Source: Kordiimonas laminariae (lineage in GTDB: Bacteria; Pseudomonadota; Alphaproteobacteria; Sphingomonadales; Kordiimonadaceae). From it: a stretch of 64,000 bases of DNA. Made by a program: the position numbers and the translations under genes. The stretch is taken from the NCBI RefSeq assembly GCF_023008165.1, contig NZ_JAKQZA010000002.1, positions 186,001 through 250,000 on the forward strand, given 5' to 3'. This document shows, piece by piece, positions 1 to 64,000 of the stretch. Positions within the stretch are counted from its first letter, which is position 1, and each line of letters opens with the position of its first letter. Below the pieces are notes generated by a model. The model saw nothing but the letters and a program-made list of their open reading frames with translations. It was not told the origin of the DNA and searched no databases.

Positions 1-761
1 GCTTTATCTGTCACGGAAACACTAATGGCCTTGGCACCATACTTTTCTGCGGCCTTTTGAAGTTCATCTTTATACGGATGGTCGATACCATAAATGGCAA
101 AACCATCTTGTTTCAACGCTCCAAAAATAGAAGCCTTTTCTTCTGCAATATCAGATACATTCGCAAATGAAGCCTGATGCGCTGATCCAACTGTGGTAAC
201 AATTGCTACATCAGGCTGAACCTTGGTAGCCTCCCGAATAATTTCACCTGGCTTATTCATTCCAAGCTCGAAAACTCCAAACCTGCTTTCTCTTGGCATT
301 CGCGCTAGGGAAAGCGGCACCCCAACGTGATTATTGAAGCTCTTTATACTCGAATGAGTATCACCAACCAACGCCAAACACTGACGAAGAGCCTGTACCA
401 CACTGGTTTTGCCTGCACTCCCAGTAACACCTATTATACCAGCAGGCGCACGGCCACGGGCATGATGTGCCATACGAACGAGCGCACAAGAAGTATCATC
501 AACAAAGACGAGACGATTATCGCCTTCTTTTACACCCTTTGGCGTTTCTGAAACAATGGCCGCGACAGCGCCCTTTTCAAATGCTTTGGCAACAAAATCA
601 TGGCCATTAAGCGCTTCACCTTTCAGTGCAACAAACAAATCACCTGGTAAGATGTCCCTGCTATCAACTTGCAAGCCATCAGCATACCAAGGCCGGGCGG
701 TTAACGCACCACATGTGGCATTGATTTCAGCAGCGGTCCAAAGTGGTGTACCAATCTCCAT
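1..761 (-). CDS. murF: UDP-N-acetylmuramoyl-tripeptide--D-Ala-D-Ala ligase (N-terminal part, cut by window edge)
   Basis: Cytoplasmic Mur ligase that adds D-Ala-D-Ala to UDP-MurNAc-tripeptide in peptidoglycan precursor synthesis. About 253 N-terminal residues are present. The gene runs off the left edge, so the C-terminal domain is missing. Visible motifs are the P-loop GSAGKTSV, the Mur-ligase segment SFNNHVGVPLSLAR and the ELGMN motif. The ATG at 761 lies one base after the murE stop and has a very strong purine-rich Shine-Dalgarno (GGGGAGGGGG). It follows murE in the usual dcw order, so it is surely co-transcribed. The family and position both support the call. Confidence 0.95.
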   Translation of the reverse strand, partial: MEIGTPLWTAAEINATCGALTARPWYADGLQVDSRDILPGDLFVALKGEALNGHDFVAKAFEKGAVAAIVSETPKGVKEGDNRLVFVDDTSCALVRMAHHARGRAPAGIIGVTGSAGKTSVVQALRQCLALVGDTHSSIKSFNNHVGVPLSLARMPRESRFGVFELGMNKPGEIIREATKVQPDVAIVTTVGSAHQASFANVSDIAEEKASIFGALKQDGFAIYGIDHPYKDELQKAAEKYGAKAISVSVTDK

Positions 762-762
762 G

Positions 763-2208
763 TTATGCCCCCTCCCCAAGTACAGCTTTCACAGCATCAA
801 CATCTGAGAATGGCAAAATTTCATTCCCCACAATCTGTCCGGTTTCATGGCCTTTACCAGCCACAATCAACATGTCACCACTGCCCATATTCTCTATTGC
901 TTTTGCGATAGCTTCAGCGCGGTCACCAACTTCCATGGCTCCTTGGGCTGCGATCATAATCTGTTCACGAATTACAGATGCCTCTTCGCTGCGGGGATTA
1001 TCATCGGTCACATAAACCGTATCTGCGAGTTTGCTGGCGATTTCTCCCATTTGCGGGCGCTTACCTGCGTCACGGTCTCCGCCACATCCGAAAACCACAT
1101 GCAGTTTATTCGGCCGGTGTGCACGTGCTGCCTTCAGAACAGTACGAAGGCCATCCGGTGTATGCGCATAATCAACGAACACAGCGCCGCCCTTAGAGGT
1201 CAAACCAATCAATTCCATGCGTCCAGGCACACCATTCAGCCGCTCCATAGCGTCAACACTGGCAGAAACTTTTCCACCACATGCATGTACTAAACCAAGC
1301 GCCATCAAAACGTTATGAGCCTGAAAACCACCAATCAGAGGTAGCTTCACTTCATAACGCCCACCATCAATGGTAAATTCAATAACCTGCCCATCAGCCA
1401 CAACACGTTGCTCAACAAGATGGATTGAGGCTCCCTCACGTTTTCCAACAGTTATACGGCTAAGGTTACGCGCCCACGCCACATCATCGAGCGTAGCGCC
1501 CCAGTGATCATCCACATTAATCACGGCACCATCACCTGGCATTAATAGCTCTGCAAACATGCGAGCTTTCGCGTAAAAATAGCCAAATTCAGTTTGGTGG
1601 TAATCCAGATGATCCCGCGTAAGGTTTGTAAAACCGGCTGCACTTAAATTTAGCCCATCTAATCGGTTTTGGTCCAAACCATGACTAGACGCTTCTACAG
1701 CAACATGCTGAACACCTTTTTCAGCAAGCTGAGCCATGGCACCATACAAATCAACCGGGTCCGGTGTTGTTAAACCGCCATCTATTTGCAGCTGCCCAGA
1801 TTTAACACCCAGAGTTCCTATACTTGCAGCTTCAACACCGTTCAGTTGCCAAAGCTGCCGAACAAAATCAGCGACAGATGTTTTCCCGTTTGTTCCTGTA
1901 ATAGCCACCTGCACTTCTGGTTGGGTGCCACAAAACCGCGCGGCTAACTCGGCATAGCGTTTACGTGGGTTTTTATCTTCAACAAAAGCGACATGATCAG
2001 GCACTACAGCATCTGGTGTAGACAAAATAGACGTCGCGCCGGACCGAATAGCATCTTCGATAAACTTGCGACCATCCGTATGGCTACCTGGCAGAGCAAC
2101 AAACATATTGCCCGGCTTCACTGCACGGCTATCCACGGTAAGGCCAGACACAATTGTATCGCCCTTCACCCCATTTCCGCCAAGCAGCTCTGCAAGCTTA
2201 TATGTCAT
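763..2208 (-). CDS. murE: UDP-N-acetylmuramoyl-L-alanyl-D-glutamate--2,6-diaminopimelate ligase
   Basis: Cytoplasmic Mur ligase that adds the third residue of the peptidoglycan stem peptide. The P-loop GTNGKTSV lies near residue 105, and the substrate-selecting motif DNPR is present. DNPR is the signature of meso-diaminopimelate rather than lysine addition, so the wall is meso-DAP type. An in-frame start exists at 2244 but would overlap ftsI. I chose the ATG at 2208 (protein starts MTYKLAELL), 13 bases after the ftsI stop, with AGAGGCAAAG as ribosome site. At 481 residues it has normal family length. Confidence 0.95.
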   Translation of the reverse strand: MTYKLAELLGGNGVKGDTIVSGLTVDSRAVKPGNMFVALPGSHTDGRKFIEDAIRSGATSILSTPDAVVPDHVAFVEDKNPRKRYAELAARFCGTQPEVQVAITGTNGKTSVADFVRQLWQLNGVEAASIGTLGVKSGQLQIDGGLTTPDPVDLYGAMAQLAEKGVQHVAVEASSHGLDQNRLDGLNLSAAGFTNLTRDHLDYHQTEFGYFYAKARMFAELLMPGDGAVINVDDHWGATLDDVAWARNLSRITVGKREGASIHLVEQRVVADGQVIEFTIDGGRYEVKLPLIGGFQAHNVLMALGLVHACGGKVSASVDAMERLNGVPGRMELIGLTSKGGAVFVDYAHTPDGLRTVLKAARAHRPNKLHVVFGCGGDRDAGKRPQMGEIASKLADTVYVTDDNPRSEEASVIREQIMIAAQGAMEVGDRAEAIAKAIENMGSGDMLIVAGKGHETGQIVGNEILPFSDVDAVKAVLGEGA

Positions 2209-2221
2209 ACTAGCTTTGCCT

Positions 2222-3919
2222 CTATTTTTTCTTCTTGTCTTCAATCAACAAGGCCACATCCTGATATAGCCCTGCATCTTCCTGTTTGGGTGACACACCA
2301 AGCAGTGGTGCCGACCTCAAGATCACATTTCGAACAACTGGCGCAGCTACCCAGCCGCCAGAACGGTACCCGAATGTTTCTTTCGTCCCTTTAGGCTCAT
2401 CCAACAGTGCAAAAACTGCATACTGAGGATCATCCATCGGGAACACGCCCATGAAAGAAGAAATCAACTTCTTCCGAGCGTAGCCTCCAGCAATTGCCTT
2501 CTCTGCCGTGCCTGTCTTACCGCCGACACGATAACCAACAGCATCTGCACGCCCACCAGTACCTTTGGTAACTGCCATCCGCAGAAGCTGGCGAATTTTC
2601 CGGCTAGTATCCGGAGCGATTACCTGCTTGCCAGTTTGCCAATTCTCTGGATTGTGAACGAGCGTTGGTGTCATCAAACGCCCACCATTCACCATCGCAG
2701 AAATACCTGATGCAAGCTGAAGTGGGCTAACAGCTAACCCATGCCCATATGAAATGGTCATTGTGGAAGATTTACGCCAAACTGGTGGCACAAGCGGGGC
2801 ACCTACCTCTGTAAGCTCAACATTTGCTGGCTGAAGGAGACCTAATTCACCAAGAAACTCTTGCTGACGCTCAGTTCCGATATCTAGTGCCATCTGCGCT
2901 GTACCGATATTTGAAGAGAATGTAAAAATCTCAGGGACCGTTAGATAGCGCTCTTTAGGGTGATCATCTCTGATAAGAAAACGAGAGATACGAAGCGGCT
3001 TTGTGGCATCATAGCCATCTTCCATTGATACAACGCCGTCATCCAAGGCATTCGCAAAAGTAAAGGTTTTAAACGTGGAACCTAGTTCATAAACGCCTTT
3101 GGTTGCCCGGTTAAACTTCTCTGTATCAGCAACACCTCGTACATTGTTTGGATCATAATCAGGAAGTGAAACCATTGCGATCACTTCACCAGTTGAAACA
3201 TCCATAACAAGACCAGCGCCACCAATTGCCTGATAAGCACGCATCGCAGCCTGCAATTCATCTGCAAGCGCATACTGAACGCGAATATCCAGTGAAAGCT
3301 GAAGCTGTTCAGACGTACGAGACTTATCGCCAAGCTTTGCATCAAAGAAATGCTCAACACCACCTAGCCCATTACCGTCCACGTCTACATAGCCAAGCAC
3401 ATGCGCTGCTAAACGGCCATGTGGATAAATCCGCTCTTCCTCACGCTCAAACTGGAAAGCTGGTTCGCCAATCGCGTTCACTTCCCATTTTTGGCGCGGA
3501 GTTAGTTTGCGCTTAAGCCACACAAACTTCTTGCCAGATGAAAGCTTAGCTTCAACATCAGCATATGAGAGCTCCGGCAGTATAGAAACTAATTGACGTG
3601 CAGCTTCTTGGGGATCTTTGATATCTTTTGGTACTGCGTAAAGAGATGCTGTTTCAAGGTTTGTAGCAAGAATTTCGCCGTTACGATCGACAATATCAGC
3701 TCGAGCGATCTGAACTTCTGGTACGGTTACTACCTGCCGAGTTGCCGTTACACGGGGTTTAGGCGCACTAACACCAAGCTCGATAGTACGACCAATCATA
3801 ATCAAGAATGCAAAACAGAACAGAACAACGCCTATCATCAAACGATTGCGAGCAATTTCAATCGCTGAACGACGGTGAGTTTCAGTAGTCATATTATGAT
3901 ATGCGGATACTGTGTTCAC
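2222..3919 (-). CDS. ftsI: Septal peptidoglycan transpeptidase FtsI (PBP3)
   Basis: Class B penicillin-binding protein that cross-links septal peptidoglycan. It is anchored by one N-terminal membrane segment (about residues 27-48) with the catalytic domain in the periplasm. The acyl-serine motif STFK starts at S281, with SSN further on and KTGT near residue 470, in the correct order. The dimerisation/pedestal domain precedes them. The start is a GTG at 3919 whose GTGA overlaps the ftsL stop, with GAAGGG upstream. An ATG at 3892 is the alternative but lacks a ribosome site. The overlap implies translational coupling to ftsL. Length (565 aa) is typical. Confidence 0.95.
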   Translation of the reverse strand: MNTVSAYHNMTTETHRRSAIEIARNRLMIGVVLFCFAFLIMIGRTIELGVSAPKPRVTATRQVVTVPEVQIARADIVDRNGEILATNLETASLYAVPKDIKDPQEAARQLVSILPELSYADVEAKLSSGKKFVWLKRKLTPRQKWEVNAIGEPAFQFEREEERIYPHGRLAAHVLGYVDVDGNGLGGVEHFFDAKLGDKSRTSEQLQLSLDIRVQYALADELQAAMRAYQAIGGAGLVMDVSTGEVIAMVSLPDYDPNNVRGVADTEKFNRATKGVYELGSTFKTFTFANALDDGVVSMEDGYDATKPLRISRFLIRDDHPKERYLTVPEIFTFSSNIGTAQMALDIGTERQQEFLGELGLLQPANVELTEVGAPLVPPVWRKSSTMTISYGHGLAVSPLQLASGISAMVNGGRLMTPTLVHNPENWQTGKQVIAPDTSRKIRQLLRMAVTKGTGGRADAVGYRVGGKTGTAEKAIAGGYARKKLISSFMGVFPMDDPQYAVFALLDEPKGTKETFGYRSGGWVAAPVVRNVILRSAPLLGVSPKQEDAGLYQDVALLIEDKKKK

Positions 3920-4305
3920 AGGGTTTGCCCTTCTGTTTGCTTACTTTTCTTTTCCTTGCTTGATTTCAATTCCTTTTGCGCAGCGGGTAGAAGCACACCC
4001 TCGCCTGCCTCGACTTCCAATCCTTTCGGTCGGAACGGGATCAAAGAAGGATCAGCAATAATTTGCTTTGCCCGCGGCGGCATCAATGCCAGAAAACGAA
4101 TAGAACGATCCTGAAGAACTTGAGGTGTCGTGAGATATGCCCACTCGGCTTCAAGCACCCTAATTGCCTCACGGTCCTGTTTAATCTGCCGGGCAATCTC
4201 TTTCACATTATCTACTTTGTTCTGAACTGTGATTTTGAGCTGAAGAACAGCCGCACCTGATGCAATAGCAGTCGCTGCCGCAAAGATTGTGAGCGTTTTA
4301 CGCAT
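3916..4305 (-). CDS. ftsL: Cell division protein FtsL
   Basis: Small bitopic divisome protein. A short N-terminus is followed by a membrane segment (about residues 3-22), then a heptad-rich periplasmic coiled coil with Leu/Ile/Val positions (QNKVDNVKEIARQIKQD). It ends in a charged tail. FtsL acts with FtsB and FtsQ to recruit and activate FtsWI; that is family knowledge. The sequence is poorly conserved as usual, so the call leans on size, topology and the rsmH-ftsL-ftsI order. I use the ATG at 4305 (MRKTLTIFA), which overlaps the rsmH end by 8 bases. The longer reading start at 4347 lies inside rsmH. Confidence 0.85.
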   Translation of the reverse strand: MRKTLTIFAAATAIASGAAVLQLKITVQNKVDNVKEIARQIKQDREAIRVLEAEWAYLTTPQVLQDRSIRFLALMPPRAKQIIADPSLIPFRPKGLEVEAGEGVLLPAAQKELKSSKEKKSKQTEGQTL

Positions 4306-5287
4306 GCCACGCCCCCTTTGCTGATGCTCCAGTACGCTCAGCCACACGCAACCGCGAAGACCGAGCCCTAGGATTCACATCCAGCTCGTCGTCGGAGGGC
4401 TTAACAGCCCCCTTCTTGATTTGGCGAAAAGATGGCTCTGGCCCCATATCAATGGGCCCCGGCATATGACGGGAACCACCGGATGAACGGCCAGAGCGCT
4501 CTGCCATAAACTGCTTTACAATTCGGTCTTCAAGCGAGTGGAATGACACCACAACAAGACGGCCATCTTCGGCAATAATTTCTTCTGCCCCAGCAAGACC
4601 ACGGCGCAATTCACCCAGCTCGTCATTCACATGAATACGGAGTGCCTGAAACGTGCGTGTCGCAGGGTGAACTTGTTTCTGCCCTTTCTTACGCTGGCCA
4701 AACCCTAGAATTCTCTCAATAAGACCTGCCAACTGCCGAGTGGTGGTGAAGGGCTCTTCTTCACGGTCTTTAACAATAGCTGCGGCAATTTTACGGGACT
4801 GGCGTTCTTCACCATAATCATAAATGATATTCGCAAGTGTATCCTGCCCATAGGTATTAACTACATCCGCCGCTGTTTCACCATCTTGCGCCATGCGCAT
4901 ATCAAGCGGGCCATCTTCCCGGAAAGAGAAACCACGCTCTGCTTCATCAAGCTGGAAGGAAGAAACACCTATATCCAGCATCACGCCGTCTACTTTATTG
5001 ATGCCTACCTCAGGCAACAGCGTAGCCATATCGCCGAAGCATCCTTCGACAATCTGGAAACGCCCGGGGAATTCTTTGGCAAACTCTTCAGCACGCTTGA
5101 TTGCATCTGGATCGCGGTCAATAGCAATCACTTTGCAATCTGCTGCCTCCAACACGGCGCGGCAATAGCCGCCTGCGCCAAACGTACCATCCACATACAC
5201 TTCGCCGTCTACAGGTTTTAGTGCATGAACAACTTCATTCAGGAGAACTGGAATATGCTTACCGCCTTTTGCGCGCACGTTATCCAT
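4298..5287 (-). CDS. rsmH: 16S rRNA (cytosine-1402-N4)-methyltransferase
   Basis: SAM-dependent methyltransferase that modifies C1402 in the 16S rRNA decoding centre (formerly mraW). It opens with HIPVLLNEVV, has the SAM-binding segment DGTFGAGGYCRAVLE, and later VDGVMLDIGVSSFQLD and VVVSFHSLEDRIVK, all hallmark RsmH blocks. The ATG at 5287 overlaps the mraZ TGA by one base (TGATG) with GGGGGAGGG upstream. A GTG one codon earlier is possible. At 329 residues it is full length. It lies between mraZ and ftsL as in most bacteria. Confidence 0.96.
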   Translation of the reverse strand: MDNVRAKGGKHIPVLLNEVVHALKPVDGEVYVDGTFGAGGYCRAVLEAADCKVIAIDRDPDAIKRAEEFAKEFPGRFQIVEGCFGDMATLLPEVGINKVDGVMLDIGVSSFQLDEAERGFSFREDGPLDMRMAQDGETAADVVNTYGQDTLANIIYDYGEERQSRKIAAAIVKDREEEPFTTTRQLAGLIERILGFGQRKKGQKQVHPATRTFQALRIHVNDELGELRRGLAGAEEIIAEDGRLVVVSFHSLEDRIVKQFMAERSGRSSGGSRHMPGPIDMGPEPSFRQIKKGAVKPSDDELDVNPRARSSRLRVAERTGASAKGAWHA

Positions 5288-5754
5288 CACTTTTGCGGCC
5301 CTCCCCCGAAAGCTGGAAGAGTCGGTGCTTTTTGCGCCGCGAGTGTCATTTGCTCTTCTCTATGAAGTTTATAGGCATCTGGCGCCCAAATCTGAAACTT
5401 GCGGCCAATACCCACAAAAGTCGCTTGACCATCAATCCCGGCAAATTCTTTAAGCTCCGCAGGCAACATCACACGCCCCTCAGGGTCGAACGAAAGCTGG
5501 GAAGCGCCGGCAAGAATGGCGGTGGCGACGGACATTTGATCAGGGTCGAAAGGACCAAAGTCGCCGTAGAGCCGGTCAGAAAGTTGTTCAAGGAAAGAGA
5601 TATCAGCGCCTTCGATGCAAGGCATATTAAAAGGTTGGTAAACGACAACACCAGCGAAGAGGCTCTGGGATACGGCGTTACGAAACGGCGCAGGAATGGA
5701 CACACGTCCCTTCTTGTCGACCTTATTCGTAAATGTGGACAGGAAAAATGCCAT
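5287..5754 (-). CDS. mraZ: Transcriptional regulator MraZ
   Basis: First gene of the division cluster: a DNA-binding protein of the AbrB/SpoVT-like MraZ family that binds repeated TGGGN boxes in its own promoter. There are two MraZ half-domains: the first contains VDKKGRVSIPAPFR (residues 12-25) and the second contains DPEGRVMLPAELKEFAG. The ATG at 5754 (MAFFLSTF) follows an AGGGGCGAG ribosome site; the longer in-frame start at 5814 is not family-like. The TGGGA boxes upstream at 5836-5881 fit autoregulation of the cluster. Confidence 0.94.
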   Translation of the reverse strand: MAFFLSTFTNKVDKKGRVSIPAPFRNAVSQSLFAGVVVYQPFNMPCIEGADISFLEQLSDRLYGDFGPFDPDQMSVATAILAGASQLSFDPEGRVMLPAELKEFAGIDGQATFVGIGRKFQIWAPDAYKLHREEQMTLAAQKAPTLPAFGGGPQK

Positions 5755-5835
5755 TGTCCGCTCGCCCCTCTGATTCCCCCTCGCCATTCGCCGCCAAACG
5801 AAAAGCAAGCACATAGATCGTCATCTATGCCCTTA

Positions 5836-5881
5836 TGGGATATCATGGGATTTAATAGTGGGTCAATGGGACTTTATGGGA
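5836..5881. promoter_or_regulatory. Cluster of five TGGGA/TGGGT boxes upstream of mraZ (probable MraZ sites)
   Basis: On the plus strand TGGGA occurs at 5836, 5846, 5867 and 5877, and TGGGT at 5859. The start-to-start steps are 10, 13, 8 and 10 bases. MraZ is known to bind TGGGN repeats about one helical turn apart. The cluster lies 82-127 bases upstream of the mraZ ATG and encloses a TTGACC hexamer (minus strand, 5866-5861) that could be a -35 element. A second, inverted set lies at 6071-6116. Autoregulation is inferred. Confidence 0.7.
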
Positions 5882-6033
5882 CTATATGTATTTTTCTTGG
5901 GCCTTTCCTTTTTTTTAAAATGAAGTTAATTCAGTAAAAACATAGCATTAAGGCCACATGTTCTTTTTATGTTCCTCCGCTTGTAGAATTTTAATTTTCT
6001 AAGCATCAGAACCCGAATACTCCCCAATTCCAC

Positions 6034-6058
6034 AAAAAAAGAGGGCGAAAACGCCCTC
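6034..6058 (-). terminator. Rho-independent terminator downstream of the metalloprotease gene
   Basis: A perfect seven-base stem GAGGGCG/CGCCCTC with an AAAA (plus) or TTTT (minus) loop. On the minus strand it is followed by seven T. It lies about 100 bases beyond the stop of the 6155-8623 gene and insulates it from the mraZ promoter region. Confidence 0.85.
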
Positions 6059-6070
6059 TTTTCCAATTTA

Positions 6071-6116
6071 TCCCATGTTTTCCCATGGAGCCGTCTTACA
6101 AGTGATCCGATTCCCA
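6071..6116. promoter_or_regulatory. Second, inverted set of TGGGA boxes (minus strand)
   Basis: Read on the minus strand, TGGGA occurs at 6085-6081 and 6075-6071, exactly 10 bases apart. A third copy at 6116-6112 is 31 bases (about three helical turns) further off. The orientation is opposite to the five boxes at 5836-5881. The set sits beyond the terminator, in the 3' region of the metalloprotease gene, so its regulatory role is unproven. The 401-base stretch 5755-6154 holds these boxes, the terminator and no credible gene. Confidence 0.45.
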
Positions 6117-6154
6117 TAAAAACCCAGACCACCCCAAGACCAAGATATTACACG

Positions 6155-8623
6155 TCAGTTAAACTCAACAGGTTCACAGTGCCAACATGCCTCTGCTTCA
6201 CCAGAACCAATCGGGCTACCCGGAGGAACATCAGGATTATCTGGATTTTTAACAGCAGGTGTTTTAGCTCTCGCCAAAGCATTCTCAATTCGCACCGCCA
6301 TAGCGCTACCTGCTGAGCTATAGCCGCGGCGCCAATCAATGAAACGCAGCCTTAAATCTTTAAGCGCCTTCATCACCTCTGAACGCACCATCACAGACGT
6401 CCTCGGGCGATCATTAAGCGTAATTAATTGTTCCATCAATCTTGAAGCTACAACGATACGAAGAGCGATTATATTAGCATCATCACCACGTGCTGTGCCC
6501 GTTATAAAATCAATTGTTCGCGCGAGTACAAAGGCCAAATCATTACCACGCCCGGACAGGTTTTGCTCAGCCAAGCGCGCAAGCCGCGCTGGGTGCAGCA
6601 GCGCATCAAACGTAAGGTCCGCAGCTACCGCAGCTGCTTCAGCTTCACTGAATACAGGCCTTGCCACTGCATCAAAAATTTCTCGGTTCCATTGCGGATC
6701 ACCATTTGGACGACCAACCGGTGACAGAACTGTGAGAGTTTCATCACTGATATCAAGCGCCTCAGGCGCAACCGTTTTTAAAAGCCCCTCAAGTGCGGCT
6801 TGTTGTTGTTTCCAATCAACCCGCACAGGTGCATTCCGACCATCACCTTCATGGCGATACTCAAATTCGTATCCGCCCAAAGACTTAGCCGCAGCCTGTA
6901 GCTGATAACGGTGATAAAGATAGAGAGGCACAAATTTAGTTTGCAGCGCCTCGTATGTTTCACCTTTACGGAGATTACGCTCACCAAAATTGCTCATGGC
7001 AATTTCACGCACCTTTAGAACATTATCTAATTCAGCAACGAGATCAGAACCATTATCCCAAAGAGCACCCTTAGCGTGGCCAGTTCCAATATTTCGGCTA
7101 TCAGGATCAGACACATAAAGAAGGCCAGCTTGATCAGCTTCTTTCACCAGCTTTGCTTGCGCTACTTTTTCTTCATCGTCATATTCAGCATAAAGGAATT
7201 TGGTCGCCCAATTATCCCAACCACCAACACCAACGCCGTAAGTACGCGAGAAATCAAGCTGACCACTTCCCACCGCACGCACATCCGGCGCAGGGTAGTC
7301 CATCACGCTGGCACGATCTCCATATGAGCTCCCAGCCATATTGTGAGAAAAGCCAAGAGAGTGGCCAATTTCGTGCGCTGAAAGCTGCCTGATACGTTGA
7401 AGCGCCAACTCTACCGGATCATCTTTCTCACCCGTACCCGTTTTCGATGCACCAGAAAGAGCCTCAAAGATTTTGATATCCTGACGCACACGCAGAGAGC
7501 CCAACAACACAACACCACGCAAAGTTTCACCTGTACGTGGATCATGTAGCGCAGAACCATAAGACCAACCCCGTGTAGCACGGTGCACCCAGTTCACGAC
7601 GTTATACCGAGCATCGAGCGGATGAACGCCTTCAGGCAGAATTTCAGCCCGATACCCACCTGGGAAACCAGCTTTTTCAAAGGCTTCCGTCCACCAATTC
7701 GCACCTTCAAGAAGAGCAGAACGAATAGGTTCCGGAGCACCATTATCAATATAGAAAACGATCGGCTTAATCACATCACCATTTTCATCTTTTTGAAGCC
7801 GGAAACGTCTAGCCAGTTGCACCACCGTATTACCATCAAGCGGGGCTGACATATCCACATATGAAGAAGAAATAACGCCAGCGCGCTCATCAGAATGGCG
7901 TACTTCATAGCCATCATCGGGCATTTTCAAAAAAGTAGTATGAGCAATGAGCGTTACAGAATTAGCATCCGGCGTTGTTGCATAAATTTCACCACCTGGG
8001 TTAGTACCTGCGAAAGTGAGATGAGCATCGAACTCCAGGTTAATCGGGAAAACATGGGCATCTTCCGTGTCCACATAAGAGCGTTTCCCATCAATGCGGT
8101 AGCTCCCCTGATTTCTCCGTTTTAATCTGGCAGCAACGCCTACGGCATCTCGCTTAAGAAAACCACTAAGATCAATCAGTGCCTTACCTGTTTTTTCATC
8201 AAATTCAACAATCGGCGTAGACCAGATAACAGATTCCGAAAAACTGGTTCTGACAGCCTTTTTCTCGGCAGGGTTATCTGCAGATGCCCTAAAGCTTTGG
8301 TTCTCAATAACGGCCAACATGTTCTTGCCAGCGCGGCGGAAGGTTAAAATCTCCGTTCCACCAGGCAAACTACGGTCAAGCCCAAGAGGGTTAGACCCCA
8401 AACCACCTGTTAAATAGTATGCATAAATATAGCGACCAAAGGTATTATCACTGGCTTTGTCAAGCGCCAGTAGAACTTTAGCTCCGTCATGATCAACATA
8501 TGTGGTGATCAATCCATCTTTCTTTTCCAGATCTTTCGTTTTTTCTGCAAAATCTGCAAAGGCAACTGAACTTAATAAAGCCGCTGCACACAAGCCTGAA
8601 ATCAGGTTCCCAACCCTAAACAT
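6155..8623 (-). CDS. Secreted zinc-dependent metalloprotease (DUF5117/DUF4953-like)
   Basis: A large 822-residue exported protease. The N-terminus has a signal peptide (MFRVGNLISG, cut near AFA-DF). A beta-rich region follows, and near residue 415 there is the extended zinc site HEIGHSLGFSHN, the HExxHxxGxxHN pattern of metzincin-like enzymes. VMDYPAPD follows shortly after and resembles a Met-turn. The C-terminal half is helical. The family is common in Bacteroidetes and Alphaproteobacteria and its natural substrate is not known to me. It has its own terminator at 6034-6058. The C-terminus ends CWHCEPVEFN, with two cysteines that could form a disulfide or bind metal. Confidence 0.85.
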   Translation of the reverse strand: MFRVGNLISGLCAAALLSSVAFADFAEKTKDLEKKDGLITTYVDHDGAKVLLALDKASDNTFGRYIYAYYLTGGLGSNPLGLDRSLPGGTEILTFRRAGKNMLAVIENQSFRASADNPAEKKAVRTSFSESVIWSTPIVEFDEKTGKALIDLSGFLKRDAVGVAARLKRRNQGSYRIDGKRSYVDTEDAHVFPINLEFDAHLTFAGTNPGGEIYATTPDANSVTLIAHTTFLKMPDDGYEVRHSDERAGVISSSYVDMSAPLDGNTVVQLARRFRLQKDENGDVIKPIVFYIDNGAPEPIRSALLEGANWWTEAFEKAGFPGGYRAEILPEGVHPLDARYNVVNWVHRATRGWSYGSALHDPRTGETLRGVVLLGSLRVRQDIKIFEALSGASKTGTGEKDDPVELALQRIRQLSAHEIGHSLGFSHNMAGSSYGDRASVMDYPAPDVRAVGSGQLDFSRTYGVGVGGWDNWATKFLYAEYDDEEKVAQAKLVKEADQAGLLYVSDPDSRNIGTGHAKGALWDNGSDLVAELDNVLKVREIAMSNFGERNLRKGETYEALQTKFVPLYLYHRYQLQAAAKSLGGYEFEYRHEGDGRNAPVRVDWKQQQAALEGLLKTVAPEALDISDETLTVLSPVGRPNGDPQWNREIFDAVARPVFSEAEAAAVAADLTFDALLHPARLARLAEQNLSGRGNDLAFVLARTIDFITGTARGDDANIIALRIVVASRLMEQLITLNDRPRTSVMVRSEVMKALKDLRLRFIDWRRGYSSAGSAMAVRIENALARAKTPAVKNPDNPDVPPGSPIGSGEAEACWHCEPVEFN

Positions 8624-8713
8624 ATGTTCTCCCCAAATTGGTTTGATTTCACTCTAAATCAGAAGAAAGCAATTACAAGAGGGACAAACTTATTGTGAGC
8701 ATAAGAAAAGATA

Positions 8714-9089
<376 letters not shown>

Positions 9090-9093
9090 ATGC

Positions 9094-9122
9094 ACATAGC
9101 CATTTTAAGGGAATAACGTCAA
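9094..9122 (-). promoter_or_regulatory. Probable sigma-70 promoter of rnpB
   Basis: Minus strand: TTGACG at 9122-9117, a 17-base spacer, and CTATGT at 9099-9094. Transcription would start at about 9089-9087, matching the 5' end of the P1 helix. The -10 box is weak, but the spacing and position fit well. Confidence 0.6.
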
Positions 9123-9198
9123 GCCTGTTGCATACCAGCCTTATTTCGGGCACAGTCCGCGCTTAAGAGGTACTTGTGACACAGCAAGAGTTTTTATA

Positions 9199-9420
9199 AT
9201 GAAAAAGTTACTAGCAATTGCAGCCCTATTCAGTCTTTCGGCATGCAGCCTTTTTGAAGGCAAGGGCGAAGAAATTATTTTTGATACAACATTGGGTCCT
9301 AAGACCGAAGACCAGATCAAGACACTGCCTTCCAACCTTCAAGGAGATGCAGGCAATGCAAATTATCTTGGTACTGAGCGTAAAGGCCCACAGTTAGAAT
9401 CAGAAGACGGTTCAAAATAA
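9199..9420 (+). CDS. Small lipoprotein, function unknown
   Basis: A 73-residue protein with a lipoprotein signal peptide: MKKLLAIAALFSLSACS contains the lipobox LSAC, so Cys16 would be lipidated. The mature part is about 58 residues, acidic, with no cysteine besides the lipidated one. It includes LGPKTEDQIKTLPSNL. I recognise no family. It is divergent from rnpB and converges on the TetR gene across a shared terminator. The ribosome site is weak (AGAG). Single-gene transcription is likely. It is probably a real gene because of the clean lipobox and the terminator directly after it. Confidence 0.7.
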   Translation: MKKLLAIAALFSLSACSLFEGKGEEIIFDTTLGPKTEDQIKTLPSNLQGDAGNANYLGTERKGPQLESEDGSK

Positions 9421-9441
9421 TTTCTGCACATATCAGATTTC

Positions 9442-9472
9442 AAAAGGCGCACTGATTTTCAGAGCGCCTTTT
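9442..9472. terminator. Bidirectional terminator between the lipoprotein and tetR genes
   Basis: Nine-base stem AAAAGGCGC/GCGCCTTTT with a 13-base loop. U-rich tails occur on both strands. It ends the lipoprotein gene and overlaps the stop codon of the convergent TetR gene. Confidence 0.75.
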
Positions 9473-10124
9473 ATTTTACCTTGTAAAGACCCAAAAGCAC
9501 TTCAACTGTATCATCAATGTTTTCCTGTATCATCTGCTCCGTCACTTCAGAGATCAGACCGATAGACCATTTGAACTGCAACTTGCCCTTTAAAAGAGTT
9601 GTCAACAAAGCTGCTGCCTTGTTGTAATTCTCTATTTTCAACTCACCTTTATCAGCCCAAGACCGAAGGAAATCCTTGATACCTTCCTGCATAATCTTTG
9701 GCCCCGATTCCCAGAAAATTTGCGCCAGCTCAGGCCCCTTAACAGCTTCGTCAGCCAAAAGACGCTCCATCGACATTGCTTCAGGGCTTATCAAAAGCCG
9801 CGCATAACTGTCACAAATAATACGCAGGTCACTTTCAAGGGAATGCGTTTCCAGATTTTCCAAAACATTTGCAGGACTATGACGTTCAATCACCATTGAA
9901 ATAGCGCGAGCGAATAAAACCTCTTTAGATTCGAAATGACTGTAAACGGTTTGTTTTGAAACACCTGCCCGTTTAGCAATCTTATCCATATTGGTGCCTT
10001 GAAAGCCCAGCTCCATGAAAAGTTCGCTAGCGGCTTCGGTTATCGCAATATTCTTACCTTCATCACGCGGCCGTCCACGTGAAGGCTTAGACTTTTTTTC
10101 GCTCAAGACACTTTTGTCAACCAT
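9471..10124 (-). CDS. TetR family repressor of the adjacent RND efflux operon
   Basis: A TetR/AcrR regulator of 217 residues. A basic N-terminal tail (KKSKPSRGRPRDEG) precedes the helix-turn-helix with NMDKIAKRAGVSKQTVYSHFESKE, the canonical TetR recognition segment. The C-terminal helical domain should bind ligand and dimerise. It is divergent from the efflux genes at 10372. Two identical operator-like sequences sit in the intergenic region, so local repression relieved by pump substrates is the natural model. I prefer the ATG at 10124 (MVDKSVLS); an in-frame ATG at 10157 has no ribosome site. Confidence 0.88.
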   Translation of the reverse strand: MVDKSVLSEKKSKPSRGRPRDEGKNIAITEAASELFMELGFQGTNMDKIAKRAGVSKQTVYSHFESKEVLFARAISMVIERHSPANVLENLETHSLESDLRIICDSYARLLISPEAMSMERLLADEAVKGPELAQIFWESGPKIMQEGIKDFLRSWADKGELKIENYNKAAALLTTLLKGKLQFKWSIGLISEVTEQMIQENIDDTVEVLLGLYKVK

Positions 10125-10215
10125 CTTCAATCCAGAACAGGTTCTATAATCGTACATATTTCAGCAAACATTTAGCGCAACTGAAATAAATCTGCCACCT
10201 ATAACTATTATTTTT

Positions 10216-10232
10216 TAGACTAATAAGTCCAG
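10216..10232. promoter_or_regulatory. TetR operator copy 1
   Basis: TAGACTAATAAGTCCAG, an imperfect inverted repeat built on GACT-N4-AGTC. The same 17 bases recur at 10305-10321, 89 bases away (start to start), between divergent tetR and RND genes. The operator role is inferred from position, symmetry and duplication. Confidence 0.65.
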
Positions 10233-10304
10233 ATATTACCTCAACTTTTCAAAAACCCTACGGCTTTCTTAGGTTTCGATCATATCACATTTCAAAATAA
10301 TTAC

Positions 10305-10321
10305 TAGACTAATAAGTCCAG
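10305..10321. promoter_or_regulatory. TetR operator copy 2
   Basis: Second exact copy of the 17-base GACT-N4-AGTC element, 51 bases before the membrane-fusion gene start. It is well placed to block its promoter, while copy 1 sits nearer tetR and could serve autoregulation. Confidence 0.65.
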
Positions 10322-10371
10322 TAATACTATATATCCGTAAAACCGTTTTAAATATTTCGGATTACGATGGC

Positions 10372-11490
10372 ATGAAAAAGCAACTCCCCAGCTCCTCCCC
10401 CCGCTTGTTAAAAGCTGGAGCAATCATTATCTCTGCTGGCCTTTTGGCCAGCGCCCTCGGCTTACGTTTAACGGCCCAGGAAGATGTCTCAAAAAAAATA
10501 TCTGCCCTTCCAATCAAAACTACCACTGTAAAGATTGAAGACAGCTATGTATCACGTCGCACATTCACAGGCCGTGCTGTAGCAGGCCGCATCAGCCCTT
10601 TGGCATTTGAGCTCGGCGGAACAGTTTCAGAGATATCCACTGATCTAGGTCAGCAGGTTACCAAAGGCGATGTCATAGCCCGCCTTGACACGTCCCGCCT
10701 TGAAGCCAGCAAAAGCCAACTGATTGCTGAGCAAGAAGAAGTAACTGCATCTCTTAAACTTGCAGAACGGACCTTAAAACGTGCTGAAGAGACATTTAAA
10801 AGCGGCCATGCATCGGCACAGCGGCTTGATGAGGCCGAAGCGAATGCAATCACGTTAAAAGCCCGCCTGAAGCGCCTGGACGCTTCCTTGCGTACACTTG
10901 ATGTAGATATCAGACGCTCTTCAATAAAAGCACCGTTTAGCGGCACCATTACACAGCGCATGGTGGATGAAGGCACCGTTGTTGGTGCAGGCACATCCGT
11001 TCTAGAAATTACAGAAGATAGCCGCATGGAAGCCCATATCGGCATGCCGCCCAAGCATGCAAACAGTATCGCAACCGGTGCTTCCGTAGAACTAAGAGAC
11101 GGTAAAAGACAAATTATTGAAGGAGCAACGGTTCGCTCTATTGTTCCCATCATCACCGGCCAGACCCGGACAATGATGGTAACGTTTGATCTTCCGGAAA
11201 ATCGCGCCACTCGAGGCGAGCTAATCAATGCTGTTGTAAATGATGAACAAGATGCACATGGTGCATGGCTCCCTATTCGCGCACTGTCATCTGATGTACG
11301 CGGTCTGTGGCGCGTTTATAAAGTACATCAGGAAGGTGGTGACCAAAGAGTACGCTTTGAGAACGTACAGATCCTCTATACCGAGGGCAACCGGGCATTC
11401 GTAACAGGTACTATATCAGATGGTGATATTCTGGTTGCGGACGGTATGAACAGGCTTGCACCTGGCCAGCTCGTACGTGCAGCGCAGTAA
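10372..11490 (+). CDS. RND efflux periplasmic adaptor (membrane fusion protein)
   Basis: A HlyD/AcrA-family adaptor of 372 residues that links an inner-membrane RND pump to an outer-membrane channel. It has an N-terminal hydrophobic anchor or signal (residues 13-32) and a first lipoyl half (GGTVSEISTDLGQQVTKGDVIARLD). A helical hairpin of about 60 residues rich in Ala/Glu/Leu follows. The second lipoyl half contains SIKAPFSGTITQRMVDEGTVV, and beta-barrel and proximal domains complete it. It lies 13 bases before the pump gene with AAAGGGAGA between. No outer-membrane TolC gene is present here, so a channel encoded elsewhere must be used. Confidence 0.92.
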   Translation: MKKQLPSSSPRLLKAGAIIISAGLLASALGLRLTAQEDVSKKISALPIKTTTVKIEDSYVSRRTFTGRAVAGRISPLAFELGGTVSEISTDLGQQVTKGDVIARLDTSRLEASKSQLIAEQEEVTASLKLAERTLKRAEETFKSGHASAQRLDEAEANAITLKARLKRLDASLRTLDVDIRRSSIKAPFSGTITQRMVDEGTVVGAGTSVLEITEDSRMEAHIGMPPKHANSIATGASVELRDGKRQIIEGATVRSIVPIITGQTRTMMVTFDLPENRATRGELINAVVNDEQDAHGAWLPIRALSSDVRGLWRVYKVHQEGGDQRVRFENVQILYTEGNRAFVTGTISDGDILVADGMNRLAPGQLVRAAQ

Positions 11491-11503
11491 AGGGAGACTA
11501 TAG

Positions 11504-14500
11504 ATGAAAGGCTCTCTTTATAATCATCCCCGGGTCGTATGGTTACTCCTACTCCTAATTGTCATTTCAGGTACTAACGCCTTCTTCACCATGCCTCGTC
11601 TTGAAGACCCGCACATGGAAAGCCGAGTAATCCAGGTAACGACATTCTATCCTGGAGCAGATGCCGAACGCGTGGAAGCTGAGGTCACAGAAAAACTTGA
11701 ACGTAAAATTCGTGAAATCCCCGAGGTGGAAAAAGTACGCAGTACATCACGCCCCGGTAATTCTCTGATCACGGTTACACTGGAAGACCGCATCACTGAT
11801 GCAAAGCCCATTACTGCACGCCTCCGAGATAAAGTCGCTGAAGTAACTGATTTACCTGAAGGTGCTACGGCACCAGATTTTTCAGATACACGCATTTATG
11901 CGCACTCTGCCATTCTTTCACTTACCTGGCATTCAGACAGCCCAATCAATTATGCGATTTTGGGGCGGCACGCACGTGAAGTTGAAAGCCGCCTTAGAAA
12001 CCTCTCCGGAACAGATTTCGTAGATGTACTTGGCCTTCCACAAGAAGAAATCCGTATCACCGTTGACGATAGCAGACTTGCAGCACATGGCCTAACTATG
12101 GCTGAAGTTGCAAACATGATCCGAGGTTCTGATGCACGCGGTGCAGCAGGTGTTGTTGCGGGCACCGAAAACCGCATGGTGGTTCAGGTGACAGGCGCCA
12201 TTGATAATATCGCCCGTATCCAGCGCATTCCAATTGGGCAGGATGCCTTCGGCGCTAGCCTGCGCATTGGTGATGTTGCAACAGTTACGCGCACCTTTGA
12301 AGACCCACCATCACGCCTGACATATCTTGACGGTCATTACGGCGTGGTCGTTGCTGCAAGAATGTTCGAGGATTCCCGGATCGACCAGTGGTCTGACCAG
12401 ATCGCTGCCCTGATGGCCGATATTGAGCAGACACTACCTGCCAGTATTCATCTGGACCGCATATTTGATCAACGCGAATATGCGGATGAACGCCTTGATG
12501 GCCTGATGGGTAATCTAGCGGTTGGTGCCCTCGTGGTACTTGGGGTTCTCTTAGTATCTCTTGGTTGGAGAGCATCCCTTGTCTCAGCCTCCATTCTGCC
12601 GTTAACGCTCCTTGCTGCGCTTGCTATCACCAATATGTTTGGGCTCCGCATTCAGCAGGTTCTTGTAACAGGCTTAATTGTAGCCCTTGGCATTATGGTA
12701 GATAATGCCATCGTAATTACAGATGAAATCCAACACCTGCGCCTGCAAGGTGAACGACGTGCCACCGCAGTTGCTAAAACAGTGAGGAAATTATGGGTCC
12801 CCCTTCTAGGCAGCACTATGACCACTGTGATTGCCTTCATGCCGCTGGTCCTTATGCCTGGAAACGCAGGGGACTTTCTCTTGGGCGTACCTGCAGCTGT
12901 GATTGCATCTCTTGTCGCTTCATATATTATTGCCTTCACGATTATTTCCGCAGTAGCAGGCCGGATGCTTGAAGGCCGCCTCCCTGATGAAGTACTGAAA
13001 GGTCCAGTGAAGCGGGTGTGGTGGCGTGACGGCATTGATGGCGGCATGCTCGCTCGCGCTTTTGAAGCCAGCCTTCGGTGGTCAGTGAAACGCCCACTTC
13101 GCTCCATTGTTGTGGCGACAGCAATTCCGCTTGCAGGTTTTGCACTTGCTGGTCAGCTAACAGAGCAGTTCTTTCCGGTAAGCGACCGCAACCAATTCCG
13201 CATTCAAGTTTACATGCCTGCTCAGGCTTCTATTGAAGAAACCCGTAAGGCAACAGAATTTGTAAATGGGCACTTGAAGAAAATTGAAGAAATCGAAAGT
13301 GTTCACTGGTTTATTGGAACGCGCCCTGCCAAATTCTATTACAGCATGATCGCGGCAAACGACGGTGTTGTAAGCATCTCTGAAGCCGCCGTAACGGTGG
13401 GAACATTTGAGCAGATAACAACACTTATTCCCCGCCTTCAGGAAGAACTGACCAAGCTCTTACCTGAAGCGATGATTCTTGTTCGGGAATTAGGCAGTGG
13501 CCCACCCATTCAGGCTCCTATCGAACTTCGTATCCTTGGGCCTGACCTTGAAGTTCTTGAAGAACTTGGTGAACAAGCCCGCAGCATTCTCGCCGAGGTA
13601 CCGAACGTTACCTATACCCGAACGAGCCTGAAAGCTGGCCGGCCTATGGTTTCCGTAGAAGCCAGAGAAGATGATGTTTCCGTGACGGGATTATCCCTCA
13701 AACAAGTGGAACAACAACTACAAGGCTTAACCAGCGGCATCATCGCAACATATGTAATTGAACAAACTCAGCAGGTTCCAGTACGCCTGATAGCTGACCG
13801 CGCCAGTCGTATGAATATTGAATCAATCGCAAACATGAGCCTGATGGGCGGCGAACGCAGTAGAGAAATTGATCAATCATTTGCTGATCTCCCCGTTTCT
13901 GCAGTAGCCGATGTAAAACTCGCGACTAAGGTAGGCGCGGTAGAACACTGGAACGGTGAACGCATGAACAAAGTACAGGCCTTTCTCAGGTTCGGTATTT
14001 TACCTGAAGATGCCTTCAAGGAAGTACAAGTAGCTCTTGCGGAAGCCAATTTGAAAGCCCCTCCCGGTTACACCATTCAATTTGGTGGAGAATCTGAAGA
14101 ACGGGACGAAGCTGTTGGCCAACTTTTTGGGACAGCTGGTATGTTAGTAGTTCTTATGCTGCTCGCGATCGTGCTCACCTTTAATAGCTTCCGCCTAGCA
14201 TTTGTTACATTAGCAGCCGCAGTTCAGGCCGCAGGACTTGGCCTGTTTTCCATGTGGTTCTTTAACTACCCTCTCAGCTTTGTGGTGATCTTTGGCCTCA
14301 TGGGACTTGTGGGCCTTGCGATTAACGCAGCTATCGTAATCCTCTCTGAACTACGTGGCAGAGAAGATGCTCGTAACGGCGATGCTGAAGCTGTTGTGAA
14401 AGGCGTGATGAGCACAGGACGCCACATTCTTTCAACAACAATCACCACAGTAGGTGGATTTATGCCCCTTATTCTTGCCGGAGGCCCATTCTGGCCGCCG

Positions 14501-14662
14501 TTCGCAGTAGCTATTGCAGGCGGAGCATTCCTCTCCATGGTTGTTAGCTTTTATTTTGCACCAGCCGCTTTCTTGTTCCTAACACGGCGCAGAAGAGTAA
14601 GCGCACCTGGCGAGCTGCCGAAGCCTAAAAACCCGGAACCAATCCTACCCATAACGCAATAA
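11504..14662 (+). CDS. RND efflux pump inner-membrane permease
   Basis: A proton-driven AcrB-type permease of 1052 residues: 12 membrane helices with two large periplasmic porter loops (about residues 35-330 and 560-860). TM4 carries the proton-relay motif as GIMVDNAIV, with Asp400 followed by Asn401. AcrB has two aspartates here, so one carboxylate is replaced. CusA-type and many HAE-family members also have a single Asp. TM10-12 contain GLVGLAINAAIVILSELRGRED. It forms an operon with the adaptor and ends at the terminator at 14661-14692. The substrate range cannot be read from sequence, but the TetR partner suggests a hydrophobic xenobiotic. Confidence 0.94.
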   Translation: MKGSLYNHPRVVWLLLLLIVISGTNAFFTMPRLEDPHMESRVIQVTTFYPGADAERVEAEVTEKLERKIREIPEVEKVRSTSRPGNSLITVTLEDRITDAKPITARLRDKVAEVTDLPEGATAPDFSDTRIYAHSAILSLTWHSDSPINYAILGRHAREVESRLRNLSGTDFVDVLGLPQEEIRITVDDSRLAAHGLTMAEVANMIRGSDARGAAGVVAGTENRMVVQVTGAIDNIARIQRIPIGQDAFGASLRIGDVATVTRTFEDPPSRLTYLDGHYGVVVAARMFEDSRIDQWSDQIAALMADIEQTLPASIHLDRIFDQREYADERLDGLMGNLAVGALVVLGVLLVSLGWRASLVSASILPLTLLAALAITNMFGLRIQQVLVTGLIVALGIMVDNAIVITDEIQHLRLQGERRATAVAKTVRKLWVPLLGSTMTTVIAFMPLVLMPGNAGDFLLGVPAAVIASLVASYIIAFTIISAVAGRMLEGRLPDEVLKGPVKRVWWRDGIDGGMLARAFEASLRWSVKRPLRSIVVATAIPLAGFALAGQLTEQFFPVSDRNQFRIQVYMPAQASIEETRKATEFVNGHLKKIEEIESVHWFIGTRPAKFYYSMIAANDGVVSISEAAVTVGTFEQITTLIPRLQEELTKLLPEAMILVRELGSGPPIQAPIELRILGPDLEVLEELGEQARSILAEVPNVTYTRTSLKAGRPMVSVEAREDDVSVTGLSLKQVEQQLQGLTSGIIATYVIEQTQQVPVRLIADRASRMNIESIANMSLMGGERSREIDQSFADLPVSAVADVKLATKVGAVEHWNGERMNKVQAFLRFGILPEDAFKEVQVALAEANLKAPPGYTIQFGGESEERDEAVGQLFGTAGMLVVLMLLAIVLTFNSFRLAFVTLAAAVQAAGLGLFSMWFFNYPLSFVVIFGLMGLVGLAINAAIVILSELRGREDARNGDAEAVVKGVMSTGRHILSTTITTVGGFMPLILAGGPFWPPFAVAIAGGAFLSMVVSFYFAPAAFLFLTRRRRVSAPGELPKPKNPEPILPITQ

Positions 14663-14692
14663 AAAAAGGGCTGGCAAACACCAGCCCTTTTT
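14661..14692. terminator. Bidirectional terminator of the RND operon
   Basis: Ten-base stem AAAGGGCTGG/CCAGCCCTTT with a CAAACA loop. Five T follow the stem start on the plus strand and seven T on the minus strand. It serves both the RND operon and the convergent gene at 14713-15909. Confidence 0.88.
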
Positions 14693-14712
14693 ACATTCAA
14701 AAGTATATAACT

Positions 14713-15909
14713 TTAATGAACGAGTGGAGCCAATAGTGCCAAAGCAAAGGCTTGGTTATCATCATCTTCAACGGCAGCAACAATCTTCTTTGCTGATACT
14801 AAATCCTGATTTGAGATAGCAGCTTCCATTAGATCAAGACGAATAACATCACGCTCATAGGCGCCATCCATCGCAGCGATCTCATCCAGTGTTGCATTGT
14901 AAGCCATTTGCAACTCTTCTGCAGGCCGCCCTACTTTCAGATGCTTCAGGTAACGTACCTTTTCTTTCACATCATCATAATAGGCAAGTCGGCCGATAGC
15001 TCTATTCAAATGACCGCTCGCAGCCTCAACGGAACCAATTTTGTCTGCAAACGTTACGTGAGGTCCTTTTGCACGCAACCGGCCAGCGTATCCAATTGCC
15101 TTCGCATAACTGTCTTCCGCTTGTGTATTGAGACCCGCCTCAAGCATCGCACGCGCACGATCAGCCGCGATAAATGCTTTCATATTTTGCCCAAGAATAG
15201 ATTGGAAAAACTCATCCGCCTCAAGCAGATATTTTGCCGCCAAATCAGTTTCCCCCATCTTCTCAGCCATAATAGAGAGTAGAATAAAACCACGGTACTT
15301 TAACTCAGCTGCTTCTTCTGTTCTTACAATCTCTTCAACAGTTATCCGGTCCGCAGCACCAATTGTTTCTTTATCAGCACGAGAGAATAAGCTGATCTCG
15401 CGCCAAAAAGCACGCTTAGGGTTACTCAACTGCGCCAGAGCTACTCTAGCGTCTGCGAACGTTCCAGCCGCAGCGGATTCTTCAGCAATCCTCAGCAAGG
15501 TAATGTCTTTCACAGTCTTATGAGAAAGTTCTTGCACAAGCGCGAGTGCCCCAGCTGTATCACCCGCTTTGGCGAGTAGTGGTGCAATTTCACTGATTTT
15601 TTCTGATGTAACCAATGATAAATTTACTGACCGTGCTTCATCCAATGCCAACATAAGTGTTTGTTGCGCGTCCTGAGTATTGCCAGTAGCAATCATCGAC
15701 CGTGCTACACCAATGAGTATCTTTGCGCGTTGAATACCAAAATCTTCTTCAATCACTGTTTGAAGAGCAGCCTTAATTGCGCAATCTCGGTTCAATTGAG
15801 CCAAACAATTCAATGTATGAGTATTGGGTCTGTCAGAACTGCTCACTTCCTGAGCATGACCAGAATATGACGCCGACATCATCAATGTCGCTATAACAAG
15901 TTTTTTCAC
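14713..15909 (-). CDS. Exported all-helical (TPR-like) protein, function unknown
   Basis: A 398-residue protein with a signal peptide (MKKLVIATLMMSASYSGHAQ, cut after Ala). The rest consists of Ala/Leu/Glu-rich helices spaced as in TPR or Sel1-like solenoids, for example IGVARSMIATGNTQDAQQTL and repeated LLAKAGDTAGALAL-type pairs. The N-terminal mature part contains a cysteine pair (LNCLAQLNRDCA). The GTG start at 15909 overlaps the amidase stop (GTGA) with GAGGA upstream, so it is translationally coupled to that gene. A periplasmic role in wall turnover is possible by association only. I do not recognise the family. Confidence 0.75.
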   Translation of the reverse strand: MKKLVIATLMMSASYSGHAQEVSSSDRPNTHTLNCLAQLNRDCAIKAALQTVIEEDFGIQRAKILIGVARSMIATGNTQDAQQTLMLALDEARSVNLSLVTSEKISEIAPLLAKAGDTAGALALVQELSHKTVKDITLLRIAEESAAAGTFADARVALAQLSNPKRAFWREISLFSRADKETIGAADRITVEEIVRTEEAAELKYRGFILLSIMAEKMGETDLAAKYLLEADEFFQSILGQNMKAFIAADRARAMLEAGLNTQAEDSYAKAIGYAGRLRAKGPHVTFADKIGSVEAASGHLNRAIGRLAYYDDVKEKVRYLKHLKVGRPAEELQMAYNATLDEIAAMDGAYERDVIRLDLMEAAISNQDLVSAKKIVAAVEDDDNQAFALALLAPLVH

Positions 15910-16655
15910 TTTATGTCCTCATCTCTCGCTATTTTCCCTGCTATATCCTGCAGGATAATGGCTGTACCTCGATCATAACCACCCGTCACAGCCCTTTGCC
16001 GCCAATGCATCTGAAATGCTCTTAAGGCATCTTCACTTTCTTGAGTGAAGGTTTTTATTTCTGTTATATTATAACCAACAATTTTTAGAAGACTATTCAT
16101 TTTTTCAACAGCCTTTCCGTTATCATCCCTCTTAAGAAGCTGAGTGGTGCTTTCACCAGTTTCTTGAGAAAAAAGCCCAAAACCATTGGCGCTTAAATAC
16201 CCCCAAGGGAATAATTCCCCGGGATCACTTTTCCTATCTGGTGCTATATCACTATGGCCAATGACATTCGCGGGCACTATATCATGCCGCTGATGAATAT
16301 CTTTTAGAAGCTTCAGCAACATTGCAATCTGCTTTTCGGGAAAACCCCGATACCCGAATTCATGACCTGGGTTCACTAACTCAATTCCAATGGAATTATG
16401 GTTTAGATTATTCATACCACGCCAATAAGAAATACCAGCATGCCAAGCACGTTTATCTTCCTTCACCAATTGAAAGAGATTTCCATCTTCTTCAATAAGA
16501 TAATGAGCCGAAACTTGAGCATCTTCATCACACAAGCGTTCTAGTGCGTCCTGCCCACTTTTCATACCTGTATAATGAATAATCACCGTATCAATCACTG
16601 TACCAGTGGGACGTTCATTCCAATTTGGTGATGGGTGTGAAATCAATTTATTCAT
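15906..16655 (-). CDS. N-acetylmuramoyl-L-alanine amidase (AmiD/AmpD type, Amidase_2)
   Basis: A zinc amidase that splits the MurNAc-L-Ala bond. The Amidase_2 fold is clear: VIHYTGMKSG (first zinc His), HAGISYWRG, GIELVNPG, and VIGHSDIAPDRKSDPGELFPW (second His and catalytic residues). The C-terminal 70 residues look like a peptidoglycan-binding domain (ALRAFQMHWR). No signal peptide is seen, so it may act on recycled muropeptides in the cytoplasm like AmpD, although the PG-binding tail is more typical of AmiD. The ATG at 16655 overlaps the EamA stop; a TTG one codon earlier is possible. Confidence 0.9.
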   Translation of the reverse strand: MNKLISHPSPNWNERPTGTVIDTVIIHYTGMKSGQDALERLCDEDAQVSAHYLIEEDGNLFQLVKEDKRAWHAGISYWRGMNNLNHNSIGIELVNPGHEFGYRGFPEKQIAMLLKLLKDIHQRHDIVPANVIGHSDIAPDRKSDPGELFPWGYLSANGFGLFSQETGESTTQLLKRDDNGKAVEKMNSLLKIVGYNITEIKTFTQESEDALRAFQMHWRQRAVTGGYDRGTAIILQDIAGKIARDEDIK

Positions 16656-17532
16656 CAATACTGGTAGCTATATTGGAGTGCTTTTGCTTGTTCCGGAGCG
16701 TTACGATCAACACGCCAAGTACAGTTAACATACCGCCCATGAGCATTCTCGATGTAATTTCTTCATCTAGAATTATAACTCCAGCCAAGATAGCAAAGAG
16801 TGGCATCAAGAGGAAATACGGAGATACTACAGAGACTTCATATTTGGTAAATAAGTAATTCGCCAGACCGTGACCAACAATCGATGAACCGATCGCACTA
16901 TAAATTACTCCACCCCATGCAAGCGATGTTGCTTCAGTAACTGCCGCCACCTGATTACTTTCGAAAAGTAACGACAAAACAATAGAACCAACCGTTCCAG
17001 CTAATCCCACCCACGCTTGAGTAGTCATCGCAGGAACATCTTTCAGAAAACGCATAAAAATGGCAGAAACCGCATATAAAAACGCTGATCCGATAACCAC
17101 AAGCAAGCCATCAATATAACTGAAAACAGCAGGATCAAAACCAAGAACCATAACGCCACCGAAACTAATAGCGATACCCGCTACTCGTTTCCATCCTACA
17201 GCTTCCTTCAGGAAAATAATGGCTAACAGTGTGGAAAACGGCACGGCCAACTGTGAAGCAATTGCTACAGCTCCAACACCGCCGGAAAGTTTCATACCCC
17301 AAAATACAAAACCGAAATGTAGCACTCCAAGAGTAATAGCTGCAGCCAGCAATATCTTCATACGCCCTTTAACTATTTTAAAGAACGGCGCAAAAAAGCA
17401 AAATACAATAAGAAAACGAATGGCGTTTGCTGTAAGCGGTGGGAAATCAACCACTGCCCATTTCACAGCAACGAAGTTAAGCCCCCAAACTAATGTTACC
17501 AGTACCGCTAGAAGAATATGCTTAAACTGCAC
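16648..17532 (-). CDS. EamA/DMT-family transporter
   Basis: An inner-membrane drug/metabolite transporter of about 294 residues with ten predicted helices in two EamA halves. The first opens with VLVTLVWGLNFVAVKWAVVDFPP, the typical EamA start. The second half begins near DGLLVVIGSAFLYAVSAIFMR. The substrate is unknown; relatives export amino acids or metabolites. I chose GTG at 17532, 16 codons inside the longest reading. It has AAGGAA upstream and overlaps the DjlA-like stop by 11 bases, which gives a normal N-terminus. Confidence 0.88.
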   Translation of the reverse strand: MQFKHILLAVLVTLVWGLNFVAVKWAVVDFPPLTANAIRFLIVFCFFAPFFKIVKGRMKILLAAAITLGVLHFGFVFWGMKLSGGVGAVAIASQLAVPFSTLLAIIFLKEAVGWKRVAGIAISFGGVMVLGFDPAVFSYIDGLLVVIGSAFLYAVSAIFMRFLKDVPAMTTQAWVGLAGTVGSIVLSLLFESNQVAAVTEATSLAWGGVIYSAIGSSIVGHGLANYLFTKYEVSVVSPYFLLMPLFAILAGVIILDEEITSRMLMGGMLTVLGVLIVTLRNKQKHSNIATSIDE

Positions 17533-18265
17533 CGGCAGGTTCCTTTTCCCGCTGCCGCACAATTTTATCGTACGCAGCATTAATTTCTGCAGCCCGGCGC
17601 GTTGCCACCGCGATCAAATCACTTGGCACACCTGCCGCAATCAATTTATCAGGATGGTTATCCCTCACTAACTGACGGTAATGTTTTTTCAATTCAGCAT
17701 CCGTAGCTGTTGGTTTAATTCCTAAAACAGCATATGGGCAATCAGGATCAGCACCATGATAGCGATATACCAACTCATCGATTTCTTGTTGGGAATAGCC
17801 AAAGATTTTCGCAACCGCCCGGATAAAATTGAGTTCATTGGGGTGAACATGCCCGTCAGATTGTGCAATGAAGAAAAGTGCATCAAGCACATCAGAAAGC
17901 GCCCGACGGTTATCATGCATTAAATCAGCAATCTGTTTTGCATAAGCATCAAAACCAGCCGTATGCTGCCTTGCAGTATCGAATACACGACCCACATTTG
18001 CCATTTCATGCTGTGGCACTTTAAAAACCTGTTTGAAGGCATCTACTTCTTCACGAGTTACACGCCCATCCGCTTTCGCCATCTTTGCCGAAAGCGCAAT
18101 TACACCAATAGTAAATGTAATATGCTTGGTCGCCTCAGAAGGTGGTTGAGATGCGTTTACACCCGCATCTACCGCCGCTCCTACAGCCAAACCTGCGAGA
18201 GCACCAATAGGCCCACCTAACGCGAAGCCTGCAGTACCGCCAATAATTTTACCCCAAATAGACAT
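17522..18265 (-). CDS. DjlA-like membrane co-chaperone (TerB + DnaJ domain)
   Basis: A 247-residue J-domain protein. The N-terminal Gly/Ala-rich hydrophobic stretch (GGTAGFALGGPIGALAGLAV) may form a membrane anchor. A TerB-like helical domain with two acidic DG pairs (KADGRVTREE and QSDGHVHPNE) spans about residues 50-165. The C-terminal J domain has the essential HPD motif in RDNHPDKLI. J domains stimulate DnaK ATPase, and DjlA members act at the inner membrane. It is the first gene of a minus-strand run with EamA, amidase and the TPR-like gene, all overlapping. Confidence 0.9.
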   Translation of the reverse strand: MSIWGKIIGGTAGFALGGPIGALAGLAVGAAVDAGVNASQPPSEATKHITFTIGVIALSAKMAKADGRVTREEVDAFKQVFKVPQHEMANVGRVFDTARQHTAGFDAYAKQIADLMHDNRRALSDVLDALFFIAQSDGHVHPNELNFIRAVAKIFGYSQQEIDELVYRYHGADPDCPYAVLGIKPTATDAELKKHYRQLVRDNHPDKLIAAGVPSDLIAVATRRAAEINAAYDKIVRQREKEPAGAV

Positions 18266-18439
18266 GTGTGTTTTCTAGCACAGCCCCTCTCCCTATCCTA
18301 CAGGAAACTAAGGATATTTTTGTTTCCTCACAATCAGGTGAATGAACTGTTGGCGGAACGGCGAAAAGGCAGTATATCTGTGCGCCAATGTAACACGCTT
18401 GAAATATTTCGAGCCTTCGAGTTTGAGGGAATATGGAAC

Positions 18440-19570
18440 ATGGTTGATGTAGTTATTTCAGGTACAGGTGTATTTGTACCGGAAAATAAAATAACGAACG
18501 AAGAATTGGTTGCCGCTTTTAACGACCATGTTGACCAGTTTAATGCAGAAAATGCCGCAGATATTGAAGCAGGCCTCGTAACTGCCAAACAACACTCAAG
18601 CGCGGCTTTCATTGAAAAAGCGTCAGGCATCAAATCCCGCCACATGATTGAAGTTGAAGGCGTGATGGATTTGAACCGTATGATGTCCAAGCTACCTGAA
18701 GAAGCTCACGGTGATCAGGATAAACCGTGTATTCAAGCTGAAATGGGTATTGCTGCCGCTAAAATGGCTATTGAAGCTGCGGGCATTGATGCTGGTGACA
18801 TTGATCATCTTATCTGTTCATCTGCCGTTATGCAGCGGGCCTTCCCGGCAATCGGCATCGAAGTGCAACACCATCTAGGCACCGGTGGATCAGCCCTTGA
18901 TATGGTTATGGGCTGTTCAAGTGCCACATATGGTCTGCTTGCTGGTGTTAATGCCATTAAATCAGGAATGGCTGACCGGGTTCTCATGGTAAACCCAGAG
19001 ATTTTCTCAACCATGGTGAATTACCGGGATCGCGACAGCCATTTCATCTTTGGTGATATCGCTACCGCAGTTGTTCTGGAGCGTGCCGATCTTGCTAAAG
19101 GGAATGACCAGTGGAAAATCACTGGCACAAAAGCTGAAACACAGTTCTCAAGCAATATTCGCTCTCACTATGGCCCGCTAACACGCATTGATGATAACAG
19201 CATGCTACGCAAAGATATGTTCTTTGTTCAGGAAGGCCGCAAAGTATTCAAAGAACTTTTACCGCTTGTAACAGAATTTATCTCAACACAGTTGGAAGCC
19301 GAGGGTCTGAAGGTTTCAGACCTGAACCGCATGTGGCTACACCAAGCCAATATCAACATGAATATGTTTGCTGCTAAAAAACTGCTGGGCCGCGAACCAG
19401 AAACTGATGAAGCCCCAACCGTACTTGATGAATACGGCAATACAGCTGGCGCTGGCTCAATTGTGGCTTTCCATAAAAACCGCGCTGATCTAAAGTCTGG
19501 CGATAAAGGTATTATCTGCTCATTCGGTGCAGGCTATTCAATCGGTAGTTTGCTCGTTGAAAAACTTTAA
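18440..19570 (+). CDS. Beta-ketoacyl-ACP synthase III-like enzyme, copy 1
   Basis: A thiolase-fold condensing enzyme of 376 residues related to FabH. The catalytic triad is visible: Cys159 in MGCSSATYG, His301 in WLHQANINMN and Asn334 in GNTAGAG. Relative to housekeeping FabH it has about 45 extra residues before the Cys (a helical insertion around AFNDHVDQFNAENAADIEAG). It therefore belongs to a distinct KAS III-like subfamily, not the fatty-acid initiating enzyme. The start is the ATG at 18440 with GAGGGA upstream. The longer reading from 18266 adds 58 non-homologous residues. A paralogue follows 39 bases later. The substrate is unknown. Confidence 0.88.
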   Translation: MVDVVISGTGVFVPENKITNEELVAAFNDHVDQFNAENAADIEAGLVTAKQHSSAAFIEKASGIKSRHMIEVEGVMDLNRMMSKLPEEAHGDQDKPCIQAEMGIAAAKMAIEAAGIDAGDIDHLICSSAVMQRAFPAIGIEVQHHLGTGGSALDMVMGCSSATYGLLAGVNAIKSGMADRVLMVNPEIFSTMVNYRDRDSHFIFGDIATAVVLERADLAKGNDQWKITGTKAETQFSSNIRSHYGPLTRIDDNSMLRKDMFFVQEGRKVFKELLPLVTEFISTQLEAEGLKVSDLNRMWLHQANINMNMFAAKKLLGREPETDEAPTVLDEYGNTAGAGSIVAFHKNRADLKSGDKGIICSFGAGYSIGSLLVEKL

Positions 19571-19609
19571 AAACAAGCAAGGCTAAAAAGCCGATAAAAG
19601 GGACATATT

Positions 19610-20740
19610 ATGGGTGGGGTTGTTATAAGCGGCACCGGCGTGTTTACGCCGCCAAATGCTGTATCCAACGAACAACTGGTTGAAAGTTATAATGCTTACG
19701 CAGAAAACTGGAATGCAGATAACGCCGAAGCGATTGCTTCTGGTGACGCGGTAGAAAAACAGCCCTCCTCAGTACCTTTCATTGAAAAAGCGTCCGGCAT
19801 TAAGAGCCGTTACATGATGGAAGGTAAAGGTGCTATCGACGTTAGCCGCATGCACCCTAATCTCTCTGAAGAAGCGCCTGAAAACCCAGTTGATACGCCT
19901 GCCCAGGTTAAGATGGCATTCGCAGCTGCTGAAAAAGCGCTTAAGGAAGCCAAGTTAAAAGGTGAAGAGATTGATATGGTTATCATCTCTGCCTCTGTTT
20001 GGGAACGCTTCCTACCTTCCATGGCTTGTGAGCTACAATCAATGATCGGCGCAAAAGGCTTCGCTTTCGATATGGGCATGGCCTGTTCCAGCGCCACATT
20101 TGGCATCTCTACCGCATGCGATGCACTGCAATCAGGTATGGCTAATAAAGCACTTGTTGTAACAGCGGAATACCTCACACCAGTGATGGATTATGAAGAC
20201 CGTGATAGCCATTTCATTTTTGGTGATTGTGCTGTCGCGATTGTTCTTGAACGAGAAACCGAAACAAAATCAGAAACAGCTTTCCGTATTAATGATCGCA
20301 AGTTGTTTACGGAATACTCCCCAAACATTCAGGTGACGTTTGGTACTCGTAATCTTCTGGTGCCGGAAGATATTTCTGATCCAAAATACCGTTTTAAGCA
20401 GAACGGCCGTGTTGTGTTCCGGGAACTACTGCCAAAGGTAATTGACCTGGTAAATGGGTATTTAGAGAAGAACGAACGCACAGTTGAAGACTACAAGCGT
20501 TTCTGGCTCCATCAGGCGAACATCAACATGAATATTTTCGCCACAAAGAAGCTACTAGGCAAAGAGCCAAGCCAGGATGAAGCACCAATTATTCTTGATG
20601 AATACGCAAATACCGCGGGCGCTGGATGCCTGATTGCTTTTGATAAATACAAGAGTGATTTTAAAACAGGTGACTTAGGTTTGATTTGCTCGTTTGGTGC
20701 CAGTTATTCAATAGGTTGCTTTGAGGTGGAGCGGCTCTAA
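19610..20740 (+). CDS. Beta-ketoacyl-ACP synthase III-like enzyme, copy 2
   Basis: A tandem paralogue of the preceding gene with the same length (376 residues) and the same residue numbers for Cys159 (MACSSATFG), His301 (WLHQANINMN) and the Asn in ANTAGAG. The fixed numbering shows colinear duplication with few or no indels before His301. Both copies keep all catalytic residues, so neither looks like a decoy subunit. They are probably co-transcribed. A heteromer or two chain-length specificities are possible; both ideas are inference. It ends against the convergent GGDEF gene. Confidence 0.88.
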   Translation: MGGVVISGTGVFTPPNAVSNEQLVESYNAYAENWNADNAEAIASGDAVEKQPSSVPFIEKASGIKSRYMMEGKGAIDVSRMHPNLSEEAPENPVDTPAQVKMAFAAAEKALKEAKLKGEEIDMVIISASVWERFLPSMACELQSMIGAKGFAFDMGMACSSATFGISTACDALQSGMANKALVVTAEYLTPVMDYEDRDSHFIFGDCAVAIVLERETETKSETAFRINDRKLFTEYSPNIQVTFGTRNLLVPEDISDPKYRFKQNGRVVFRELLPKVIDLVNGYLEKNERTVEDYKRFWLHQANINMNIFATKKLLGKEPSQDEAPIILDEYANTAGAGCLIAFDKYKSDFKTGDLGLICSFGASYSIGCFEVERL

Positions 20741-20741
20741 T

Positions 20742-21932
20742 TCAGCCGCCTACGCTTTCTACACTATCAAAATGTAATTGTTGGGCATGGTGCATCCTTC
20801 TATCCACCATATCCAACATACCGTCTACCTCAAGATCGTCACCACGAGCAGTAACAGTGCCAACACTTACTGTTAAACTAACTGGAACACCCTTTGATGT
20901 AGAGAACGCTGCGGCAGCGATCTTATGGCGTATCCGTTCAGCGACCATCTTCACACCTTCTTCTTTGGTATGCGGCATCATCAAAATGAACTCTTCACCA
21001 CTGAAGCGGCAGATCACATCTTGTGCGCGACGTTTTTGCATAATGAGTGAGGTCAGATCTCTAAGCAGTTGATCACCTACCGCGCGGCCATGTTCCAAAT
21101 TAACGCGTTTGAACCGATCGATATCCAGCATTATAATGGAAACAGGTTCACTATAACGCTTTGCTCTTGCAACGGTGGCCCGCATAACCTCTAGAAAACA
21201 ACTTCTGTTTAAAGCACCTGTTAGCGGGTCTATCATTTGCTGAGTGCGTAACTGCCCTTGCAACTTCTCCGCCGTGATTATTATCATTATCAAAGCATAA
21301 GAAATGGAAAAGAGAATTAGCTCTATCCGAGTGATGACGGAGAAATTATAGGCCTGCAAAAGTGCTTCTTGCCCTATAAAATTAACGACACCGACACCAA
21401 ACATATAAGTACCGTGAGCAGTAAATAATAAAATAACCAGAACAGCACCAATGGCCGTTCTTCTTATCATCCCTTTATATACCATTTTTAGGCCACCCAA
21501 GGCCCTGACTGTTACTAACACGGTTGCTAATGCAAATAGTGCTGTCAACCAATAGATGGTGTATAAATCCTCACCTGCCTTATTAGGGTCAAGGATACTT
21601 TTGGCTAAAACAGACGCACCAAGAGCAATAAAAATATAGAGAAGTCTCCTTCTGCTTCTACACCCCTTTTTCCAGAAGGCCGCAGTGCCCAACCAGATAG
21701 CACCAAATCCAGTCATAACAAGCAGTTGGCCAGTAAAGGATAATAATTCTGATGCAGGGAGCGAAGCAAAAACAAGAAGAGGAACGCCAATAGCGGCTAA
21801 CAACATACCTAAAGCAGCTCCCCCAAGCCCTTCGATATGTTTATTGACCAACCAATGCGCACTCAAAATAAACGCCGACAACGCCATAACTATAGTTACA
21901 GCAAAAGATAACGTAGGCAAATCCAACGTCAT
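20742..21932 (-). CDS. Membrane diguanylate cyclase (GGDEF domain)
   Basis: A 396-residue protein with seven or eight N-terminal membrane helices (about residues 1-220) as sensor module. A GGDEF domain follows, starting at DPLTGALNRSCFLEVM. The metal-binding part is MLDIDRFKRVN, and the signature loop reads SGEEF instead of GGDEF/GGEEF. RAQD lies five residues upstream and matches the RxxD inhibitory I-site. A serine at the first position is tolerated in some active cyclases, so c-di-GMP synthesis is likely but not certain. There is no EAL domain. The signal sensed is unknown. Confidence 0.9.
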   Translation of the reverse strand: MTLDLPTLSFAVTIVMALSAFILSAHWLVNKHIEGLGGAALGMLLAAIGVPLLVFASLPASELLSFTGQLLVMTGFGAIWLGTAAFWKKGCRSRRRLLYIFIALGASVLAKSILDPNKAGEDLYTIYWLTALFALATVLVTVRALGGLKMVYKGMIRRTAIGAVLVILLFTAHGTYMFGVGVVNFIGQEALLQAYNFSVITRIELILFSISYALIMIIITAEKLQGQLRTQQMIDPLTGALNRSCFLEVMRATVARAKRYSEPVSIIMLDIDRFKRVNLEHGRAVGDQLLRDLTSLIMQKRRAQDVICRFSGEEFILMMPHTKEEGVKMVAERIRHKIAAAAFSTSKGVPVSLTVSVGTVTARGDDLEVDGMLDMVDRRMHHAQQLHFDSVESVGG

Positions 21933-22057
21933 TCCAGTCCCTCTCTTTTCCCCATGGGTACCTTATTGAAGAAATCAGCTATTTCAAGTGTTTAATCGGC
22001 CTGCAACGATGAATATCAGCGCTTCATCTCTGAATAGAAATTTTTCGCTTGCCTTAC

Positions 22058-22073
22058 TACTACACCTGTAGTA
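22058..22073. promoter_or_regulatory. BlaI-type operator 1
   Basis: TACTACACCTGTAGTA, a perfect inverted repeat with arms TACTACA/TGTAGTA around CC. It matches the TACA-N2-TGTA dyad bound by BlaI/MecI repressors and lies 37 bases upstream of the BlaI start. Confidence 0.85.
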
Positions 22074-22082
22074 TCCATTCTC

Positions 22083-22094
22083 CTACACATGTAG
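22083..22094. promoter_or_regulatory. BlaI-type operator 2
   Basis: CTACACATGTAG, again a perfect TACA-N2-TGTA dyad. Its centre is 23 bases from that of operator 1, about two helical turns, so two dimers could bind the same face of the DNA. Confidence 0.85.
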
Positions 22095-22109
22095 TAGTGG
22101 AGAAATAAA

Positions 22110-22487
22110 GTGGCAGGTAACATTAAGCTAAGCGAGCAGCAATATCAGGTCGTACAAGCTCTCTGGAGTATGGGAGAAGGCTCAGCCCGCGATGTTCAAG
22201 CAAAGTTGTCAAATCTAGGCTTGGCACACACCACGATTGGTACAATCCTGTCGAGACTAGAGAAGCGTGAAGTACTCTCCTCACGTACTGAGGGACGTCA
22301 AAGGGTATATAAAGCTCTGATCACCGATGGTGATGTAAAACGCTCGATGGTCTCCAACCTGATTTCCACACTCTTCAAAGGCGATAGCAAAGCCTTATTA
22401 GCTCATCTGGTGAGCGAAGGTGACATTCATAAATCTGAACTGGACGATATAAAATCACTGTTAGATGGGGGTAAAAAAGATGCTTGA
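22110..22487 (+). CDS. BlaI/MecI-family transcriptional repressor
   Basis: A winged-helix repressor of 125 residues (LSEQQYQVVQALWSMGEGSARDVQAKL, then TTIGTILSRLEKREVLSSR as recognition helix and wing). BlaI proteins dimerise through the C-terminal helices and are cleaved after activation of a partner BlaR1/MecR1. The GTG start at 22110 follows GGAG. The two operators upstream indicate autorepression of the pair. Its end overlaps the M56 peptidase start by 8 bases, so the two are made together. No beta-lactamase lies next to it; the nearest downstream gene is an M19 dipeptidase. Confidence 0.93.
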   Translation: MAGNIKLSEQQYQVVQALWSMGEGSARDVQAKLSNLGLAHTTIGTILSRLEKREVLSSRTEGRQRVYKALITDGDVKRSMVSNLISTLFKGDSKALLAHLVSEGDIHKSELDDIKSLLDGGKKDA

Positions 22488-25410
22488 TTTCTTTATGGAC
22501 TTTCCACTGTTTGATCTGCTTGTCAAATTCATGATCGCAAGTTCTACTCTTTTACTTCTAGTTTGGGTGATGGAAAAAATCAGGCTCATCAACACACCGG
22601 ATTTAGCGGAGAGAGCCTGGAAAGCGGCTATTGCTGGTTCGTTTATTGCCGTTTTACCTTTTACAAATCTAATTTCTCCAGAAGTCGTTATCAACGACAG
22701 AAACATGGTAGAAATCGCGGGCGACATTGCGGAACGTCGTCCTCTCCTAGAAATTTCAACAAAGCAATCTTCTGGTATTGGAGCGTTAGAGGAAAAGCAG
22801 ACAGCACAAGAAAAACTGGATGCTACAATCCTGGAAGAGCAGCGTAACTTGTTCCCTGCTCCTACAAAACCTATTCAAGATACACTGCCTATTCGGGAAG
22901 CAGCTCCAGAAGAAACTCGTACATCTTTTTATGAATTGAGAACGATTGATTTAGCGGTCGTGACCTGGATTGTGCTTGGTTTACTTGCCGTAACGGGCCT
23001 TTTGCTTGGATACCGCAGTGCCATTCACAATTTAGGTAGCCGCGTTCGTGTTGGCGCTGAAGAGAATGCCAATCTTGTTCTTCGTGAAATCTGCGAAGAA
23101 GCTGACATCAAACACGTTCCTTATCTAAGCAAATCAAGTGATATCAACAGCCCGGTATGCTTACCAAAGCGTGAAATTTGCTTACCTGACTGGGCTTTTG
23201 AAACAATGCCACGAGATGAGTTTAAAAGTCTTTTGGCACACGAAATTGGGCATATGCTGAGAAAAGATCCGCAGATGCTGATCGCCCTTCAGCTTTTAAC
23301 CCGCTTCTTTTTCTTTCAACCGCTATTTTTACTGGCGCGCAAGCGGTTGACAGATATTGCAGAACTAGCCGCAGATGAATGGGCTGCAAGCCGCATTCAA
23401 AGCAGCCGTTCAGTAGCAAACGCACTATATACATGCGCCACAAAAATACATGAGACACGACATATAGAATGGGGATTAGCAATGGCTGGAAACAAGTCAA
23501 TCCTGAGGCACCGGGTGGAGCGTCTTCTGAAAGCAGAAGACACTCCATTCAAAACAAGCGCTAAATCTGCAAAGGCACTTGTTAGCGTGGGCGTTATTGG
23601 TCTGAGCTTGGGCATCCCAAGTATCCAATTCGCCGGCGCAGGCAATAGCGAGTTCAACGCTTTTGAACCACTAGAACCAGACTTTACCAATATTCGCAAT
23701 GAAGCCGAACCTAATCTAGGCGAACTGAAAACCTTTGAGATCAAGGCTCCTGAAGTTGCTGTAGCAACCGCTAACGCTGGAGACATCTCAGCGATTAGCC
23801 TTGAAGGTGGCAAACGCGGCATCACCTTTGATCGCAAACGCGATTCAGGTAATATGAATTGGCATGATGGTAAAGACCGCATCAATGTACAGTGGAAAAA
23901 AGGATTTTCCATTGATCATAAAGACAACACTATTTCTGTTGTTAACGGTGGTCAATTCACCCTGAAATCGGAAGATAAAAACGGTGATGAAAGAAAAATC
24001 CGCATCAAGAACGTCGGGGGCGATCGCTCGGTAACATACTGGGTTGATGGCGACAAAACCAAGTTTGATGCAAAGGGCCAAAAATGGCTAAACGCCAGTC
24101 TGGAAAAACTATATTCATATGGCTTTGAAGCAAAAGAACGCATCAAGTATCTGGTGAAAGCCAAAGGCGCCAAAGCCGTTATTAAAGAAATCAATGGCTT
24201 TGAAACTGACTATGTGCGCCGTCTTTACATCTCGGGCCTAGCGGCAACAGCGAAACTGAAATCAGGCGAGGTTTCTGATCTCATTAAGGCCACTTCAAAG
24301 ATAGAGAGCGATTATGAAATGCGCCTTGCTTTCTCTGGTTTGCTTCGTTCCGAGAATAACATTCCATCAAGCATGCTGCCAAAAATCATTAAGGCCGCTA
24401 AGGCAATTGATAGCGACTATGAAAAACGCTTGCTAGCAGATACTTTTATCAAACGCTTTGACATGGACGATAAAAATATCCGCAATCTCATTGATTTGGC
24501 ATCTGACATCGACAGTGACTATGAACTTCGCTTGATGCTGGCACAAGTTCTAGATAGCCAAACCGTTAATAAAGATAACATTGAAAAACTTATCGAGGTT
24601 GCCGCTAAACAGATTGATAGCGACTACGAAATGCGCCTTCTTCTCTCTGAGGCTCTCAAAAACGGTAGCCTAACTTCTAAGGGTATAAACCTTACTTTGG
24701 AGGCAGCTTTTGAAACCATGGACAGTGATTACGAGAAACGCCTTCTTCTAAGCACCCTTATTCAACATAACAAACTGGGTGTAAACGACTGGCTGAAGGT
24801 GATTGAAGCAGCTGCACTAATCGATAGTGACTACGAAAAACGTCTAATCCTGAGCAAGATCAAACGTCAGATGCCGTCTTCGCGCCAGCTAAGTGAAGCC
24901 ATGGAAGAAGCTATCGACACCATTGGTAGCGACCATGAGAGACGTTTGGTTGCCGGAAAGGCTGATAAAGAAAGAGCCGTACGCGCCGCTCGTGCCGCGA
25001 ATAATGAATGGCGCACCCAACTTCGTGAATTACGTGATGTTCAACGCCAACTGGTCAGAGAACAAAGAGAAGTCGAGCGTGAAATGAACCGCGTTATGAA
25101 GGAAGCTGAACGGCTCAAGAAAGAACTCGATAAAGGGCAACTAAATCGCTCAAAAAATGAAAAAGAACTCGAAAAATTCCTGGCCGAACAAGAAGAAAAG
25201 TTCCTGGAATATGATCGTCTTCTTAATGAACAGTCCGGTCTGAGAGATCACATTGGCAACTTAGCAGGTGCGCTTGCTGAACTAGAAGTAAGTATGAACC
25301 AAATACAATTATCGAAGAAGCCAGTACAGGCTCCTCGCCCGGCGGTTCAACCACGTAGTTCAGTGCGTCCATCACCTGCACCAAGGACACCGGAAACCAA
25401 TACTAATTAA
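22480..25410 (+). CDS. BlaR1-like M56 metallopeptidase with C-terminal 8-copy repeat and coiled coil
   Basis: A 976-residue membrane protein. Three N-terminal membrane segments precede the M56 peptidase core, whose zinc site HEIGH is at 254-258, followed by ELAADEWAASR (third ligand region). A fourth segment near residues 365-385 should place the rest in the periplasm, as in BlaR1. BlaR1 has a penicillin-binding sensor there. Here there is a beta-rich stretch (about 430-540), then eight 34-35-residue repeats (574-830), then a charged coiled coil (about 835-945) and a Pro-rich tail. No SxxK/KTG pair is seen in that region. It should cleave or trigger loss of BlaI on sensing an unknown envelope signal. 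Confidence 0.85.
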   Translation: MLDFFMDFPLFDLLVKFMIASSTLLLLVWVMEKIRLINTPDLAERAWKAAIAGSFIAVLPFTNLISPEVVINDRNMVEIAGDIAERRPLLEISTKQSSGIGALEEKQTAQEKLDATILEEQRNLFPAPTKPIQDTLPIREAAPEETRTSFYELRTIDLAVVTWIVLGLLAVTGLLLGYRSAIHNLGSRVRVGAEENANLVLREICEEADIKHVPYLSKSSDINSPVCLPKREICLPDWAFETMPRDEFKSLLAHEIGHMLRKDPQMLIALQLLTRFFFFQPLFLLARKRLTDIAELAADEWAASRIQSSRSVANALYTCATKIHETRHIEWGLAMAGNKSILRHRVERLLKAEDTPFKTSAKSAKALVSVGVIGLSLGIPSIQFAGAGNSEFNAFEPLEPDFTNIRNEAEPNLGELKTFEIKAPEVAVATANAGDISAISLEGGKRGITFDRKRDSGNMNWHDGKDRINVQWKKGFSIDHKDNTISVVNGGQFTLKSEDKNGDERKIRIKNVGGDRSVTYWVDGDKTKFDAKGQKWLNASLEKLYSYGFEAKERIKYLVKAKGAKAVIKEINGFETDYVRRLYISGLAATAKLKSGEVSDLIKATSKIESDYEMRLAFSGLLRSENNIPSSMLPKIIKAAKAIDSDYEKRLLADTFIKRFDMDDKNIRNLIDLASDIDSDYELRLMLAQVLDSQTVNKDNIEKLIEVAAKQIDSDYEMRLLLSEALKNGSLTSKGINLTLEAAFETMDSDYEKRLLLSTLIQHNKLGVNDWLKVIEAAALIDSDYEKRLILSKIKRQMPSSRQLSEAMEEAIDTIGSDHERRLVAGKADKERAVRAARAANNEWRTQLRELRDVQRQLVREQREVEREMNRVMKEAERLKKELDKGQLNRSKNEKELEKFLAEQEEKFLEYDRLLNEQSGLRDHIGNLAGALAELEVSMNQIQLSKKPVQAPRPAVQPRSSVRPSPAPRTPETNTN
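24199..24969 (+). repeat. Eight tandem 34-35-residue protein repeats in the M56 peptidase
   Basis: Copies of [IFM]-x-[ST]-D-[YH]-x-x-R-L begin at residues 574, 608, 643, 677, 712, 747, 781 and 815, steps of 34 or 35. Most read IDSDYEKRLLLS or close to it. The length and alternating hydrophobic pattern suggest a two-helix solenoid like HEAT/TPR. The first and last copies are the most degenerate (FETDYVRRL, IGSDHERRL), as expected for capping repeats. Confidence 0.9.
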
Positions 25411-25439
25411 TCAGGAATTTATACTTCTGTAACCAACTT

Positions 25440-25462
25440 GGGGGCTTTCAGCCCCCTTTTTT
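25440..25462 (+). terminator. Terminator of the BlaI-M56 operon
   Basis: Six-base GC stem GGGGGC/GCCCCC with TTTCA loop followed by six T. It separates the operon from the dipeptidase gene. Confidence 0.92.
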
Positions 25463-25518
25463 CTTGCCGCGTATAAAAAGTACCATACAGTTACAGGTAG
25501 CAAATAGGGGGATAGATC

Positions 25519-26685
25519 ATGAAGTTGCTGAAAAAACTATCGATAGGTCTAGTTGTTATTTTACTGCTAGCATATGGTGCTGGCCGTATCTTTGGACCAA
25601 AAGCAATTGATAGTAAACTCAACCCCTTCCTTGAGTATAATGCATCCCCGATATCAGCAGAGCCCCAAGCATTTCATGATAGTCTTACCATCATGGATTG
25701 GCATGCTGATAGCCTGCTCTGGAACAGAGACTTCCTGAAGCGGAATGACTATGGCTTGGTAGATTTACCGCGCCTGAAAGAGGGTAACATCAGCATACAA
25801 ATGCTTACAACAGTTACTAAGTCTCCGTCAGGTCAGAATGTGCATTCCAACAATGCTGATACCTTTGACAATATCACCATGCTGGCCGCTATACAGGGCT
25901 GGCCTCTATCAACTATCAACAGCCTTCTGGAACGCGCATTATATCAATCTGATAAGTTGACTGATTATGTTGTTGCTTCAGAAGGGCAGCTTGCGTGGAT
26001 TCGTAACCAAAAAGATTTCAAAACTTACCTAAACAGTAACGGTGGCAGTGTTGCGGTATTGCTTGGTACCGAAGGTTCTCACCCCTTAGAGAGTAACATC
26101 AACAATATAGACCGCATGTATAATGCTGGCTTCCGCATGTTTGGGCTTACTCATTTTTTTGATAATGCTCTGGGCGGCTCGCTCCATGGTACCAGCAAAG
26201 CGGGATTAACCGATTTTGGAAAAGCGGCCGTTAAGCGCTTTGATGAGCTGGAAATTATCATTGATTTAGCCCATGCCTCAGAGGAAATGGCATATGATGT
26301 GCTCTCCCTTTCCAATAGACCGCCCGTTGTATCTCATACTGGCCTCAAGGGCGCATGTGATACCCCTCGTAATTTTTCTGATGACCTGATGAAAGCTATT
26401 GCCGCCAAAGGAGGCTTGATCGCCATCGGCTTCTGGGAAACGGCAGTATGTGATCCAACACCCGCTGGCATTGCTAAAACCATCAAATACGGCATTGAAC
26501 TTGTAGGCGCAGATCATATTGCACTAGGTTCTGACTGGGATGGTTCTGTACAAGCTATCCCAAGCAATATGGTTCCCCATATCACCGCAGAACTTCTGAA
26601 ACTTAATGTCAGCAAAGAAGATATCCGCAAGGTAATGGGAGGCAACAGTATTGCCTTCCTCCAAACATGGTTACCTAAAGACTAA
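25519..26685 (+). CDS. Membrane (M19) dipeptidase
   Basis: A renal-dipeptidase family metallohydrolase of 388 residues. The first metal motif is MDWHADSLLW, the bridging region is GTEGSHPLE, and the later ligands fall in LTHFFDNALGGS, IDLAHASEE and VVSHTGLKG. GSDWDGSV is the conserved C-terminal block. A hydrophobic N-terminus (IGLVVILLLAYGAGRIFG) would anchor it in the membrane or act as a signal, so it may act in the periplasm on dipeptides, including wall-derived D-containing ones. It has its own GGGGGA ribosome site and lies after the BlaI-M56 terminator. Confidence 0.92.
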   Translation: MKLLKKLSIGLVVILLLAYGAGRIFGPKAIDSKLNPFLEYNASPISAEPQAFHDSLTIMDWHADSLLWNRDFLKRNDYGLVDLPRLKEGNISIQMLTTVTKSPSGQNVHSNNADTFDNITMLAAIQGWPLSTINSLLERALYQSDKLTDYVVASEGQLAWIRNQKDFKTYLNSNGGSVAVLLGTEGSHPLESNINNIDRMYNAGFRMFGLTHFFDNALGGSLHGTSKAGLTDFGKAAVKRFDELEIIIDLAHASEEMAYDVLSLSNRPPVVSHTGLKGACDTPRNFSDDLMKAIAAKGGLIAIGFWETAVCDPTPAGIAKTIKYGIELVGADHIALGSDWDGSVQAIPSNMVPHITAELLKLNVSKEDIRKVMGGNSIAFLQTWLPKD

Positions 26686-26687
26686 GT

Positions 26688-28085
26688 TTATTTTTTTGTG
26701 CGAAGTGAACCTACAATTGGCCGCACATTCGCTTCAATATGATCAATAATTTTCGCTGCCACATCCTTTTTGGAAGCTTTCTCTATCCCTTCCAGACCAG
26801 GAGAACTATTCACCTCAAGAACAGCTGGACCAGAGTTTGTTCGCAACAGATCGACCCCTGCTACTTCCAATCCCATCACACGAGCTGCTTTCACAGCAAT
26901 TTCCCGTTCGGCTTTAGAGATTCTCACCGATTTTGCGCTACCTCCCCGGTGCAGATTAGAGCGGTAATCACCGTCTTCGCTTTTACGGATCATGCTAGCT
27001 ACAACCCGCTTACCAACAACAAAACATCTTAAGTCCTGCCCCGCGGCTTCTTTCACAAATTCCTGAACCAGAAAATTGGCATCAAGGCCTTGAAAAGCAC
27101 TAATTACCGCTTCCCCTGCCTTCTTTGTTTCAGCAAGAACAACACCACGCCCTTGTGTACTTTGTAGAAGCTTCACCACCAGTGGTGACCCGCCAACCAA
27201 ATCGATCAAACTATCTGTATCTTTTGGAGAACTTGCAAAAGCTGTTGTTGGCATAGGAATTTTATGACGCGCTAAAAGTTGATGTGCTTGAAGCTTATCT
27301 CTTGATGCACCAATGGCTGCAGCACTATTCAAACAATAGGCCCCCATAGCCTCAAACTGCCTGACAACTGCCATACCGTAAAATGTAAGCGAAGCTCCAA
27401 TCCTGGGGACCACTGCATCAAATGCTGGTAGCGGCACACCGTCATAGTGCACCTCTGGCGCATGGCTCTTGATATCAAGATAACAACGCCTTGTATCGAC
27501 CAAGGCAACAGTATGCCCGCGGGCTTCCGCTTCCTCTTTCACGCGTTGGCTTGAATAATTGTTTGGTTCCCGAGTTAACACTGCAATATGCAGAGGCCGC
27601 TTGATAGGTTTCGCTTTTCTTAACCCTTTATAGAGATCATATGAAAGCTCTCCTTGCAGACATGACATATCAGGCTTAACGGCAACAACACCACCTGCTA
27701 CACCCTCTTCTAATGCTTGGCGCCCCAACAACATGCGGTAGGCCATGTTTTCCCGGTTCGCGAGTGTGATTTGAATTGGAAATTCTTTATCTCCAATCCT
27801 GATAGGTGTTTCAATTACATATCGCAGTTCTGCCTGACCATTAGAAGATGTCACTTCACGTCGATCAACAAGTTCAGCAGAGCAATAAACTTCAATATCT
27901 GGCCGATCTGGAATTGGATGAATACCAAAGCGAACCTTCGGCTTTTCATCGCTACCAAATGGCTGAATTGTAAACGCATGGAGTGAAGATGTTCTTGCCC
28001 CTGTATCAACCTTCGCCTTAAGCGCCGGCAAACCTAAATTCGGTAACGCTAACCATTCTTCCCAACCAACTTCAAAACCTGACAT
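26688..28085 (-). CDS. RimB-RimK fusion: retropepsin-like protease domain plus ATP-grasp glutamate ligase
   Basis: A 465-residue fusion. Residues about 5-145 form a RimB/PF05618-type domain with VDTGARTSSLHA (DTGA aspartyl-protease motif) and LLGRQALEEG. Residues about 165-465 are a RimK-type ATP-grasp ligase: NSAAAIGASRDKLQAHQLLA, PLVVKLLQSTQGRGVVLAE, FVKEAAGQDLRCFVVG and VLEVNSSPGLEGIE. In pseudomonads RimK adds glutamates to ribosomal protein S6, and the separate RimB trims them. Here ligase and putative trimming enzyme are one polypeptide. S6 as the substrate is inferred. It is convergent with the dipeptidase gene, two bases apart. Confidence 0.9.
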   Translation of the reverse strand: MSGFEVGWEEWLALPNLGLPALKAKVDTGARTSSLHAFTIQPFGSDEKPKVRFGIHPIPDRPDIEVYCSAELVDRREVTSSNGQAELRYVIETPIRIGDKEFPIQITLANRENMAYRMLLGRQALEEGVAGGVVAVKPDMSCLQGELSYDLYKGLRKAKPIKRPLHIAVLTREPNNYSSQRVKEEAEARGHTVALVDTRRCYLDIKSHAPEVHYDGVPLPAFDAVVPRIGASLTFYGMAVVRQFEAMGAYCLNSAAAIGASRDKLQAHQLLARHKIPMPTTAFASSPKDTDSLIDLVGGSPLVVKLLQSTQGRGVVLAETKKAGEAVISAFQGLDANFLVQEFVKEAAGQDLRCFVVGKRVVASMIRKSEDGDYRSNLHRGGSAKSVRISKAEREIAVKAARVMGLEVAGVDLLRTNSGPAVLEVNSSPGLEGIEKASKKDVAAKIIDHIEANVRPIVGSLRTKK

Positions 28086-28301
28086 AAGCTTTCACCTAGT
28101 AATAAAAAGATTGCGCCCTTTAATCTCATTTTTTTTGCAGATCAATATGAATTAACAACCCCAATGATTAAAACTGTGTGAATGTATTAATTTCTGCGCC
28201 CTCACATTAAAAATAATTAAATTTTTATACAAATCTATACAGCGCACCCAACATTTGGCAAAAGAGTAAAAAACAAGAATCACATGCTTTTAGAGTAGAT
28301 T

Positions 28302-28490
28302 ATGGTAAATACTGTTTCTTCAAATGCTGGAATCCAAGCACGCCCCGCATCCATCAATCTTGATGTAACACCGCAAAGAAAGCCCAAGCTAGATATTCAA
28401 ACCGTGCCAGAGAGCAAAGTGCGTGTTGAACCAGCACCAGGTGGGTCGGCTGGCCAGGGAAAAGGCCTGAAAATCGATATCAGTGCTTAA
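28302..28490 (+). CDS. Small Pro-rich hypothetical protein
   Basis: A 62-residue reading frame: soluble, no signal or membrane segment, rich in Pro, Lys, Val and Gly, with the tail GGSAGQGKGLKIDIS. It looks intrinsically disordered. It lies after a 216-base A/T-rich intergenic stretch (28086-28301) that holds no other gene I can support. It converges on the YaiI gene with overlapping stop codons. The ribosome site is weak (AGAG). No family is recognised. Isolation of the frame and lack of any competing gene on the other strand make it plausible. Confidence 0.5.
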   Translation: MVNTVSSNAGIQARPASINLDVTPQRKPKLDIQTVPESKVRVEPAPGGSAGQGKGLKIDISA

Positions 28491-28942
28491 TGTTGTTTTC
28501 GCAGCTGTTCTTGCGCCCAGCTTTCAAGGGCACTTAGAAATCTGGAACGGTCTTTCCCAGTAAAGCTAGCGTTATACCCTTTATCTTCCCCCATATCACG
28601 GAGCTGAGACTTCAGCTCTCTCATGGCAATTGCCATGCCGATATTATCCTCGGTGAAAGGTTTACCACCGTGCCCGATAACAGTAGCGCCTTTTTCGAGA
28701 CAGCGAGAAGCCAGTAGAATATCGCCTGTTATGCAGATATCACCGTCACCAGCCTTTTCTGCAATCCAATCATCCGCTGCATCAAAACCTTCAGAGACCA
28801 CCACCTTGTTGATTTTCGGACCGACAGGAAGCCTAAGCCACTGGTTGCTTACCAAATGCACAACCAGATCATGCCTATAAGCAACCTTTAAAACCTCTTC
28901 CTTCACAGGACAGGCATCCGCATCAACAAAAACTTCCAGCAT
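28487..28942 (-). CDS. YaiI/YqxD family protein (DUF188, NYN/PIN-like)
   Basis: A 151-residue cytoplasmic protein with the family hallmarks: EVFVDADACPVKEEVLKVA at the N-terminus, then VVSEGFDAADDWIAEKAGDGDICITGDILLA and the GKPFTEDNIG segment. The fold is related to PIN/NYN nucleases with conserved Asp residues, but the cellular function is not established. Full length for the family. It overlaps the convergent small gene 28302-28490 by a few bases at the stops. Confidence 0.92.
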   Translation of the reverse strand: MLEVFVDADACPVKEEVLKVAYRHDLVVHLVSNQWLRLPVGPKINKVVVSEGFDAADDWIAEKAGDGDICITGDILLASRCLEKGATVIGHGGKPFTEDNIGMAIAMRELKSQLRDMGEDKGYNASFTGKDRSRFLSALESWAQEQLRKQH

Positions 28943-29007
28943 TCATAGGCCTTTATTTTTTTCTAATTATTCGTCAAACTCGCTACAGATTATTAAATGG
29001 GATCGCA

Positions 29008-29586
29008 ATGAAAAACTTTATCTTTGTCAGCGCTTTGGCAACTCTAATTACGTTTACCACGTTAAATAACCCTCTCGGTGCGCAAGAAGCTCCATCGCAA
29101 CCCTCACAGCCAGATCAGCAAGCTCAAATCAAAAAATCCATCAACCATATGCTAGCTCGAGCACAGCTCGTTCGGTCCTTAGCAGCTGAGCATCACCTTT
29201 ATATCCTTGCGAATAGAGAAGATCAGATCATAAGGCTTATCGAAGATGCCTCGCAAGTAATGGCCTATAATCTTATCTGCGAAGATGAAACCATGGATAA
29301 TCAGGCACTAAATGACATCGCTACCGATGTCACATTCAAAATTGCTGTTATGGCTGGAAAATCAACCATCGCAAAACAGCTAGAGGGTATCAGTCAGCAA
29401 ATTACTATGGAATCGCGTATGGAACTGGTAGGTGACATGGCAACCACTGTATTAATGTTTGAGGTAGGCAGGCGTCGCGGTCTCTTTGATGCACTCCTAA
29501 CAGATTTCGGCAACAAGCGCTTCTGCGCAGGCTTACAAGCGGATGTAAGAAACCGCTATAATGAACTCATTTCCGAGATGGAATAA
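29008..29586 (+). CDS. Exported hypothetical protein
   Basis: A 192-residue protein with a signal peptide (MKNFIFVSALATLITF to NPLGAQE, cut after Ala). The mature protein is helical, with MLARAQLVRSLAAEHHLYIL and repeated acidic/amphipathic helices. There are two cysteines far apart (NLICEDE and RFCAGL) that could bond in the periplasm. I do not recognise the family. A terminator follows directly, so it is a single-gene unit. Confidence 0.75.
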   Translation: MKNFIFVSALATLITFTTLNNPLGAQEAPSQPSQPDQQAQIKKSINHMLARAQLVRSLAAEHHLYILANREDQIIRLIEDASQVMAYNLICEDETMDNQALNDIATDVTFKIAVMAGKSTIAKQLEGISQQITMESRMELVGDMATTVLMFEVGRRRGLFDALLTDFGNKRFCAGLQADVRNRYNELISEME

Positions 29587-29611
29587 AAAAGGCCGGGGAA
29601 ACCGGCCTTTT
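29587..29611. terminator. Bidirectional terminator
   Basis: Ten-base stem AAAAGGCCGG/CCGGCCTTTT with a five-base loop. It serves the exported protein gene and the convergent monooxygenase. Confidence 0.88.
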
Positions 29612-29613
29612 AC

Positions 29614-31077
29614 TTAGGATGTTGCAAACTTATATTCGCTTGGCTTCACCTTCTTCATTTCCTTTCGGAAATTCACAGTCCCTCTCGGCCAAAGTGTGAA
29701 GATACGGCCATCTTCATCTTTGTACCAGCTTTTACAGCTGCCGTGCCACACGGTACCTTTAAGGTCTTCAAGCAATTTATCATCAAAAGCTTTTGCAGCT
29801 TCTTCTGTTGGCTCAATCGTTGTGCAGTTTTTCTTCTTCAGCTCATCAAGGCATTTCACAATGTACTTGGCCTGTGCCTCAATGATGAGAATAATACTGT
29901 TATGCCCTAGCCCACTATTGGGCCCAAGCATGGTGAAATAATTTGGAAAACCCGGCATTGTAAGTGTGCGGTGTGCACGGATACCATCCTTGAAATATTC
30001 ACTTAGCTTCAAACCGTCTCGCCCAATTACTTCCTGACTGTCGAACAAACTGAAAGGCTTGAAACCAGTGGCATAAATAATGGTATCCACCTTGCGGCTT
30101 TTTCCTTCTGTAGAGGTAATGCCCTTAGGTGTTATCTTAGCCACGCCTTCGGTAATCAGTTCCACATTATCTCGCTGAAGTGCTGGATAAAAAGTATTGG
30201 AAGCAAGAATACGTTTACAGCCCACTGGGAAATCTGGCGTTAGTTTCGCACGTAATTCAGGGTCTGGTACTTGCTCTTCCAGATGCTTCATTGCCATTTT
30301 CTTTGAATAATTCGCAATCCATTTATTGCCCCGGAACATCGGGAAACGCATTTCAAAAAGCGAATAAATAAACAAGCGGTGCAATTTTGCTCTGAGCGGA
30401 GATTTTTTAAACTGTTCTTTTTTCTCTTCAGGGTATTCCATATCTTCCCGCGGCATCACCCAGTTTGGTGTGCGCTGGTAAACATCCAGATGTTTCACCT
30501 TATCTACGATTTTCGGGATAATCTGCAAAGCACTCGCTGCGGTACCGATAATAGCAACATTTTTGCCTGTCAGATCATGGTCATGGTTCCATGCAGCAGA
30601 ATGGTAGCTCACCCCATCAAATTTCTCGTGCCCCGGGATATCCGGATAATTGGGAATATGAAGGCCACCAATACAGCTAACAACAAAATCAAATGTTTCT
30701 TTGTTGCCGTTTTTAAATTCCAGATGCCACGCGCCTTCCTTGAATTCTGAATGGACCAGTTCATGCCCCGGCACGAAATAATCATAAAGACCATATTCTT
30801 TTGCAACACCAAGGCAATATTCTTGAATTTCACCACCTGGGGAGAAAACTTTGCTCCAGTCAGCTTTTGGGGCAAAGCTGTAACTGTATAGGTGTGAAGG
30901 AACATCACAGGCTACACCGGGATAGGTATTGTCGCGCCATGTACCACCAATTTCATCGGCTTTATCGAACATTTTAATGTTCGTGTACCCAGCTTCTTTC
31001 AGCTTGATAGCCATACACATGCCAGAAAAACCAGCACCTATAATCGCAACCCTTGGCGATGCATTTCTGTTTTGCAT
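29614..31077 (-). CDS. Flavin-containing monooxygenase, Baeyer-Villiger type
   Basis: An NADPH/FAD monooxygenase of 487 residues. The FAD Rossmann motif VAIIGAGFSGMCMA is at residues 9-22. The BVMO fingerprint FxGxxxHxxxW appears as FDGVSYHSAAW near residue 160. The NADPH Rossmann motif GTAASALQ follows; note GTAAS rather than GTGAS. WRDNTYPGVACDVPSHLYSYS is the usual flavin-site block. Such enzymes insert oxygen next to ketones or oxidise heteroatoms; the substrate is unknown. It is divergent from a VOC-family gene with a palindrome between them. It could act after an alcohol dehydrogenase in hydrocarbon or terpenoid breakdown. Confidence 0.92.
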   Translation of the reverse strand: MQNRNASPRVAIIGAGFSGMCMAIKLKEAGYTNIKMFDKADEIGGTWRDNTYPGVACDVPSHLYSYSFAPKADWSKVFSPGGEIQEYCLGVAKEYGLYDYFVPGHELVHSEFKEGAWHLEFKNGNKETFDFVVSCIGGLHIPNYPDIPGHEKFDGVSYHSAAWNHDHDLTGKNVAIIGTAASALQIIPKIVDKVKHLDVYQRTPNWVMPREDMEYPEEKKEQFKKSPLRAKLHRLFIYSLFEMRFPMFRGNKWIANYSKKMAMKHLEEQVPDPELRAKLTPDFPVGCKRILASNTFYPALQRDNVELITEGVAKITPKGITSTEGKSRKVDTIIYATGFKPFSLFDSQEVIGRDGLKLSEYFKDGIRAHRTLTMPGFPNYFTMLGPNSGLGHNSIILIIEAQAKYIVKCLDELKKKNCTTIEPTEEAAKAFDDKLLEDLKGTVWHGSCKSWYKDEDGRIFTLWPRGTVNFRKEMKKVKPSEYKFATS

Positions 31078-31265
31078 GTTTTACTCCCCGGAAACGCTGC
31101 AAAGCATTTTAATTGATTCCATTAAATTTATAAAGCCTATTATAAACATTAATGTCAATAAGAGACTTCCAATACTGACACTTTCCGTCAGCTGAACTGA
31201 ATGCAGGTTATTTACATATGCCTGTACAGCCCCCTAAACTTCCTCTTCAAACAAACTAATGCATA

Positions 31266-31280
31266 TTTACGTAACGTAAA
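31266..31280. promoter_or_regulatory. Perfect palindrome before the VOC gene (possible operator)
   Basis: TTTACGTAACGTAAA: seven-base arms TTTACGT/ACGTAAA around one base, 20 bases before the VOC start codon, in the divergent BVMO/VOC intergenic region. The binding protein is unknown. Confidence 0.5.
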
Positions 31281-31299
31281 GTGATTGAAGGGGGTTTTT

Positions 31300-31695
31300 A
31301 TGTTTGATCATTTAAGTACCTATGCAACTGACTATGAGAAAACCAAGGCTTTTTATGAAACGGCTTTCAAGGCACTTGGTCATAGCATCCAAACAGAAAT
31401 GAAAGCTGATTGGGATCAGGATTTCCCCGGGCGCCGTATGTGTGCTTTCGGACCGGAAGGTAAACCTGCATACTGGATTATAGAGGTGAAGGAGCCTGTC
31501 TCTCCCCGTCATGTCGCCTTTTCAGCCAACAATCGCTCGAGCGTATTCTCGTTTTATGAAGCTGCTTTGTCTGCTGGAGGCAAAGATAACGGTGCACCTG
31601 GGCCTCGCCCCATGTATCACGAGCACTATTTTGGCGCTTTCGTGTTTGACCCAGACGGCAACAATATCGAAGCGGTATGCCATTTACCTGAATAA
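31300..31695 (+). CDS. VOC superfamily (glyoxalase/extradiol dioxygenase-like) protein
   Basis: A 131-residue single-domain vicinal-oxygen-chelate protein: MFDHLSTYATDYEKTKAFYETAF at the start, AFSANNRSSVFSFYEAAL in the middle, and the closing FVFDPDGNNIEAVCH with the conserved metal-ligand Glu. These fold as paired beta-alpha-beta-beta-beta modules and bind a metal. The reaction cannot be assigned. The ATG at 31300 with AAGGGGG is the start; an upstream TTG in frame at 31285 is less likely. It may be co-regulated with the divergent monooxygenase. Confidence 0.88.
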   Translation: MFDHLSTYATDYEKTKAFYETAFKALGHSIQTEMKADWDQDFPGRRMCAFGPEGKPAYWIIEVKEPVSPRHVAFSANNRSSVFSFYEAALSAGGKDNGAPGPRPMYHEHYFGAFVFDPDGNNIEAVCHLPE

Positions 31696-31740
31696 GATAA
31701 TTTCGGATTAAACTACCTATACAAAAAACTTGAAGCCTAT

Positions 31741-31782
31741 CCGATTAATCTGCACTATCAGAATCATTCTCAGGTTAATCGG
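31741..31782 (+). promoter_or_regulatory. 12-base inverted repeat next to the ribosome site of the SBP-like gene
   Basis: CCGATTAATCTG (31741-31752) and CAGGTTAATCGG (31771-31782) can pair over all 12 positions with one G-U. The loop is 18 bases. The right arm ends eight bases before the ATG at 31790 and includes the only GGA resembling a ribosome site. No T-run follows, so it is not a simple terminator. It could be an RNA hairpin masking the start or a protein operator. Confidence 0.45.
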
Positions 31783-31789
31783 ATCAGAA

Positions 31790-32509
31790 ATGTTGCTCAG
31801 TTATTTTAAAGCAATTTCTCAAATCGTGCTTATCGCCTTCCTAAGCTTACAGTCTTGTAGACTGGATGCTCAGGAAGCCGCGCATGCTATCCGAGTGGTT
31901 TCTGGCGGTTATGAAGCCATAGAGGCCGATAGAACCCAGAAACCCATAGCCGGTCCAAGAACTGATGCAGTTAAAACTTTCCTTAAATCAAAGGGGCTGG
32001 ATCTGGATATTGAAACCATGCTCTGGAGCCGGGCTTATAACCTTACTGAGAACACAGAAGATGTCTTAATCTATCCCTTAACCAGAACCACTCCTCGGGA
32101 AGATCAATTTATCTGGATTAAGAAAATTGATGAACACCGCTTCAATTTACTCGGCCACGTTGGAGCCAACCCAAACCAACTCAGTAAAGCCGAGATTACC
32201 TCCGGTAAATATTTTGCGGTGTGCGAGACCAACACTAGCAATTGCCAGATGTTACTGGAATTTGGCTTTAAAGAAGAAAATATCTTTAGAGTAAGCGGCA
32301 TTGAAGTTGACCGTGTGGTTCAACTACTCGCGGAAGGACGCGCCAGTTTCATGATGGAAAACTGGGGTATCGTAAAGAGAATTATGGACCGATCACCAGA
32401 GCTGCAAGGCATGATCGTTCGGGTTCACGATATTGAGGTAGTTCAAGGCGATTATCTAGCTGCAAAGCAGCTATCTGTCGGCGCCAAGGAAAAACTGGAT
32501 TTAGAATAA
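31790..32509 (+). CDS. Periplasmic amino-acid-binding-protein-like protein (SBP type 2)
   Basis: A 239-residue exported protein. The signal sequence spans residues 1 to about 28 (FKAISQIVLIAFLSLQSCRL); LQSC is a poor lipobox. The mature part resembles the family 3 solute-binding fold used by amino-acid transporters and their stand-alone relatives: GPRTDAVKTFLKSKGLDLDIE, YPLTRTTPREDQFIWIKKID, and SGKYFAVCETNTSNCQMLLE. There are no transporter genes next to it, as is common for the orphan TauT/PBPb-like sensors of marine proteobacteria. A longer frame from 31730 lacks a ribosome site. Confidence 0.75.
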   Translation: MLLSYFKAISQIVLIAFLSLQSCRLDAQEAAHAIRVVSGGYEAIEADRTQKPIAGPRTDAVKTFLKSKGLDLDIETMLWSRAYNLTENTEDVLIYPLTRTTPREDQFIWIKKIDEHRFNLLGHVGANPNQLSKAEITSGKYFAVCETNTSNCQMLLEFGFKEENIFRVSGIEVDRVVQLLAEGRASFMMENWGIVKRIMDRSPELQGMIVRVHDIEVVQGDYLAAKQLSVGAKEKLDLE

Positions 32510-32512
32510 CGT

Positions 32513-32827
32513 CTAACCAAAAGCTGGTACATCCCGCTTCATATCAGGTTCTTCATGAATGAAGGTTATCGCAATCGTGCCTTTTATCTCTTTGCTCTTC
32601 GGTAACGGCGCTTCAGCGACATGAGGCGTAAAATCACCTTCTTCCAATTTAGATAGAAAACTCGTCAGGCCTTCGTAAGGGATCTCAAATGCGATTGATG
32701 CTGCAACATTGGAAAAAAGCTGGTGTCCAGAAACCCATCCATCAGAACTATTTACAGCATCCACCAGATCGCTAATTGCCTGATTTCTCTCACGCTTAGT
32801 ATATATCTCTATCTTCAGAAGGCTCAT
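32513..32827 (-). CDS. Small hypothetical cytoplasmic protein
   Basis: A 104-residue protein without signal or membrane segments. Alternating strand and helix pattern (LKIEIYTK, AISDLVDAVN, GHQLFSNVAASIAFEIPYEGL, GTIAITFIHEEPD) suggests a small alpha/beta, ferredoxin-like fold. I do not recognise the family. Convergent with the SBP-like gene, three bases apart. The gap 32828-32940 is the divergent promoter region for this gene and the oxoprolinase. Confidence 0.65.
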   Translation of the reverse strand: MSLLKIEIYTKRERNQAISDLVDAVNSSDGWVSGHQLFSNVAASIAFEIPYEGLTSFLSKLEEGDFTPHVAEAPLPKSKEIKGTIAITFIHEEPDMKRDVPAFG

Positions 32828-32940
32828 ACATATCCTTTAGATCAGCATAAGATAAACTCTTTAACAGCCAGCAATTTCTAACTTCTCCAACTCTATATTG
32901 TTTGTTAACTCTTAGCTAGGGAACTTGGAGGACAAAATAT

Positions 32941-35900
32941 ATGAACGCGAAGCAATGGCAGTTTTGGGTGGATCGCGGCGGCACTTTTACGGATGTGGTA
33001 GCACGCCACCCTGAAGGTCAGCTTACAAGCCATAAATATCTTTCTGAAAATCCGGAACGCTACGAAGATGCTGCCGTGTTTGCCATGCGCGAAATTATGG
33101 AAGTTCCCAAAAAAAACCCTTTTCCTTCCGATCAGGTTGCCTGCATTAAAATGGGCACAACTGTTGCCACCAACGCACTACTCGAACGCGAAGGCGAGCC
33201 CACACTGCTTTTGATCACCAAAGGCTTTAAGGATGCCCTGTTGATTGGCCAGCAACACCGGGCAGATTTATTCGCTCTAAACCCTACACGCCCACAGCCG
33301 CTTTATTCTCATGTCGTAGAAACAGAGGAAAGAGTTGACGCGCACGGTGAAATCATCACGGAGCTGGACGAGACCTCTGTTCGCATCTCGCTACAGGCTG
33401 CGTATTCAAAAGGTATGCGGAGCGTTGCTATTGTTTTCATGCATGGATACCGCTTCCCCGGTCACGAAAAAGCGGCGGCAAAAATCGCATCCGATATGGG
33501 TTTCACTCAGGTGTCTACAAGCCACCAAGTAAGCCAACTGATGAAGCTAGTTTCCCGCGGTGACACTACCGTGGCTGACGCTTACCTGTCCCCCATTCTC
33601 CGCCATTATGTAAGCAAAGTGAAAAAAGCTGTTGGTGATACGCCACTCTATTTCATGCAATCAAATGGTGGTCTGGCTGCTGCGGATAGTTTTGAAGGAA
33701 AAGACGCCGTATTATCAGGCCCAGCAGGCGGCATCGTCGGGGCAGCAAAATCCGGCGAACGCGCCAATGAAAAGCACCTGCTTGGTTTTGATATGGGCGG
33801 TACATCAACAGATGTAAGCCATTATGCTGGTGAGTATGAGCGTGTTCTGGATACAGTTGTTGCTGGCGTCCGCATGACAGTTCCGATGATGGATATCCAC
33901 ACAGTTGCCGCAGGCGGCGGCTCCATTTGCCAATTTTCTCAGGGTCGTTTCCTTGTTGGCCCTGCTTCAGCTGGCGCTAACCCTGGTCCTGCAGCATATG
34001 GCAGAGGTGGCCCTATTACCGTTACAGACTGTAACGTTGCTATCGGCAAACTTCAGCCAGACTTATTTCCAAATGTATTTGGTAAAGACGGTAAACAACC
34101 TTTAGATACTGCAGCCGCGCGTTCTGGCCTAAAAGCAATCGCAAAGCAGATCAAAACTGAAACTGGCCAAGAACTAACGATTGAAAATGTAGCAGAAGGT
34201 TTCTTGGCAGTTGCCGTTGAACATATGGCACGTGCAATCAAAAAGGTATCAGTGGAACGCGGACACGATATCAAAAACCATGCCCTTCTATCCTTCGGCG
34301 GTGCCGGCGGGCAGCACGCATGCCTAGTTGCCAGTGCGCTAGGAATTGATACAGTTGTGATACCACCCTTCTCCGGCGTGCTTTCAGCACTAGGCATGGG
34401 GCTCGCTTCTCAAACCACGATCACTGAAAGAGCGCTAGAATGCCTTCTGACGAAAGAAGCCACCCTTAATTCTGCTGTAGAAGAACTAACTAAAGCCGTA
34501 TCAAATAAACTGGCTGCCCAAGGCGTTCCGAAGAAAACCCAAAGCCACAGGCTAACCATTCATGCCAAATATGAAGGAAGCGACAGCACGTTAGCCGTTC
34601 CTTTTGGAAACCATGGTGACATGCAAGCAGCATTTGAAACCGCTCATAAGCAGCAATTTGGTTTCCTTGATAAAGACCGCGCTATTATCGCCCAAGCTCT
34701 TGAAGCTGAAGCATCTGGCGGTGAAAGCACATCTGCCCTCAATATTCGTGCTTCAGGGAATTGCACCACTGCACTCGCTGAGAGGCAGGTTTACATGTGC
34801 GGAAAGGAACGTGAGACGAGTATTTTTCACAAGGAAAGCCTTCAACCGCACCATCCTGTTTCTGGGCCTGCAATCATTCTCGAAAATGGTGGTACAACTA
34901 TTGTTGAACCGAACTGGACTGCTACGCTTGAGGAAAATGACACCCTGAAACTCACTAAAACAGGGGAAAGCAAAAAACAACATCAGGTCAGCGATACGCC
35001 AGATCCAATTCTTCTGGAAATTTTCAACAACCTCTTCATGTCGGTTGCCGAAGAAATGGGTGGCGTTCTTGCTAAAACCGCTCAATCGGTGAATGTGAAA
35101 GAACGCTTGGATTTCTCCTGTGCCGTATTTGATAAAACTGGCAACTTGATCGCGAATGCCCCTCATATGCCGGTGCACTTAGGCAGTATGGGGGAAAGTG
35201 TAATCGCCATTCTAAGGGCCCGTGCAGGCACTATCAAACCCGGTGATGTTTTCATGGTGAATGATCCATATGCTGGTGGCACCCATCTGCCCGATATCAC
35301 AGTTATTACACCTGTTTTTCTAGATGACGCGCGCAAACACCCATCATTCTTTGTAGCGTCTCGTGGCCACCATGCAGATATTGGCGGTATCAGCCCCGGT
35401 TCTATGCCACCAAACTCACAAACCATTCAGGAAGAAGGTATTCGGTTCACAAACTTCGAACTCGTGAAAGAAGGAGATTTTCAAGAAGCGACTACGAAAG
35501 AAGCACTTGCATCTGGATCCTATCCAGCACGTAATATTGAACAAAATCTTGCCGACCTGAAAGCACAGATTGCCGCCAACACCAAAGGCATGTCGCAGGT
35601 TATAGCCCTTGTGAAAAACTTTGGCGAAGATGTAGTTGATAACTATATGGGTCACGTTCAAAATAATGCAGAAGAAGCCGTAAGGCGTGTGATCGCTGAC
35701 CTTAAAGACGGCGACTACAGCTACCCAATGGATTGCGGGGGCACCATCAACGTTTCAATTACTGCCGATAAATCCACTCGTTCTGCAATTGTTGACTTTA
35801 CTGGCACCAGCAAACAGTTGGATGGCAATTTCAACGCTCCTCTTGCCGTTACCAAAGCGGCAGTACTTTATGTTTTCCGCACACTTACTGGCGCCGATAT

Positions 35901-36531
35901 TCCGCTAAATGCAGGATGCCTTAAGCCGATTAAACTAATCGTTCCACAAGGCTCTATGTTGAACCCTATTTCCCCAGCCGCCGTTGTCGCAGGTAACGTA
36001 GAGACAAGCCAAGCAGTCACCAATGCCTTGTTCCTTGCAACAAATGCTGTCGCAGCCTCTCAAGGCACCATGAATAATTTCACCTTTGGAAATGATACCT
36101 ATCAATATTATGAAACGATTGCTGGCGGCACAGGCGCAGGACAAGGCTTTGGCGGCACCGCAGCGATCCAAAGCCATATGACCAACAGCCGCTTAACTGA
36201 TCCCGAAGTATTGGAATGGCGGTATCCAGTAAGGCTCCTTGAATTTTCAGTAAGAGAAAACAGCGGCGGCAAAGGTAAATTCACAGGAGGGAACGGCGCC
36301 AGACGTATCATAGAATTTATGGAACCAATGGAAGCTTCCATACTTTCAAGCCACCGCATTAAAGGAGCCCCCGGCTTAAACGGAGGTGACCCCGGCGAAA
36401 TTGGCTCCACCATAGTTCACCGTAGAGATGGCACCACAGTGACATTTAATGCATCCGATAGTGCAGCACTAGAAGCCGGTGATATTATTGAAATCAATAC
36501 ACCTGGTGGAGGCGGTTACGGCTCTTATTGA
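32941..36531 (+). CDS. 5-oxoprolinase / hydantoinase A+B fusion
   Basis: An ATP-dependent amidohydrolase of 1196 residues, the size of bacterial and eukaryotic 5-oxoprolinases. The HyuA half (about 1-670) begins QFWVDRGGTFTDVVA and carries the ASKHA nucleotide motifs, including GFDMGGTSTDVSHY and SFGGAGGQHACLVA. The HyuB half (about 680-1196) begins PDPILLEIFNNLFMSVAEEMG and includes VNDPYAGGTHLPDITVITP and CGGTINVS. The known reaction converts 5-oxoproline to glutamate using ATP; related hydantoinases and acetophenone carboxylases share the fold, so the substrate is not certain. The start has a clean GGAGG. It lies 86 bases before a P450 gene in the same direction. Confidence 0.92.
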   Translation: MNAKQWQFWVDRGGTFTDVVARHPEGQLTSHKYLSENPERYEDAAVFAMREIMEVPKKNPFPSDQVACIKMGTTVATNALLEREGEPTLLLITKGFKDALLIGQQHRADLFALNPTRPQPLYSHVVETEERVDAHGEIITELDETSVRISLQAAYSKGMRSVAIVFMHGYRFPGHEKAAAKIASDMGFTQVSTSHQVSQLMKLVSRGDTTVADAYLSPILRHYVSKVKKAVGDTPLYFMQSNGGLAAADSFEGKDAVLSGPAGGIVGAAKSGERANEKHLLGFDMGGTSTDVSHYAGEYERVLDTVVAGVRMTVPMMDIHTVAAGGGSICQFSQGRFLVGPASAGANPGPAAYGRGGPITVTDCNVAIGKLQPDLFPNVFGKDGKQPLDTAAARSGLKAIAKQIKTETGQELTIENVAEGFLAVAVEHMARAIKKVSVERGHDIKNHALLSFGGAGGQHACLVASALGIDTVVIPPFSGVLSALGMGLASQTTITERALECLLTKEATLNSAVEELTKAVSNKLAAQGVPKKTQSHRLTIHAKYEGSDSTLAVPFGNHGDMQAAFETAHKQQFGFLDKDRAIIAQALEAEASGGESTSALNIRASGNCTTALAERQVYMCGKERETSIFHKESLQPHHPVSGPAIILENGGTTIVEPNWTATLEENDTLKLTKTGESKKQHQVSDTPDPILLEIFNNLFMSVAEEMGGVLAKTAQSVNVKERLDFSCAVFDKTGNLIANAPHMPVHLGSMGESVIAILRARAGTIKPGDVFMVNDPYAGGTHLPDITVITPVFLDDARKHPSFFVASRGHHADIGGISPGSMPPNSQTIQEEGIRFTNFELVKEGDFQEATTKEALASGSYPARNIEQNLADLKAQIAANTKGMSQVIALVKNFGEDVVDNYMGHVQNNAEEAVRRVIADLKDGDYSYPMDCGGTINVSITADKSTRSAIVDFTGTSKQLDGNFNAPLAVTKAAVLYVFRTLTGADIPLNAGCLKPIKLIVPQGSMLNPISPAAVVAGNVETSQAVTNALFLATNAVAASQGTMNNFTFGNDTYQYYETIAGGTGAGQGFGGTAAIQSHMTNSRLTDPEVLEWRYPVRLLEFSVRENSGGKGKFTGGNGARRIIEFMEPMEASILSSHRIKGAPGLNGGDPGEIGSTIVHRRDGTTVTFNASDSAALEAGDIIEINTPGGGGYGSY

Positions 36532-36617
36532 TAAAACAATCAATAAGATTGACTCACCCAATTTGCAGCGATACTCTTTTCACTTGGAAGGGTAAAATTT
36601 CTGTTCTGGGGGAGCCT

Positions 36618-37976
36618 ATGTCACAGACAGCTCATATAGACGACACCACAAAAACTGCACGCCTTGAAGATATTCCAGGCGATGAGGGTATGCCATTTTT
36701 CGGCCACACCTTCTGGCTTCTCAGGGACCCTGAAGGTTTCGGGAACACCATGCGCGAAAGATTCGGCGATACATACCGCACCAATACATTCTTCAAACGT
36801 TCAGTAAATTTCTTTGGCGCAGACGCGAACCAGTTTGTTTTGATGGATAAAGGGCAAAACTTTTCCAGTGAAAAAGGATGGGGGCGCTTTCTGGAAAGGC
36901 TGTTTCCACGCGGTTTGATGCTGCTGGATTTTGATGAACACAAAGCCCACAGGCACATTATGGCAGCGGCTTTTAAAACCGGCCCTATGAAAGGGTATCT
37001 GGAACGCCTAAACGCAGATATGCCCGCGCGCATCGCCAAATGGGGAAAGAAAGAAAGCTTCCATTTCTACCCTGCCATCAAACAGCTTTCCCTTGATATG
37101 GCGACCACTGTTTTCTTTGGGTTGGAACCTGGCAAGCAAACAGGAAAAGTCAATAAAGCACTTACCGATATGGTTTCCGCCTCAATAGGATTGGTCCGTG
37201 TACCTATCCCAGGCACAGCTATGTGGGCAGGCGTTCAAGGGCGGAAATATATGATCCAATTCCTGAAGGATCTTATTCCCTCTCGTAGAAACTCTGACGC
37301 GTCGGACCTGTTTACACAGCTCTGTAAAGCCGAAGACGAAAACGGGAATACCTTCACTGATCAGGAAATCATCGATCATATGATTTTTTTATGGATGGCC
37401 GCACACGATACCATCACAAGCAGCGTCACCACCATGGTCTATCAGTTGGGTAAAAACCCGGACTGGCAAGAGAAATTGAGAAACGAGATTTCTGAGCTAG
37501 GCATCAATGACGGTACTTTGCCTTATGCACTTATGAACAAGCTTGTTCTGAATGAATATGCCTTCAAGGAAGCATTACGGATGAATCCTCCTGTACCAGG
37601 AATACCCAGAGAAACTGTTCGAGAAGTTGAATGGCAAGGTCATAAAATCCCAGCCGGCACACCAATTGGCATAAGCCCGACAGCCACCCATAGAGACCCT
37701 GCGATATGGCCTGAACCTAACAAGTTTGACCCAATGCGCTTTTCACCAGAAGGTGGTGTAAAAGAACGGCACAAATTCGCCTGGGTACCATTTGGCGGCG
37801 GTGCTCATATGTGCGTTGGACTCCATTTTGCCTACATGCAGGCCAAAGTGATTATGACCCATCTGTTGCCAAACTATGAAATCGTATTAGCTGATGATTA
37901 TACAACTGAGTTCCAAGTAATGCCGCTTATGAAACCAGTAGACGGCCTGCCAGTAAAATTAAAAGCGATTAAATAA
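36618..37976 (+). CDS. Cytochrome P450
   Basis: A soluble bacterial P450 of 452 residues. The heme-binding loop FGGGAHMCVG has Cys399 as the axial ligand. The helix K motif EALR (ExxR) is present, and the helix I oxygen-activation segment reads WMAAHDTITSS. HRDPAIWPEPNKFDPMRFSPE is the typical meander region. I do not assign a CYP family. The chosen ATG at 36618 follows GGGGGAG; the longer frame from 36528 overlaps the oxoprolinase stop. The GMC oxidoreductase starts one base after the stop, suggesting hydroxylation followed by alcohol oxidation. Redox partners are not encoded nearby. Confidence 0.94.
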   Translation: MSQTAHIDDTTKTARLEDIPGDEGMPFFGHTFWLLRDPEGFGNTMRERFGDTYRTNTFFKRSVNFFGADANQFVLMDKGQNFSSEKGWGRFLERLFPRGLMLLDFDEHKAHRHIMAAAFKTGPMKGYLERLNADMPARIAKWGKKESFHFYPAIKQLSLDMATTVFFGLEPGKQTGKVNKALTDMVSASIGLVRVPIPGTAMWAGVQGRKYMIQFLKDLIPSRRNSDASDLFTQLCKAEDENGNTFTDQEIIDHMIFLWMAAHDTITSSVTTMVYQLGKNPDWQEKLRNEISELGINDGTLPYALMNKLVLNEYAFKEALRMNPPVPGIPRETVREVEWQGHKIPAGTPIGISPTATHRDPAIWPEPNKFDPMRFSPEGGVKERHKFAWVPFGGGAHMCVGLHFAYMQAKVIMTHLLPNYEIVLADDYTTEFQVMPLMKPVDGLPVKLKAIK

Positions 37977-37977
37977 T

Positions 37978-39600
37978 ATGAGTGAAAAGACATTTGATTA
38001 TATCGTCATCGGTGCAGGTTCTGCGGGATGCGCGATGGCCTCACGCCTTACTGAAAACCCGAATATCAGTGTATTACTGCTTGAAGCAGGCGAGCGTGAT
38101 AACACGATGAAAATCGATATGCCTGCCATGATCATCGATGTAGTGCCACCTAATAAATATAACTGGTCTTATTTCACCGAGCCCCAGCCCAAATTGAATA
38201 ACCGAGAAATGTACTGGCCGCGCGGTAAAGTCCTGGGCGGATCATCAGCGATTAATGGGCTTCTTTATGTGCGAGGCCATGCTCGTGATTATGATGAATG
38301 GGCCCAACTTGGCTGTACTGGCTGGTCTTTTGATGACGTCCTACCCTACTTTAAAAAATCTGAAGGTAGCGACCGGGCTGATGATGATTTACACAGCAGT
38401 TCAGGCCCTCTTCTCACGTCTCAACATACCTCCACTAATCCGTTGAATCTTGCTTTCCTGAAGGCAGCAGAGGAAATGGGGCTGCCCTATACGGATGATT
38501 TTAACGGCCCTCAGCAAGAAGGCGTGGGATGGTATGACCAAACTATCAGAGATGGCCGCAGACAATCAGCAGCACGTGCTTACATCCACCAAGCTCTTAA
38601 CCGCCCTAACCTCACAGTTCTTACTGGCACACAAGCGCGTAAAATTATTCTGGAAGAAAAAAAAGCCGTTGGTGTTGAGGTAAGCCGTAAAGGTAAGATC
38701 GAAAGCTGGAAGGCAGGCAGAGAGGTAATCTGCTCAGGTGGTGCCATCAACAGCCCTCAACTCTTACAACTTTCAGGTATCGGTGATCCTGCCGATATTC
38801 AAGACGTTGGCTTACCGGTACATCATGAACTCAAGGGCGTTGGTAAAAACATGCAGGATCATCTTGATCTGACTGTATATGCCAAAATCAATGAACCGAT
38901 TTCCGCCATCAAATACAAAGCGCCTCATCGCGCTATTTTCGAGATGGCAAAATGGTTTATGAAAAAACCAGGTGTGCTTTCTGATTGCGTAACACCTGTT
39001 GGCGCATTCCTGAAAACCGATAAAGCACTCGAACGCCCAGACATCCAATTCCACATCATGCTGGCCATGGCTTCAAAACCGCACGGGTTTGAACAGCCAA
39101 CCGAACACGGTATGGGCATTCATGTTTGCCAGCTTCGTCCACACAGCCGTGGCACTATCAGCCTTAAATCTGATGATCCGCTCGCTCCAGCGAAGATAGA
39201 CCCCAATTATCTGGAGGCAGAAGAAGATTTACGCGTCATGAGAGAAGGCGTGAAAACTGTTCGCCGCTTTATGCGCCAACCTGCACTCGCACATTATATC
39301 ACTGAAGAGCAAGCGCCCTGGAACGGCGTAGAGGTTGATGATGACGAAGGCACAGATACTGTTGTTCGTGAAAAGGCAGAGACCATTTACCACCCGGTTG
39401 GCACATGCGCCATGGGCCCAACGGATAATGTAAACAGCGTTGTTGACCCTAAAACCTTGAAGGTAATCGGTATGGAAGGCTTGCGTGTGGTTGATGCGTC
39501 AATTATGCCCAGATTAATTGGTGGCAATACCAACGCACCTACCATTATGATCGCTGAGAAATGTGCAGATATGATTAAGGCAGAGTTTATCCCTGCCTAA
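37978..39600 (+). CDS. GMC-family FAD-dependent alcohol/choline dehydrogenase-like oxidoreductase
   Basis: A 540-residue flavoenzyme. The FAD dinucleotide motif VIGAGSAGCAMASRL is at residues 10-24. GMC signature 1 is PRGKVLGGSSAINGLLYVRG and signature 2 is GGAINSPQLLQLSGIG. The active-site His472 lies in YHPVGTCAMG, with GGNTNAPTIMIAEK at the C-terminus. It oxidises a primary alcohol to the aldehyde; it resembles AlkJ/choline dehydrogenase types. Translation is tied to the P450 gene by a one-base gap, so its substrate is probably the P450 product (inference). Confidence 0.94.
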   Translation: MSEKTFDYIVIGAGSAGCAMASRLTENPNISVLLLEAGERDNTMKIDMPAMIIDVVPPNKYNWSYFTEPQPKLNNREMYWPRGKVLGGSSAINGLLYVRGHARDYDEWAQLGCTGWSFDDVLPYFKKSEGSDRADDDLHSSSGPLLTSQHTSTNPLNLAFLKAAEEMGLPYTDDFNGPQQEGVGWYDQTIRDGRRQSAARAYIHQALNRPNLTVLTGTQARKIILEEKKAVGVEVSRKGKIESWKAGREVICSGGAINSPQLLQLSGIGDPADIQDVGLPVHHELKGVGKNMQDHLDLTVYAKINEPISAIKYKAPHRAIFEMAKWFMKKPGVLSDCVTPVGAFLKTDKALERPDIQFHIMLAMASKPHGFEQPTEHGMGIHVCQLRPHSRGTISLKSDDPLAPAKIDPNYLEAEEDLRVMREGVKTVRRFMRQPALAHYITEEQAPWNGVEVDDDEGTDTVVREKAETIYHPVGTCAMGPTDNVNSVVDPKTLKVIGMEGLRVVDASIMPRLIGGNTNAPTIMIAEKCADMIKAEFIPA

Positions 39601-39619
39601 CAGGCGGGGAGTTAGCCCT

Positions 39620-40003
39620 TTGAAAACCAAATATATATTAGCTTTAGCGGGCTTAAACGGAATAACCGCAACAGCGCTTGCTGCTATTGGCTCCCATGCA
39701 ATCAAGTTTGAGGGTAAAGGGCAATCACTCTTTGATCAGGCAACCAATTTCCACTTTTGGCATGCGCTCGCAATGATCGGTGCAATATTACTAAGCCAAT
39801 GGGAACAAAAGAAAACCGCTTCTGCAGCTACTATCTGTTTCATGCTCGGTATTCTATTCTTTTCCGGCAGCCTATATTGGCGCGCGGTAATGGGCCCTGG
39901 CAGCTTGGGTAGTTTTCACTGGATTACACCAATTGGTGGCTTAAGCTTTATGGCCGGATGGTTGCTACTGATCATCGGCGCCCTCAAAGCAAAAACTGAA
40001 TAG
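39620..40003 (+). CDS. DUF423 family small membrane protein
   Basis: A 127-residue protein with four membrane helices. The hallmark N-terminus LALAGLNGITATALAAIGSHA is followed by FHFWHALAMIGAILLSQW and the conserved LFSGSLYW segment. DUF423 proteins are widespread and of unknown function. The start is a TTG at 39620 behind GGCGGGGAG; no ATG fits the family N-terminus. It trails the GMC gene by 19 bases and meets the convergent kinase gene end-to-end. Confidence 0.9.
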   Translation: MKTKYILALAGLNGITATALAAIGSHAIKFEGKGQSLFDQATNFHFWHALAMIGAILLSQWEQKKTASAATICFMLGILFFSGSLYWRAVMGPGSLGSFHWITPIGGLSFMAGWLLLIIGALKAKTE

Positions 40004-41365
40004 TTATTTACAAGGTAGTTTTAATGTTGCCTGCAAGCCGCCCATCTCTGAGTGGGCGAGCCGTGCCTGTCCGCCATAAAGTTCCGCAATATCCCGCACG
40101 ATTGCGAGCCCTAAGCCAGTTCCTGGCACATGCTCATCAAGCCTCCTGCCTCGCTCAAATAGCGTATCAATCTGTTCATCAGGCACGCCAGGACCATCAT
40201 CTTCAACATGGATTTCCATAAACGGCCTTCGAGGGCTGTCCGCTAAACGTTCAACTGAAACCATCACTCGGCCAGTTGCCCATTTACCTGCATTATCAAT
40301 GAGGTTACCGATAATCTCATCAAAATCTTCTTTTTCACCATCAAAACGCAGCTCGTCTGGGCAATCCAGATCGTAAAGAACACCTTTTTCCCGTGTCATA
40401 ACACTTACGGCATTAATCAACTTTTCAAGGCGTTCTTTGATGGGAAGGCCTGCCCCCGATCCGCCACCAGCGATACGTGCACGTTTTAGGTGATGATCGA
40501 TATGCTCACGCATCAACTGTACTTGCTTAGCGATACGCTGCGATACTTCATCGCCTTTGCCTTCCACATCATTTTTAACGACAGAAAGTGGTGTTTTTAA
40601 TGCATGGGCTAAATTCCCAACGTGGGTTCTGGCGCGGTCAACCAGCTGTTCGTTCTGGTCAAGAAGGGCGTTTGTTTCCTGCGCTACTGGCTGCAAATCA
40701 GGAGGCCAACTTCCTTCGATGCGGGTTTCTTTACCCGCCCGAATTTCCGAAATGTTTTTACCAAGCTGCCGAAGTGGTCGCAGCCCATAACGTACCTGAA
40801 GAACAAGCGCCATGGACACTGTGAACATAATGATCGAAAGCGCAATAAACAGCAGATAATTAAACTGGTTAATTGCAGCTGTAATTTCGGCCGTATCTGT
40901 TGCTACCTGATAATGGAAAATCCGGTCAGCTTCAGGCAAAATAATATCTTTTTCAGCAACCCTGAGCGCTTGACCATCCGGGCCGACCACCTCAGTAAAC
41001 TTGAGGGAAAAACTGTTATGCTCGAAATTCGTGGGTAGTTCAAAGTCCCACAGCGAACGCGCCCGGAATGGCTCCTGCCCTTGTTCAGAAATCTGCCAAT
41101 ACTGCCCAGAATAAGGGGTGGTAAAACGCTGGTCAAACAGTGGCCGATTAAACCTTAAAACTCCTTCAGGTGAAATTTCACTAATTCCCACCATCGTATC
41201 AATCAGCGACTCAAGCTTTCTATCTACGTCATTCAGTACATACGTACGAAAAACAAAAGACAGCGCAAAACCACCCACTGTAAGCGCCGCTATCGACCAT
41301 ATCACCGCCGACAGGAACAATCGTCCCGGGATCGTAACTAGAAAGAGCTTTAAGCGTGATAACAC
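40004..41365 (-). CDS. Sensor histidine kinase (PhoQ/EnvZ-like)
   Basis: An inner-membrane two-component kinase of 453 residues. Two membrane helices (about 14-36 and 165-187) flank a periplasmic sensor of about 130 residues. A HAMP-like linker (RYGLRPLRQLGKNI) leads to the dimerisation helix with the phospho-acceptor His in LAHALKTPL. ATP-binding N, G1 and G2 boxes are NLIDNAGKW, EDDGPGVPDEQ and PGTGLGLAIVRD. The GTG start at 41365 overlaps the response regulator stop by one base. The sensed signal is unknown; the PepSY protein in the operon suggests an envelope or cation-stress role. Confidence 0.93.
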   Translation of the reverse strand: MLSRLKLFLVTIPGRLFLSAVIWSIAALTVGGFALSFVFRTYVLNDVDRKLESLIDTMVGISEISPEGVLRFNRPLFDQRFTTPYSGQYWQISEQGQEPFRARSLWDFELPTNFEHNSFSLKFTEVVGPDGQALRVAEKDIILPEADRIFHYQVATDTAEITAAINQFNYLLFIALSIIMFTVSMALVLQVRYGLRPLRQLGKNISEIRAGKETRIEGSWPPDLQPVAQETNALLDQNEQLVDRARTHVGNLAHALKTPLSVVKNDVEGKGDEVSQRIAKQVQLMREHIDHHLKRARIAGGGSGAGLPIKERLEKLINAVSVMTREKGVLYDLDCPDELRFDGEKEDFDEIIGNLIDNAGKWATGRVMVSVERLADSPRRPFMEIHVEDDGPGVPDEQIDTLFERGRRLDEHVPGTGLGLAIVRDIAELYGGQARLAHSEMGGLQATLKLPCK

Positions 41366-42033
41366 TAAGCAGCCTCATCCCATTCAAGACGGTAACCAAG
41401 ACCACGTACTGTATGAATAATACTGGTATCCAGTTTCTTCCTGATACGGTTTACGAACACCTCAATAGTGTTGCTGTCTCTATCAAAGTCCTGATCATAA
41501 ATATGCTCGGTAAGCTCCGTACGGGAAATCACCTTACCTTCATGATGCATAAGATATGAAAGGAGTTTAAATTCCTGTGCTGTTAGCTTGATCGGGCGAC
41601 CATCAACCGTTACTCGACCATTTCGTGTATCAAGAAGTACAGGGCCGCATTCTAACTGTGGATTAGTTTGTCCTGCTGAACGACGAATAAGGGCCCGCAA
41701 GCGTGCAAGAAGTTCTTCAACAATAAACGGCTTCGTCAAATAATCATCGGCACCCGCGTCAAGACCTTCGACCTTATCAGTCCAACCATCACGGGCTGTC
41801 AGCACAAGAACAGGCATTTTCTTATCTTCAGCGCGCCAACGTTTCAGAACGCTCTTACCATCAAGAATTGGCAAGCCCAGATCAAGGATAACGGCATCAT
41901 AAGGTTCGGTATCTCCGAGGAAATGCCCCTCTTCTCCATCATGGGCCATATCAACTGCATAACCTGCATCAAGCAGGCACTGCTGGATCTGCCCAGCCAA
42001 ACTAAGATCATCTTCAACAACTAGTATACGCAT
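41365..42033 (-). CDS. OmpR/PhoB-family response regulator
   Basis: A 222-residue regulator. The receiver domain has the acidic pocket Asp8/Asp9 and phospho-acceptor Asp51 (AVILDLGLPILDG), with the Lys of LTKPF. The C-terminal winged helix includes KLTAQEFKLLSYLMHHEGKVISRTEL in spirit, with NTIEVFVNRIRKKLD as recognition helix and RGLGYRLEWD at the end. It is in an operon with PepSY upstream and the kinase downstream, the usual arrangement of PhoP-like alphaproteobacterial systems. Autoregulation is likely, but I could not define a box. Confidence 0.94.
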   Translation of the reverse strand: MRILVVEDDLSLAGQIQQCLLDAGYAVDMAHDGEEGHFLGDTEPYDAVILDLGLPILDGKSVLKRWRAEDKKMPVLVLTARDGWTDKVEGLDAGADDYLTKPFIVEELLARLRALIRRSAGQTNPQLECGPVLLDTRNGRVTVDGRPIKLTAQEFKLLSYLMHHEGKVISRTELTEHIYDQDFDRDSNTIEVFVNRIRKKLDTSIIHTVRGLGYRLEWDEAA

Positions 42034-42047
42034 AACAGCCTCCCAGG

Positions 42048-42377
42048 TTATCTGGTGCTAAGAATTTTTCCATTGCGAGCATCAACAACAGCAGCAACAA
42101 CCCTGCCATTATTTTTACTTACCCGCATAAAATATTGCCATCCACGGTTTGTGCGGCGTAGCTGAATATTCACTACGCGACCTTTAAGTTTGGATTGCAC
42201 AATTTTTCTGATTTGCGAGTAGGACATAATGTCCCCACGCTTAATGGCTTTTAGGGCTTCATCATGCTCATCTGCAGCAACAGCTGTATTCACGAGTTGT
42301 GGCAGTGCTGAAACAACAGCTGTAGCTCCCAAAAACAGGACACTCAGTAACATCAATTTTCGCAAAACATACATCAT
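42048..42377 (-). CDS. PepSY-domain exported protein
   Basis: A 109-residue protein with a signal peptide or N-terminal anchor (LMLLSVLFLGATAVVSA). A PepSY-like module covers residues about 40-109 (MSYSQIRKIVQSKLKGRVVNIQL, then YFMRVSKNNGRVVAAVVDARNGKIL). PepSY proteins often sit at the head of two-component operons and may modulate sensor or protease activity in the periplasm. It lies 14 bases before the response regulator. The exact role is unknown. Confidence 0.88.
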   Translation of the reverse strand: MMYVLRKLMLLSVLFLGATAVVSALPQLVNTAVAADEHDEALKAIKRGDIMSYSQIRKIVQSKLKGRVVNIQLRRTNRGWQYFMRVSKNNGRVVAAVVDARNGKILSTR

Positions 42378-42510
42378 GGGTTATACTCTGCTATGATAAC
42401 GCTGAACCGCTGATGAATTCCGTACATCTATTTGGGTTCATCATACAGTATTTCTGCCAGTTATAAGAGAGAATGACACAAATAACCAAGAAGAAATAAG
42501 GAGATATCAC

Positions 42511-43368
42511 ATGAAATCCGTCCTATTGCCGCTTACAACCCATGTAGACTTGGCTCCTATTTCTGAATTCACTGCACGCTTTAGCAAAAAACACAGCGCA
42601 ACCATAACCGCACTTTACGTGGAACCAGACCCCCGCACAGCTATCCCCTTTGTAGGAGAAGGCCTTTCCGCCGATATCATTCAAAGCGTTCAGGAAGCCG
42701 CCGAGCAGGAAAACGATGAGCACGAAAAATTCTGTAAAGAGCAATTTGCGGAAATCATGAAAAGCCACTCAATCGCAAAAAAGAACGGCGATGATATTTT
42801 GCCAAACTCACATTACCGTTGGAAAACACTGATTGGCGAAATCTCGGATCATATTGGGAGAAAAGCTCGCACAGCTGATGTATCTATCTGCATGCAACCT
42901 TCTGATAAACATGAATGCTACAAGCATCTTTTTAATGATCTGATTTACCGTTCTGGCAGGCCGGTATTGATGATACCGACAGAAGGTAACTTTGAAGTTG
43001 GCACAAACATCCTGATCGCCTGGAATGGCAGGGCAGAAGTTGCCCGTTCTATCGCCAATGCTCTTCCTATTCTCCGGACGGCCGGGAAGGTATCTATCGT
43101 TCAGGTAGGTGAAATAGATGAAGACAGGCCGTCGCTCTATGAAGCAGCCGAATATCTGGAAGACCACGGATTAACCGTATCCATCATTGAACAGCCACAA
43201 TCAAACGCGGGCATCTCAGATACCATCCTGGCAACAGCACAAGATATTCAGGCGGACCTAATTGTCATTGGTGCTTACTCCCATGCCCGGTGGCATGAAA
43301 TAATACTGGGCAGCATCACTACCCAGATTGTTGCAAATACAAAGCTTCCGGTTTTCATGAGCCATTAA
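42511..43368 (+). CDS. Universal stress protein with two UspA domains
   Basis: A 285-residue tandem UspA protein. The N-terminal half starts MKSVLLPLTTHVDLAPISEF and is divergent. The C-terminal half contains the segment LIVIGAYSHARWHEIILGSIT, matching the Usp ATP-binding pattern G-2x-G-9x-G-S/T with the first glycine position altered. Usp proteins are cytoplasmic and induced by starvation or envelope stress. A good ribosome site (GGAGAT) precedes the ATG. It is divergent from the PepSY operon over a 133-base shared region, so co-regulation is possible. Confidence 0.88.
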   Translation: MKSVLLPLTTHVDLAPISEFTARFSKKHSATITALYVEPDPRTAIPFVGEGLSADIIQSVQEAAEQENDEHEKFCKEQFAEIMKSHSIAKKNGDDILPNSHYRWKTLIGEISDHIGRKARTADVSICMQPSDKHECYKHLFNDLIYRSGRPVLMIPTEGNFEVGTNILIAWNGRAEVARSIANALPILRTAGKVSIVQVGEIDEDRPSLYEAAEYLEDHGLTVSIIEQPQSNAGISDTILATAQDIQADLIVIGAYSHARWHEIILGSITTQIVANTKLPVFMSH

Positions 43369-44171
43369 AGGCCAAATACCCTCTGCGCGTTTCCGCTAAG
43401 GAAAAGTTCTTTTACCTCGTCATCAAGGCCTAAGCTATCCAACGCTTCCAGGGCTTTCCCCGGCGTTATCATCGGGTAATTAGTGCCAAACAACACTTTC
43501 CTGCGCCCATGCCTGCGCATAAATTCCACAAGCTGTGCCGGATAACGAGCAGCTGTATACGCTGATGTATCAATGAATACATTTTCATGTTTGGTAGCAA
43601 CCGCTATGGCTTCATCTGTCCAAGGATACCCAATATGACCACCAACAATTTTAAGCTCTGGGAAATCAAGCGCTACTTGATCAATATAAATTGGGCGGCC
43701 CACCTCAGATGGCATTAACGGGCCTGTATGTCCGATCTGTGTACAAAAAGGCACGCCAAGTTCACAACAAGCGGTGTAAACGGGATAAAAACGTCGGTCT
43801 GTCGGCGGCACTTCCCAAAGCCACGGAAGAACCCGTATAGCTTTGAAACCTAGTTCATTTACACAGCGACGGATTTCCCGCACCGCTTCCATTGGTTTTG
43901 AAATATCAACAGACCCAACCCCGACAAACCTGTCTGGATATTTACTGACAAACGCCGCGACTTCATCATTGGAAATCATAATATTTCTAGGTGCATACCA
44001 GGCTGAAATCAAACTCATGGAGACACCAACTGCATCCATGGCACCAACGGTAATTGCCAGCGGTAGTTCTTCTGTTGGTGTTTCTGTTTTATTCCACCGC
44101 CGGAGCGATTCAAAAACCGGGTCCTGACTATGCCGTAAAGTGGGGTGCTGTGCCCAGGCATCAATGATCAT
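43365..44171 (-). CDS. Amidohydrolase family 2 (ACMSD/decarboxylase-like) protein
   Basis: A TIM-barrel metal hydrolase of 268 residues (Amidohydro_2). It begins MIIDAWAQHPTLRH, where the usual HxH has drifted (Ala/Trp in place of the first metal His). Later blocks FCTQIGHTGPL, IVGGHIGYPWTDEAIAVA and KVLFGTNYPMI match the family. Members are decarboxylases or hydrolases of aromatic acids, or lactonases. Because the first metal site looks degenerate, the reaction is uncertain. It overlaps the Usp gene by four bases, tail to tail. Confidence 0.82.
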   Translation of the reverse strand: MIIDAWAQHPTLRHSQDPVFESLRRWNKTETPTEELPLAITVGAMDAVGVSMSLISAWYAPRNIMISNDEVAAFVSKYPDRFVGVGSVDISKPMEAVREIRRCVNELGFKAIRVLPWLWEVPPTDRRFYPVYTACCELGVPFCTQIGHTGPLMPSEVGRPIYIDQVALDFPELKIVGGHIGYPWTDEAIAVATKHENVFIDTSAYTAARYPAQLVEFMRRHGRRKVLFGTNYPMITPGKALEALDSLGLDDEVKELFLSGNAQRVFGL

Positions 44172-44322
44172 TATTTTTATTCCTTATACCAATCGCTTCT
44201 TTATTAGTATCACCTATAACGATTAACTCGTTGTTCAAGAAAATAAGGCAATTTTCAGCTAAGGCTTGATTCCAATAGGATTTTCAGCCCTAATGTCAGC
44301 GAATGAAAGATGGAGTAGCCCA

Positions 44323-45450
44323 GTGTCCGCAAACAAACGTGTTCTACATGTTTTTTCCTCGTTTGAGGTTGGAGGGTCACAGCGACGTTTTGCTACTTAT
44401 ATCTCTCATACAAACACCGATTGTGAGCATATGGTGTACGCCATGGATGGCTGTTATGATGCCGCCAAGTTGGTCCAAAATTCTAAATTATCAATTGCTA
44501 ACAATATCAACATCACTAAGGGCAATACCCGTCAAGCTATCAAACAAATCAAACAGTATTTGAAAACAGAAACTCCTGACCTTTTGGTAACCTATAATTG
44601 GGGCGCTACTGAATGGGTCATGGCGAATGCCTTTTCAAAGATATGCCCTGTTATCCATATTCAGGACGGTTTTGGCGAAGATGAGCAAAATACCGAGAAG
44701 CTTACCCGCAGATTGATGCGAATGTTTGCTTACCGCCAATGTAATACTGTCGTTGTGCCTTCAAAAACATTGGAACGTATCGCGCGCCGCAACTGGTTTT
44801 TACCCGAGGGCAAAGTGCGTTATATTCCAAACGGTATTGATATAGATCGTTTTATATGCCCTGAAGATATCGGTTTTGCCCGGTCAATTGGGATTGATCC
44901 TGATAAACCCGTGATAGGCATTGTTGCGGCCCTCAGGCCTGAGAAAAACGTTGGCCGTTTGATTGAAGCTTTTAGTAAGGTAGAAGATGAGATAGATGGC
45001 GCTCAGCTAGTTATTGTGGGAAGTGGTATTGGTACTTCAGCCATGAAAATGCTAGCTGAACGGGTGTGTAAACCGGGCCGCGTTATCTTTGCTGGCAATA
45101 TGGCAAATCCCGAAAAGCTGCTGCCTTCCTTTGACGTATTCGCCCTCTCGTCTGATACAGAACAGATGCCTCTTTCAGTTATCGAAGCCATGGCCTGCGC
45201 CCTTCCAATAGTCAGCACTGATGTGGGAGATATTTCCCACATGGTTTCAGGGCAGAACGCTCCTTATATTAGCGGAAATAACGCTGAATCGCTTGCCGAT
45301 AACCTTATCCAAATGCTCGGCAGCCATGAAGTATCAATTCGAATTGGTGCTGCTAACCAAGCCAAGGCAAAAGAACAATTCTCACTTAAAACAATGATTG
45401 ATACCTACGACGACCTGTTCACTCATCATGGAAAGCTGGCACAAGACTAG
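44323..45450 (+). CDS. Glycosyltransferase family 4-type protein
   Basis: A GT-B glycosyltransferase of about 375 residues. The N-terminal domain begins KRVLHVFSSFEVGGSQRRF (acceptor-side glycine loop). The C-terminal domain has the retaining GT4 pattern: GIVAALRPEKNVGRLIEAF, LVIVGSG and FALSSDTEQMPLSVIEAMACALP, including the E-x7-E type motif. It transfers a sugar to an unidentified acceptor (lipid, polysaccharide or LPS). I prefer GTG at 44323, seven bases after GGAG; an ATG at 44293 has no ribosome site. It overlaps the convergent kinase gene by 32 bases. Confidence 0.88.
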   Translation: MSANKRVLHVFSSFEVGGSQRRFATYISHTNTDCEHMVYAMDGCYDAAKLVQNSKLSIANNINITKGNTRQAIKQIKQYLKTETPDLLVTYNWGATEWVMANAFSKICPVIHIQDGFGEDEQNTEKLTRRLMRMFAYRQCNTVVVPSKTLERIARRNWFLPEGKVRYIPNGIDIDRFICPEDIGFARSIGIDPDKPVIGIVAALRPEKNVGRLIEAFSKVEDEIDGAQLVIVGSGIGTSAMKMLAERVCKPGRVIFAGNMANPEKLLPSFDVFALSSDTEQMPLSVIEAMACALPIVSTDVGDISHMVSGQNAPYISGNNAESLADNLIQMLGSHEVSIRIGAANQAKAKEQFSLKTMIDTYDDLFTHHGKLAQD

Positions 45451-46447
45451 TTTGCGGTTCAGGGAATTCCCTTTCCAAAAAGCCTGGCACCATCTTATGC
45501 ACCAAATCACGTATTTCGCCCAGATGTGGCTGACTTAAACTACGGTCCAGCAACCTAAGAACATGAGGGATATGTTTCAAATACACATGTTTATCGTCTC
45601 GCTCTGAAAGGCGAATAAAGATACCAGAAACTTTTGCATGGCGCTGTGCACCAAGCGTTGCGATATCATTGAGGAATTGAATTCGGTCCAGTTCAGGGAA
45701 AGCTGCGAAATATTTCGCAAGTACAGCACGACGTGTTTCAGCAGATACCTCTCTACGCGCATCTTCAATCAATGAAACCAAATCATAAACGGGGCTACCT
45801 AAAAGCGCATCCTGAAAATCAAGGAGGCCGCAAGCAGTAACCCCCTCGCCTTCAAGTCGCATCGCGTTATCCACATGGAAGTCTCGGTACACAAATACCG
45901 CCTGATCTCTAGCAATATTTGCCAATGCCTTTTGCCATACTGAATTCCAGACATCCCGCTCTGCTTCAGTGATACTTTCACCGCGCACATGAGGTACAAA
46001 CCACTCAGTGAACAGGTTAACCTCACGCATCAATGCCGCCATATCATATGGTTGAAGCTGGATACCTTCCGGCTTTCCTTGCTGTTTAGTATGGATAAGA
46101 ACATCCGTGGCCAGATCATAAAGCTCAGCCTCAGGCAAACCATCAGCCAACAATTTAGTAAAAGTATCGGCCCCAAAATCTTCAATAAGCGCCATGCCAA
46201 GCTCAAGATCTTCCGCGTAAATTTCAGGTACGCGCAAACCGACTGAAGCCAGATAACGGTTTGTATCCAGATAAGCTTTTAAGTTTTCAGTTTCCGGAGG
46301 TGCGTCCATTAGCAGACATTTACGGGAACCATCGATCAGACGTGTATAGGTGCGGTTTGAAGCATCTGCTTTTAATGGGAACAGGTCTGCCTCTTCCCAT
46401 CCATTCTTTTTCACAAATGCTTCTTGTTGCTCTAACCGAGTATCCAC
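45419..46447 (-). CDS. AmgK-like sugar kinase (aminoglycoside phosphotransferase fold)
   Basis: A 342-residue kinase of the COG3178 group. The catalytic loop is VYRDFHVDNAMRL (H-x-D-x4-N) and the metal-binding motif is LLDFQDALLGSPVYDL. In Pseudomonas and Caulobacter, AmgK phosphorylates MurNAc/GlcNAc at C1 in cell-wall recycling and is followed by the uridylyltransferase MurU. In many alphaproteobacteria this gene sits in a tsaE-amgK-murU group; here neither partner is adjacent. The start is a GTG at 46447 with GGAGG 10 bases upstream. The function is inferred from the family. Confidence 0.85.
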   Translation of the reverse strand: MDTRLEQQEAFVKKNGWEEADLFPLKADASNRTYTRLIDGSRKCLLMDAPPETENLKAYLDTNRYLASVGLRVPEIYAEDLELGMALIEDFGADTFTKLLADGLPEAELYDLATDVLIHTKQQGKPEGIQLQPYDMAALMREVNLFTEWFVPHVRGESITEAERDVWNSVWQKALANIARDQAVFVYRDFHVDNAMRLEGEGVTACGLLDFQDALLGSPVYDLVSLIEDARREVSAETRRAVLAKYFAAFPELDRIQFLNDIATLGAQRHAKVSGIFIRLSERDDKHVYLKHIPHVLRLLDRSLSQPHLGEIRDLVHKMVPGFLEREFPEPQTSLVPAFHDE

Positions 46448-46515
46448 AGCCCATATACCTCCAAACTTGTTTATCTTTGGGTGGCACAGGATTGTGGTAA
46501 TAGCAATATGATTAT

Positions 46516-47286
46516 TTAGCCAAAATTAGGCGCACGCTTTTGCATAAACGCCATGATGGCCTCCATTACCTCAGGTGATTTAAGCTGCTGGCCAAAATAG
46601 ATATTCTCTTCCTGCATCTTCGCACCGAGCACTTCTTTATCACCCCTCATTAAACGCTTGGTCATGCGGATTGCCTGTGGCGCTTTTGAAGCCAGGGCAG
46701 CGGCGGCTTTTTCAGCTGTTGGCAACAAGTCTTCTTGAGAACATTTACCATTAGCCAAACCGATAGACACCGCTTCGTCTGCACCAACCTTTTTACCAAG
46801 CATGAAAATTTCTGCCGCTTTTACGTGACCTGCAAGGCGTGGTAACAGCATGGAAGACGCCGCTTCGGGCACTAATGCAAGGTCAACAAACGGCGCTTGA
46901 ATAGTGGCTTCGTCAGCAACATAAACAATATCACAATGAAGAAGCATCGTAAGGCCGATACCAACGGCAACACCATTCACAGCAGCTACATACGGCTTTT
47001 CAGCATTTACAAACGCACGCAACACTCGCGCTACTGGAAGCTCTGAAACCTCTGAGCCATCATGAGAACCTGCTTGCTGGAAATCAACGAGATCATTCCC
47101 TGCCGTAAAAGCTTCAGCGCTGGATTTAAAGAGCACAGCGCGAACGTCATCATTTGTTTCAGCATCTTCAAGCGCATCTGCAATTTTCGCATACATCGCA
47201 TGCGTCAGTGCATTCTTTTTGTCTGGTCGGTTGAAGGTAATAGTTAGAATACGGTCTTTAATTTCCGTTAGCACATGATCAGTCAT
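46516..47286 (-). CDS. Enoyl-CoA hydratase/isomerase family protein
   Basis: A crotonase-fold enzyme of 256 residues. The first oxyanion-hole block is FKSSAEAFTAGNDLVDF and the second is PYVAAVNGVAVGIGLTML. VDLALVPEAASSMLLPRLAG follows, where the Glu position corresponds to a catalytic acid in hydratases. It acts on acyl-CoA in fatty-acid or related degradation; hydratase versus isomerase cannot be told. The ATG overlaps the MarR stop (ATGA), so the two are co-translated and MarR probably regulates it. Confidence 0.9.
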   Translation of the reverse strand: MTDHVLTEIKDRILTITFNRPDKKNALTHAMYAKIADALEDAETNDDVRAVLFKSSAEAFTAGNDLVDFQQAGSHDGSEVSELPVARVLRAFVNAEKPYVAAVNGVAVGIGLTMLLHCDIVYVADEATIQAPFVDLALVPEAASSMLLPRLAGHVKAAEIFMLGKKVGADEAVSIGLANGKCSQEDLLPTAEKAAAALASKAPQAIRMTKRLMRGDKEVLGAKMQEENIYFGQQLKSPEVMEAIMAFMQKRAPNFG

Positions 47287-47726
47287 GCGGTTTTCCCCTT
47301 TGCATGTAGGTATGCGTTGTTCGCTCGTTCAATTGTTGTTTCAAGAAATTTAGAGATCAACGCCTGCTCTTCTTCACTATAGCCATCAAGGAGTTGACGA
47401 TTGGCTTCGGCAATCATGCTTTTGCTTTCTTGCACGATAGATTTGCCTGCCGCTTTCAAGCAAACAATGAAAGAACGTCTGTCCCCATCTGCTCGTTTTC
47501 GTTCAAGAAGATCTTTCTGTTCCATGCGGTCGACCAGACCTGACGTAGCAGCTGCCTTAAGGCCGATCACCGTTGCAAGCTCACCAATAGGTAAACCATC
47601 CCGTTCATCAAGCGCTAACAGCACAACATGCTGCGTTGAAGAAATACCATATTTTTCTTCAAGCATCTTATCGGCCAGCCTGAAAATCGCCCGGTGGCTT
47701 TTATGCAGTAAATGGAACAGTCTCAT
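47283..47726 (-). CDS. MarR family transcriptional regulator
   Basis: A 147-residue winged-helix protein. The recognition region is LPIGELATVIGLKAAATSGLVDRMEQKDLLERKRADGDRR, with the MarR wing signature D-x-R. N- and C-terminal helices make the dimer interface. It precedes the enoyl-CoA hydratase gene and overlaps it. An 18-base perfect palindrome at 47753-47770, 27 bases before its start, is the likely operator, giving an acyl-CoA- or aromatic-acid-responsive switch by analogy with related MarR proteins. Confidence 0.9.
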   Translation of the reverse strand: MRLFHLLHKSHRAIFRLADKMLEEKYGISSTQHVVLLALDERDGLPIGELATVIGLKAAATSGLVDRMEQKDLLERKRADGDRRSFIVCLKAAGKSIVQESKSMIAEANRQLLDGYSEEEQALISKFLETTIERANNAYLHAKGKTA

Positions 47727-47752
47727 ATGAACAAGTCACGATCTCAAATTAA

Positions 47753-47770
47753 TACTTCGCATACGAAGTA
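47753..47770. promoter_or_regulatory. Probable MarR operator
   Basis: TACTTCGCATACGAAGTA: seven-base arms TACTTCG/CGAAGTA around CATA, perfectly symmetric, 27-44 bases upstream of the marR ATG. Size and symmetry suit a MarR dimer site; binding is inferred. Confidence 0.65.
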
Positions 47771-47804
47771 ATTCGAAAAAGCGATTGGTCAACTAATTAA
47801 TTTT

Positions 47805-48425
47805 TCAGCGACCGAAGATACGGTGCAAATGCTGCTCTAATGAGGTTTGGAAATCTACACGGAACACGGCCATATCATCTCTGGCAAGTACATCTGCCAT
47901 GGTTCCTCGCGGGTGCGCCATTAACCACGCACCAATCACAGCCTGCTGCGCATGAATAAGCATGGGATAAAGAACTTCTGGATCAGTTTCTTCAAACCAG
48001 ACCGAGAAAACCTCTAAGAAATCCGCAGCGATATCCTTCATCTTCAGTTTAAATTCAAGTGCTTCATCATATGTAAGGTCACGTTCAAGTACTGAATGCA
48101 GAATAGCTGACAAGCGACAAAACAGTGGACGTTCTGCATACACCTCAGCCATGGCCCTGCTAAGTTCTTCAGGTTTTGCTCTATTCCTGAAATCTTCAAT
48201 AATCCGAGCTATTTCCTGTTCATAAAGCGCAAGAAACAACACTTCCTTACCTCGGAAGTAACGATATAGAGCTGGCTTAGTGATACCAACGTGTCTGGCA
48301 AGCACAGAGAGCTTCACATCTTCATATTGCTCACGCGCAAACATTTCCCCAGCAGCATCCAATATCTGCTGACGCCTGAGAGCTTTTTGCTCAGGGCTGA
48401 TCGCACGTTTTCTAATTGAAACCAT
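47805..48425 (-). CDS. TetR family transcriptional regulator
   Basis: A 206-residue regulator. The helix-turn-helix lies near residues 30-60 (VKLSVLARHVGITKPALYRYFRGKEVLF), preceded by a QQILDAAGEMFARE helix. The C-terminal ligand domain includes FSVWFEETDPEVLYPMLIHAQQ. Its target is not obvious: the divergent neighbour is a CatB-type acetyltransferase and the downstream gene is marR. It is separated from marR by 78 bases containing the marR palindrome, so it is not clearly co-transcribed with it. Confidence 0.88.
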   Translation of the reverse strand: MVSIRKRAISPEQKALRRQQILDAAGEMFAREQYEDVKLSVLARHVGITKPALYRYFRGKEVLFLALYEQEIARIIEDFRNRAKPEELSRAMAEVYAERPLFCRLSAILHSVLERDLTYDEALEFKLKMKDIAADFLEVFSVWFEETDPEVLYPMLIHAQQAVIGAWLMAHPRGTMADVLARDDMAVFRVDFQTSLEQHLHRIFGR

Positions 48426-48645
48426 AAAGTTCTCTATTATTTATGTGAAATATCTAGCACGCGAAATTCATATTGCAAAGTTATGAAGCTTGATGAAGAA
48501 TGCGTGCAGCTCAACACGATGTTTGAGCCGTTTACGCCCAACTGGTGGAAGGAACCTTGCCAATGATCAAAGCTCTGTAACCAAAACAGTACGCCCCAAA
48601 GCTGCTGTTCCTTATTCTGGTACTTTTTATAAAGCGAGCTTTGTT

Positions 48646-49302
48646 ATGCAAGATTCTATTCAAATCCCAAATCCGGATACTGTTCACCCGCTTGAACACA
48701 CAGACCGTGTTATCTTTCTCAAAAATGTTGTGCAGGGAGAAAACATCGCTGTTGGTGATTACACCTATTACGACAGCCCCAATAGTCCTGAAAACTTTCA
48801 GGAAGAGAATGTGCTCTATCATTATGATTTTGTGGGGGACAAACTTACTATTGGTAAATTCTGCGCACTGGGCACCGGCACCAAATTCATTATGAACGGC
48901 GCCAATCACCGTATGGATGGGCCTTCCACGTTTCCGTTCCCTATTTTTGGCGGCAGCTGGACAGACCATATGGATCTGCTAGGTGGCTTACCTTCAAAAG
49001 GAGATACTACAGTAGGCCATGATGTTTGGTTTGGTTACAACAGCCTGATTATGCCCGGCGTTAAAATAGGTCACGGTGCTATCATCGCATCTGGTTCAGT
49101 TGTCACGGAGGATGTGCCTGATTTTGCTATCGTCGGCGGCAATCCTGCGAAGGTCATCAAGAAACGTTTCAATGACGCAACTATTGAAAAATTACTGGAT
49201 ATCGCCTGGTGGGGCTGGCCAATGGAGAAAATCACCAAGAACATCAGAGCAATTATGGCAGGCGATGTCTGTGAACTTCAAAATATAGCTAACAAAATGT
49301 AA
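48646..49302 (+). CDS. CatB/Vat-like xenobiotic O-acetyltransferase (hexapeptide repeat)
   Basis: A 218-residue left-handed beta-helix acetyltransferase. KLTIGKFCALGTGTKFIMNGANHRMDG-type residues include the conserved His of the xenobiotic acetyltransferases (NGANHRM), and TTVGHDVWFGYNSLIMPGVKIGHGAIIASGSVVTEDV covers the hexapeptide turns. Members such as CatB and VatA acetylate chloramphenicol or streptogramins; many chromosomal copies have unknown natural substrates, so resistance should not be assumed. The ATG at 48646 gives the family N-terminus; a longer frame from 48490 has no homology pattern. Confidence 0.88.
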   Translation: MQDSIQIPNPDTVHPLEHTDRVIFLKNVVQGENIAVGDYTYYDSPNSPENFQEENVLYHYDFVGDKLTIGKFCALGTGTKFIMNGANHRMDGPSTFPFPIFGGSWTDHMDLLGGLPSKGDTTVGHDVWFGYNSLIMPGVKIGHGAIIASGSVVTEDVPDFAIVGGNPAKVIKKRFNDATIEKLLDIAWWGWPMEKITKNIRAIMAGDVCELQNIANKM

Positions 49303-49573
49303 AAAACTTCGTGGGTTTGACTATCGTCAAATCCTTATCCTGCATACATGGTAATTTGATCTTGCTTCCGGCGCAGAGGCGGCAACACCTCACAGCAGCC
49401 TTTCAGATGCACTCTGCTTCCCTTGTCATCTGATTCACGGCATCGCCAAATCTTTGCCGGAGGCGCCTATCTTTGATATTTCAATCATTACAGTACCTTG
49501 GCACGCATCCTACCCGATGCGTGCTTTCTTTTACTTTTACGTGTATACTATCCTCTTTTTGGGGAGATATATT
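49303..49573 (+). other. Gene-free 271-base stretch with hairpins and a terminal terminator
   Basis: No credible coding frame on either strand. It contains a 9-base hairpin (GGGTTTGAC at 49313, GTCAAATCC at 49326). GC-rich blocks can also pair (CGGCAA with TTGCCG, and copies of GGCGCC-like sequence). The strong terminator at 49501-49532 ends it. It could be the long 3' end of the acetyltransferase mRNA or a small RNA with its own promoter. I could not match it to 6S, SRP, tmRNA or a riboswitch class. Confidence 0.35.
49501..49532 (+). terminator. Strong rho-independent terminator
   Basis: Perfect nine-base stem GCACGCATC/GATGCGTGC with loop CTACCC, followed by TTTCTTTT. It lies 199 bases after the acetyltransferase stop and 42 bases before the patatin start codon. 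Confidence 0.9.
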
Positions 49574-50557
49574 ATGTTTGATACGCGTAATTCACTTGTT
49601 CTTTCTGGCGGCAATGTAAAAGGCTCTTATCAAGCGGGAGCCCTCAAAGCGCTTTTCAATCACACCTTCCCTGATGGCAGCAAATTTAAACCAGGCGCTA
49701 TATACGGCGTTTCCGTTGGGGCCATGAACGGTGGTTTTATTGCTGACCGCGCTGGTCAAGCAGCCCTTAAAGGCCAGGAACCAGATTGGCCTGAAATCGG
49801 CAATGAACTTGAAGCCTTTTGGCGAAACAACATCACCAGTTTTGCCTCTATCGGCAAAAAACGCAGCGCCTTTTCTCTCGCCCTGAAAATAATTGGCGGC
49901 AAATTCAATGGCCTTACGAAAATGGATGGAGCGGCTGAACTGGCGCGTGCCAACATTCGTTATGAAAACCTGAAGGCCAGCAAAACCTATTATGCTTGCG
50001 GCGTAACCAATATGCGTACCGGTGATTATTTTGATGCTGATGTTGGCACCTTTGGGGAAGATATTCTGGATTATGTCGTAGCCTCTACCCGTGAACCCGT
50101 GAACATGCCTATCATGTGGGTAAAAGATCAGCCTCTTGTGGATGGTGGTGTCAGGAACATTGCCCCTCTTGCTCCCGCTATCAAGCGCGGTGCAGAAAAA
50201 ATGGCAATCATCGCCATGAAACCTGATCATATGTCTGTAGTGGAATCTAAGAAGGAATTCGGCAATATGCTGAAGCTTCTCAAACGTACACTTGGGACTC
50301 TCACCAACGAGATTATGAATAATGATCTGGAAAAAGTGCGCGATATCAACGCAGCCTGCCAAAAGGAATTGGACGCGGGCGGGCAAGTTCATACTGCAGG
50401 GAAACGCATTATTGAATTTGTTGAGGTCCGACCACAGGAACGCCTCGCCATTGATTCAACAGATTTCACATCTGATGATATAAAGCGCCTTATCAAACAA
50501 GGTGAAGAAGAAGCAAAAGAACAACTCGCCAAGGGTTGGCTCACCGGCACCGAATAA
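49574..50557 (+). CDS. Patatin-like phospholipase
   Basis: A 327-residue lipid acyl hydrolase. The oxyanion-hole loop is GGNVKGSYQAG, the nucleophile elbow is GVSVG (G-x-S-x-G), and the Asp of the Ser-Asp dyad is in VDGGV. No signal peptide is seen, so it acts in the cytoplasm or is secreted by another route. The ATG at 49574 follows GGGGAG; the frame from 49454 runs back through the terminator and is not used. Followed 13 bases later by a phytanoyl-CoA dioxygenase-like gene. Confidence 0.9.
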   Translation: MFDTRNSLVLSGGNVKGSYQAGALKALFNHTFPDGSKFKPGAIYGVSVGAMNGGFIADRAGQAALKGQEPDWPEIGNELEAFWRNNITSFASIGKKRSAFSLALKIIGGKFNGLTKMDGAAELARANIRYENLKASKTYYACGVTNMRTGDYFDADVGTFGEDILDYVVASTREPVNMPIMWVKDQPLVDGGVRNIAPLAPAIKRGAEKMAIIAMKPDHMSVVESKKEFGNMLKLLKRTLGTLTNEIMNNDLEKVRDINAACQKELDAGGQVHTAGKRIIEFVEVRPQERLAIDSTDFTSDDIKRLIKQGEEEAKEQLAKGWLTGTE

Positions 50558-50570
50558 TAAGGCGTTTTTT

Positions 50571-51254
50571 ATGTTTCCAGTATCGGGCTTAACATTTACG
50601 GAGCACGGAGCAGAACTCATTGATGATTTTCTGTCTCCAGCTTCGCTCAAATCTCTACAAACGGCTACCGACACATTAACGCTCACCACTATTAAAGGCG
50701 GCTTAAGGAATGCGGAAACCAAAATCCCATTAATTAGCAAAACAATTGAAATTGAAGCGATTCAAGAACGCCTTGAGGCTTATTTGGCACCTCCTCTATC
50801 CCTAGTAAGAGCTATCTATTTTGATAAAACTACAGATCAAAATTGGTTAGTTCCTTGGCATCAGGATTTAACTATTGCGGTTGATCGTTTTTTTGAATGT
50901 GAGGGCTGGGAAAATTGGACTCAAAAAGAGGGTATCTGGCATGTCCAAGCACCGCTCACGGTGTTGGAGAATATGATCACTGTACGCATTCATTTAGATG
51001 ATACAGATCAAAGAAATGGATGTCTGAATATAGTGCCTTCCAGTCACGCCTTAGGTCGTATACCACATAAAACTATCACAGGCATCACAGCTCAATCAGG
51101 CCACACTGAGTGCGTGGCTAACGCTGGCTCGGCACTTATCATGAAACCTCATATTATACATTCTTCAAAAAAAGGCACAAAGCCATCAAGGCGTCGAATT
51201 ATTCATCTGGAGTTTTCCAGTTTTCAATTACCTGAAGGCGTTAACTGGGTTTGA
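50571..51254 (+). CDS. Phytanoyl-CoA dioxygenase (PhyH)-family protein
   Basis: An Fe(II)/2-oxoglutarate oxygenase of 227 residues. The facial-triad ligands are visible as WHQDLTIAV (H-x-D) and the distal His in MKPHIIHSSKKGTKPSRRR, where the Arg would bind 2-oxoglutarate. A hydroxylation of a small molecule or lipid is expected; the substrate is unknown. Directly downstream of the patatin gene and likely in one transcript. The ATG at 50571 has only a weak AAGG site. Overlaps the convergent TrmB-like gene by 14 bases. Confidence 0.86.
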   Translation: MFPVSGLTFTEHGAELIDDFLSPASLKSLQTATDTLTLTTIKGGLRNAETKIPLISKTIEIEAIQERLEAYLAPPLSLVRAIYFDKTTDQNWLVPWHQDLTIAVDRFFECEGWENWTQKEGIWHVQAPLTVLENMITVRIHLDDTDQRNGCLNIVPSSHALGRIPHKTITGITAQSGHTECVANAGSALIMKPHIIHSSKKGTKPSRRRIIHLEFSSFQLPEGVNWV

Positions 51255-51903
51255 TGTCAGTAATTAGCCGGTAAACCTGCTGGCCGCTCTCATAGTATTT
51301 TTTCTCAAAAGGTGTGAGATATTCTTCTGGTTCAAATGCCTCTAACTCTGAAATATGCCCAGCTAGTTTCAAAGCAATCTGAAACTCTTCCAGATACAGC
51401 TTCCAGTTTGACCTCATTTCAAACTGGCCACCAAGTTTCAACATATAGGGAAATACAGGTGCTCCGTGCCAACGACGCCCTAAATGGGCCGATTTCGGCC
51501 AAGGATTAGGATAAAGCACAAAATGCTTTTCCACCTGCCAACCTGCTGTCACCATCAACCGGTAAAAATCATTTAAATCTGCCCGCCGAAGGATCATGTT
51601 TTCAGGGTCGACCTGCAATCTTTCGCGGGTTACCCGGCTTGCTGATTTATCAATACCAATCACCAAATGATCAGGATGATCTCTCGCGATCAATCGCGTG
51701 CTATCCCCAACACCGCAGCAACTATCGAAAACTACCGAACCCGCATGTTTACTCACAAGCTTATTCACTTCGTCAAAAACACGCTGGGTATGATCCGCAA
51801 TCGGCTTTTTAAAATCAGCCTTCAAATGCTTAAGCACAGTCGCTTCAAGCCGTTCATGCGGGCCCGTTTGGTTACTTTCAATTGTTCTGGATTTCTGCTG
51901 CAT
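51241..51903 (-). CDS. TrmB-like tRNA (guanine-N7)-methyltransferase
   Basis: A 220-residue class I SAM methyltransferase. SAM motif I is VVFDSCCGVGDSTRLIA. The TrmB-specific block reads LYPNPWPKSAHLGRRWH, corresponding to the PDPWPK-x2-H-x2-RR signature of m7G46 tRNA methyltransferases. It has an N substituted for the conserved Asp, so it may be a diverged paralogue rather than the housekeeping TrmB. Cytoplasmic. Its neighbours have no functional link. Confidence 0.82.
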   Translation of the reverse strand: MQQKSRTIESNQTGPHERLEATVLKHLKADFKKPIADHTQRVFDEVNKLVSKHAGSVVFDSCCGVGDSTRLIARDHPDHLVIGIDKSASRVTRERLQVDPENMILRRADLNDFYRLMVTAGWQVEKHFVLYPNPWPKSAHLGRRWHGAPVFPYMLKLGGQFEMRSNWKLYLEEFQIALKLAGHISELEAFEPEEYLTPFEKKYYESGQQVYRLITDIKPS

Positions 51904-51940
51904 GGCAGAGGCTATAACCCAAGCGCTAATCGCAGGTCAA

Positions 51941-52603
51941 TTAAATCACATAAAGGTAGATCGCAAAGAAATGACTAGCACTGCCCAAAAGCACAAACAC
52001 ATGCCAAACCGCATGAAAATAAGCGACAGATTTAATCGCATAGAAAATCGCACCTATAGTGAAAAAAGCCCCACCCGCGAATAACCAGTAAAGCGCCTCT
52101 TTAGGCAAACTTTCAGCGAGGGGTCCTACCATCAACACCCCTGCCCAGCCCATGGCCAGATAAATAGCAAGCGAAATATAATTCATCTTCTTACCGCTTT
52201 TGCGGAGAAAAGCGATCAGCTTGAATAGCGTACCTGAAAGCGCTGCCCCCCAAACACCAACCATAACCCAAATACCAGTTGAAGCAGGAAGTGTAATCAG
52301 AGCAAATGGCGTGTAACTGCCAGCAATTTTAAAATAGATAGCTGAGTGATCCAGCATCTTAAAAAATGGCTGCAATTTGCTTTTAAACATGCTGTGGTAA
52401 AGCGTGGAACAGCCATACATTAAAATCATACAGCCTGCGTAAATAGAAACAGCAGTGATGGATAAAATGCCTTGGTCACTGGCTTTAAGAAGTAAAAACA
52501 CCATAGCAATTGCCGCCAGAACAATTCCTACCCCGTGAGTACCAGCGTGGACGATTTCTTCCATAACGCTATAGGGGCGGATGCTCTTTTCTGCAGTTGC
52601 CAT
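51941..52603 (-). CDS. Hemolysin III / PAQR family membrane protein (YqfA-like)
   Basis: A 220-residue protein with seven membrane helices. The conserved metal-site residues appear as EEIVHAGTHGVG, CSTLYHSMF, DHSAIYFKIAGSYTPF and FHAVWHVFVLLGSASHF. PAQR proteins include adiponectin receptors, which are ceramidase-like. Bacterial members are linked to membrane homeostasis, and true haemolysis is not established. Followed on the same strand by no close partner; the DMT gene is 16 bases upstream, so the two may form an operon. Confidence 0.92.
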   Translation of the reverse strand: MATAEKSIRPYSVMEEIVHAGTHGVGIVLAAIAMVFLLLKASDQGILSITAVSIYAGCMILMYGCSTLYHSMFKSKLQPFFKMLDHSAIYFKIAGSYTPFALITLPASTGIWVMVGVWGAALSGTLFKLIAFLRKSGKKMNYISLAIYLAMGWAGVLMVGPLAESLPKEALYWLFAGGAFFTIGAIFYAIKSVAYFHAVWHVFVLLGSASHFFAIYLYVI

Positions 52604-52619
52604 TTTATGCTTCCCTTGG

Positions 52620-53096
52620 TTATGCCCCCGGGATATCCGTTGGCGTTGGGCGCGTAATCATATAGACGCCTATGATCAAGAGTAGCGCACCACTGGCTTT
52701 TTGCCAATTAATAGGCTGAGCTTCATTCATAATTCCATAATGATCAAGGAAAAGTGAAGCAACGACCTGCCCACCAATAACTAGGGCAACCATACTCGCG
52801 GCCCCTAATACCGGAGCTGTCATTGTAGCGGTCGCAACAAAATAAGCGCCAAGCAAGCCGCCAATCCAAGCCCACCAAGGTAAAGAAGCTAGTTGAGCTG
52901 TATTGAAGTTTGGCATTTTGGTAACGGCTAGAAAAATCATCAGGCCAAGAGTACCTACAGCGAACGAAATCGCAGATGCTGAACTAGCTCCACCAACTGC
53001 AGTTCCCAAACGGGCATTAATCAACGCCTGAAGTGGCAAAACTGCTCCGGCAAACAATGCCGCGAACATATAAACGGATTTACCTGTCACAAACAA
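52620..53096 (-). CDS. DUF606/YdcZ-type DMT transporter
   Basis: A 158-residue membrane protein with five helices (half the size of EamA proteins), including YMFAALFAGAVLPLQALINARLG, the typical DUF606 opening, and LLLIIGVYMITRP near the end. These half-size transporters probably dimerise. Substrate unknown. The 214-base gap upstream (53097-53310) holds the divergent promoters for this gene and the methyltransferase and no other gene I can support. Confidence 0.9.
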   Translation of the reverse strand: MFVTGKSVYMFAALFAGAVLPLQALINARLGTAVGGASSASAISFAVGTLGLMIFLAVTKMPNFNTAQLASLPWWAWIGGLLGAYFVATATMTAPVLGAASMVALVIGGQVVASLFLDHYGIMNEAQPINWQKASGALLLIIGVYMITRPTPTDIPGA

Positions 53097-53310
53097 AACC
53101 TTTTACTCAATACTCTAAACAAGCGGCGTATGTAATGGATGACGCTTCAGCTTTCAACAGACAATCTGTCACGCCAGCTATGCACCGAATGATTATTTAA
53201 AAATATCGCCGATTCCCGAAAAATTGAATAAATTTCAAAATCAGTAAGACCAGTGTACCTATTGCCTCTAACAATACGCTCACTGAATCAGTTGGGTATG
53301 GAGAATAGAA

Positions 53311-53931
53311 ATGCAAACGCCGCTTTTCATCGCGGAACATAGCTGTCATGCACGCGGTTTTATAGGAAGCATGATTGCTAAATGGATGGCGTTTGCAACA
53401 GCTGGAGCAAATGAAAAAGCCGTTTCACTGCTAGACATCCAGAATGGTGAAAAAGTGCTTGATTTTGGGACCGGACACGGTCGTACTCTTGGTCTTATCC
53501 ATAACAGAACGCCAAACGGGCTTACGGTAGGGCTGGATAACAGTCCCATTATGATTAAAGAAGCTATCCGGCGAAACAAAACCTATATCGAAAATGACAC
53601 TATGGAAATATACCAATCCCATGGTGCCTTGCTTAAGTTCTCCGATGGATATTTCGACAAAGCCCTAATGGTGCACAGTTGCTACTTTCTTCACCCGCTC
53701 GAAGAATATTTTGCTGAGATGAAACGTGTTCTGAAAAAAAATGGTGTTTTTGTTGTCTGCTTTCAACGCCGAAGACAACATAGGCCAAATACACTGCCTG
53801 ACGAAGTTTACCGCCTGAGAACAGCTGAAGAAATGAAGGTTCTGCTCTGGGATGCGGGTTTTACTCTTACTGAAGAAGCTGTACTGGAAAAAGGCAATAA
53901 ACCACTCGTATGGCTTAAGGTAGAAGCTTAA
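53311..53931 (+). CDS. Class I SAM-dependent methyltransferase
   Basis: A 206-residue methyltransferase. Motif I is KVLDFGTGHGRTLGLI, followed by VGLDNSPIMIKEA (motif II Asp) and the acidic/aromatic block around HSCYFLHPLEEYFAEMKRVLKKNGVFVV. It resembles the UbiE/Methyltransf_11 type that acts on small molecules or quinones. There is no neighbouring pathway to define the substrate. Confidence 0.88.
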   Translation: MQTPLFIAEHSCHARGFIGSMIAKWMAFATAGANEKAVSLLDIQNGEKVLDFGTGHGRTLGLIHNRTPNGLTVGLDNSPIMIKEAIRRNKTYIENDTMEIYQSHGALLKFSDGYFDKALMVHSCYFLHPLEEYFAEMKRVLKKNGVFVVCFQRRRQHRPNTLPDEVYRLRTAEEMKVLLWDAGFTLTEEAVLEKGNKPLVWLKVEA

Positions 53932-53946
53932 CACATATGAAAACCC

Positions 53947-53974
53947 CACCGTCTGTGCAGGAACAAACGGTGGA
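53947..53974 (-). terminator. Possible terminator of the MAPEG gene
   Basis: Seven-base stem CCACCGT/ACGGTGG with a 14-base loop; on the minus strand it is followed by GGTTTTC. The T-run is short, so this is a weak call. It lies between two convergent genes. Confidence 0.4.
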
Positions 53975-53991
53975 GCATCTGAGACTGGCCT

Positions 53992-54402
53992 TTAGGCAAG
54001 GAATAGAGAGCCAATCGCCAGAATTGAAAACCATGAAACCAGATAAACTGGTGTGCGCAGGAACGGTACGCCCAGGATGTAAACCACGGCGTGGATAACT
54101 CGTGCAAAAAAGAATACTTCAGCCCACATTGCAACCGCGGCACCTGCAGCAGTGTCTAAAAGAAACCCAGCAGCCAAGACTACTGCAATAAAGGCAGGCA
54201 TTGTCTCTACCATATTAAGATGCGCGCGCTGTGCCCGGGCCGCCCATAAAGGCTGTTCTGGTGTTACCGCAGGAAAGTTTTCAGGATAGTTGTTCAAGAA
54301 TGTAGGAATACCCCAACCAACCATTCTTGCGACGATATAAGGTGCCCAAAGAAGTACTGTTAGTACGCCACTCAGACCTAGATAATAATATGCTGTTTCC
54401 AT
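53992..54402 (-). CDS. MAPEG family membrane protein
   Basis: A 136-residue protein with four membrane helices of the MAPEG (glutathione S-transferase/eicosanoid) superfamily. Signature features are RAQRAHLNMVETMPAFIAVVL (the conserved Arg/Asn/Glu cluster) and FARVIHAVVYILGVPFLRT. Bacterial members may conjugate glutathione to hydrophobic compounds, but many are untested. The ATG at 54402 with GGAGAAAT fits; an upstream in-frame start at 54453 is unlikely. Confidence 0.9.
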   Translation of the reverse strand: METAYYYLGLSGVLTVLLWAPYIVARMVGWGIPTFLNNYPENFPAVTPEQPLWAARAQRAHLNMVETMPAFIAVVLAAGFLLDTAAGAAVAMWAEVFFFARVIHAVVYILGVPFLRTPVYLVSWFSILAIGSLFLA

Positions 54403-54560
54403 CGTATTTCTCCGTTTTAATCTGAAGAAAAGGTACGATTTCCTTCCATACAATCAATGCTCTGTCGTACGGTATATATGCTCATTCGTTCTACTTATCT
54501 TGATATCAACAAAAAGCCCTGATTAAGTAGATAATAGATTGAACCCCTAAGGATTGTGTG

Positions 54561-55517
54561 ATGGATGTTTTTAGCGACATTTTAGATTTAGTAAAATTTC
54601 AAGGTTGTCTCTATTTCACTACCTGTTTCACCAATACTTGGGGTGTTGAAGTACCAGCTTTTAAGAAGGTCGCTCGATTTCACTATATTGAAGAAGGCGA
54701 GTGCTGGGTGAGCGTGGACGGAGCAGATCCAGTACAATTACTTCCTGGCGATTTTATTATCATTCCAAATGGCAGCATGCACCTCCTGAGGAATCATCCT
54801 TCTTCAAAGGTTTACCCTCTCACAGAGGTCCTTGAAGACGGTAGTTTTGACGAAACAGGCAGACTAACCTATAGCAACGCCTCAAGCCTCAAAACACCTC
54901 AACCTGCCACTCGATTAATTTGTGGTCATCTTGAATTTGATGATGGATATGACCATCCCCTGTTTGCGCAGCTACCACCTTTCATTCTTATAAAAGGTAA
55001 AGAAGCCAAAAACTTTTCCTGGTTTGATCAGGCACTGAAAATGATGACGCTTGAGACAAATACCAAACGCCCCGGCCATGACGCTATTGAAAAACGGCTT
55101 TCCGAGATCCTGTTTCTTCACGCTATCAGAGTTTGGATTGAAACCTCAGGTGGCCCGAAGGGATTTGCTGCTGCCGTTCTTAATCCACAGATTGGACGTA
55201 GTTTAAGCGCTATGCACAATAAACCTGAGCGAAAATGGACGGTTGAGAGCATGGCCCATCAGGCCGGGATGTCCCGCACCGTATTTTCATGCCGGTTTTC
55301 CGAAATCATGGGCCTTACGCCCATGCAATATTTAACACAGTGGCGTGTACTGAAAGCACAAAGACTACTGACAGAAAACAACGTTTCCGTAGAATGGGTG
55401 GCAGCAAAGGTTGGTTATGAATCTGTTGCCGCATTTAGCAGAGTTTTCAAACGACATACAGGCAAAGGCCCAGGAGCCCACAGAAAAGCCGCTAAAGAAA
55501 TTGAAGTTGCCGCTTAA
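54561..55517 (+). CDS. AraC-family transcriptional regulator with cupin sensor domain
   Basis: A 318-residue activator. The N-terminal half (about 1-190) is a cupin domain (FHYIEEGECWVSVDGADPVQLLPGDFIIIP, HLLRNHP) of the Cupin_6/AraC_binding type. The C-terminal 100 residues hold two helix-turn-helix units, with WTVESMAHQAGMSRTVFSCRF and VEWVAAKVGYESVAAFSRVFKRHTG. The ligand is unknown. It ends over the start of the convergent SRPBCC gene. The ATG at 54561 follows AGGA; a GTG codon directly precedes it. Confidence 0.9.
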   Translation: MDVFSDILDLVKFQGCLYFTTCFTNTWGVEVPAFKKVARFHYIEEGECWVSVDGADPVQLLPGDFIIIPNGSMHLLRNHPSSKVYPLTEVLEDGSFDETGRLTYSNASSLKTPQPATRLICGHLEFDDGYDHPLFAQLPPFILIKGKEAKNFSWFDQALKMMTLETNTKRPGHDAIEKRLSEILFLHAIRVWIETSGGPKGFAAAVLNPQIGRSLSAMHNKPERKWTVESMAHQAGMSRTVFSCRFSEIMGLTPMQYLTQWRVLKAQRLLTENNVSVEWVAAKVGYESVAAFSRVFKRHTGKGPGAHRKAAKEIEVAA

Positions 55518-55969
55518 TTGGACTGCGTCTCGCAATACTGTTTAACGGCGTCCATATCTGCACACACAGCTTTCCGAACCATCCCTTTCATCAAAGGATT
55601 GAGGATTTTCGGAATTAACCGATATGCACGGGCTTCCATAACCATAACAAGCTTGGTTTGGTTGCCCCCTTCCCCTTCCACCGTTTCAACAGTAAAGATA
55701 GTATCCCAGATTGTACCATGACTATCGGCGACTGCACGAAAATGATCATTTTCCGAATATTCACGAACTTCAATCTCAGTGGAAGCTTCCTTGCCGTTCA
55801 TATCGCGAGTTTCGATAAAACGTGTGCCAGCTCCGATTTTCTGTTCAGTCAGAAATTCAACGTTTTTGATATGCGGAATTGCCTGCGAAAAATTCCTGAT
55901 ATCTGAAATGCAGGAAAATACAGTTTCTATTGGCGCATCAATATAGCGAACAATGGTGGTCTTAGTCAT
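55514..55969 (-). CDS. SRPBCC (START/Bet v1-like) protein
   Basis: A 151-residue soluble protein of the SRPBCC fold, polyketide-cyclase-like group: RYIDAPIETVFSCISDIRNFSQAIPHI at the N-terminus and a long C-terminal helix (ILNPLMKGMVRKAVCADMDAVKQYCE). These proteins enclose a hydrophobic ligand pocket; many are lipid or polyketide binding. No function can be assigned. It is divergent from the serine hydrolase gene across a 166-base region containing an inverted repeat. Confidence 0.85.
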   Translation of the reverse strand: MTKTTIVRYIDAPIETVFSCISDIRNFSQAIPHIKNVEFLTEQKIGAGTRFIETRDMNGKEASTEIEVREYSENDHFRAVADSHGTIWDTIFTVETVEGEGGNQTKLVMVMEARAYRLIPKILNPLMKGMVRKAVCADMDAVKQYCETQSN

Positions 55970-56018
55970 ACCTTGCCCCAGTTTATGGTAACAAAAACCA
56001 TAATAAGGGCTTGCCTCA

Positions 56019-56042
56019 TTGTAAAGCTTCAGAGCTTCACAA
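56019..56042. promoter_or_regulatory. 24-base inverted repeat in divergent promoter region
   Basis: TTGTAAAGCT and AGCTTCACAA around TCAG: nine of ten arm positions are complementary. It lies between the SRPBCC and serine hydrolase genes and could be an operator for either. The binding factor is unknown. Confidence 0.4.
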
Positions 56043-56135
56043 CAAATACCTCTTGAAACATAAACACCGCTTCATACGTAAGTAACTCGCAACAATAAAC
56101 TATCTACATATAATAAACGACAGAGAGGATATCTT

Positions 56136-57269
56136 ATGGGAAGAATTGGAAAGTTGGCTTTGCTAGCAGCAAGTAGCCTTGCATTAACTTTATCTCCCGT
56201 GACAGCTAAGGCATACTCAGCCGAAGAAGAAACAGCTATTCAAACAACTAATCCCCCGCTCAACCAAATCATTCAAACCATCACGGATGACAATAACTTT
56301 CACGGCACAATCCTAGTCGCAGACAACGGAAAAATTACCCATAAGGCTGGTTACGGCTTTGCAAACATGGAATGGGAAATCCCTAATTCTAGTGACAGCA
56401 ATTTCTATATTGCATCCCTTTCCAAAAGTATTGTCGCAGCCCTAATTGTAAAGATGGCAGAGGCAGGAGAGCTAAAACTCGATGATACTATCGCAGATCA
56501 TTTGCCCGGTTTCCCAGCTGATTATGCGAAAGATGTAACGTTGCAGTACCTATTAACGCATACATCAGGCATACCGAATTATATCGAATTCGAGGGTTGG
56601 TTTACAGGCAAATTCAGAGGTGCTATAAGCAAAGAAGAATTCCATAAAACTATTGCCTCTTACCCACTGAAGTTTTCAAGTGGTACCGATAAACACTATT
56701 CCAATTCCAACTATTATATTCTTGGCTCTATCATTGAAAAGGTTACAGGCAAACCTTTCTCGTCGGTTATGCAAGAACGTGTCTTTGAACCACTGGGCAT
56801 GGTAAACAGCGGTGTGCACACCCAAGGTAGAGTAATACCTCGACTGGCCCTACCATACGAATCCACTGGTGAAGGCTCTTATTGCTCCTATAAAGTAGAT
56901 GACTACTGCGCTAGCGGTTACACGAATATGAACCTGTTCCGAGGTGGTGCCGCAATTCACACGACCGCCGAAGACTTGTTAAAATTTGACCAAGCTTTCT
57001 ATGGCACTGATTTCTTGTCTGACAGTGCTAAAGACACAATTCTTGGCGGTAAAATCCCGTTCGGCTGGAACATTCATCAAGTCCCCTTCAAAGAAGGTAC
57101 TACCCCTACAAAAGTGATTAGTTATAATGGCGGTATAAACGGCTATACTTCGCTGATGCTCCGCTTCCCTAATGAACACCGTACCGTTATCATCCTGAAC
57201 AATAGTGGCAATGGTTACAGAGGTCTTGTTGGGATCGGCATGGAAATCGCGAGCCAGCTTTACAAATAA
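56136..57269 (+). CDS. Serine hydrolase, class C beta-lactamase/PBP4* family
   Basis: A 377-residue exported protein. The signal peptide is MGRIGKLALLAASSLALTLS..TAKA. The nucleophile motif S-x-x-K appears as SLSK in FYIASLSKSIVAALIV, and the Tyr motif as YSNSNYY. The third motif region is NGGINGYTS in place of KTG, as is common in the esterase/peptidase branch, so beta-lactam resistance is not implied. Likely periplasmic esterase or D-aminopeptidase-like. The two cysteines in GSYCSYKVDDYCASG may be bonded. Confidence 0.88.
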   Translation: MGRIGKLALLAASSLALTLSPVTAKAYSAEEETAIQTTNPPLNQIIQTITDDNNFHGTILVADNGKITHKAGYGFANMEWEIPNSSDSNFYIASLSKSIVAALIVKMAEAGELKLDDTIADHLPGFPADYAKDVTLQYLLTHTSGIPNYIEFEGWFTGKFRGAISKEEFHKTIASYPLKFSSGTDKHYSNSNYYILGSIIEKVTGKPFSSVMQERVFEPLGMVNSGVHTQGRVIPRLALPYESTGEGSYCSYKVDDYCASGYTNMNLFRGGAAIHTTAEDLLKFDQAFYGTDFLSDSAKDTILGGKIPFGWNIHQVPFKEGTTPTKVISYNGGINGYTSLMLRFPNEHRTVIILNNSGNGYRGLVGIGMEIASQLYK

Positions 57270-57289
57270 CGCTGTAAGCAGAAAATAAT

Positions 57290-57319
57290 AAAGGCCTAGC
57301 TCTCAGGAGCTAAGCCTTT
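57290..57319. terminator. Hairpin terminator shared by the serine hydrolase and tRNA-Met genes
   Basis: Long stem AAAGGC-TAGCTC/GAGCTA-GCCTTT with one mismatched pair and a four-base loop. The minus strand continues TTTATTATTTT, so termination of the tRNA is favoured; the plus-strand tail is weaker. Confidence 0.75.
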
Positions 57320-57325
57320 GGAATT

Positions 57326-57402
57326 TGGTAGCCGAGGAGGGACTCGAACCCCCGACACGCGGATTATGATTCCGCTGCTCTAACCAACTGAGCTACTCGG
57401 CC
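57326..57402 (-). tRNA. tRNA-Met (CAT), elongator type
   Basis: A complete 77-base cloverleaf with encoded CCA. The acceptor stem is GGCCGAG/CTCGGCT (first pair G-U), and the D arm is GCTC..GAGC. The anticodon stem GCGGA/TCCGC encloses loop ATCATAA, anticodon CAT. The T arm is GGGGG/CCCTC around TTCGAGT. Alphaproteobacterial elongator tRNA-Met typically has this ATCATAATCC anticodon region and G1-U72. It is not the initiator (no GGG/CCC anticodon-stem run); tRNA-Ile2 with CAT is a less likely alternative. The rest of the 57403-57627 gap shows nothing I can support. Confidence 0.93.
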
Positions 57403-57627
57403 ATATTATAGTGCTTCAACGCGTTTACACCCAAGAGCATACGGCCGCTGAAAGCTGCGCTGGTATATCCCTCTGTTTCGCCCTCGTCAACCAGATTTTT
57501 TCATAAACTCGTAAAAATTTCCACCCGCAAACAGAAGTTCTGTTTTTCTCGCTTATTCGGCATATAAAGCAATTTGTTTAAACCCGATTTCCGACCTATA
57601 TTGTAGAAACACAATTGGGGAATAGAC

Positions 57628-58110
57628 ATGACCGAATGGCGCGAACATAATTATAAATCCAGTATCATATGGACTGGTGCCGGCACACAAGGCACAAAAA
57701 GTTACCTAAGTTATGAGCGCGATTATGAAATTCATATAGAGGGAAAACCCTCTATAAAAGGCTCTTCTGACCCCATGTTCAGGGGAAATCCAGATGTGCA
57801 CAACCCGGAAGATATGTTTCTAGCATCCGTATCAGCCTGTCATATGCTTTGGTTTCTTCATATCTGTTCTACGAACCGTATTTTGGTGAGTGCTTATAAC
57901 GACCATGCGGAAGGCACGATGCACGAAGGGGAAGATGGAGCGGGTCAATTTACCAGCATCACCCTGCATCCACATGCAACAATTACCCATAAAGCTGACC
58001 TCCATAAAGCACACGATGCGCATATCGAAGCTAATAAAAAATGCTTTATCGCTAACTCACTGAATTTTCCAGTGCACCATAACGCGACATTTGATTGCCT
58101 TGGTGATTAA
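57628..58110 (+). CDS. OsmC/Ohr-family peroxide-reducing protein
   Basis: A 160-residue OsmC-fold protein. The two reactive cysteines are seen in ASVSACHMLWFLHIC (first Cys with the conserved following aromatic helix) and ANKKCFIANSL (second Cys). DPMFRGNPDVHNPEDMFLAS is the typical stretch before the first Cys. Such proteins reduce organic hydroperoxides with a dithiol mechanism in the cytoplasm. The gene overlaps the convergent TetR gene by four bases. It could protect against lipid or alkane hydroperoxides near alkB, by context only. Confidence 0.9.
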   Translation: MTEWREHNYKSSIIWTGAGTQGTKSYLSYERDYEIHIEGKPSIKGSSDPMFRGNPDVHNPEDMFLASVSACHMLWFLHICSTNRILVSAYNDHAEGTMHEGEDGAGQFTSITLHPHATITHKADLHKAHDAHIEANKKCFIANSLNFPVHHNATFDCLGD

Positions 58111-58700
58111 GAACGTCCGTACGCTAAAACCACTTGAATAGTATGATCGGTGAAGCGTTCAATTTTCTCTTCCGGTTCACCGTCCAACTTCATCAAAGCA
58201 AGTGTATGGCTTGCTGAAAGCAAAATACGCGCATCATCCCGGTTTTCTTTGCTGATGCTATCTTCGCATGCCCACAGAATTTCGCTTACCTTACTGAGTA
58301 TTTGTTCCTGCACCACCATAAACCGGGATCTGAGCTCCAGATCAAACCGTGTGCTCCACCCCAACCACACTTTCATATAACTGGGTCGTTCATCCAAAAC
58401 GAGTAACGCACGAGCAGACAAGGCCTTTAGTATGGCAGGTGCACCCACGGTGTGTGGCTCTAAATCATTAAACAAGGTAAGAAAATACCGGCCTACTTCA
58501 TCCACTACCTCTTCTAAAAGCGCTTCACGAGTTGGGAAATATACAAAGGTCGCGGCTGTCGAAATTCCCACACGTCGGGCAATGTCAGCATGCTTTGCCT
58601 CTCCGATTCCCTTTTCCGCAAACAAATCAATGGCTGCTTCAAGAAGCTGCTGTTTTCTTTTTTCAGGGCTTAGGCGCTTACGAGTAGTTGATTGAGACAC
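58107..58700 (-). CDS. TetR family regulator divergent from alkB
   Basis: A 197-residue TetR protein. The N-terminus is basic (TTRKRLSPEKRKQQLLEAAIDLFAEKG), with the recognition helix region KHADIARRVGISTAATFVYFPTREAL. The ligand domain is helical and hydrophobic. It is divergent from the alkane monooxygenase gene, and an A/T-rich palindrome lies in the shared 163-base region, so control of alkB is likely by position (inference). The ligand could be an alkane, alcohol or acyl-CoA. Confidence 0.88.
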   Translation of the reverse strand: MSQSTTRKRLSPEKRKQQLLEAAIDLFAEKGIGEAKHADIARRVGISTAATFVYFPTREALLEEVVDEVGRYFLTLFNDLEPHTVGAPAILKALSARALLVLDERPSYMKVWLGWSTRFDLELRSRFMVVQEQILSKVSEILWACEDSISKENRDDARILLSASHTLALMKLDGEPEEKIERFTDHTIQVVLAYGRS

Positions 58701-58803
58701 ATTCTATCCTATTGGCTTCACAGCTATTTTTTAGCCCTATTCCACCTCTTAACTCAAGTTATTCCCGCCTCTACTCTACGGAATATATAGTTTTTCTTGT
58801 TAT

Positions 58804-58817
58804 TGATAAAATTATCA
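58804..58817. promoter_or_regulatory. Palindrome between tetR and alkB (candidate operator)
   Basis: TGATAAAATTATCA, six-base arms TGATAA/TTATCA around AA, 46 bases before the alkB ATG. It is in an A/T-rich stretch, so chance symmetry is possible. Confidence 0.4.
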
Positions 58818-58863
58818 TTAATAATCACAGAACGCCTTAATCAATACCTTTGGGGAGAGGAAC

Positions 58864-60039
58864 ATGGCAGATACTGCGGCGACAGATTATGTGGACGGCA
58901 AAAAATGGTTTTGGCCACTCGCTACCATTCTTGGTTTTTTGCCCGTGGCCTCCATGTGGGTTTATTTGCAAACAGGGAGCGAGGCTTGGCTCTGGTCATC
59001 TCCTGTTTTCTTCTATGTTCTGGTACCAATTATTGAGACCTTCTTTGGTGAAGATGAAAACAATCCTCCGCGAGAAGCTATTCCTGCCCTAAGGGATGAT
59101 CCATTTTACCGGTGGGCGGCTTTTTCAGCCCTTCCTGTCTCCTATCTTAACTGGATTGTTGGAGCGTGGTTTATCGCTACACAGGACCTTAGTCTTAACG
59201 GTTATATTGCCATCCTTGTTGCCAATGGTCTGATGGGCGCTGGTGCGCTCAATACAGCACATGAAGTTGGCCACCGCCGGGATAAAATGTCCCTTTTTGT
59301 TGCACGTTATCTTCTTTGCCTGTGTGGTATGGGGCACTTCAGGATTGAACATAATCTTGGCCACCATGTGCAGGTTGCAACACCTGAGGATAGCGCTACA
59401 GCCATGATGGGAGAAACATTCTATGCATTTGTTCTGCATGAACTACCAGGCGGTTACAAACGTGCATGGGGTATTGAAAAGAAACGCCTCGCCAAAAAAG
59501 GAAAAGCGGCATTTTCGGTAGAAAACGAAGTTCTTCAGAATACCCTTATCACTATCTTTTTCTATACAGCACTCACAGCTTACTTTGGATGGGTTATTCT
59601 CCCCTATCTACTTGGTGGAGCACTACTTTCCAACCTGATGCTATCTAGCGCCAACTATGTAGAACATTATGGCTTAATGCGTTCAAAACGCGAAGATGGT
59701 CGTTATGAGCGTGTACAACCCCATCATAGTTGGAACGCCAACCACATTGTATCAAACATCATGATGTTCCATCTACAACGGCATTCTGATCATCATGCTC
59801 ATGCGGAACGCCCGTATCAGTGTTTAAGGCACTTTGATACATCCCCTCAACTACCAGCAGGATACTTTACTATGTTTATGGCTGCTTGGAACCCACCAAT
59901 CTGGTTCAAAATCATGGACCCTCTGGTGGCCAAACAAATGGAAGGTGACATGACCAAGGCCTATATTAAACCGTCAAAGCGGGAGAAGATATTTTCCAAA
60001 TATCATAACCCGGAAAGCCCTCTCCAAGCTGCTGAATAA
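58864..60039 (+). CDS. alkB: Alkane 1-monooxygenase (AlkB-type non-heme diiron)
   Basis: An integral membrane hydroxylase of 391 residues with about six helices. All the histidine clusters of alkane hydroxylases are present: HEVGH at 133-137 (NTAHEVGHRRD), EHNLGHHVQ, NYVEHYGLMR and LQRHSDHHAHAERPYQ. These bind two irons and hydroxylate the terminal carbon of medium-chain n-alkanes, with electrons from rubredoxin; no rubredoxin or reductase gene is adjacent. It has a strong GGGGAGAGG ribosome site and a hairpin after the stop. The substrate length cannot be read safely from sequence. Confidence 0.94.
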   Translation: MADTAATDYVDGKKWFWPLATILGFLPVASMWVYLQTGSEAWLWSSPVFFYVLVPIIETFFGEDENNPPREAIPALRDDPFYRWAAFSALPVSYLNWIVGAWFIATQDLSLNGYIAILVANGLMGAGALNTAHEVGHRRDKMSLFVARYLLCLCGMGHFRIEHNLGHHVQVATPEDSATAMMGETFYAFVLHELPGGYKRAWGIEKKRLAKKGKAAFSVENEVLQNTLITIFFYTALTAYFGWVILPYLLGGALLSNLMLSSANYVEHYGLMRSKREDGRYERVQPHHSWNANHIVSNIMMFHLQRHSDHHAHAERPYQCLRHFDTSPQLPAGYFTMFMAAWNPPIWFKIMDPLVAKQMEGDMTKAYIKPSKREKIFSKYHNPESPLQAAE

Positions 60040-60050
60040 AATCAAACAAC

Positions 60051-60085
60051 GCTAAAGTACTCCAATCTTAAGTGCTTTAGCTGTT
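60051..60085 (+). terminator. Probable terminator of alkB
   Basis: Eleven-position stem GCTAAAGTACT/AGTGCTTTAGC with one G-U pair, a nine-base loop, and TGTTT after it. The U-tail is short. Confidence 0.55.
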
Positions 60086-60148
60086 TCCATCCCATCCTAT
60101 TCCCTTATAGTAGCTTAACAAGATAAAGCCTAAGGGGTGGGAGATTGT

Positions 60149-61900
60149 ATGCTTACAGGGACAGGCACCAGCAAGCAGGAACAAAAACAGCAGGTACTAG
60201 ATCTTATCAAGGAAAGTCGCACGGCGCTGGCTACAGGGGATTTACAAAGAGGCCTTGCTAGCCTGTTAACGGCCTTTGAGGTAAAACCAGACGATGAAGT
60301 TGTACAGACAGTTTTGTTTGATCTACTTTCCTGTACCCAAGGTTATGTTTTACCCAAATCTACAACTGACAAACTCGCCTACATTGCTCTCCAGAACAAA
60401 CAGAATATTCAGGCTCTGGCCATGGTTCTCCGCAATCAACTTGCACAGGATCATAATGCTAAAGAACTTGCTTCACGGTTAGCTGCAACGCCATCTGCCG
60501 ACTTTTTCACTGAGGAAAATTTAAACCTGGTAGACGAAGTTTTCTCTGATTATCTGCTGCAGTTAGTAACCGCAAAAACAACATGTATATCAGAAACGCT
60601 CGAAGACCTGATTACTGGTCTAAGAAAACATGCACTTGCCTTATATTATAGTGAAAACTCGCAAAAGCAGAGCATTCTGGAAAGATTGCAGGGCCATCTT
60701 TCTATCGTGGCATGCCAATGCTTCAATACTGAATATGTATTTTCATTCGGGGACACTGAACTCGCTTTAATCTCAAGGCTTCTTGAAGATTGCACCACCC
60801 TCCATGAACAAGCTGGAAACATAGAGATTATTCTTCTTGCGTGCTATTCCCCAGTTCTCAGTACTCTTTTATCCTGGAATAGTTCCCATATTGAAAAATT
60901 AATAGCGGAAGCTAAATCTATTTCCAATTGGACCTTACTACTCTGGCAAACTATATATTCCGAACCTGTAAAAGAACAGGTTTCCATCCAATCGATACCT
61001 GTGCTCGATGAAGTAACTGATAAACATTCCATTGAAATTTCTGATCAATATAACAGCTTCCCATACCCGCGCTGGCAAACAACAAAAACCGTAACACCGG
61101 TAAGCCTTAAAGCTTTGATGACAGAACTCTACGGTAAAGAGGTGCCTTCAGATTTTCCTGCTGCAGACCTAAGTACCCTTTATGCAGGCTGCGGCACAGG
61201 TGAACAGGTACTTAAAACCGAGAGCATGATAACTTCTGAAAAAGCGTTAGCCGTAGACCTGAGCAAGGCAAGCCTAGCGTACGCTCAACGTGTAATAGGC
61301 GATCATAAGCTAACGAATGTACATTTCGCATGTGGAGATATTTTAAACACCCGTTCTTGGGATGTTTCCTTTGATTTAATCGTCTGCACTGGTGTGCTTC
61401 ATCATATGAAAGACCCACTTGCTGGCCTTGAAGCACTTAAATCCGCCAGCAAACCACATTCCGTCTTTCATCTAGCCCTATACAGCACCAGAGCTCGTGA
61501 GAATGTGAAAGAAATCCGAGAGTATATTAACGAACATAATATTCCCGGGAATCATGCTGGCATTCGTGCCATTCGGGAAATGATTAAAAACTTACCTGAA
61601 GATCACAAACTTAAATCACTTCAGGAAACAAGGGAGTTTTATTCCGTTAGCGGGCTTCATGATTATATTTTTAACGTACATGAAGTTACCTATACCCCAC
61701 TTGAACTAAAGTCTTTCCTAGATGCAGCAAATCTAAAGCTTCTCGGCATTGACGGTGAGAAATCTGGTGTCAGCAACCAATATCTTGCGCAGTACCCAGA
61801 TGACACGGCAATGAAAAACCTCAACAATTGGGAAGAATTTGAAAAACAAAACCCTGATTGTTTTTCTGGGATGATGCATTTTTGGGCCTGTCACACATGA
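60149..61900 (+). CDS. TPR-like protein with C-terminal SAM-dependent methyltransferase domain
   Basis: A 583-residue two-part protein. Residues 1 to about 295 are helical with TPR-like pairs (ALATGDLQRGLASLLTAFEV, DDEVVQTVLFDLL). A linker with NSFPYPRW, typical of a group of alphaproteobacterial TPR-methyltransferases, leads into a class I domain: YAGCGTGEQVLKTE (motif I), LAVDLSKASLAYA, and the post-motif VCTGVLHHMKDPLAGLEALKS. The start is the ATG at 60149 after AAGGGGTGGGAG; a GTG at 60137 lies inside that site. The target is unknown; related genes often sit in glycan or flagellin modification regions. Confidence 0.85.
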   Translation: MLTGTGTSKQEQKQQVLDLIKESRTALATGDLQRGLASLLTAFEVKPDDEVVQTVLFDLLSCTQGYVLPKSTTDKLAYIALQNKQNIQALAMVLRNQLAQDHNAKELASRLAATPSADFFTEENLNLVDEVFSDYLLQLVTAKTTCISETLEDLITGLRKHALALYYSENSQKQSILERLQGHLSIVACQCFNTEYVFSFGDTELALISRLLEDCTTLHEQAGNIEIILLACYSPVLSTLLSWNSSHIEKLIAEAKSISNWTLLLWQTIYSEPVKEQVSIQSIPVLDEVTDKHSIEISDQYNSFPYPRWQTTKTVTPVSLKALMTELYGKEVPSDFPAADLSTLYAGCGTGEQVLKTESMITSEKALAVDLSKASLAYAQRVIGDHKLTNVHFACGDILNTRSWDVSFDLIVCTGVLHHMKDPLAGLEALKSASKPHSVFHLALYSTRARENVKEIREYINEHNIPGNHAGIRAIREMIKNLPEDHKLKSLQETREFYSVSGLHDYIFNVHEVTYTPLELKSFLDAANLKLLGIDGEKSGVSNQYLAQYPDDTAMKNLNNWEEFEKQNPDCFSGMMHFWACHT

Positions 61901-61906
61901 CAGGCC
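61885..61906. other. Perfect nine-base hairpin over convergent stop codons
   Basis: GGCCTGTCA/TGACAGGCC around CACA. It includes the TGA stop of the methyltransferase gene and lies 12 bases from the mnmA stop. There is no T-run, so it is not a standard terminator, but it could act as a barrier between convergent transcripts. Confidence 0.45.
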
Positions 61907-61917
61907 TGAGAACTAAA

Positions 61918-63066
61918 CTATGCCGCCAAACGAGGATCAGCGCTTACAGTTTTTTCTATCCAACCACCACCTAACACACGGTCACCATGGTAGAATACAG
62001 CGGCCTGCCCTGGCGAAACCCCTGCCTCTGTTTCATTGAGTTGAATACGGGCTTTACCATCTTGTTCAAGGAACAACCGCGCAGGAACACCAGGCCGAGT
62101 AGATCTGATCTTAGCGATGACTTCCAAGCCCTCATCCGGAACGCTTTCCCCAATCCAGCTGACTTCTTTAACACCAATTTCCCTGGTAAGAAGAGCTTCT
62201 TTGGGGCCAACGATTACTTGTTTATCTAACGGATTAAGTTTCACTACATAGAGCGGCTCACTTACTCCACCAATACCAATACCTCGACGCTGTCCAATGG
62301 TATATTTAACAATACCATCATGCTGGCCAAGCACGTTCCCATCCAGATCTACAATATCACCTGGTTCCATAGCGCCCGGACGCAAACGCTCAATAACACT
62401 CACGTATTTCCCTTCAGGTACGAAGCAGATATCTTGGCTATCCGGTTTATCCGCAACAATAAGTCCAAAACGTTCGGCCTGTTTTCGTGTTTCATCCTTG
62501 TCCATATGCCCGAGAGGGAAACGAAGGAAATCAATCTGCTCTTGCGTCGTTGCAAACAAGAAGTAACTTTGATCTTTGCCGCTATCTACACCGCGCACAA
62601 GCTGTGCTTTTCCGTCTTCACCCAGTAAGCGCTGAACATAATGGCCAGTTGCCATACAGTCTGCTCCGAGATCACGGGCAGTATCCAACAAATCCTTGAA
62701 CTTTACGGTCTGATTACACTTCACACACGGGATTGGCGTTTCACCTTTAATATAGCTATCGGCGAAATCTTCCATCACCTGTTCTTTAAAGCGGCTTTCA
62801 TAATCTAATACATAATGCGGGATACCCAGCATTTCAGAAACTCTCCGGGCATCATGGATATCCTGACCGGCGCAACAACTTCCTTTTTTCTGAACCGCTA
62901 CACCGTGATCATAGAGCTGCAGTGTTATACCAACCACATCATAGCCTTCTTCTTTAAGAAGCGCCGCTGTTACACTGCTATCCACGCCGCCTGACATTGC
63001 CACTACTACCCGAGTGTCTGCCGGAGCTTTTTCAAAGCCCATACTATTAATCTGTGCGCTCGTCAT
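61918..63066 (-). CDS. mnmA: tRNA-specific 2-thiouridylase MnmA
   Basis: An ATP-dependent enzyme that thiolates U34 of tRNA-Glu, -Gln and -Lys. The PP-loop is [14 protein letters not shown]. The catalytic Cys lies in [16 protein letters not shown] and the persulfide Cys in [18 protein letters not shown] and the C-terminal beta-barrel ([30 protein letters not shown]) are complete. Full length at 382 residues from the ATG at 63066; starts at 63102 or 63042 are less likely. The gap 63067-63364 holds the sigma-54 promoter for the next gene. Confidence 0.95.
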
Positions 63067-63285
63067 CGTGTTACTCTTTATCAATACCAGTTTGGTCAGC
63101 ATTCAAGTTAGGCGCTGCATATAGGAATTATAGCGGAAAGAGGCAAGGGATTCCGAGCTTTTTTGAGCTTTCATCCAATTTTGCCGGGCAAAAAAGGGAA
63201 ATAGAGCGCTCAGCTTTCCTCAATACAACTAGATACAATTTGCGACTCACTGCAAAACCACCCTTTTTCACATAGCCGTAAAAAC

Positions 63286-63301
63286 TGGCCCGTCCCTTGC
63301 T
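63286..63301 (+). promoter_or_regulatory. Near-consensus sigma-54 (RpoN) promoter
   Basis: TGGCCCGTCCCTTGCT differs from the -24/-12 consensus TGGCACG-N4-TTGCW at one base (C for A). The invariant GG (63287-63288) and GC (63299-63300) have the required spacing. Transcription would start about 63312, some 50 bases before the ATG at 63365. It sits exactly where a promoter for the edge gene is needed. Confidence 0.7.
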
Positions 63302-63364
63302 TATATCTGAGCGAACATTAACCAGCACCGCCTTTGTTATCGGTGCAAAACTTTGGCAAACGAT

Positions 63365-64000
63365 ATGACTGCTATTGACCAGTTACTACAATCTTTCGGC
63401 TCATCGCCTGCTCAGGCGCTTGGCTCATTGTTAGGTACTAATCCTGCAGAAGGCACTGAAAGTACTGGCGAATTTGCAGCAGCTCTGCAAGCAATCAAAC
63501 CAAGTAACTTTACCGCACAGGTTTCTGATACAGCTACTGAAAACAGTACTATCTACTCTGTTACGGCCACTGACGGGGTAAGCTCTGTTGAAGAGATTAT
63601 TGCCCAGTATCAAGCAGATATCTCCACAGTGGATAGTCTTGATCCTTCTCAACCAACCGCAGGTAACAAACCTGCCCTTATCGTTGCAGAAGGTCGATCA
63701 AAAGAGTTTTTGGAAGGCATTCCTGGTCTCCAGCTAACAAAGCTCTCAACAGATCAACTTACAAAAATTATAGAAACTAATCAGGCTCTAGAGGGGCCAG
63801 TTGACACGGCTGATAATGAAGCAGGGCTATTTGTATTCACTGGCACACAAAATGGCATAGAAGAAACGCCTTTCCATTTTCTATCACTTTCGGAACTTGA
63901 AAGCTTACTATCAAGCCCAGCACCAGTAGAGAACGCACCAGAAGAAATCTCAGGCAGCCAAACAAGTACGACTGCAGAAACCGTAGCAGAAGAAACTGCC
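63365..64000 (+). CDS. N-terminal part of an acidic, Ser/Thr-rich protein, possibly flagellar hook-length control (FliK-like)
   Basis: An open frame of 212 codons running off the right edge. The protein is acidic and low in complexity, rich in Thr, Ser, Glu, Ala and Gln. It starts MTAIDQLLQSFGSS and later has GLQLTKLSTDQLTKIIET and LSLSELESLLSSPAP. No signal peptide or membrane segment is present. The composition fits the variable N-terminal half of FliK-type proteins. A sigma-54 promoter upstream, the usual control of flagellar hook genes in alphaproteobacteria, supports this. The conserved FliK C-terminal domain is outside the window, so the name is tentative. The ribosome site is poor. Confidence 0.55.
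   Translation, partial: MTAIDQLLQSFGSSPAQALGSLLGTNPAEGTESTGEFAAALQAIKPSNFTAQVSDTATENSTIYSVTATDGVSSVEEIIAQYQADISTVDSLDPSQPTAGNKPALIVAEGRSKEFLEGIPGLQLTKLSTDQLTKIIETNQALEGPVDTADNEAGLFVFTGTQNGIEETPFHFLSLSELESLLSSPAPVENAPEEISGSQTSTTAETVAEETA

Follow-up and report, generated by a model that had tools for sequence, protein, structure and literature searches.

A BlaI-M56 pair of Kordiimonas laminariae with a predicted beta-domain and solenoid sensor in place of a penicillin-binding domain

BlaR1 is known chiefly as a beta-lactam sensor. A locus of the marine bacterium Kordiimonas laminariae raises the question of what a protease of this type might respond to when its outer half is not a penicillin-binding domain. 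The locus lies within a 64,000-nucleotide stretch of contig NZ_JAKQZA010000002.1 (hereafter the window), where a gene for a BlaI-type repressor is followed by a gene for an M56 metalloprotease. A sequence-only reading had taken the two for a BlaR1-style regulated-proteolysis pair with an eight-copy repeat as its sensor, had suggested a wall fragment, a protein partner or envelope stretch as possible cues, and had put them forward as a candidate for an undescribed signalling system.

The repressor gene (22110-22487, plus strand, GTG start) encodes 125 amino acids that match the Pfam Penicillinase_R model (PF03965) with an E-value of 1.2e-24 and a score of 87.3 bits against a cut-off of 22.6, which places the protein in the BlaI/MecI family; it can be aligned to S. 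aureus BlaI (1sd4) and to MecI (1okr). The TACA-N2-TGTA operators of that family are present at its own promoter. Both sites reported from the first reading are perfect (CTACACCTGTAG at 22060-22071 and CTACACATGTAG at 22083-22094), and both are perfect CTACA-N2-TGTAG palindromes, arranged in tandem. Compared with the extended 16-mer TACTACANNTGTAGTA, operator O1 (TACTACACCTGTAGTA, 22058-22073) is perfect and operator O2 (TCCTACACATGTAGTA, 22081-22096), located 23 bp downstream of O1, has one mismatch; neither is assigned a strand. O1 lies in the promoter spacer a few bases 3' of TTGCCT (22049-22054), a weak candidate -35 element that was read by eye and was not returned by a promoter scan. When up to three mismatches to TACTACA-N2-TGTAGTA are allowed, two sites are found in 20 of 20 alphaproteobacterial and 18 of 19 gammaproteobacterial blaI promoters (38/39 in total), mostly 22-23 bp apart in the former and 14 or 24 bp apart in the latter. 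The conserved sites suggest that BlaI bound to both operators would repress the blaI-m56 operon. An intrinsic terminator (25440-25466, plus strand), consisting of a seven-pair GC stem and TTTTTT, marks the end of the operon. Because it intervenes between the operon and a conserved neighbor, the gene for an M19 dipeptidase, we excluded that gene from the operon in the window.

The M56 gene (22480-25410, plus strand) overlaps blaI, as originally described, and its 976-residue product matches Peptidase_M56 (PF05569, E-value 1.6e-19). In a full-length AlphaFold2 model (mean pLDDT 74), the region from the first transmembrane helix to the protease matches BlaR1 (8exs) over 248 residues with a Z score of 15.6. 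Four transmembrane helices are predicted. TM1 and TM2 (residues 9-33 and 40-56; 22504-22647, plus strand) and TM4 (residues 362-378; 23563-23613, plus strand) were placed using AlphaFold2 helices and hydropathy, and TM3 together with a cytoplasmic gluzincin domain (residues 154-355; 22939-23544, plus strand) using an alignment with BlaR1 (8exp). The catalytic residues of BlaR1 are HExxH, D210, E242xxxD246 and R294 (PMC9834060). In the alignment with S. aureus BlaR1 (8exp, a cryo-EM structure), their equivalents are H254, E255 and H258 of the HEIGH motif already noted at 254-258, D263, E295 and D299 of an E295xxxD299 motif, and R345, all of which are invariant across 16 aligned sequences. The autocleavage site of BlaR1, S283|F284, aligns with A334|M335, and this Ala and Met are invariant in the family. 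The match to BlaR1, whose topology is N-out/C-out, together with the four transmembrane helices places the C-terminal half of the M56 protein, repeats included, in the periplasm according to prediction. A cytoplasmic location of the repeats, named at the outset as a structural outcome that would refute the reading, did not appear in the prediction, and it is disfavored by the number of helices and by homology to BlaR1.

The C-terminal half was modelled with AlphaFold2 as residues 447-843 together with 15 homologs (mean pLDDT 91.3). The model consists of nine beta strands followed by approximately nine helical hairpins that form a continuous alpha-solenoid. The strands form a predicted periplasmic domain (residues 446-527; 23815-24060, plus strand; pLDDT 84-95) that sits between the last transmembrane helix and the repeats and had been overlooked, so the sensor is better described as a beta domain plus a solenoid than as repeats alone. 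Within the predicted HEAT-like solenoid (residues 531-825; 24070-24954, plus strand), the motif [ST]D[YH]xxRL occurs at residues 576, 610, 645, 679, 714, 749, 783 and 817. The number of repeats and their spacing of 34-35 residues thus stand as first reported; six of the eight are exact SDYExRL, but the first (TDYVRRL) and the last (SDHERRL) are degenerate. Shuffled controls (n=20,000) never contained more than one motif per sequence, and each SDYE opens the second helix of its hairpin in the model. The coiled coil and Pro-rich tail noted beyond the repeats were also recovered (helical hairpin or coiled coil at residues 828-945 and a disordered, low-confidence tail at 946-976; 24961-25407, plus strand), but they are lineage-specific, being absent or different in orthologs, and do not belong to the conserved core.

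The claim that this half is not a penicillin-binding domain agrees with our results: the model contains no PBP fold, no PBP or transpeptidase profile matched, and the C-terminal penicillin-binding domain with SxxK that is found in BlaR1/MecR1 receptors is absent, so that on the evidence of its sensor domain the protein does not count among those beta-lactam receptors. Such a fold was the other structural outcome named as a refutation. The model and the absence of a Pfam match rule out a penicillin-binding fold. By sequence, the sensor matched no known domain in Pfam, PHROGs, NCBIfam or the PDB, and the Pfam HEAT and ARM profiles in particular gave no match. Its fold neighbors in the PDB are mixed HEAT/ARM-type solenoids (VIA-align Z up to 15), which likewise stack two-helix repeats; however, identity to them is approximately 10% and the sensor has an SDYExRL signature of its own. 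The likeness of the model to these solenoids probably reflects a shared general arrangement and nothing closer.

The pair therefore resembles BlaI/BlaR1 and MecI/MecR1 of Staphylococcus and Bacillus licheniformis in its overlapping repressor and protease genes, its TACA-N2-TGTA operators, and its gluzincin, which is predicted to have four transmembrane helices and shares their catalytic residues and loop. A beta domain and solenoid take the place of their penicillin-binding sensor, and the targets seen are S12 hydrolases or the operon alone. Two further differences concern the cleavage reaction. Tyr261, which is near-strictly conserved in BlaR1, is replaced by Val312, and this Val is nearly invariant in the family. 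In BlaI, the predicted cleavage point H99|L100 falls by alignment on the position matching the BlaR1 cleavage point, in place of N|F; Phe at P1' is almost invariant in BlaI (PMC9834060), whereas P1' is Leu or Met in all BlaI homologs that we compared. As a result of these two substitutions the efficiency and the site of cleavage are uncertain. Homology to BlaR1, the predicted topology and the non-PBP C-terminal half uphold the initial view of a BlaR1-style regulated-proteolysis pair. Since its outer half is a different, uncatalogued domain, the switch probably reads an envelope state other than direct penicillin binding.

In order to identify genes under the control of this switch, we examined operators elsewhere in the genomes. 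The operator is rare outside its own promoter, and many genomes carry strong operators at that promoter only. Such a pattern would be expected of a mainly self-regulated protease, in which BlaI controls nothing but its own operon and the M56 protein, once its solenoid is engaged, cuts other membrane or cytoplasmic substrates. We regard this as improbable, given that BlaI is the expected substrate by homology to BlaR1, that targets with weaker operators could escape detection, and that perfect or one-mismatch operators precede S12 genes in five species (G000, the genome of the window, and G013, G007, G011 and G018). The genome of the window contains a single other perfect copy (C11:703826-703841), located 28 bp upstream of a gene for a 464-residue S12 protein (PF00144) with a signal-like N-terminus. 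Its ortholog in G013 also bears an operator; those in G014 and G017 do not. A second S12 group of 510 residues (54-65% identical) is preceded by a single operator or by two in each of the three genomes where this group was found (G007, G011 and G018). PF00144 has 33 matches in the genome of the window, or roughly 1% of genes (with the gene number estimated from genome size), and the probability of encountering two independent S12 groups by chance is consequently approximately 1 in 10,000, as estimated post hoc.

S12 proteins are functionally diverse, with esterases among them. The operator-marked proteins obtain their best scores with the AmpH and D-aminopeptidase models, and the 510-residue protein carries SVTK, YDN and HGG motifs. 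As the additional targets that recur are members of the beta-lactamase superfamily, the locus could also be a resistance switch against beta-lactams or wall damage, whose sensor responds to fragments of peptidoglycan or to a partner that has bound the drug, and not to the drug itself, and whose S12 products are beta-lactamases or drug-insensitive DD-peptidases. BlaI/MecI itself binds a peptidoglycan dipeptide directly (PMC3305447), so an indirect response to beta-lactams is conceivable. However, the S12 proteins fit AmpH and D-aminopeptidase better than class C beta-lactamase, for which they fall far below the cut-off, their third motif is HGG or HSG and not KTG, and the sensor lacks any PBP fold; we consider a resistance switch unlikely. 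The S12 targets, as judged from their sequences, lend mild support to a wall-related cue.

Other candidate targets are weaker: in G002, a gene for a TolB-like propeller, and in three close relatives, a pair of GIN-domain (DUF2807) genes with only two-mismatch sites. Operator-like sites within coding regions (L004, L006, L007 and others) were taken as chance occurrences. In G446, a further tandem pair of operators apparently serves another BlaI-M56 pair, as judged by eye, and so does not represent a new kind of target.

Taken together, we favor, with a probability of approximately 0.6, a switch that works by regulated proteolysis in the manner of BlaR1 but whose sensor has been exchanged; it would read the state of the envelope or wall and derepress its own operon, together with an S12 hydrolase in certain species. 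The M56 protein would reside in the inner membrane: the gluzincin domain would face the cytoplasm, and the beta domain and HEAT-like solenoid the periplasm. The solenoid would bind a cue in the periplasm, and the protease would be activated; this cue is most likely not acylation by a beta-lactam but a ligand derived from the wall, or a protein partner, that reports on the state of the envelope or peptidoglycan. By analogy with BlaR1, the protease would then cut BlaI near H99|L100 and so derepress the operon. In some Kordiimonas species the operator is also placed before S12 serine hydrolases (AmpH/DD-peptidase/beta-lactamase superfamily), and the output there would include an envelope hydrolase; in many species self-regulation alone is visible. 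As most genomes have no extra operator, this envelope output can be seen in some species only. Our best guess at the cue is an envelope or wall signal, carried by a ligand or a protein partner, because the sensor is of a scaffold type and predicted to be periplasmic, and because hydrolases of a wall type recur as the additional target. More tentatively, the periplasmic beta domain and SDYExRL solenoid may be an undescribed, exchangeable input to BlaR1-type proteases, one that reads peptidoglycan- or protein-borne stress without acylation and sets the level of S12 wall hydrolases. The operator-marked S12 hydrolases provide a concrete, assayable output that makes a search for the signal tractable.

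Pairs of this type that answer to other signals have been described. In cyanobacteria, PetR/PetP, a BlaI-family repressor and a BlaR1-family protease, respond to copper and control photosynthetic targets (PMC7896320); the text consulted mentions no beta-solenoid sensor. The Kordiimonas pair might by analogy be metal-responsive, with copper or zinc controlling the protease and the solenoid doing another job, such as anchoring. The CopY model does outscore other equivalogs on BlaI, but at 62 bits it is below its cut-off, and no copper gene was seen at the operator-bearing promoters that were found; this explanation is highly improbable. PetR/PetP does, however, narrow the original claim of an undescribed signalling system. 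Both the BlaI/BlaR1 chassis and its use with a cue other than a beta-lactam have precedents, and what is new is the sensor variant. A published description of a BlaI-M56 pair with a beta-domain and solenoid sensor, which would have removed this novelty as well, was not found in the literature searched.

The pair is not unique: it recurs, and it is kept across two proteobacterial classes. The complete unit, with BlaI, M56, sensor and two TACTACA-N2-TGTAGTA operators, is present in most Kordiimonadaceae sampled and in about a tenth of the genomes sampled from one gammaproteobacterial (Lysobacterales-type) order. Of 59 relatives, 27 have an M56 homolog, and the gene immediately upstream of it nearly always encodes BlaI. 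A profile of the sensor detected it in 6 of the 398 genomes that sampled the phylum and, around a gammaproteobacterial hit, in 23 of 200 genomes of that order. A further contig scan with a narrower alignment (A2) and strict patterns pointed to Lysobacterales for one locus of the latter group; the distribution given here is that within Pseudomonadota. The sensor is again fused to M56 in the gammaproteobacterial loci, and BlaI is located upstream in all but three, at least two of which lie near contig ends. A plasmid collection gave no match. In genus g3 (L059, L060), the repressor, operators and chromosomal neighbors are the same, but the M56 protein has a different C-terminus that does not match the sensor profile. 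The protease domain of g3 groups inside the Kordiimonadaceae-side clade, which indicates that the sensor was replaced while the rest of the system was kept. An unrelated sensor attached to the same repressor, operators and locus suggests that the input is swappable, and together with the presence of an uncatalogued sensor in two proteobacterial classes it gives BlaR1-type proteases of Gram-negative bacteria the appearance of a general chassis for signalling, to which different inputs can be fitted. One alphaproteobacterial copy of the sensor (L094) is encoded without a protease and carries an N-terminal hydrophobic segment.

Upstream of the BlaI-M56 pair lie two tandem ketoacyl-synthase-III-like genes (window positions 18266-20740), which remain syntenic with the pair throughout the family; the locus is therefore old and has been kept vertically in this family. 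Downstream of the pair, and separated from it in the window by a terminator, is a gene for an M19 membrane dipeptidase (25519-26685). The M19 dipeptidase gene adjoins the pair in 14 sampled loci, including loci in which the M56 protein carries a different sensor.

A different sensor was found at the same locus in genus g3, where BlaI, the operators and M56 are all retained (locus L059, 8164-10209; locus L060, 7809-10964) and the C-terminal domain of M56 is unrelated to the sensor of the window's protein, being present in about three tandem copies in L060. The genome from which the window derives encodes a further BlaI-M56 pair (locus L064, 8973-10681; contig C21, about 43.5-45.2 kb). Its M56 protein bears an M23 (LytM-type) peptidase domain at the C-terminal end, which is the sensor position, and is a further instance of sensor exchange; the palindrome in the promoter of this pair is unlike that of the window's pair. 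In another BlaI-M56 pair (locus L071, 8491-10493), the C-terminus of M56 looks, as judged by eye, like ankyrin repeats.

The sensor domain was also observed as a separate protein with one hydrophobic segment ahead of the domain (locus L094, 9274-11096). Its gene adjoins a macrodomain gene, and neither BlaI nor M56 was found in the 20 kb covered at this locus.

In GC-rich gammaproteobacterial loci (L093, L095, L096, L206, L208-L213, L215 and L217), a conserved ATGACTTYCGGCC-like element lies approximately 30-50 bp upstream of the tandem blaI operators and is perhaps an alternative-sigma promoter element.
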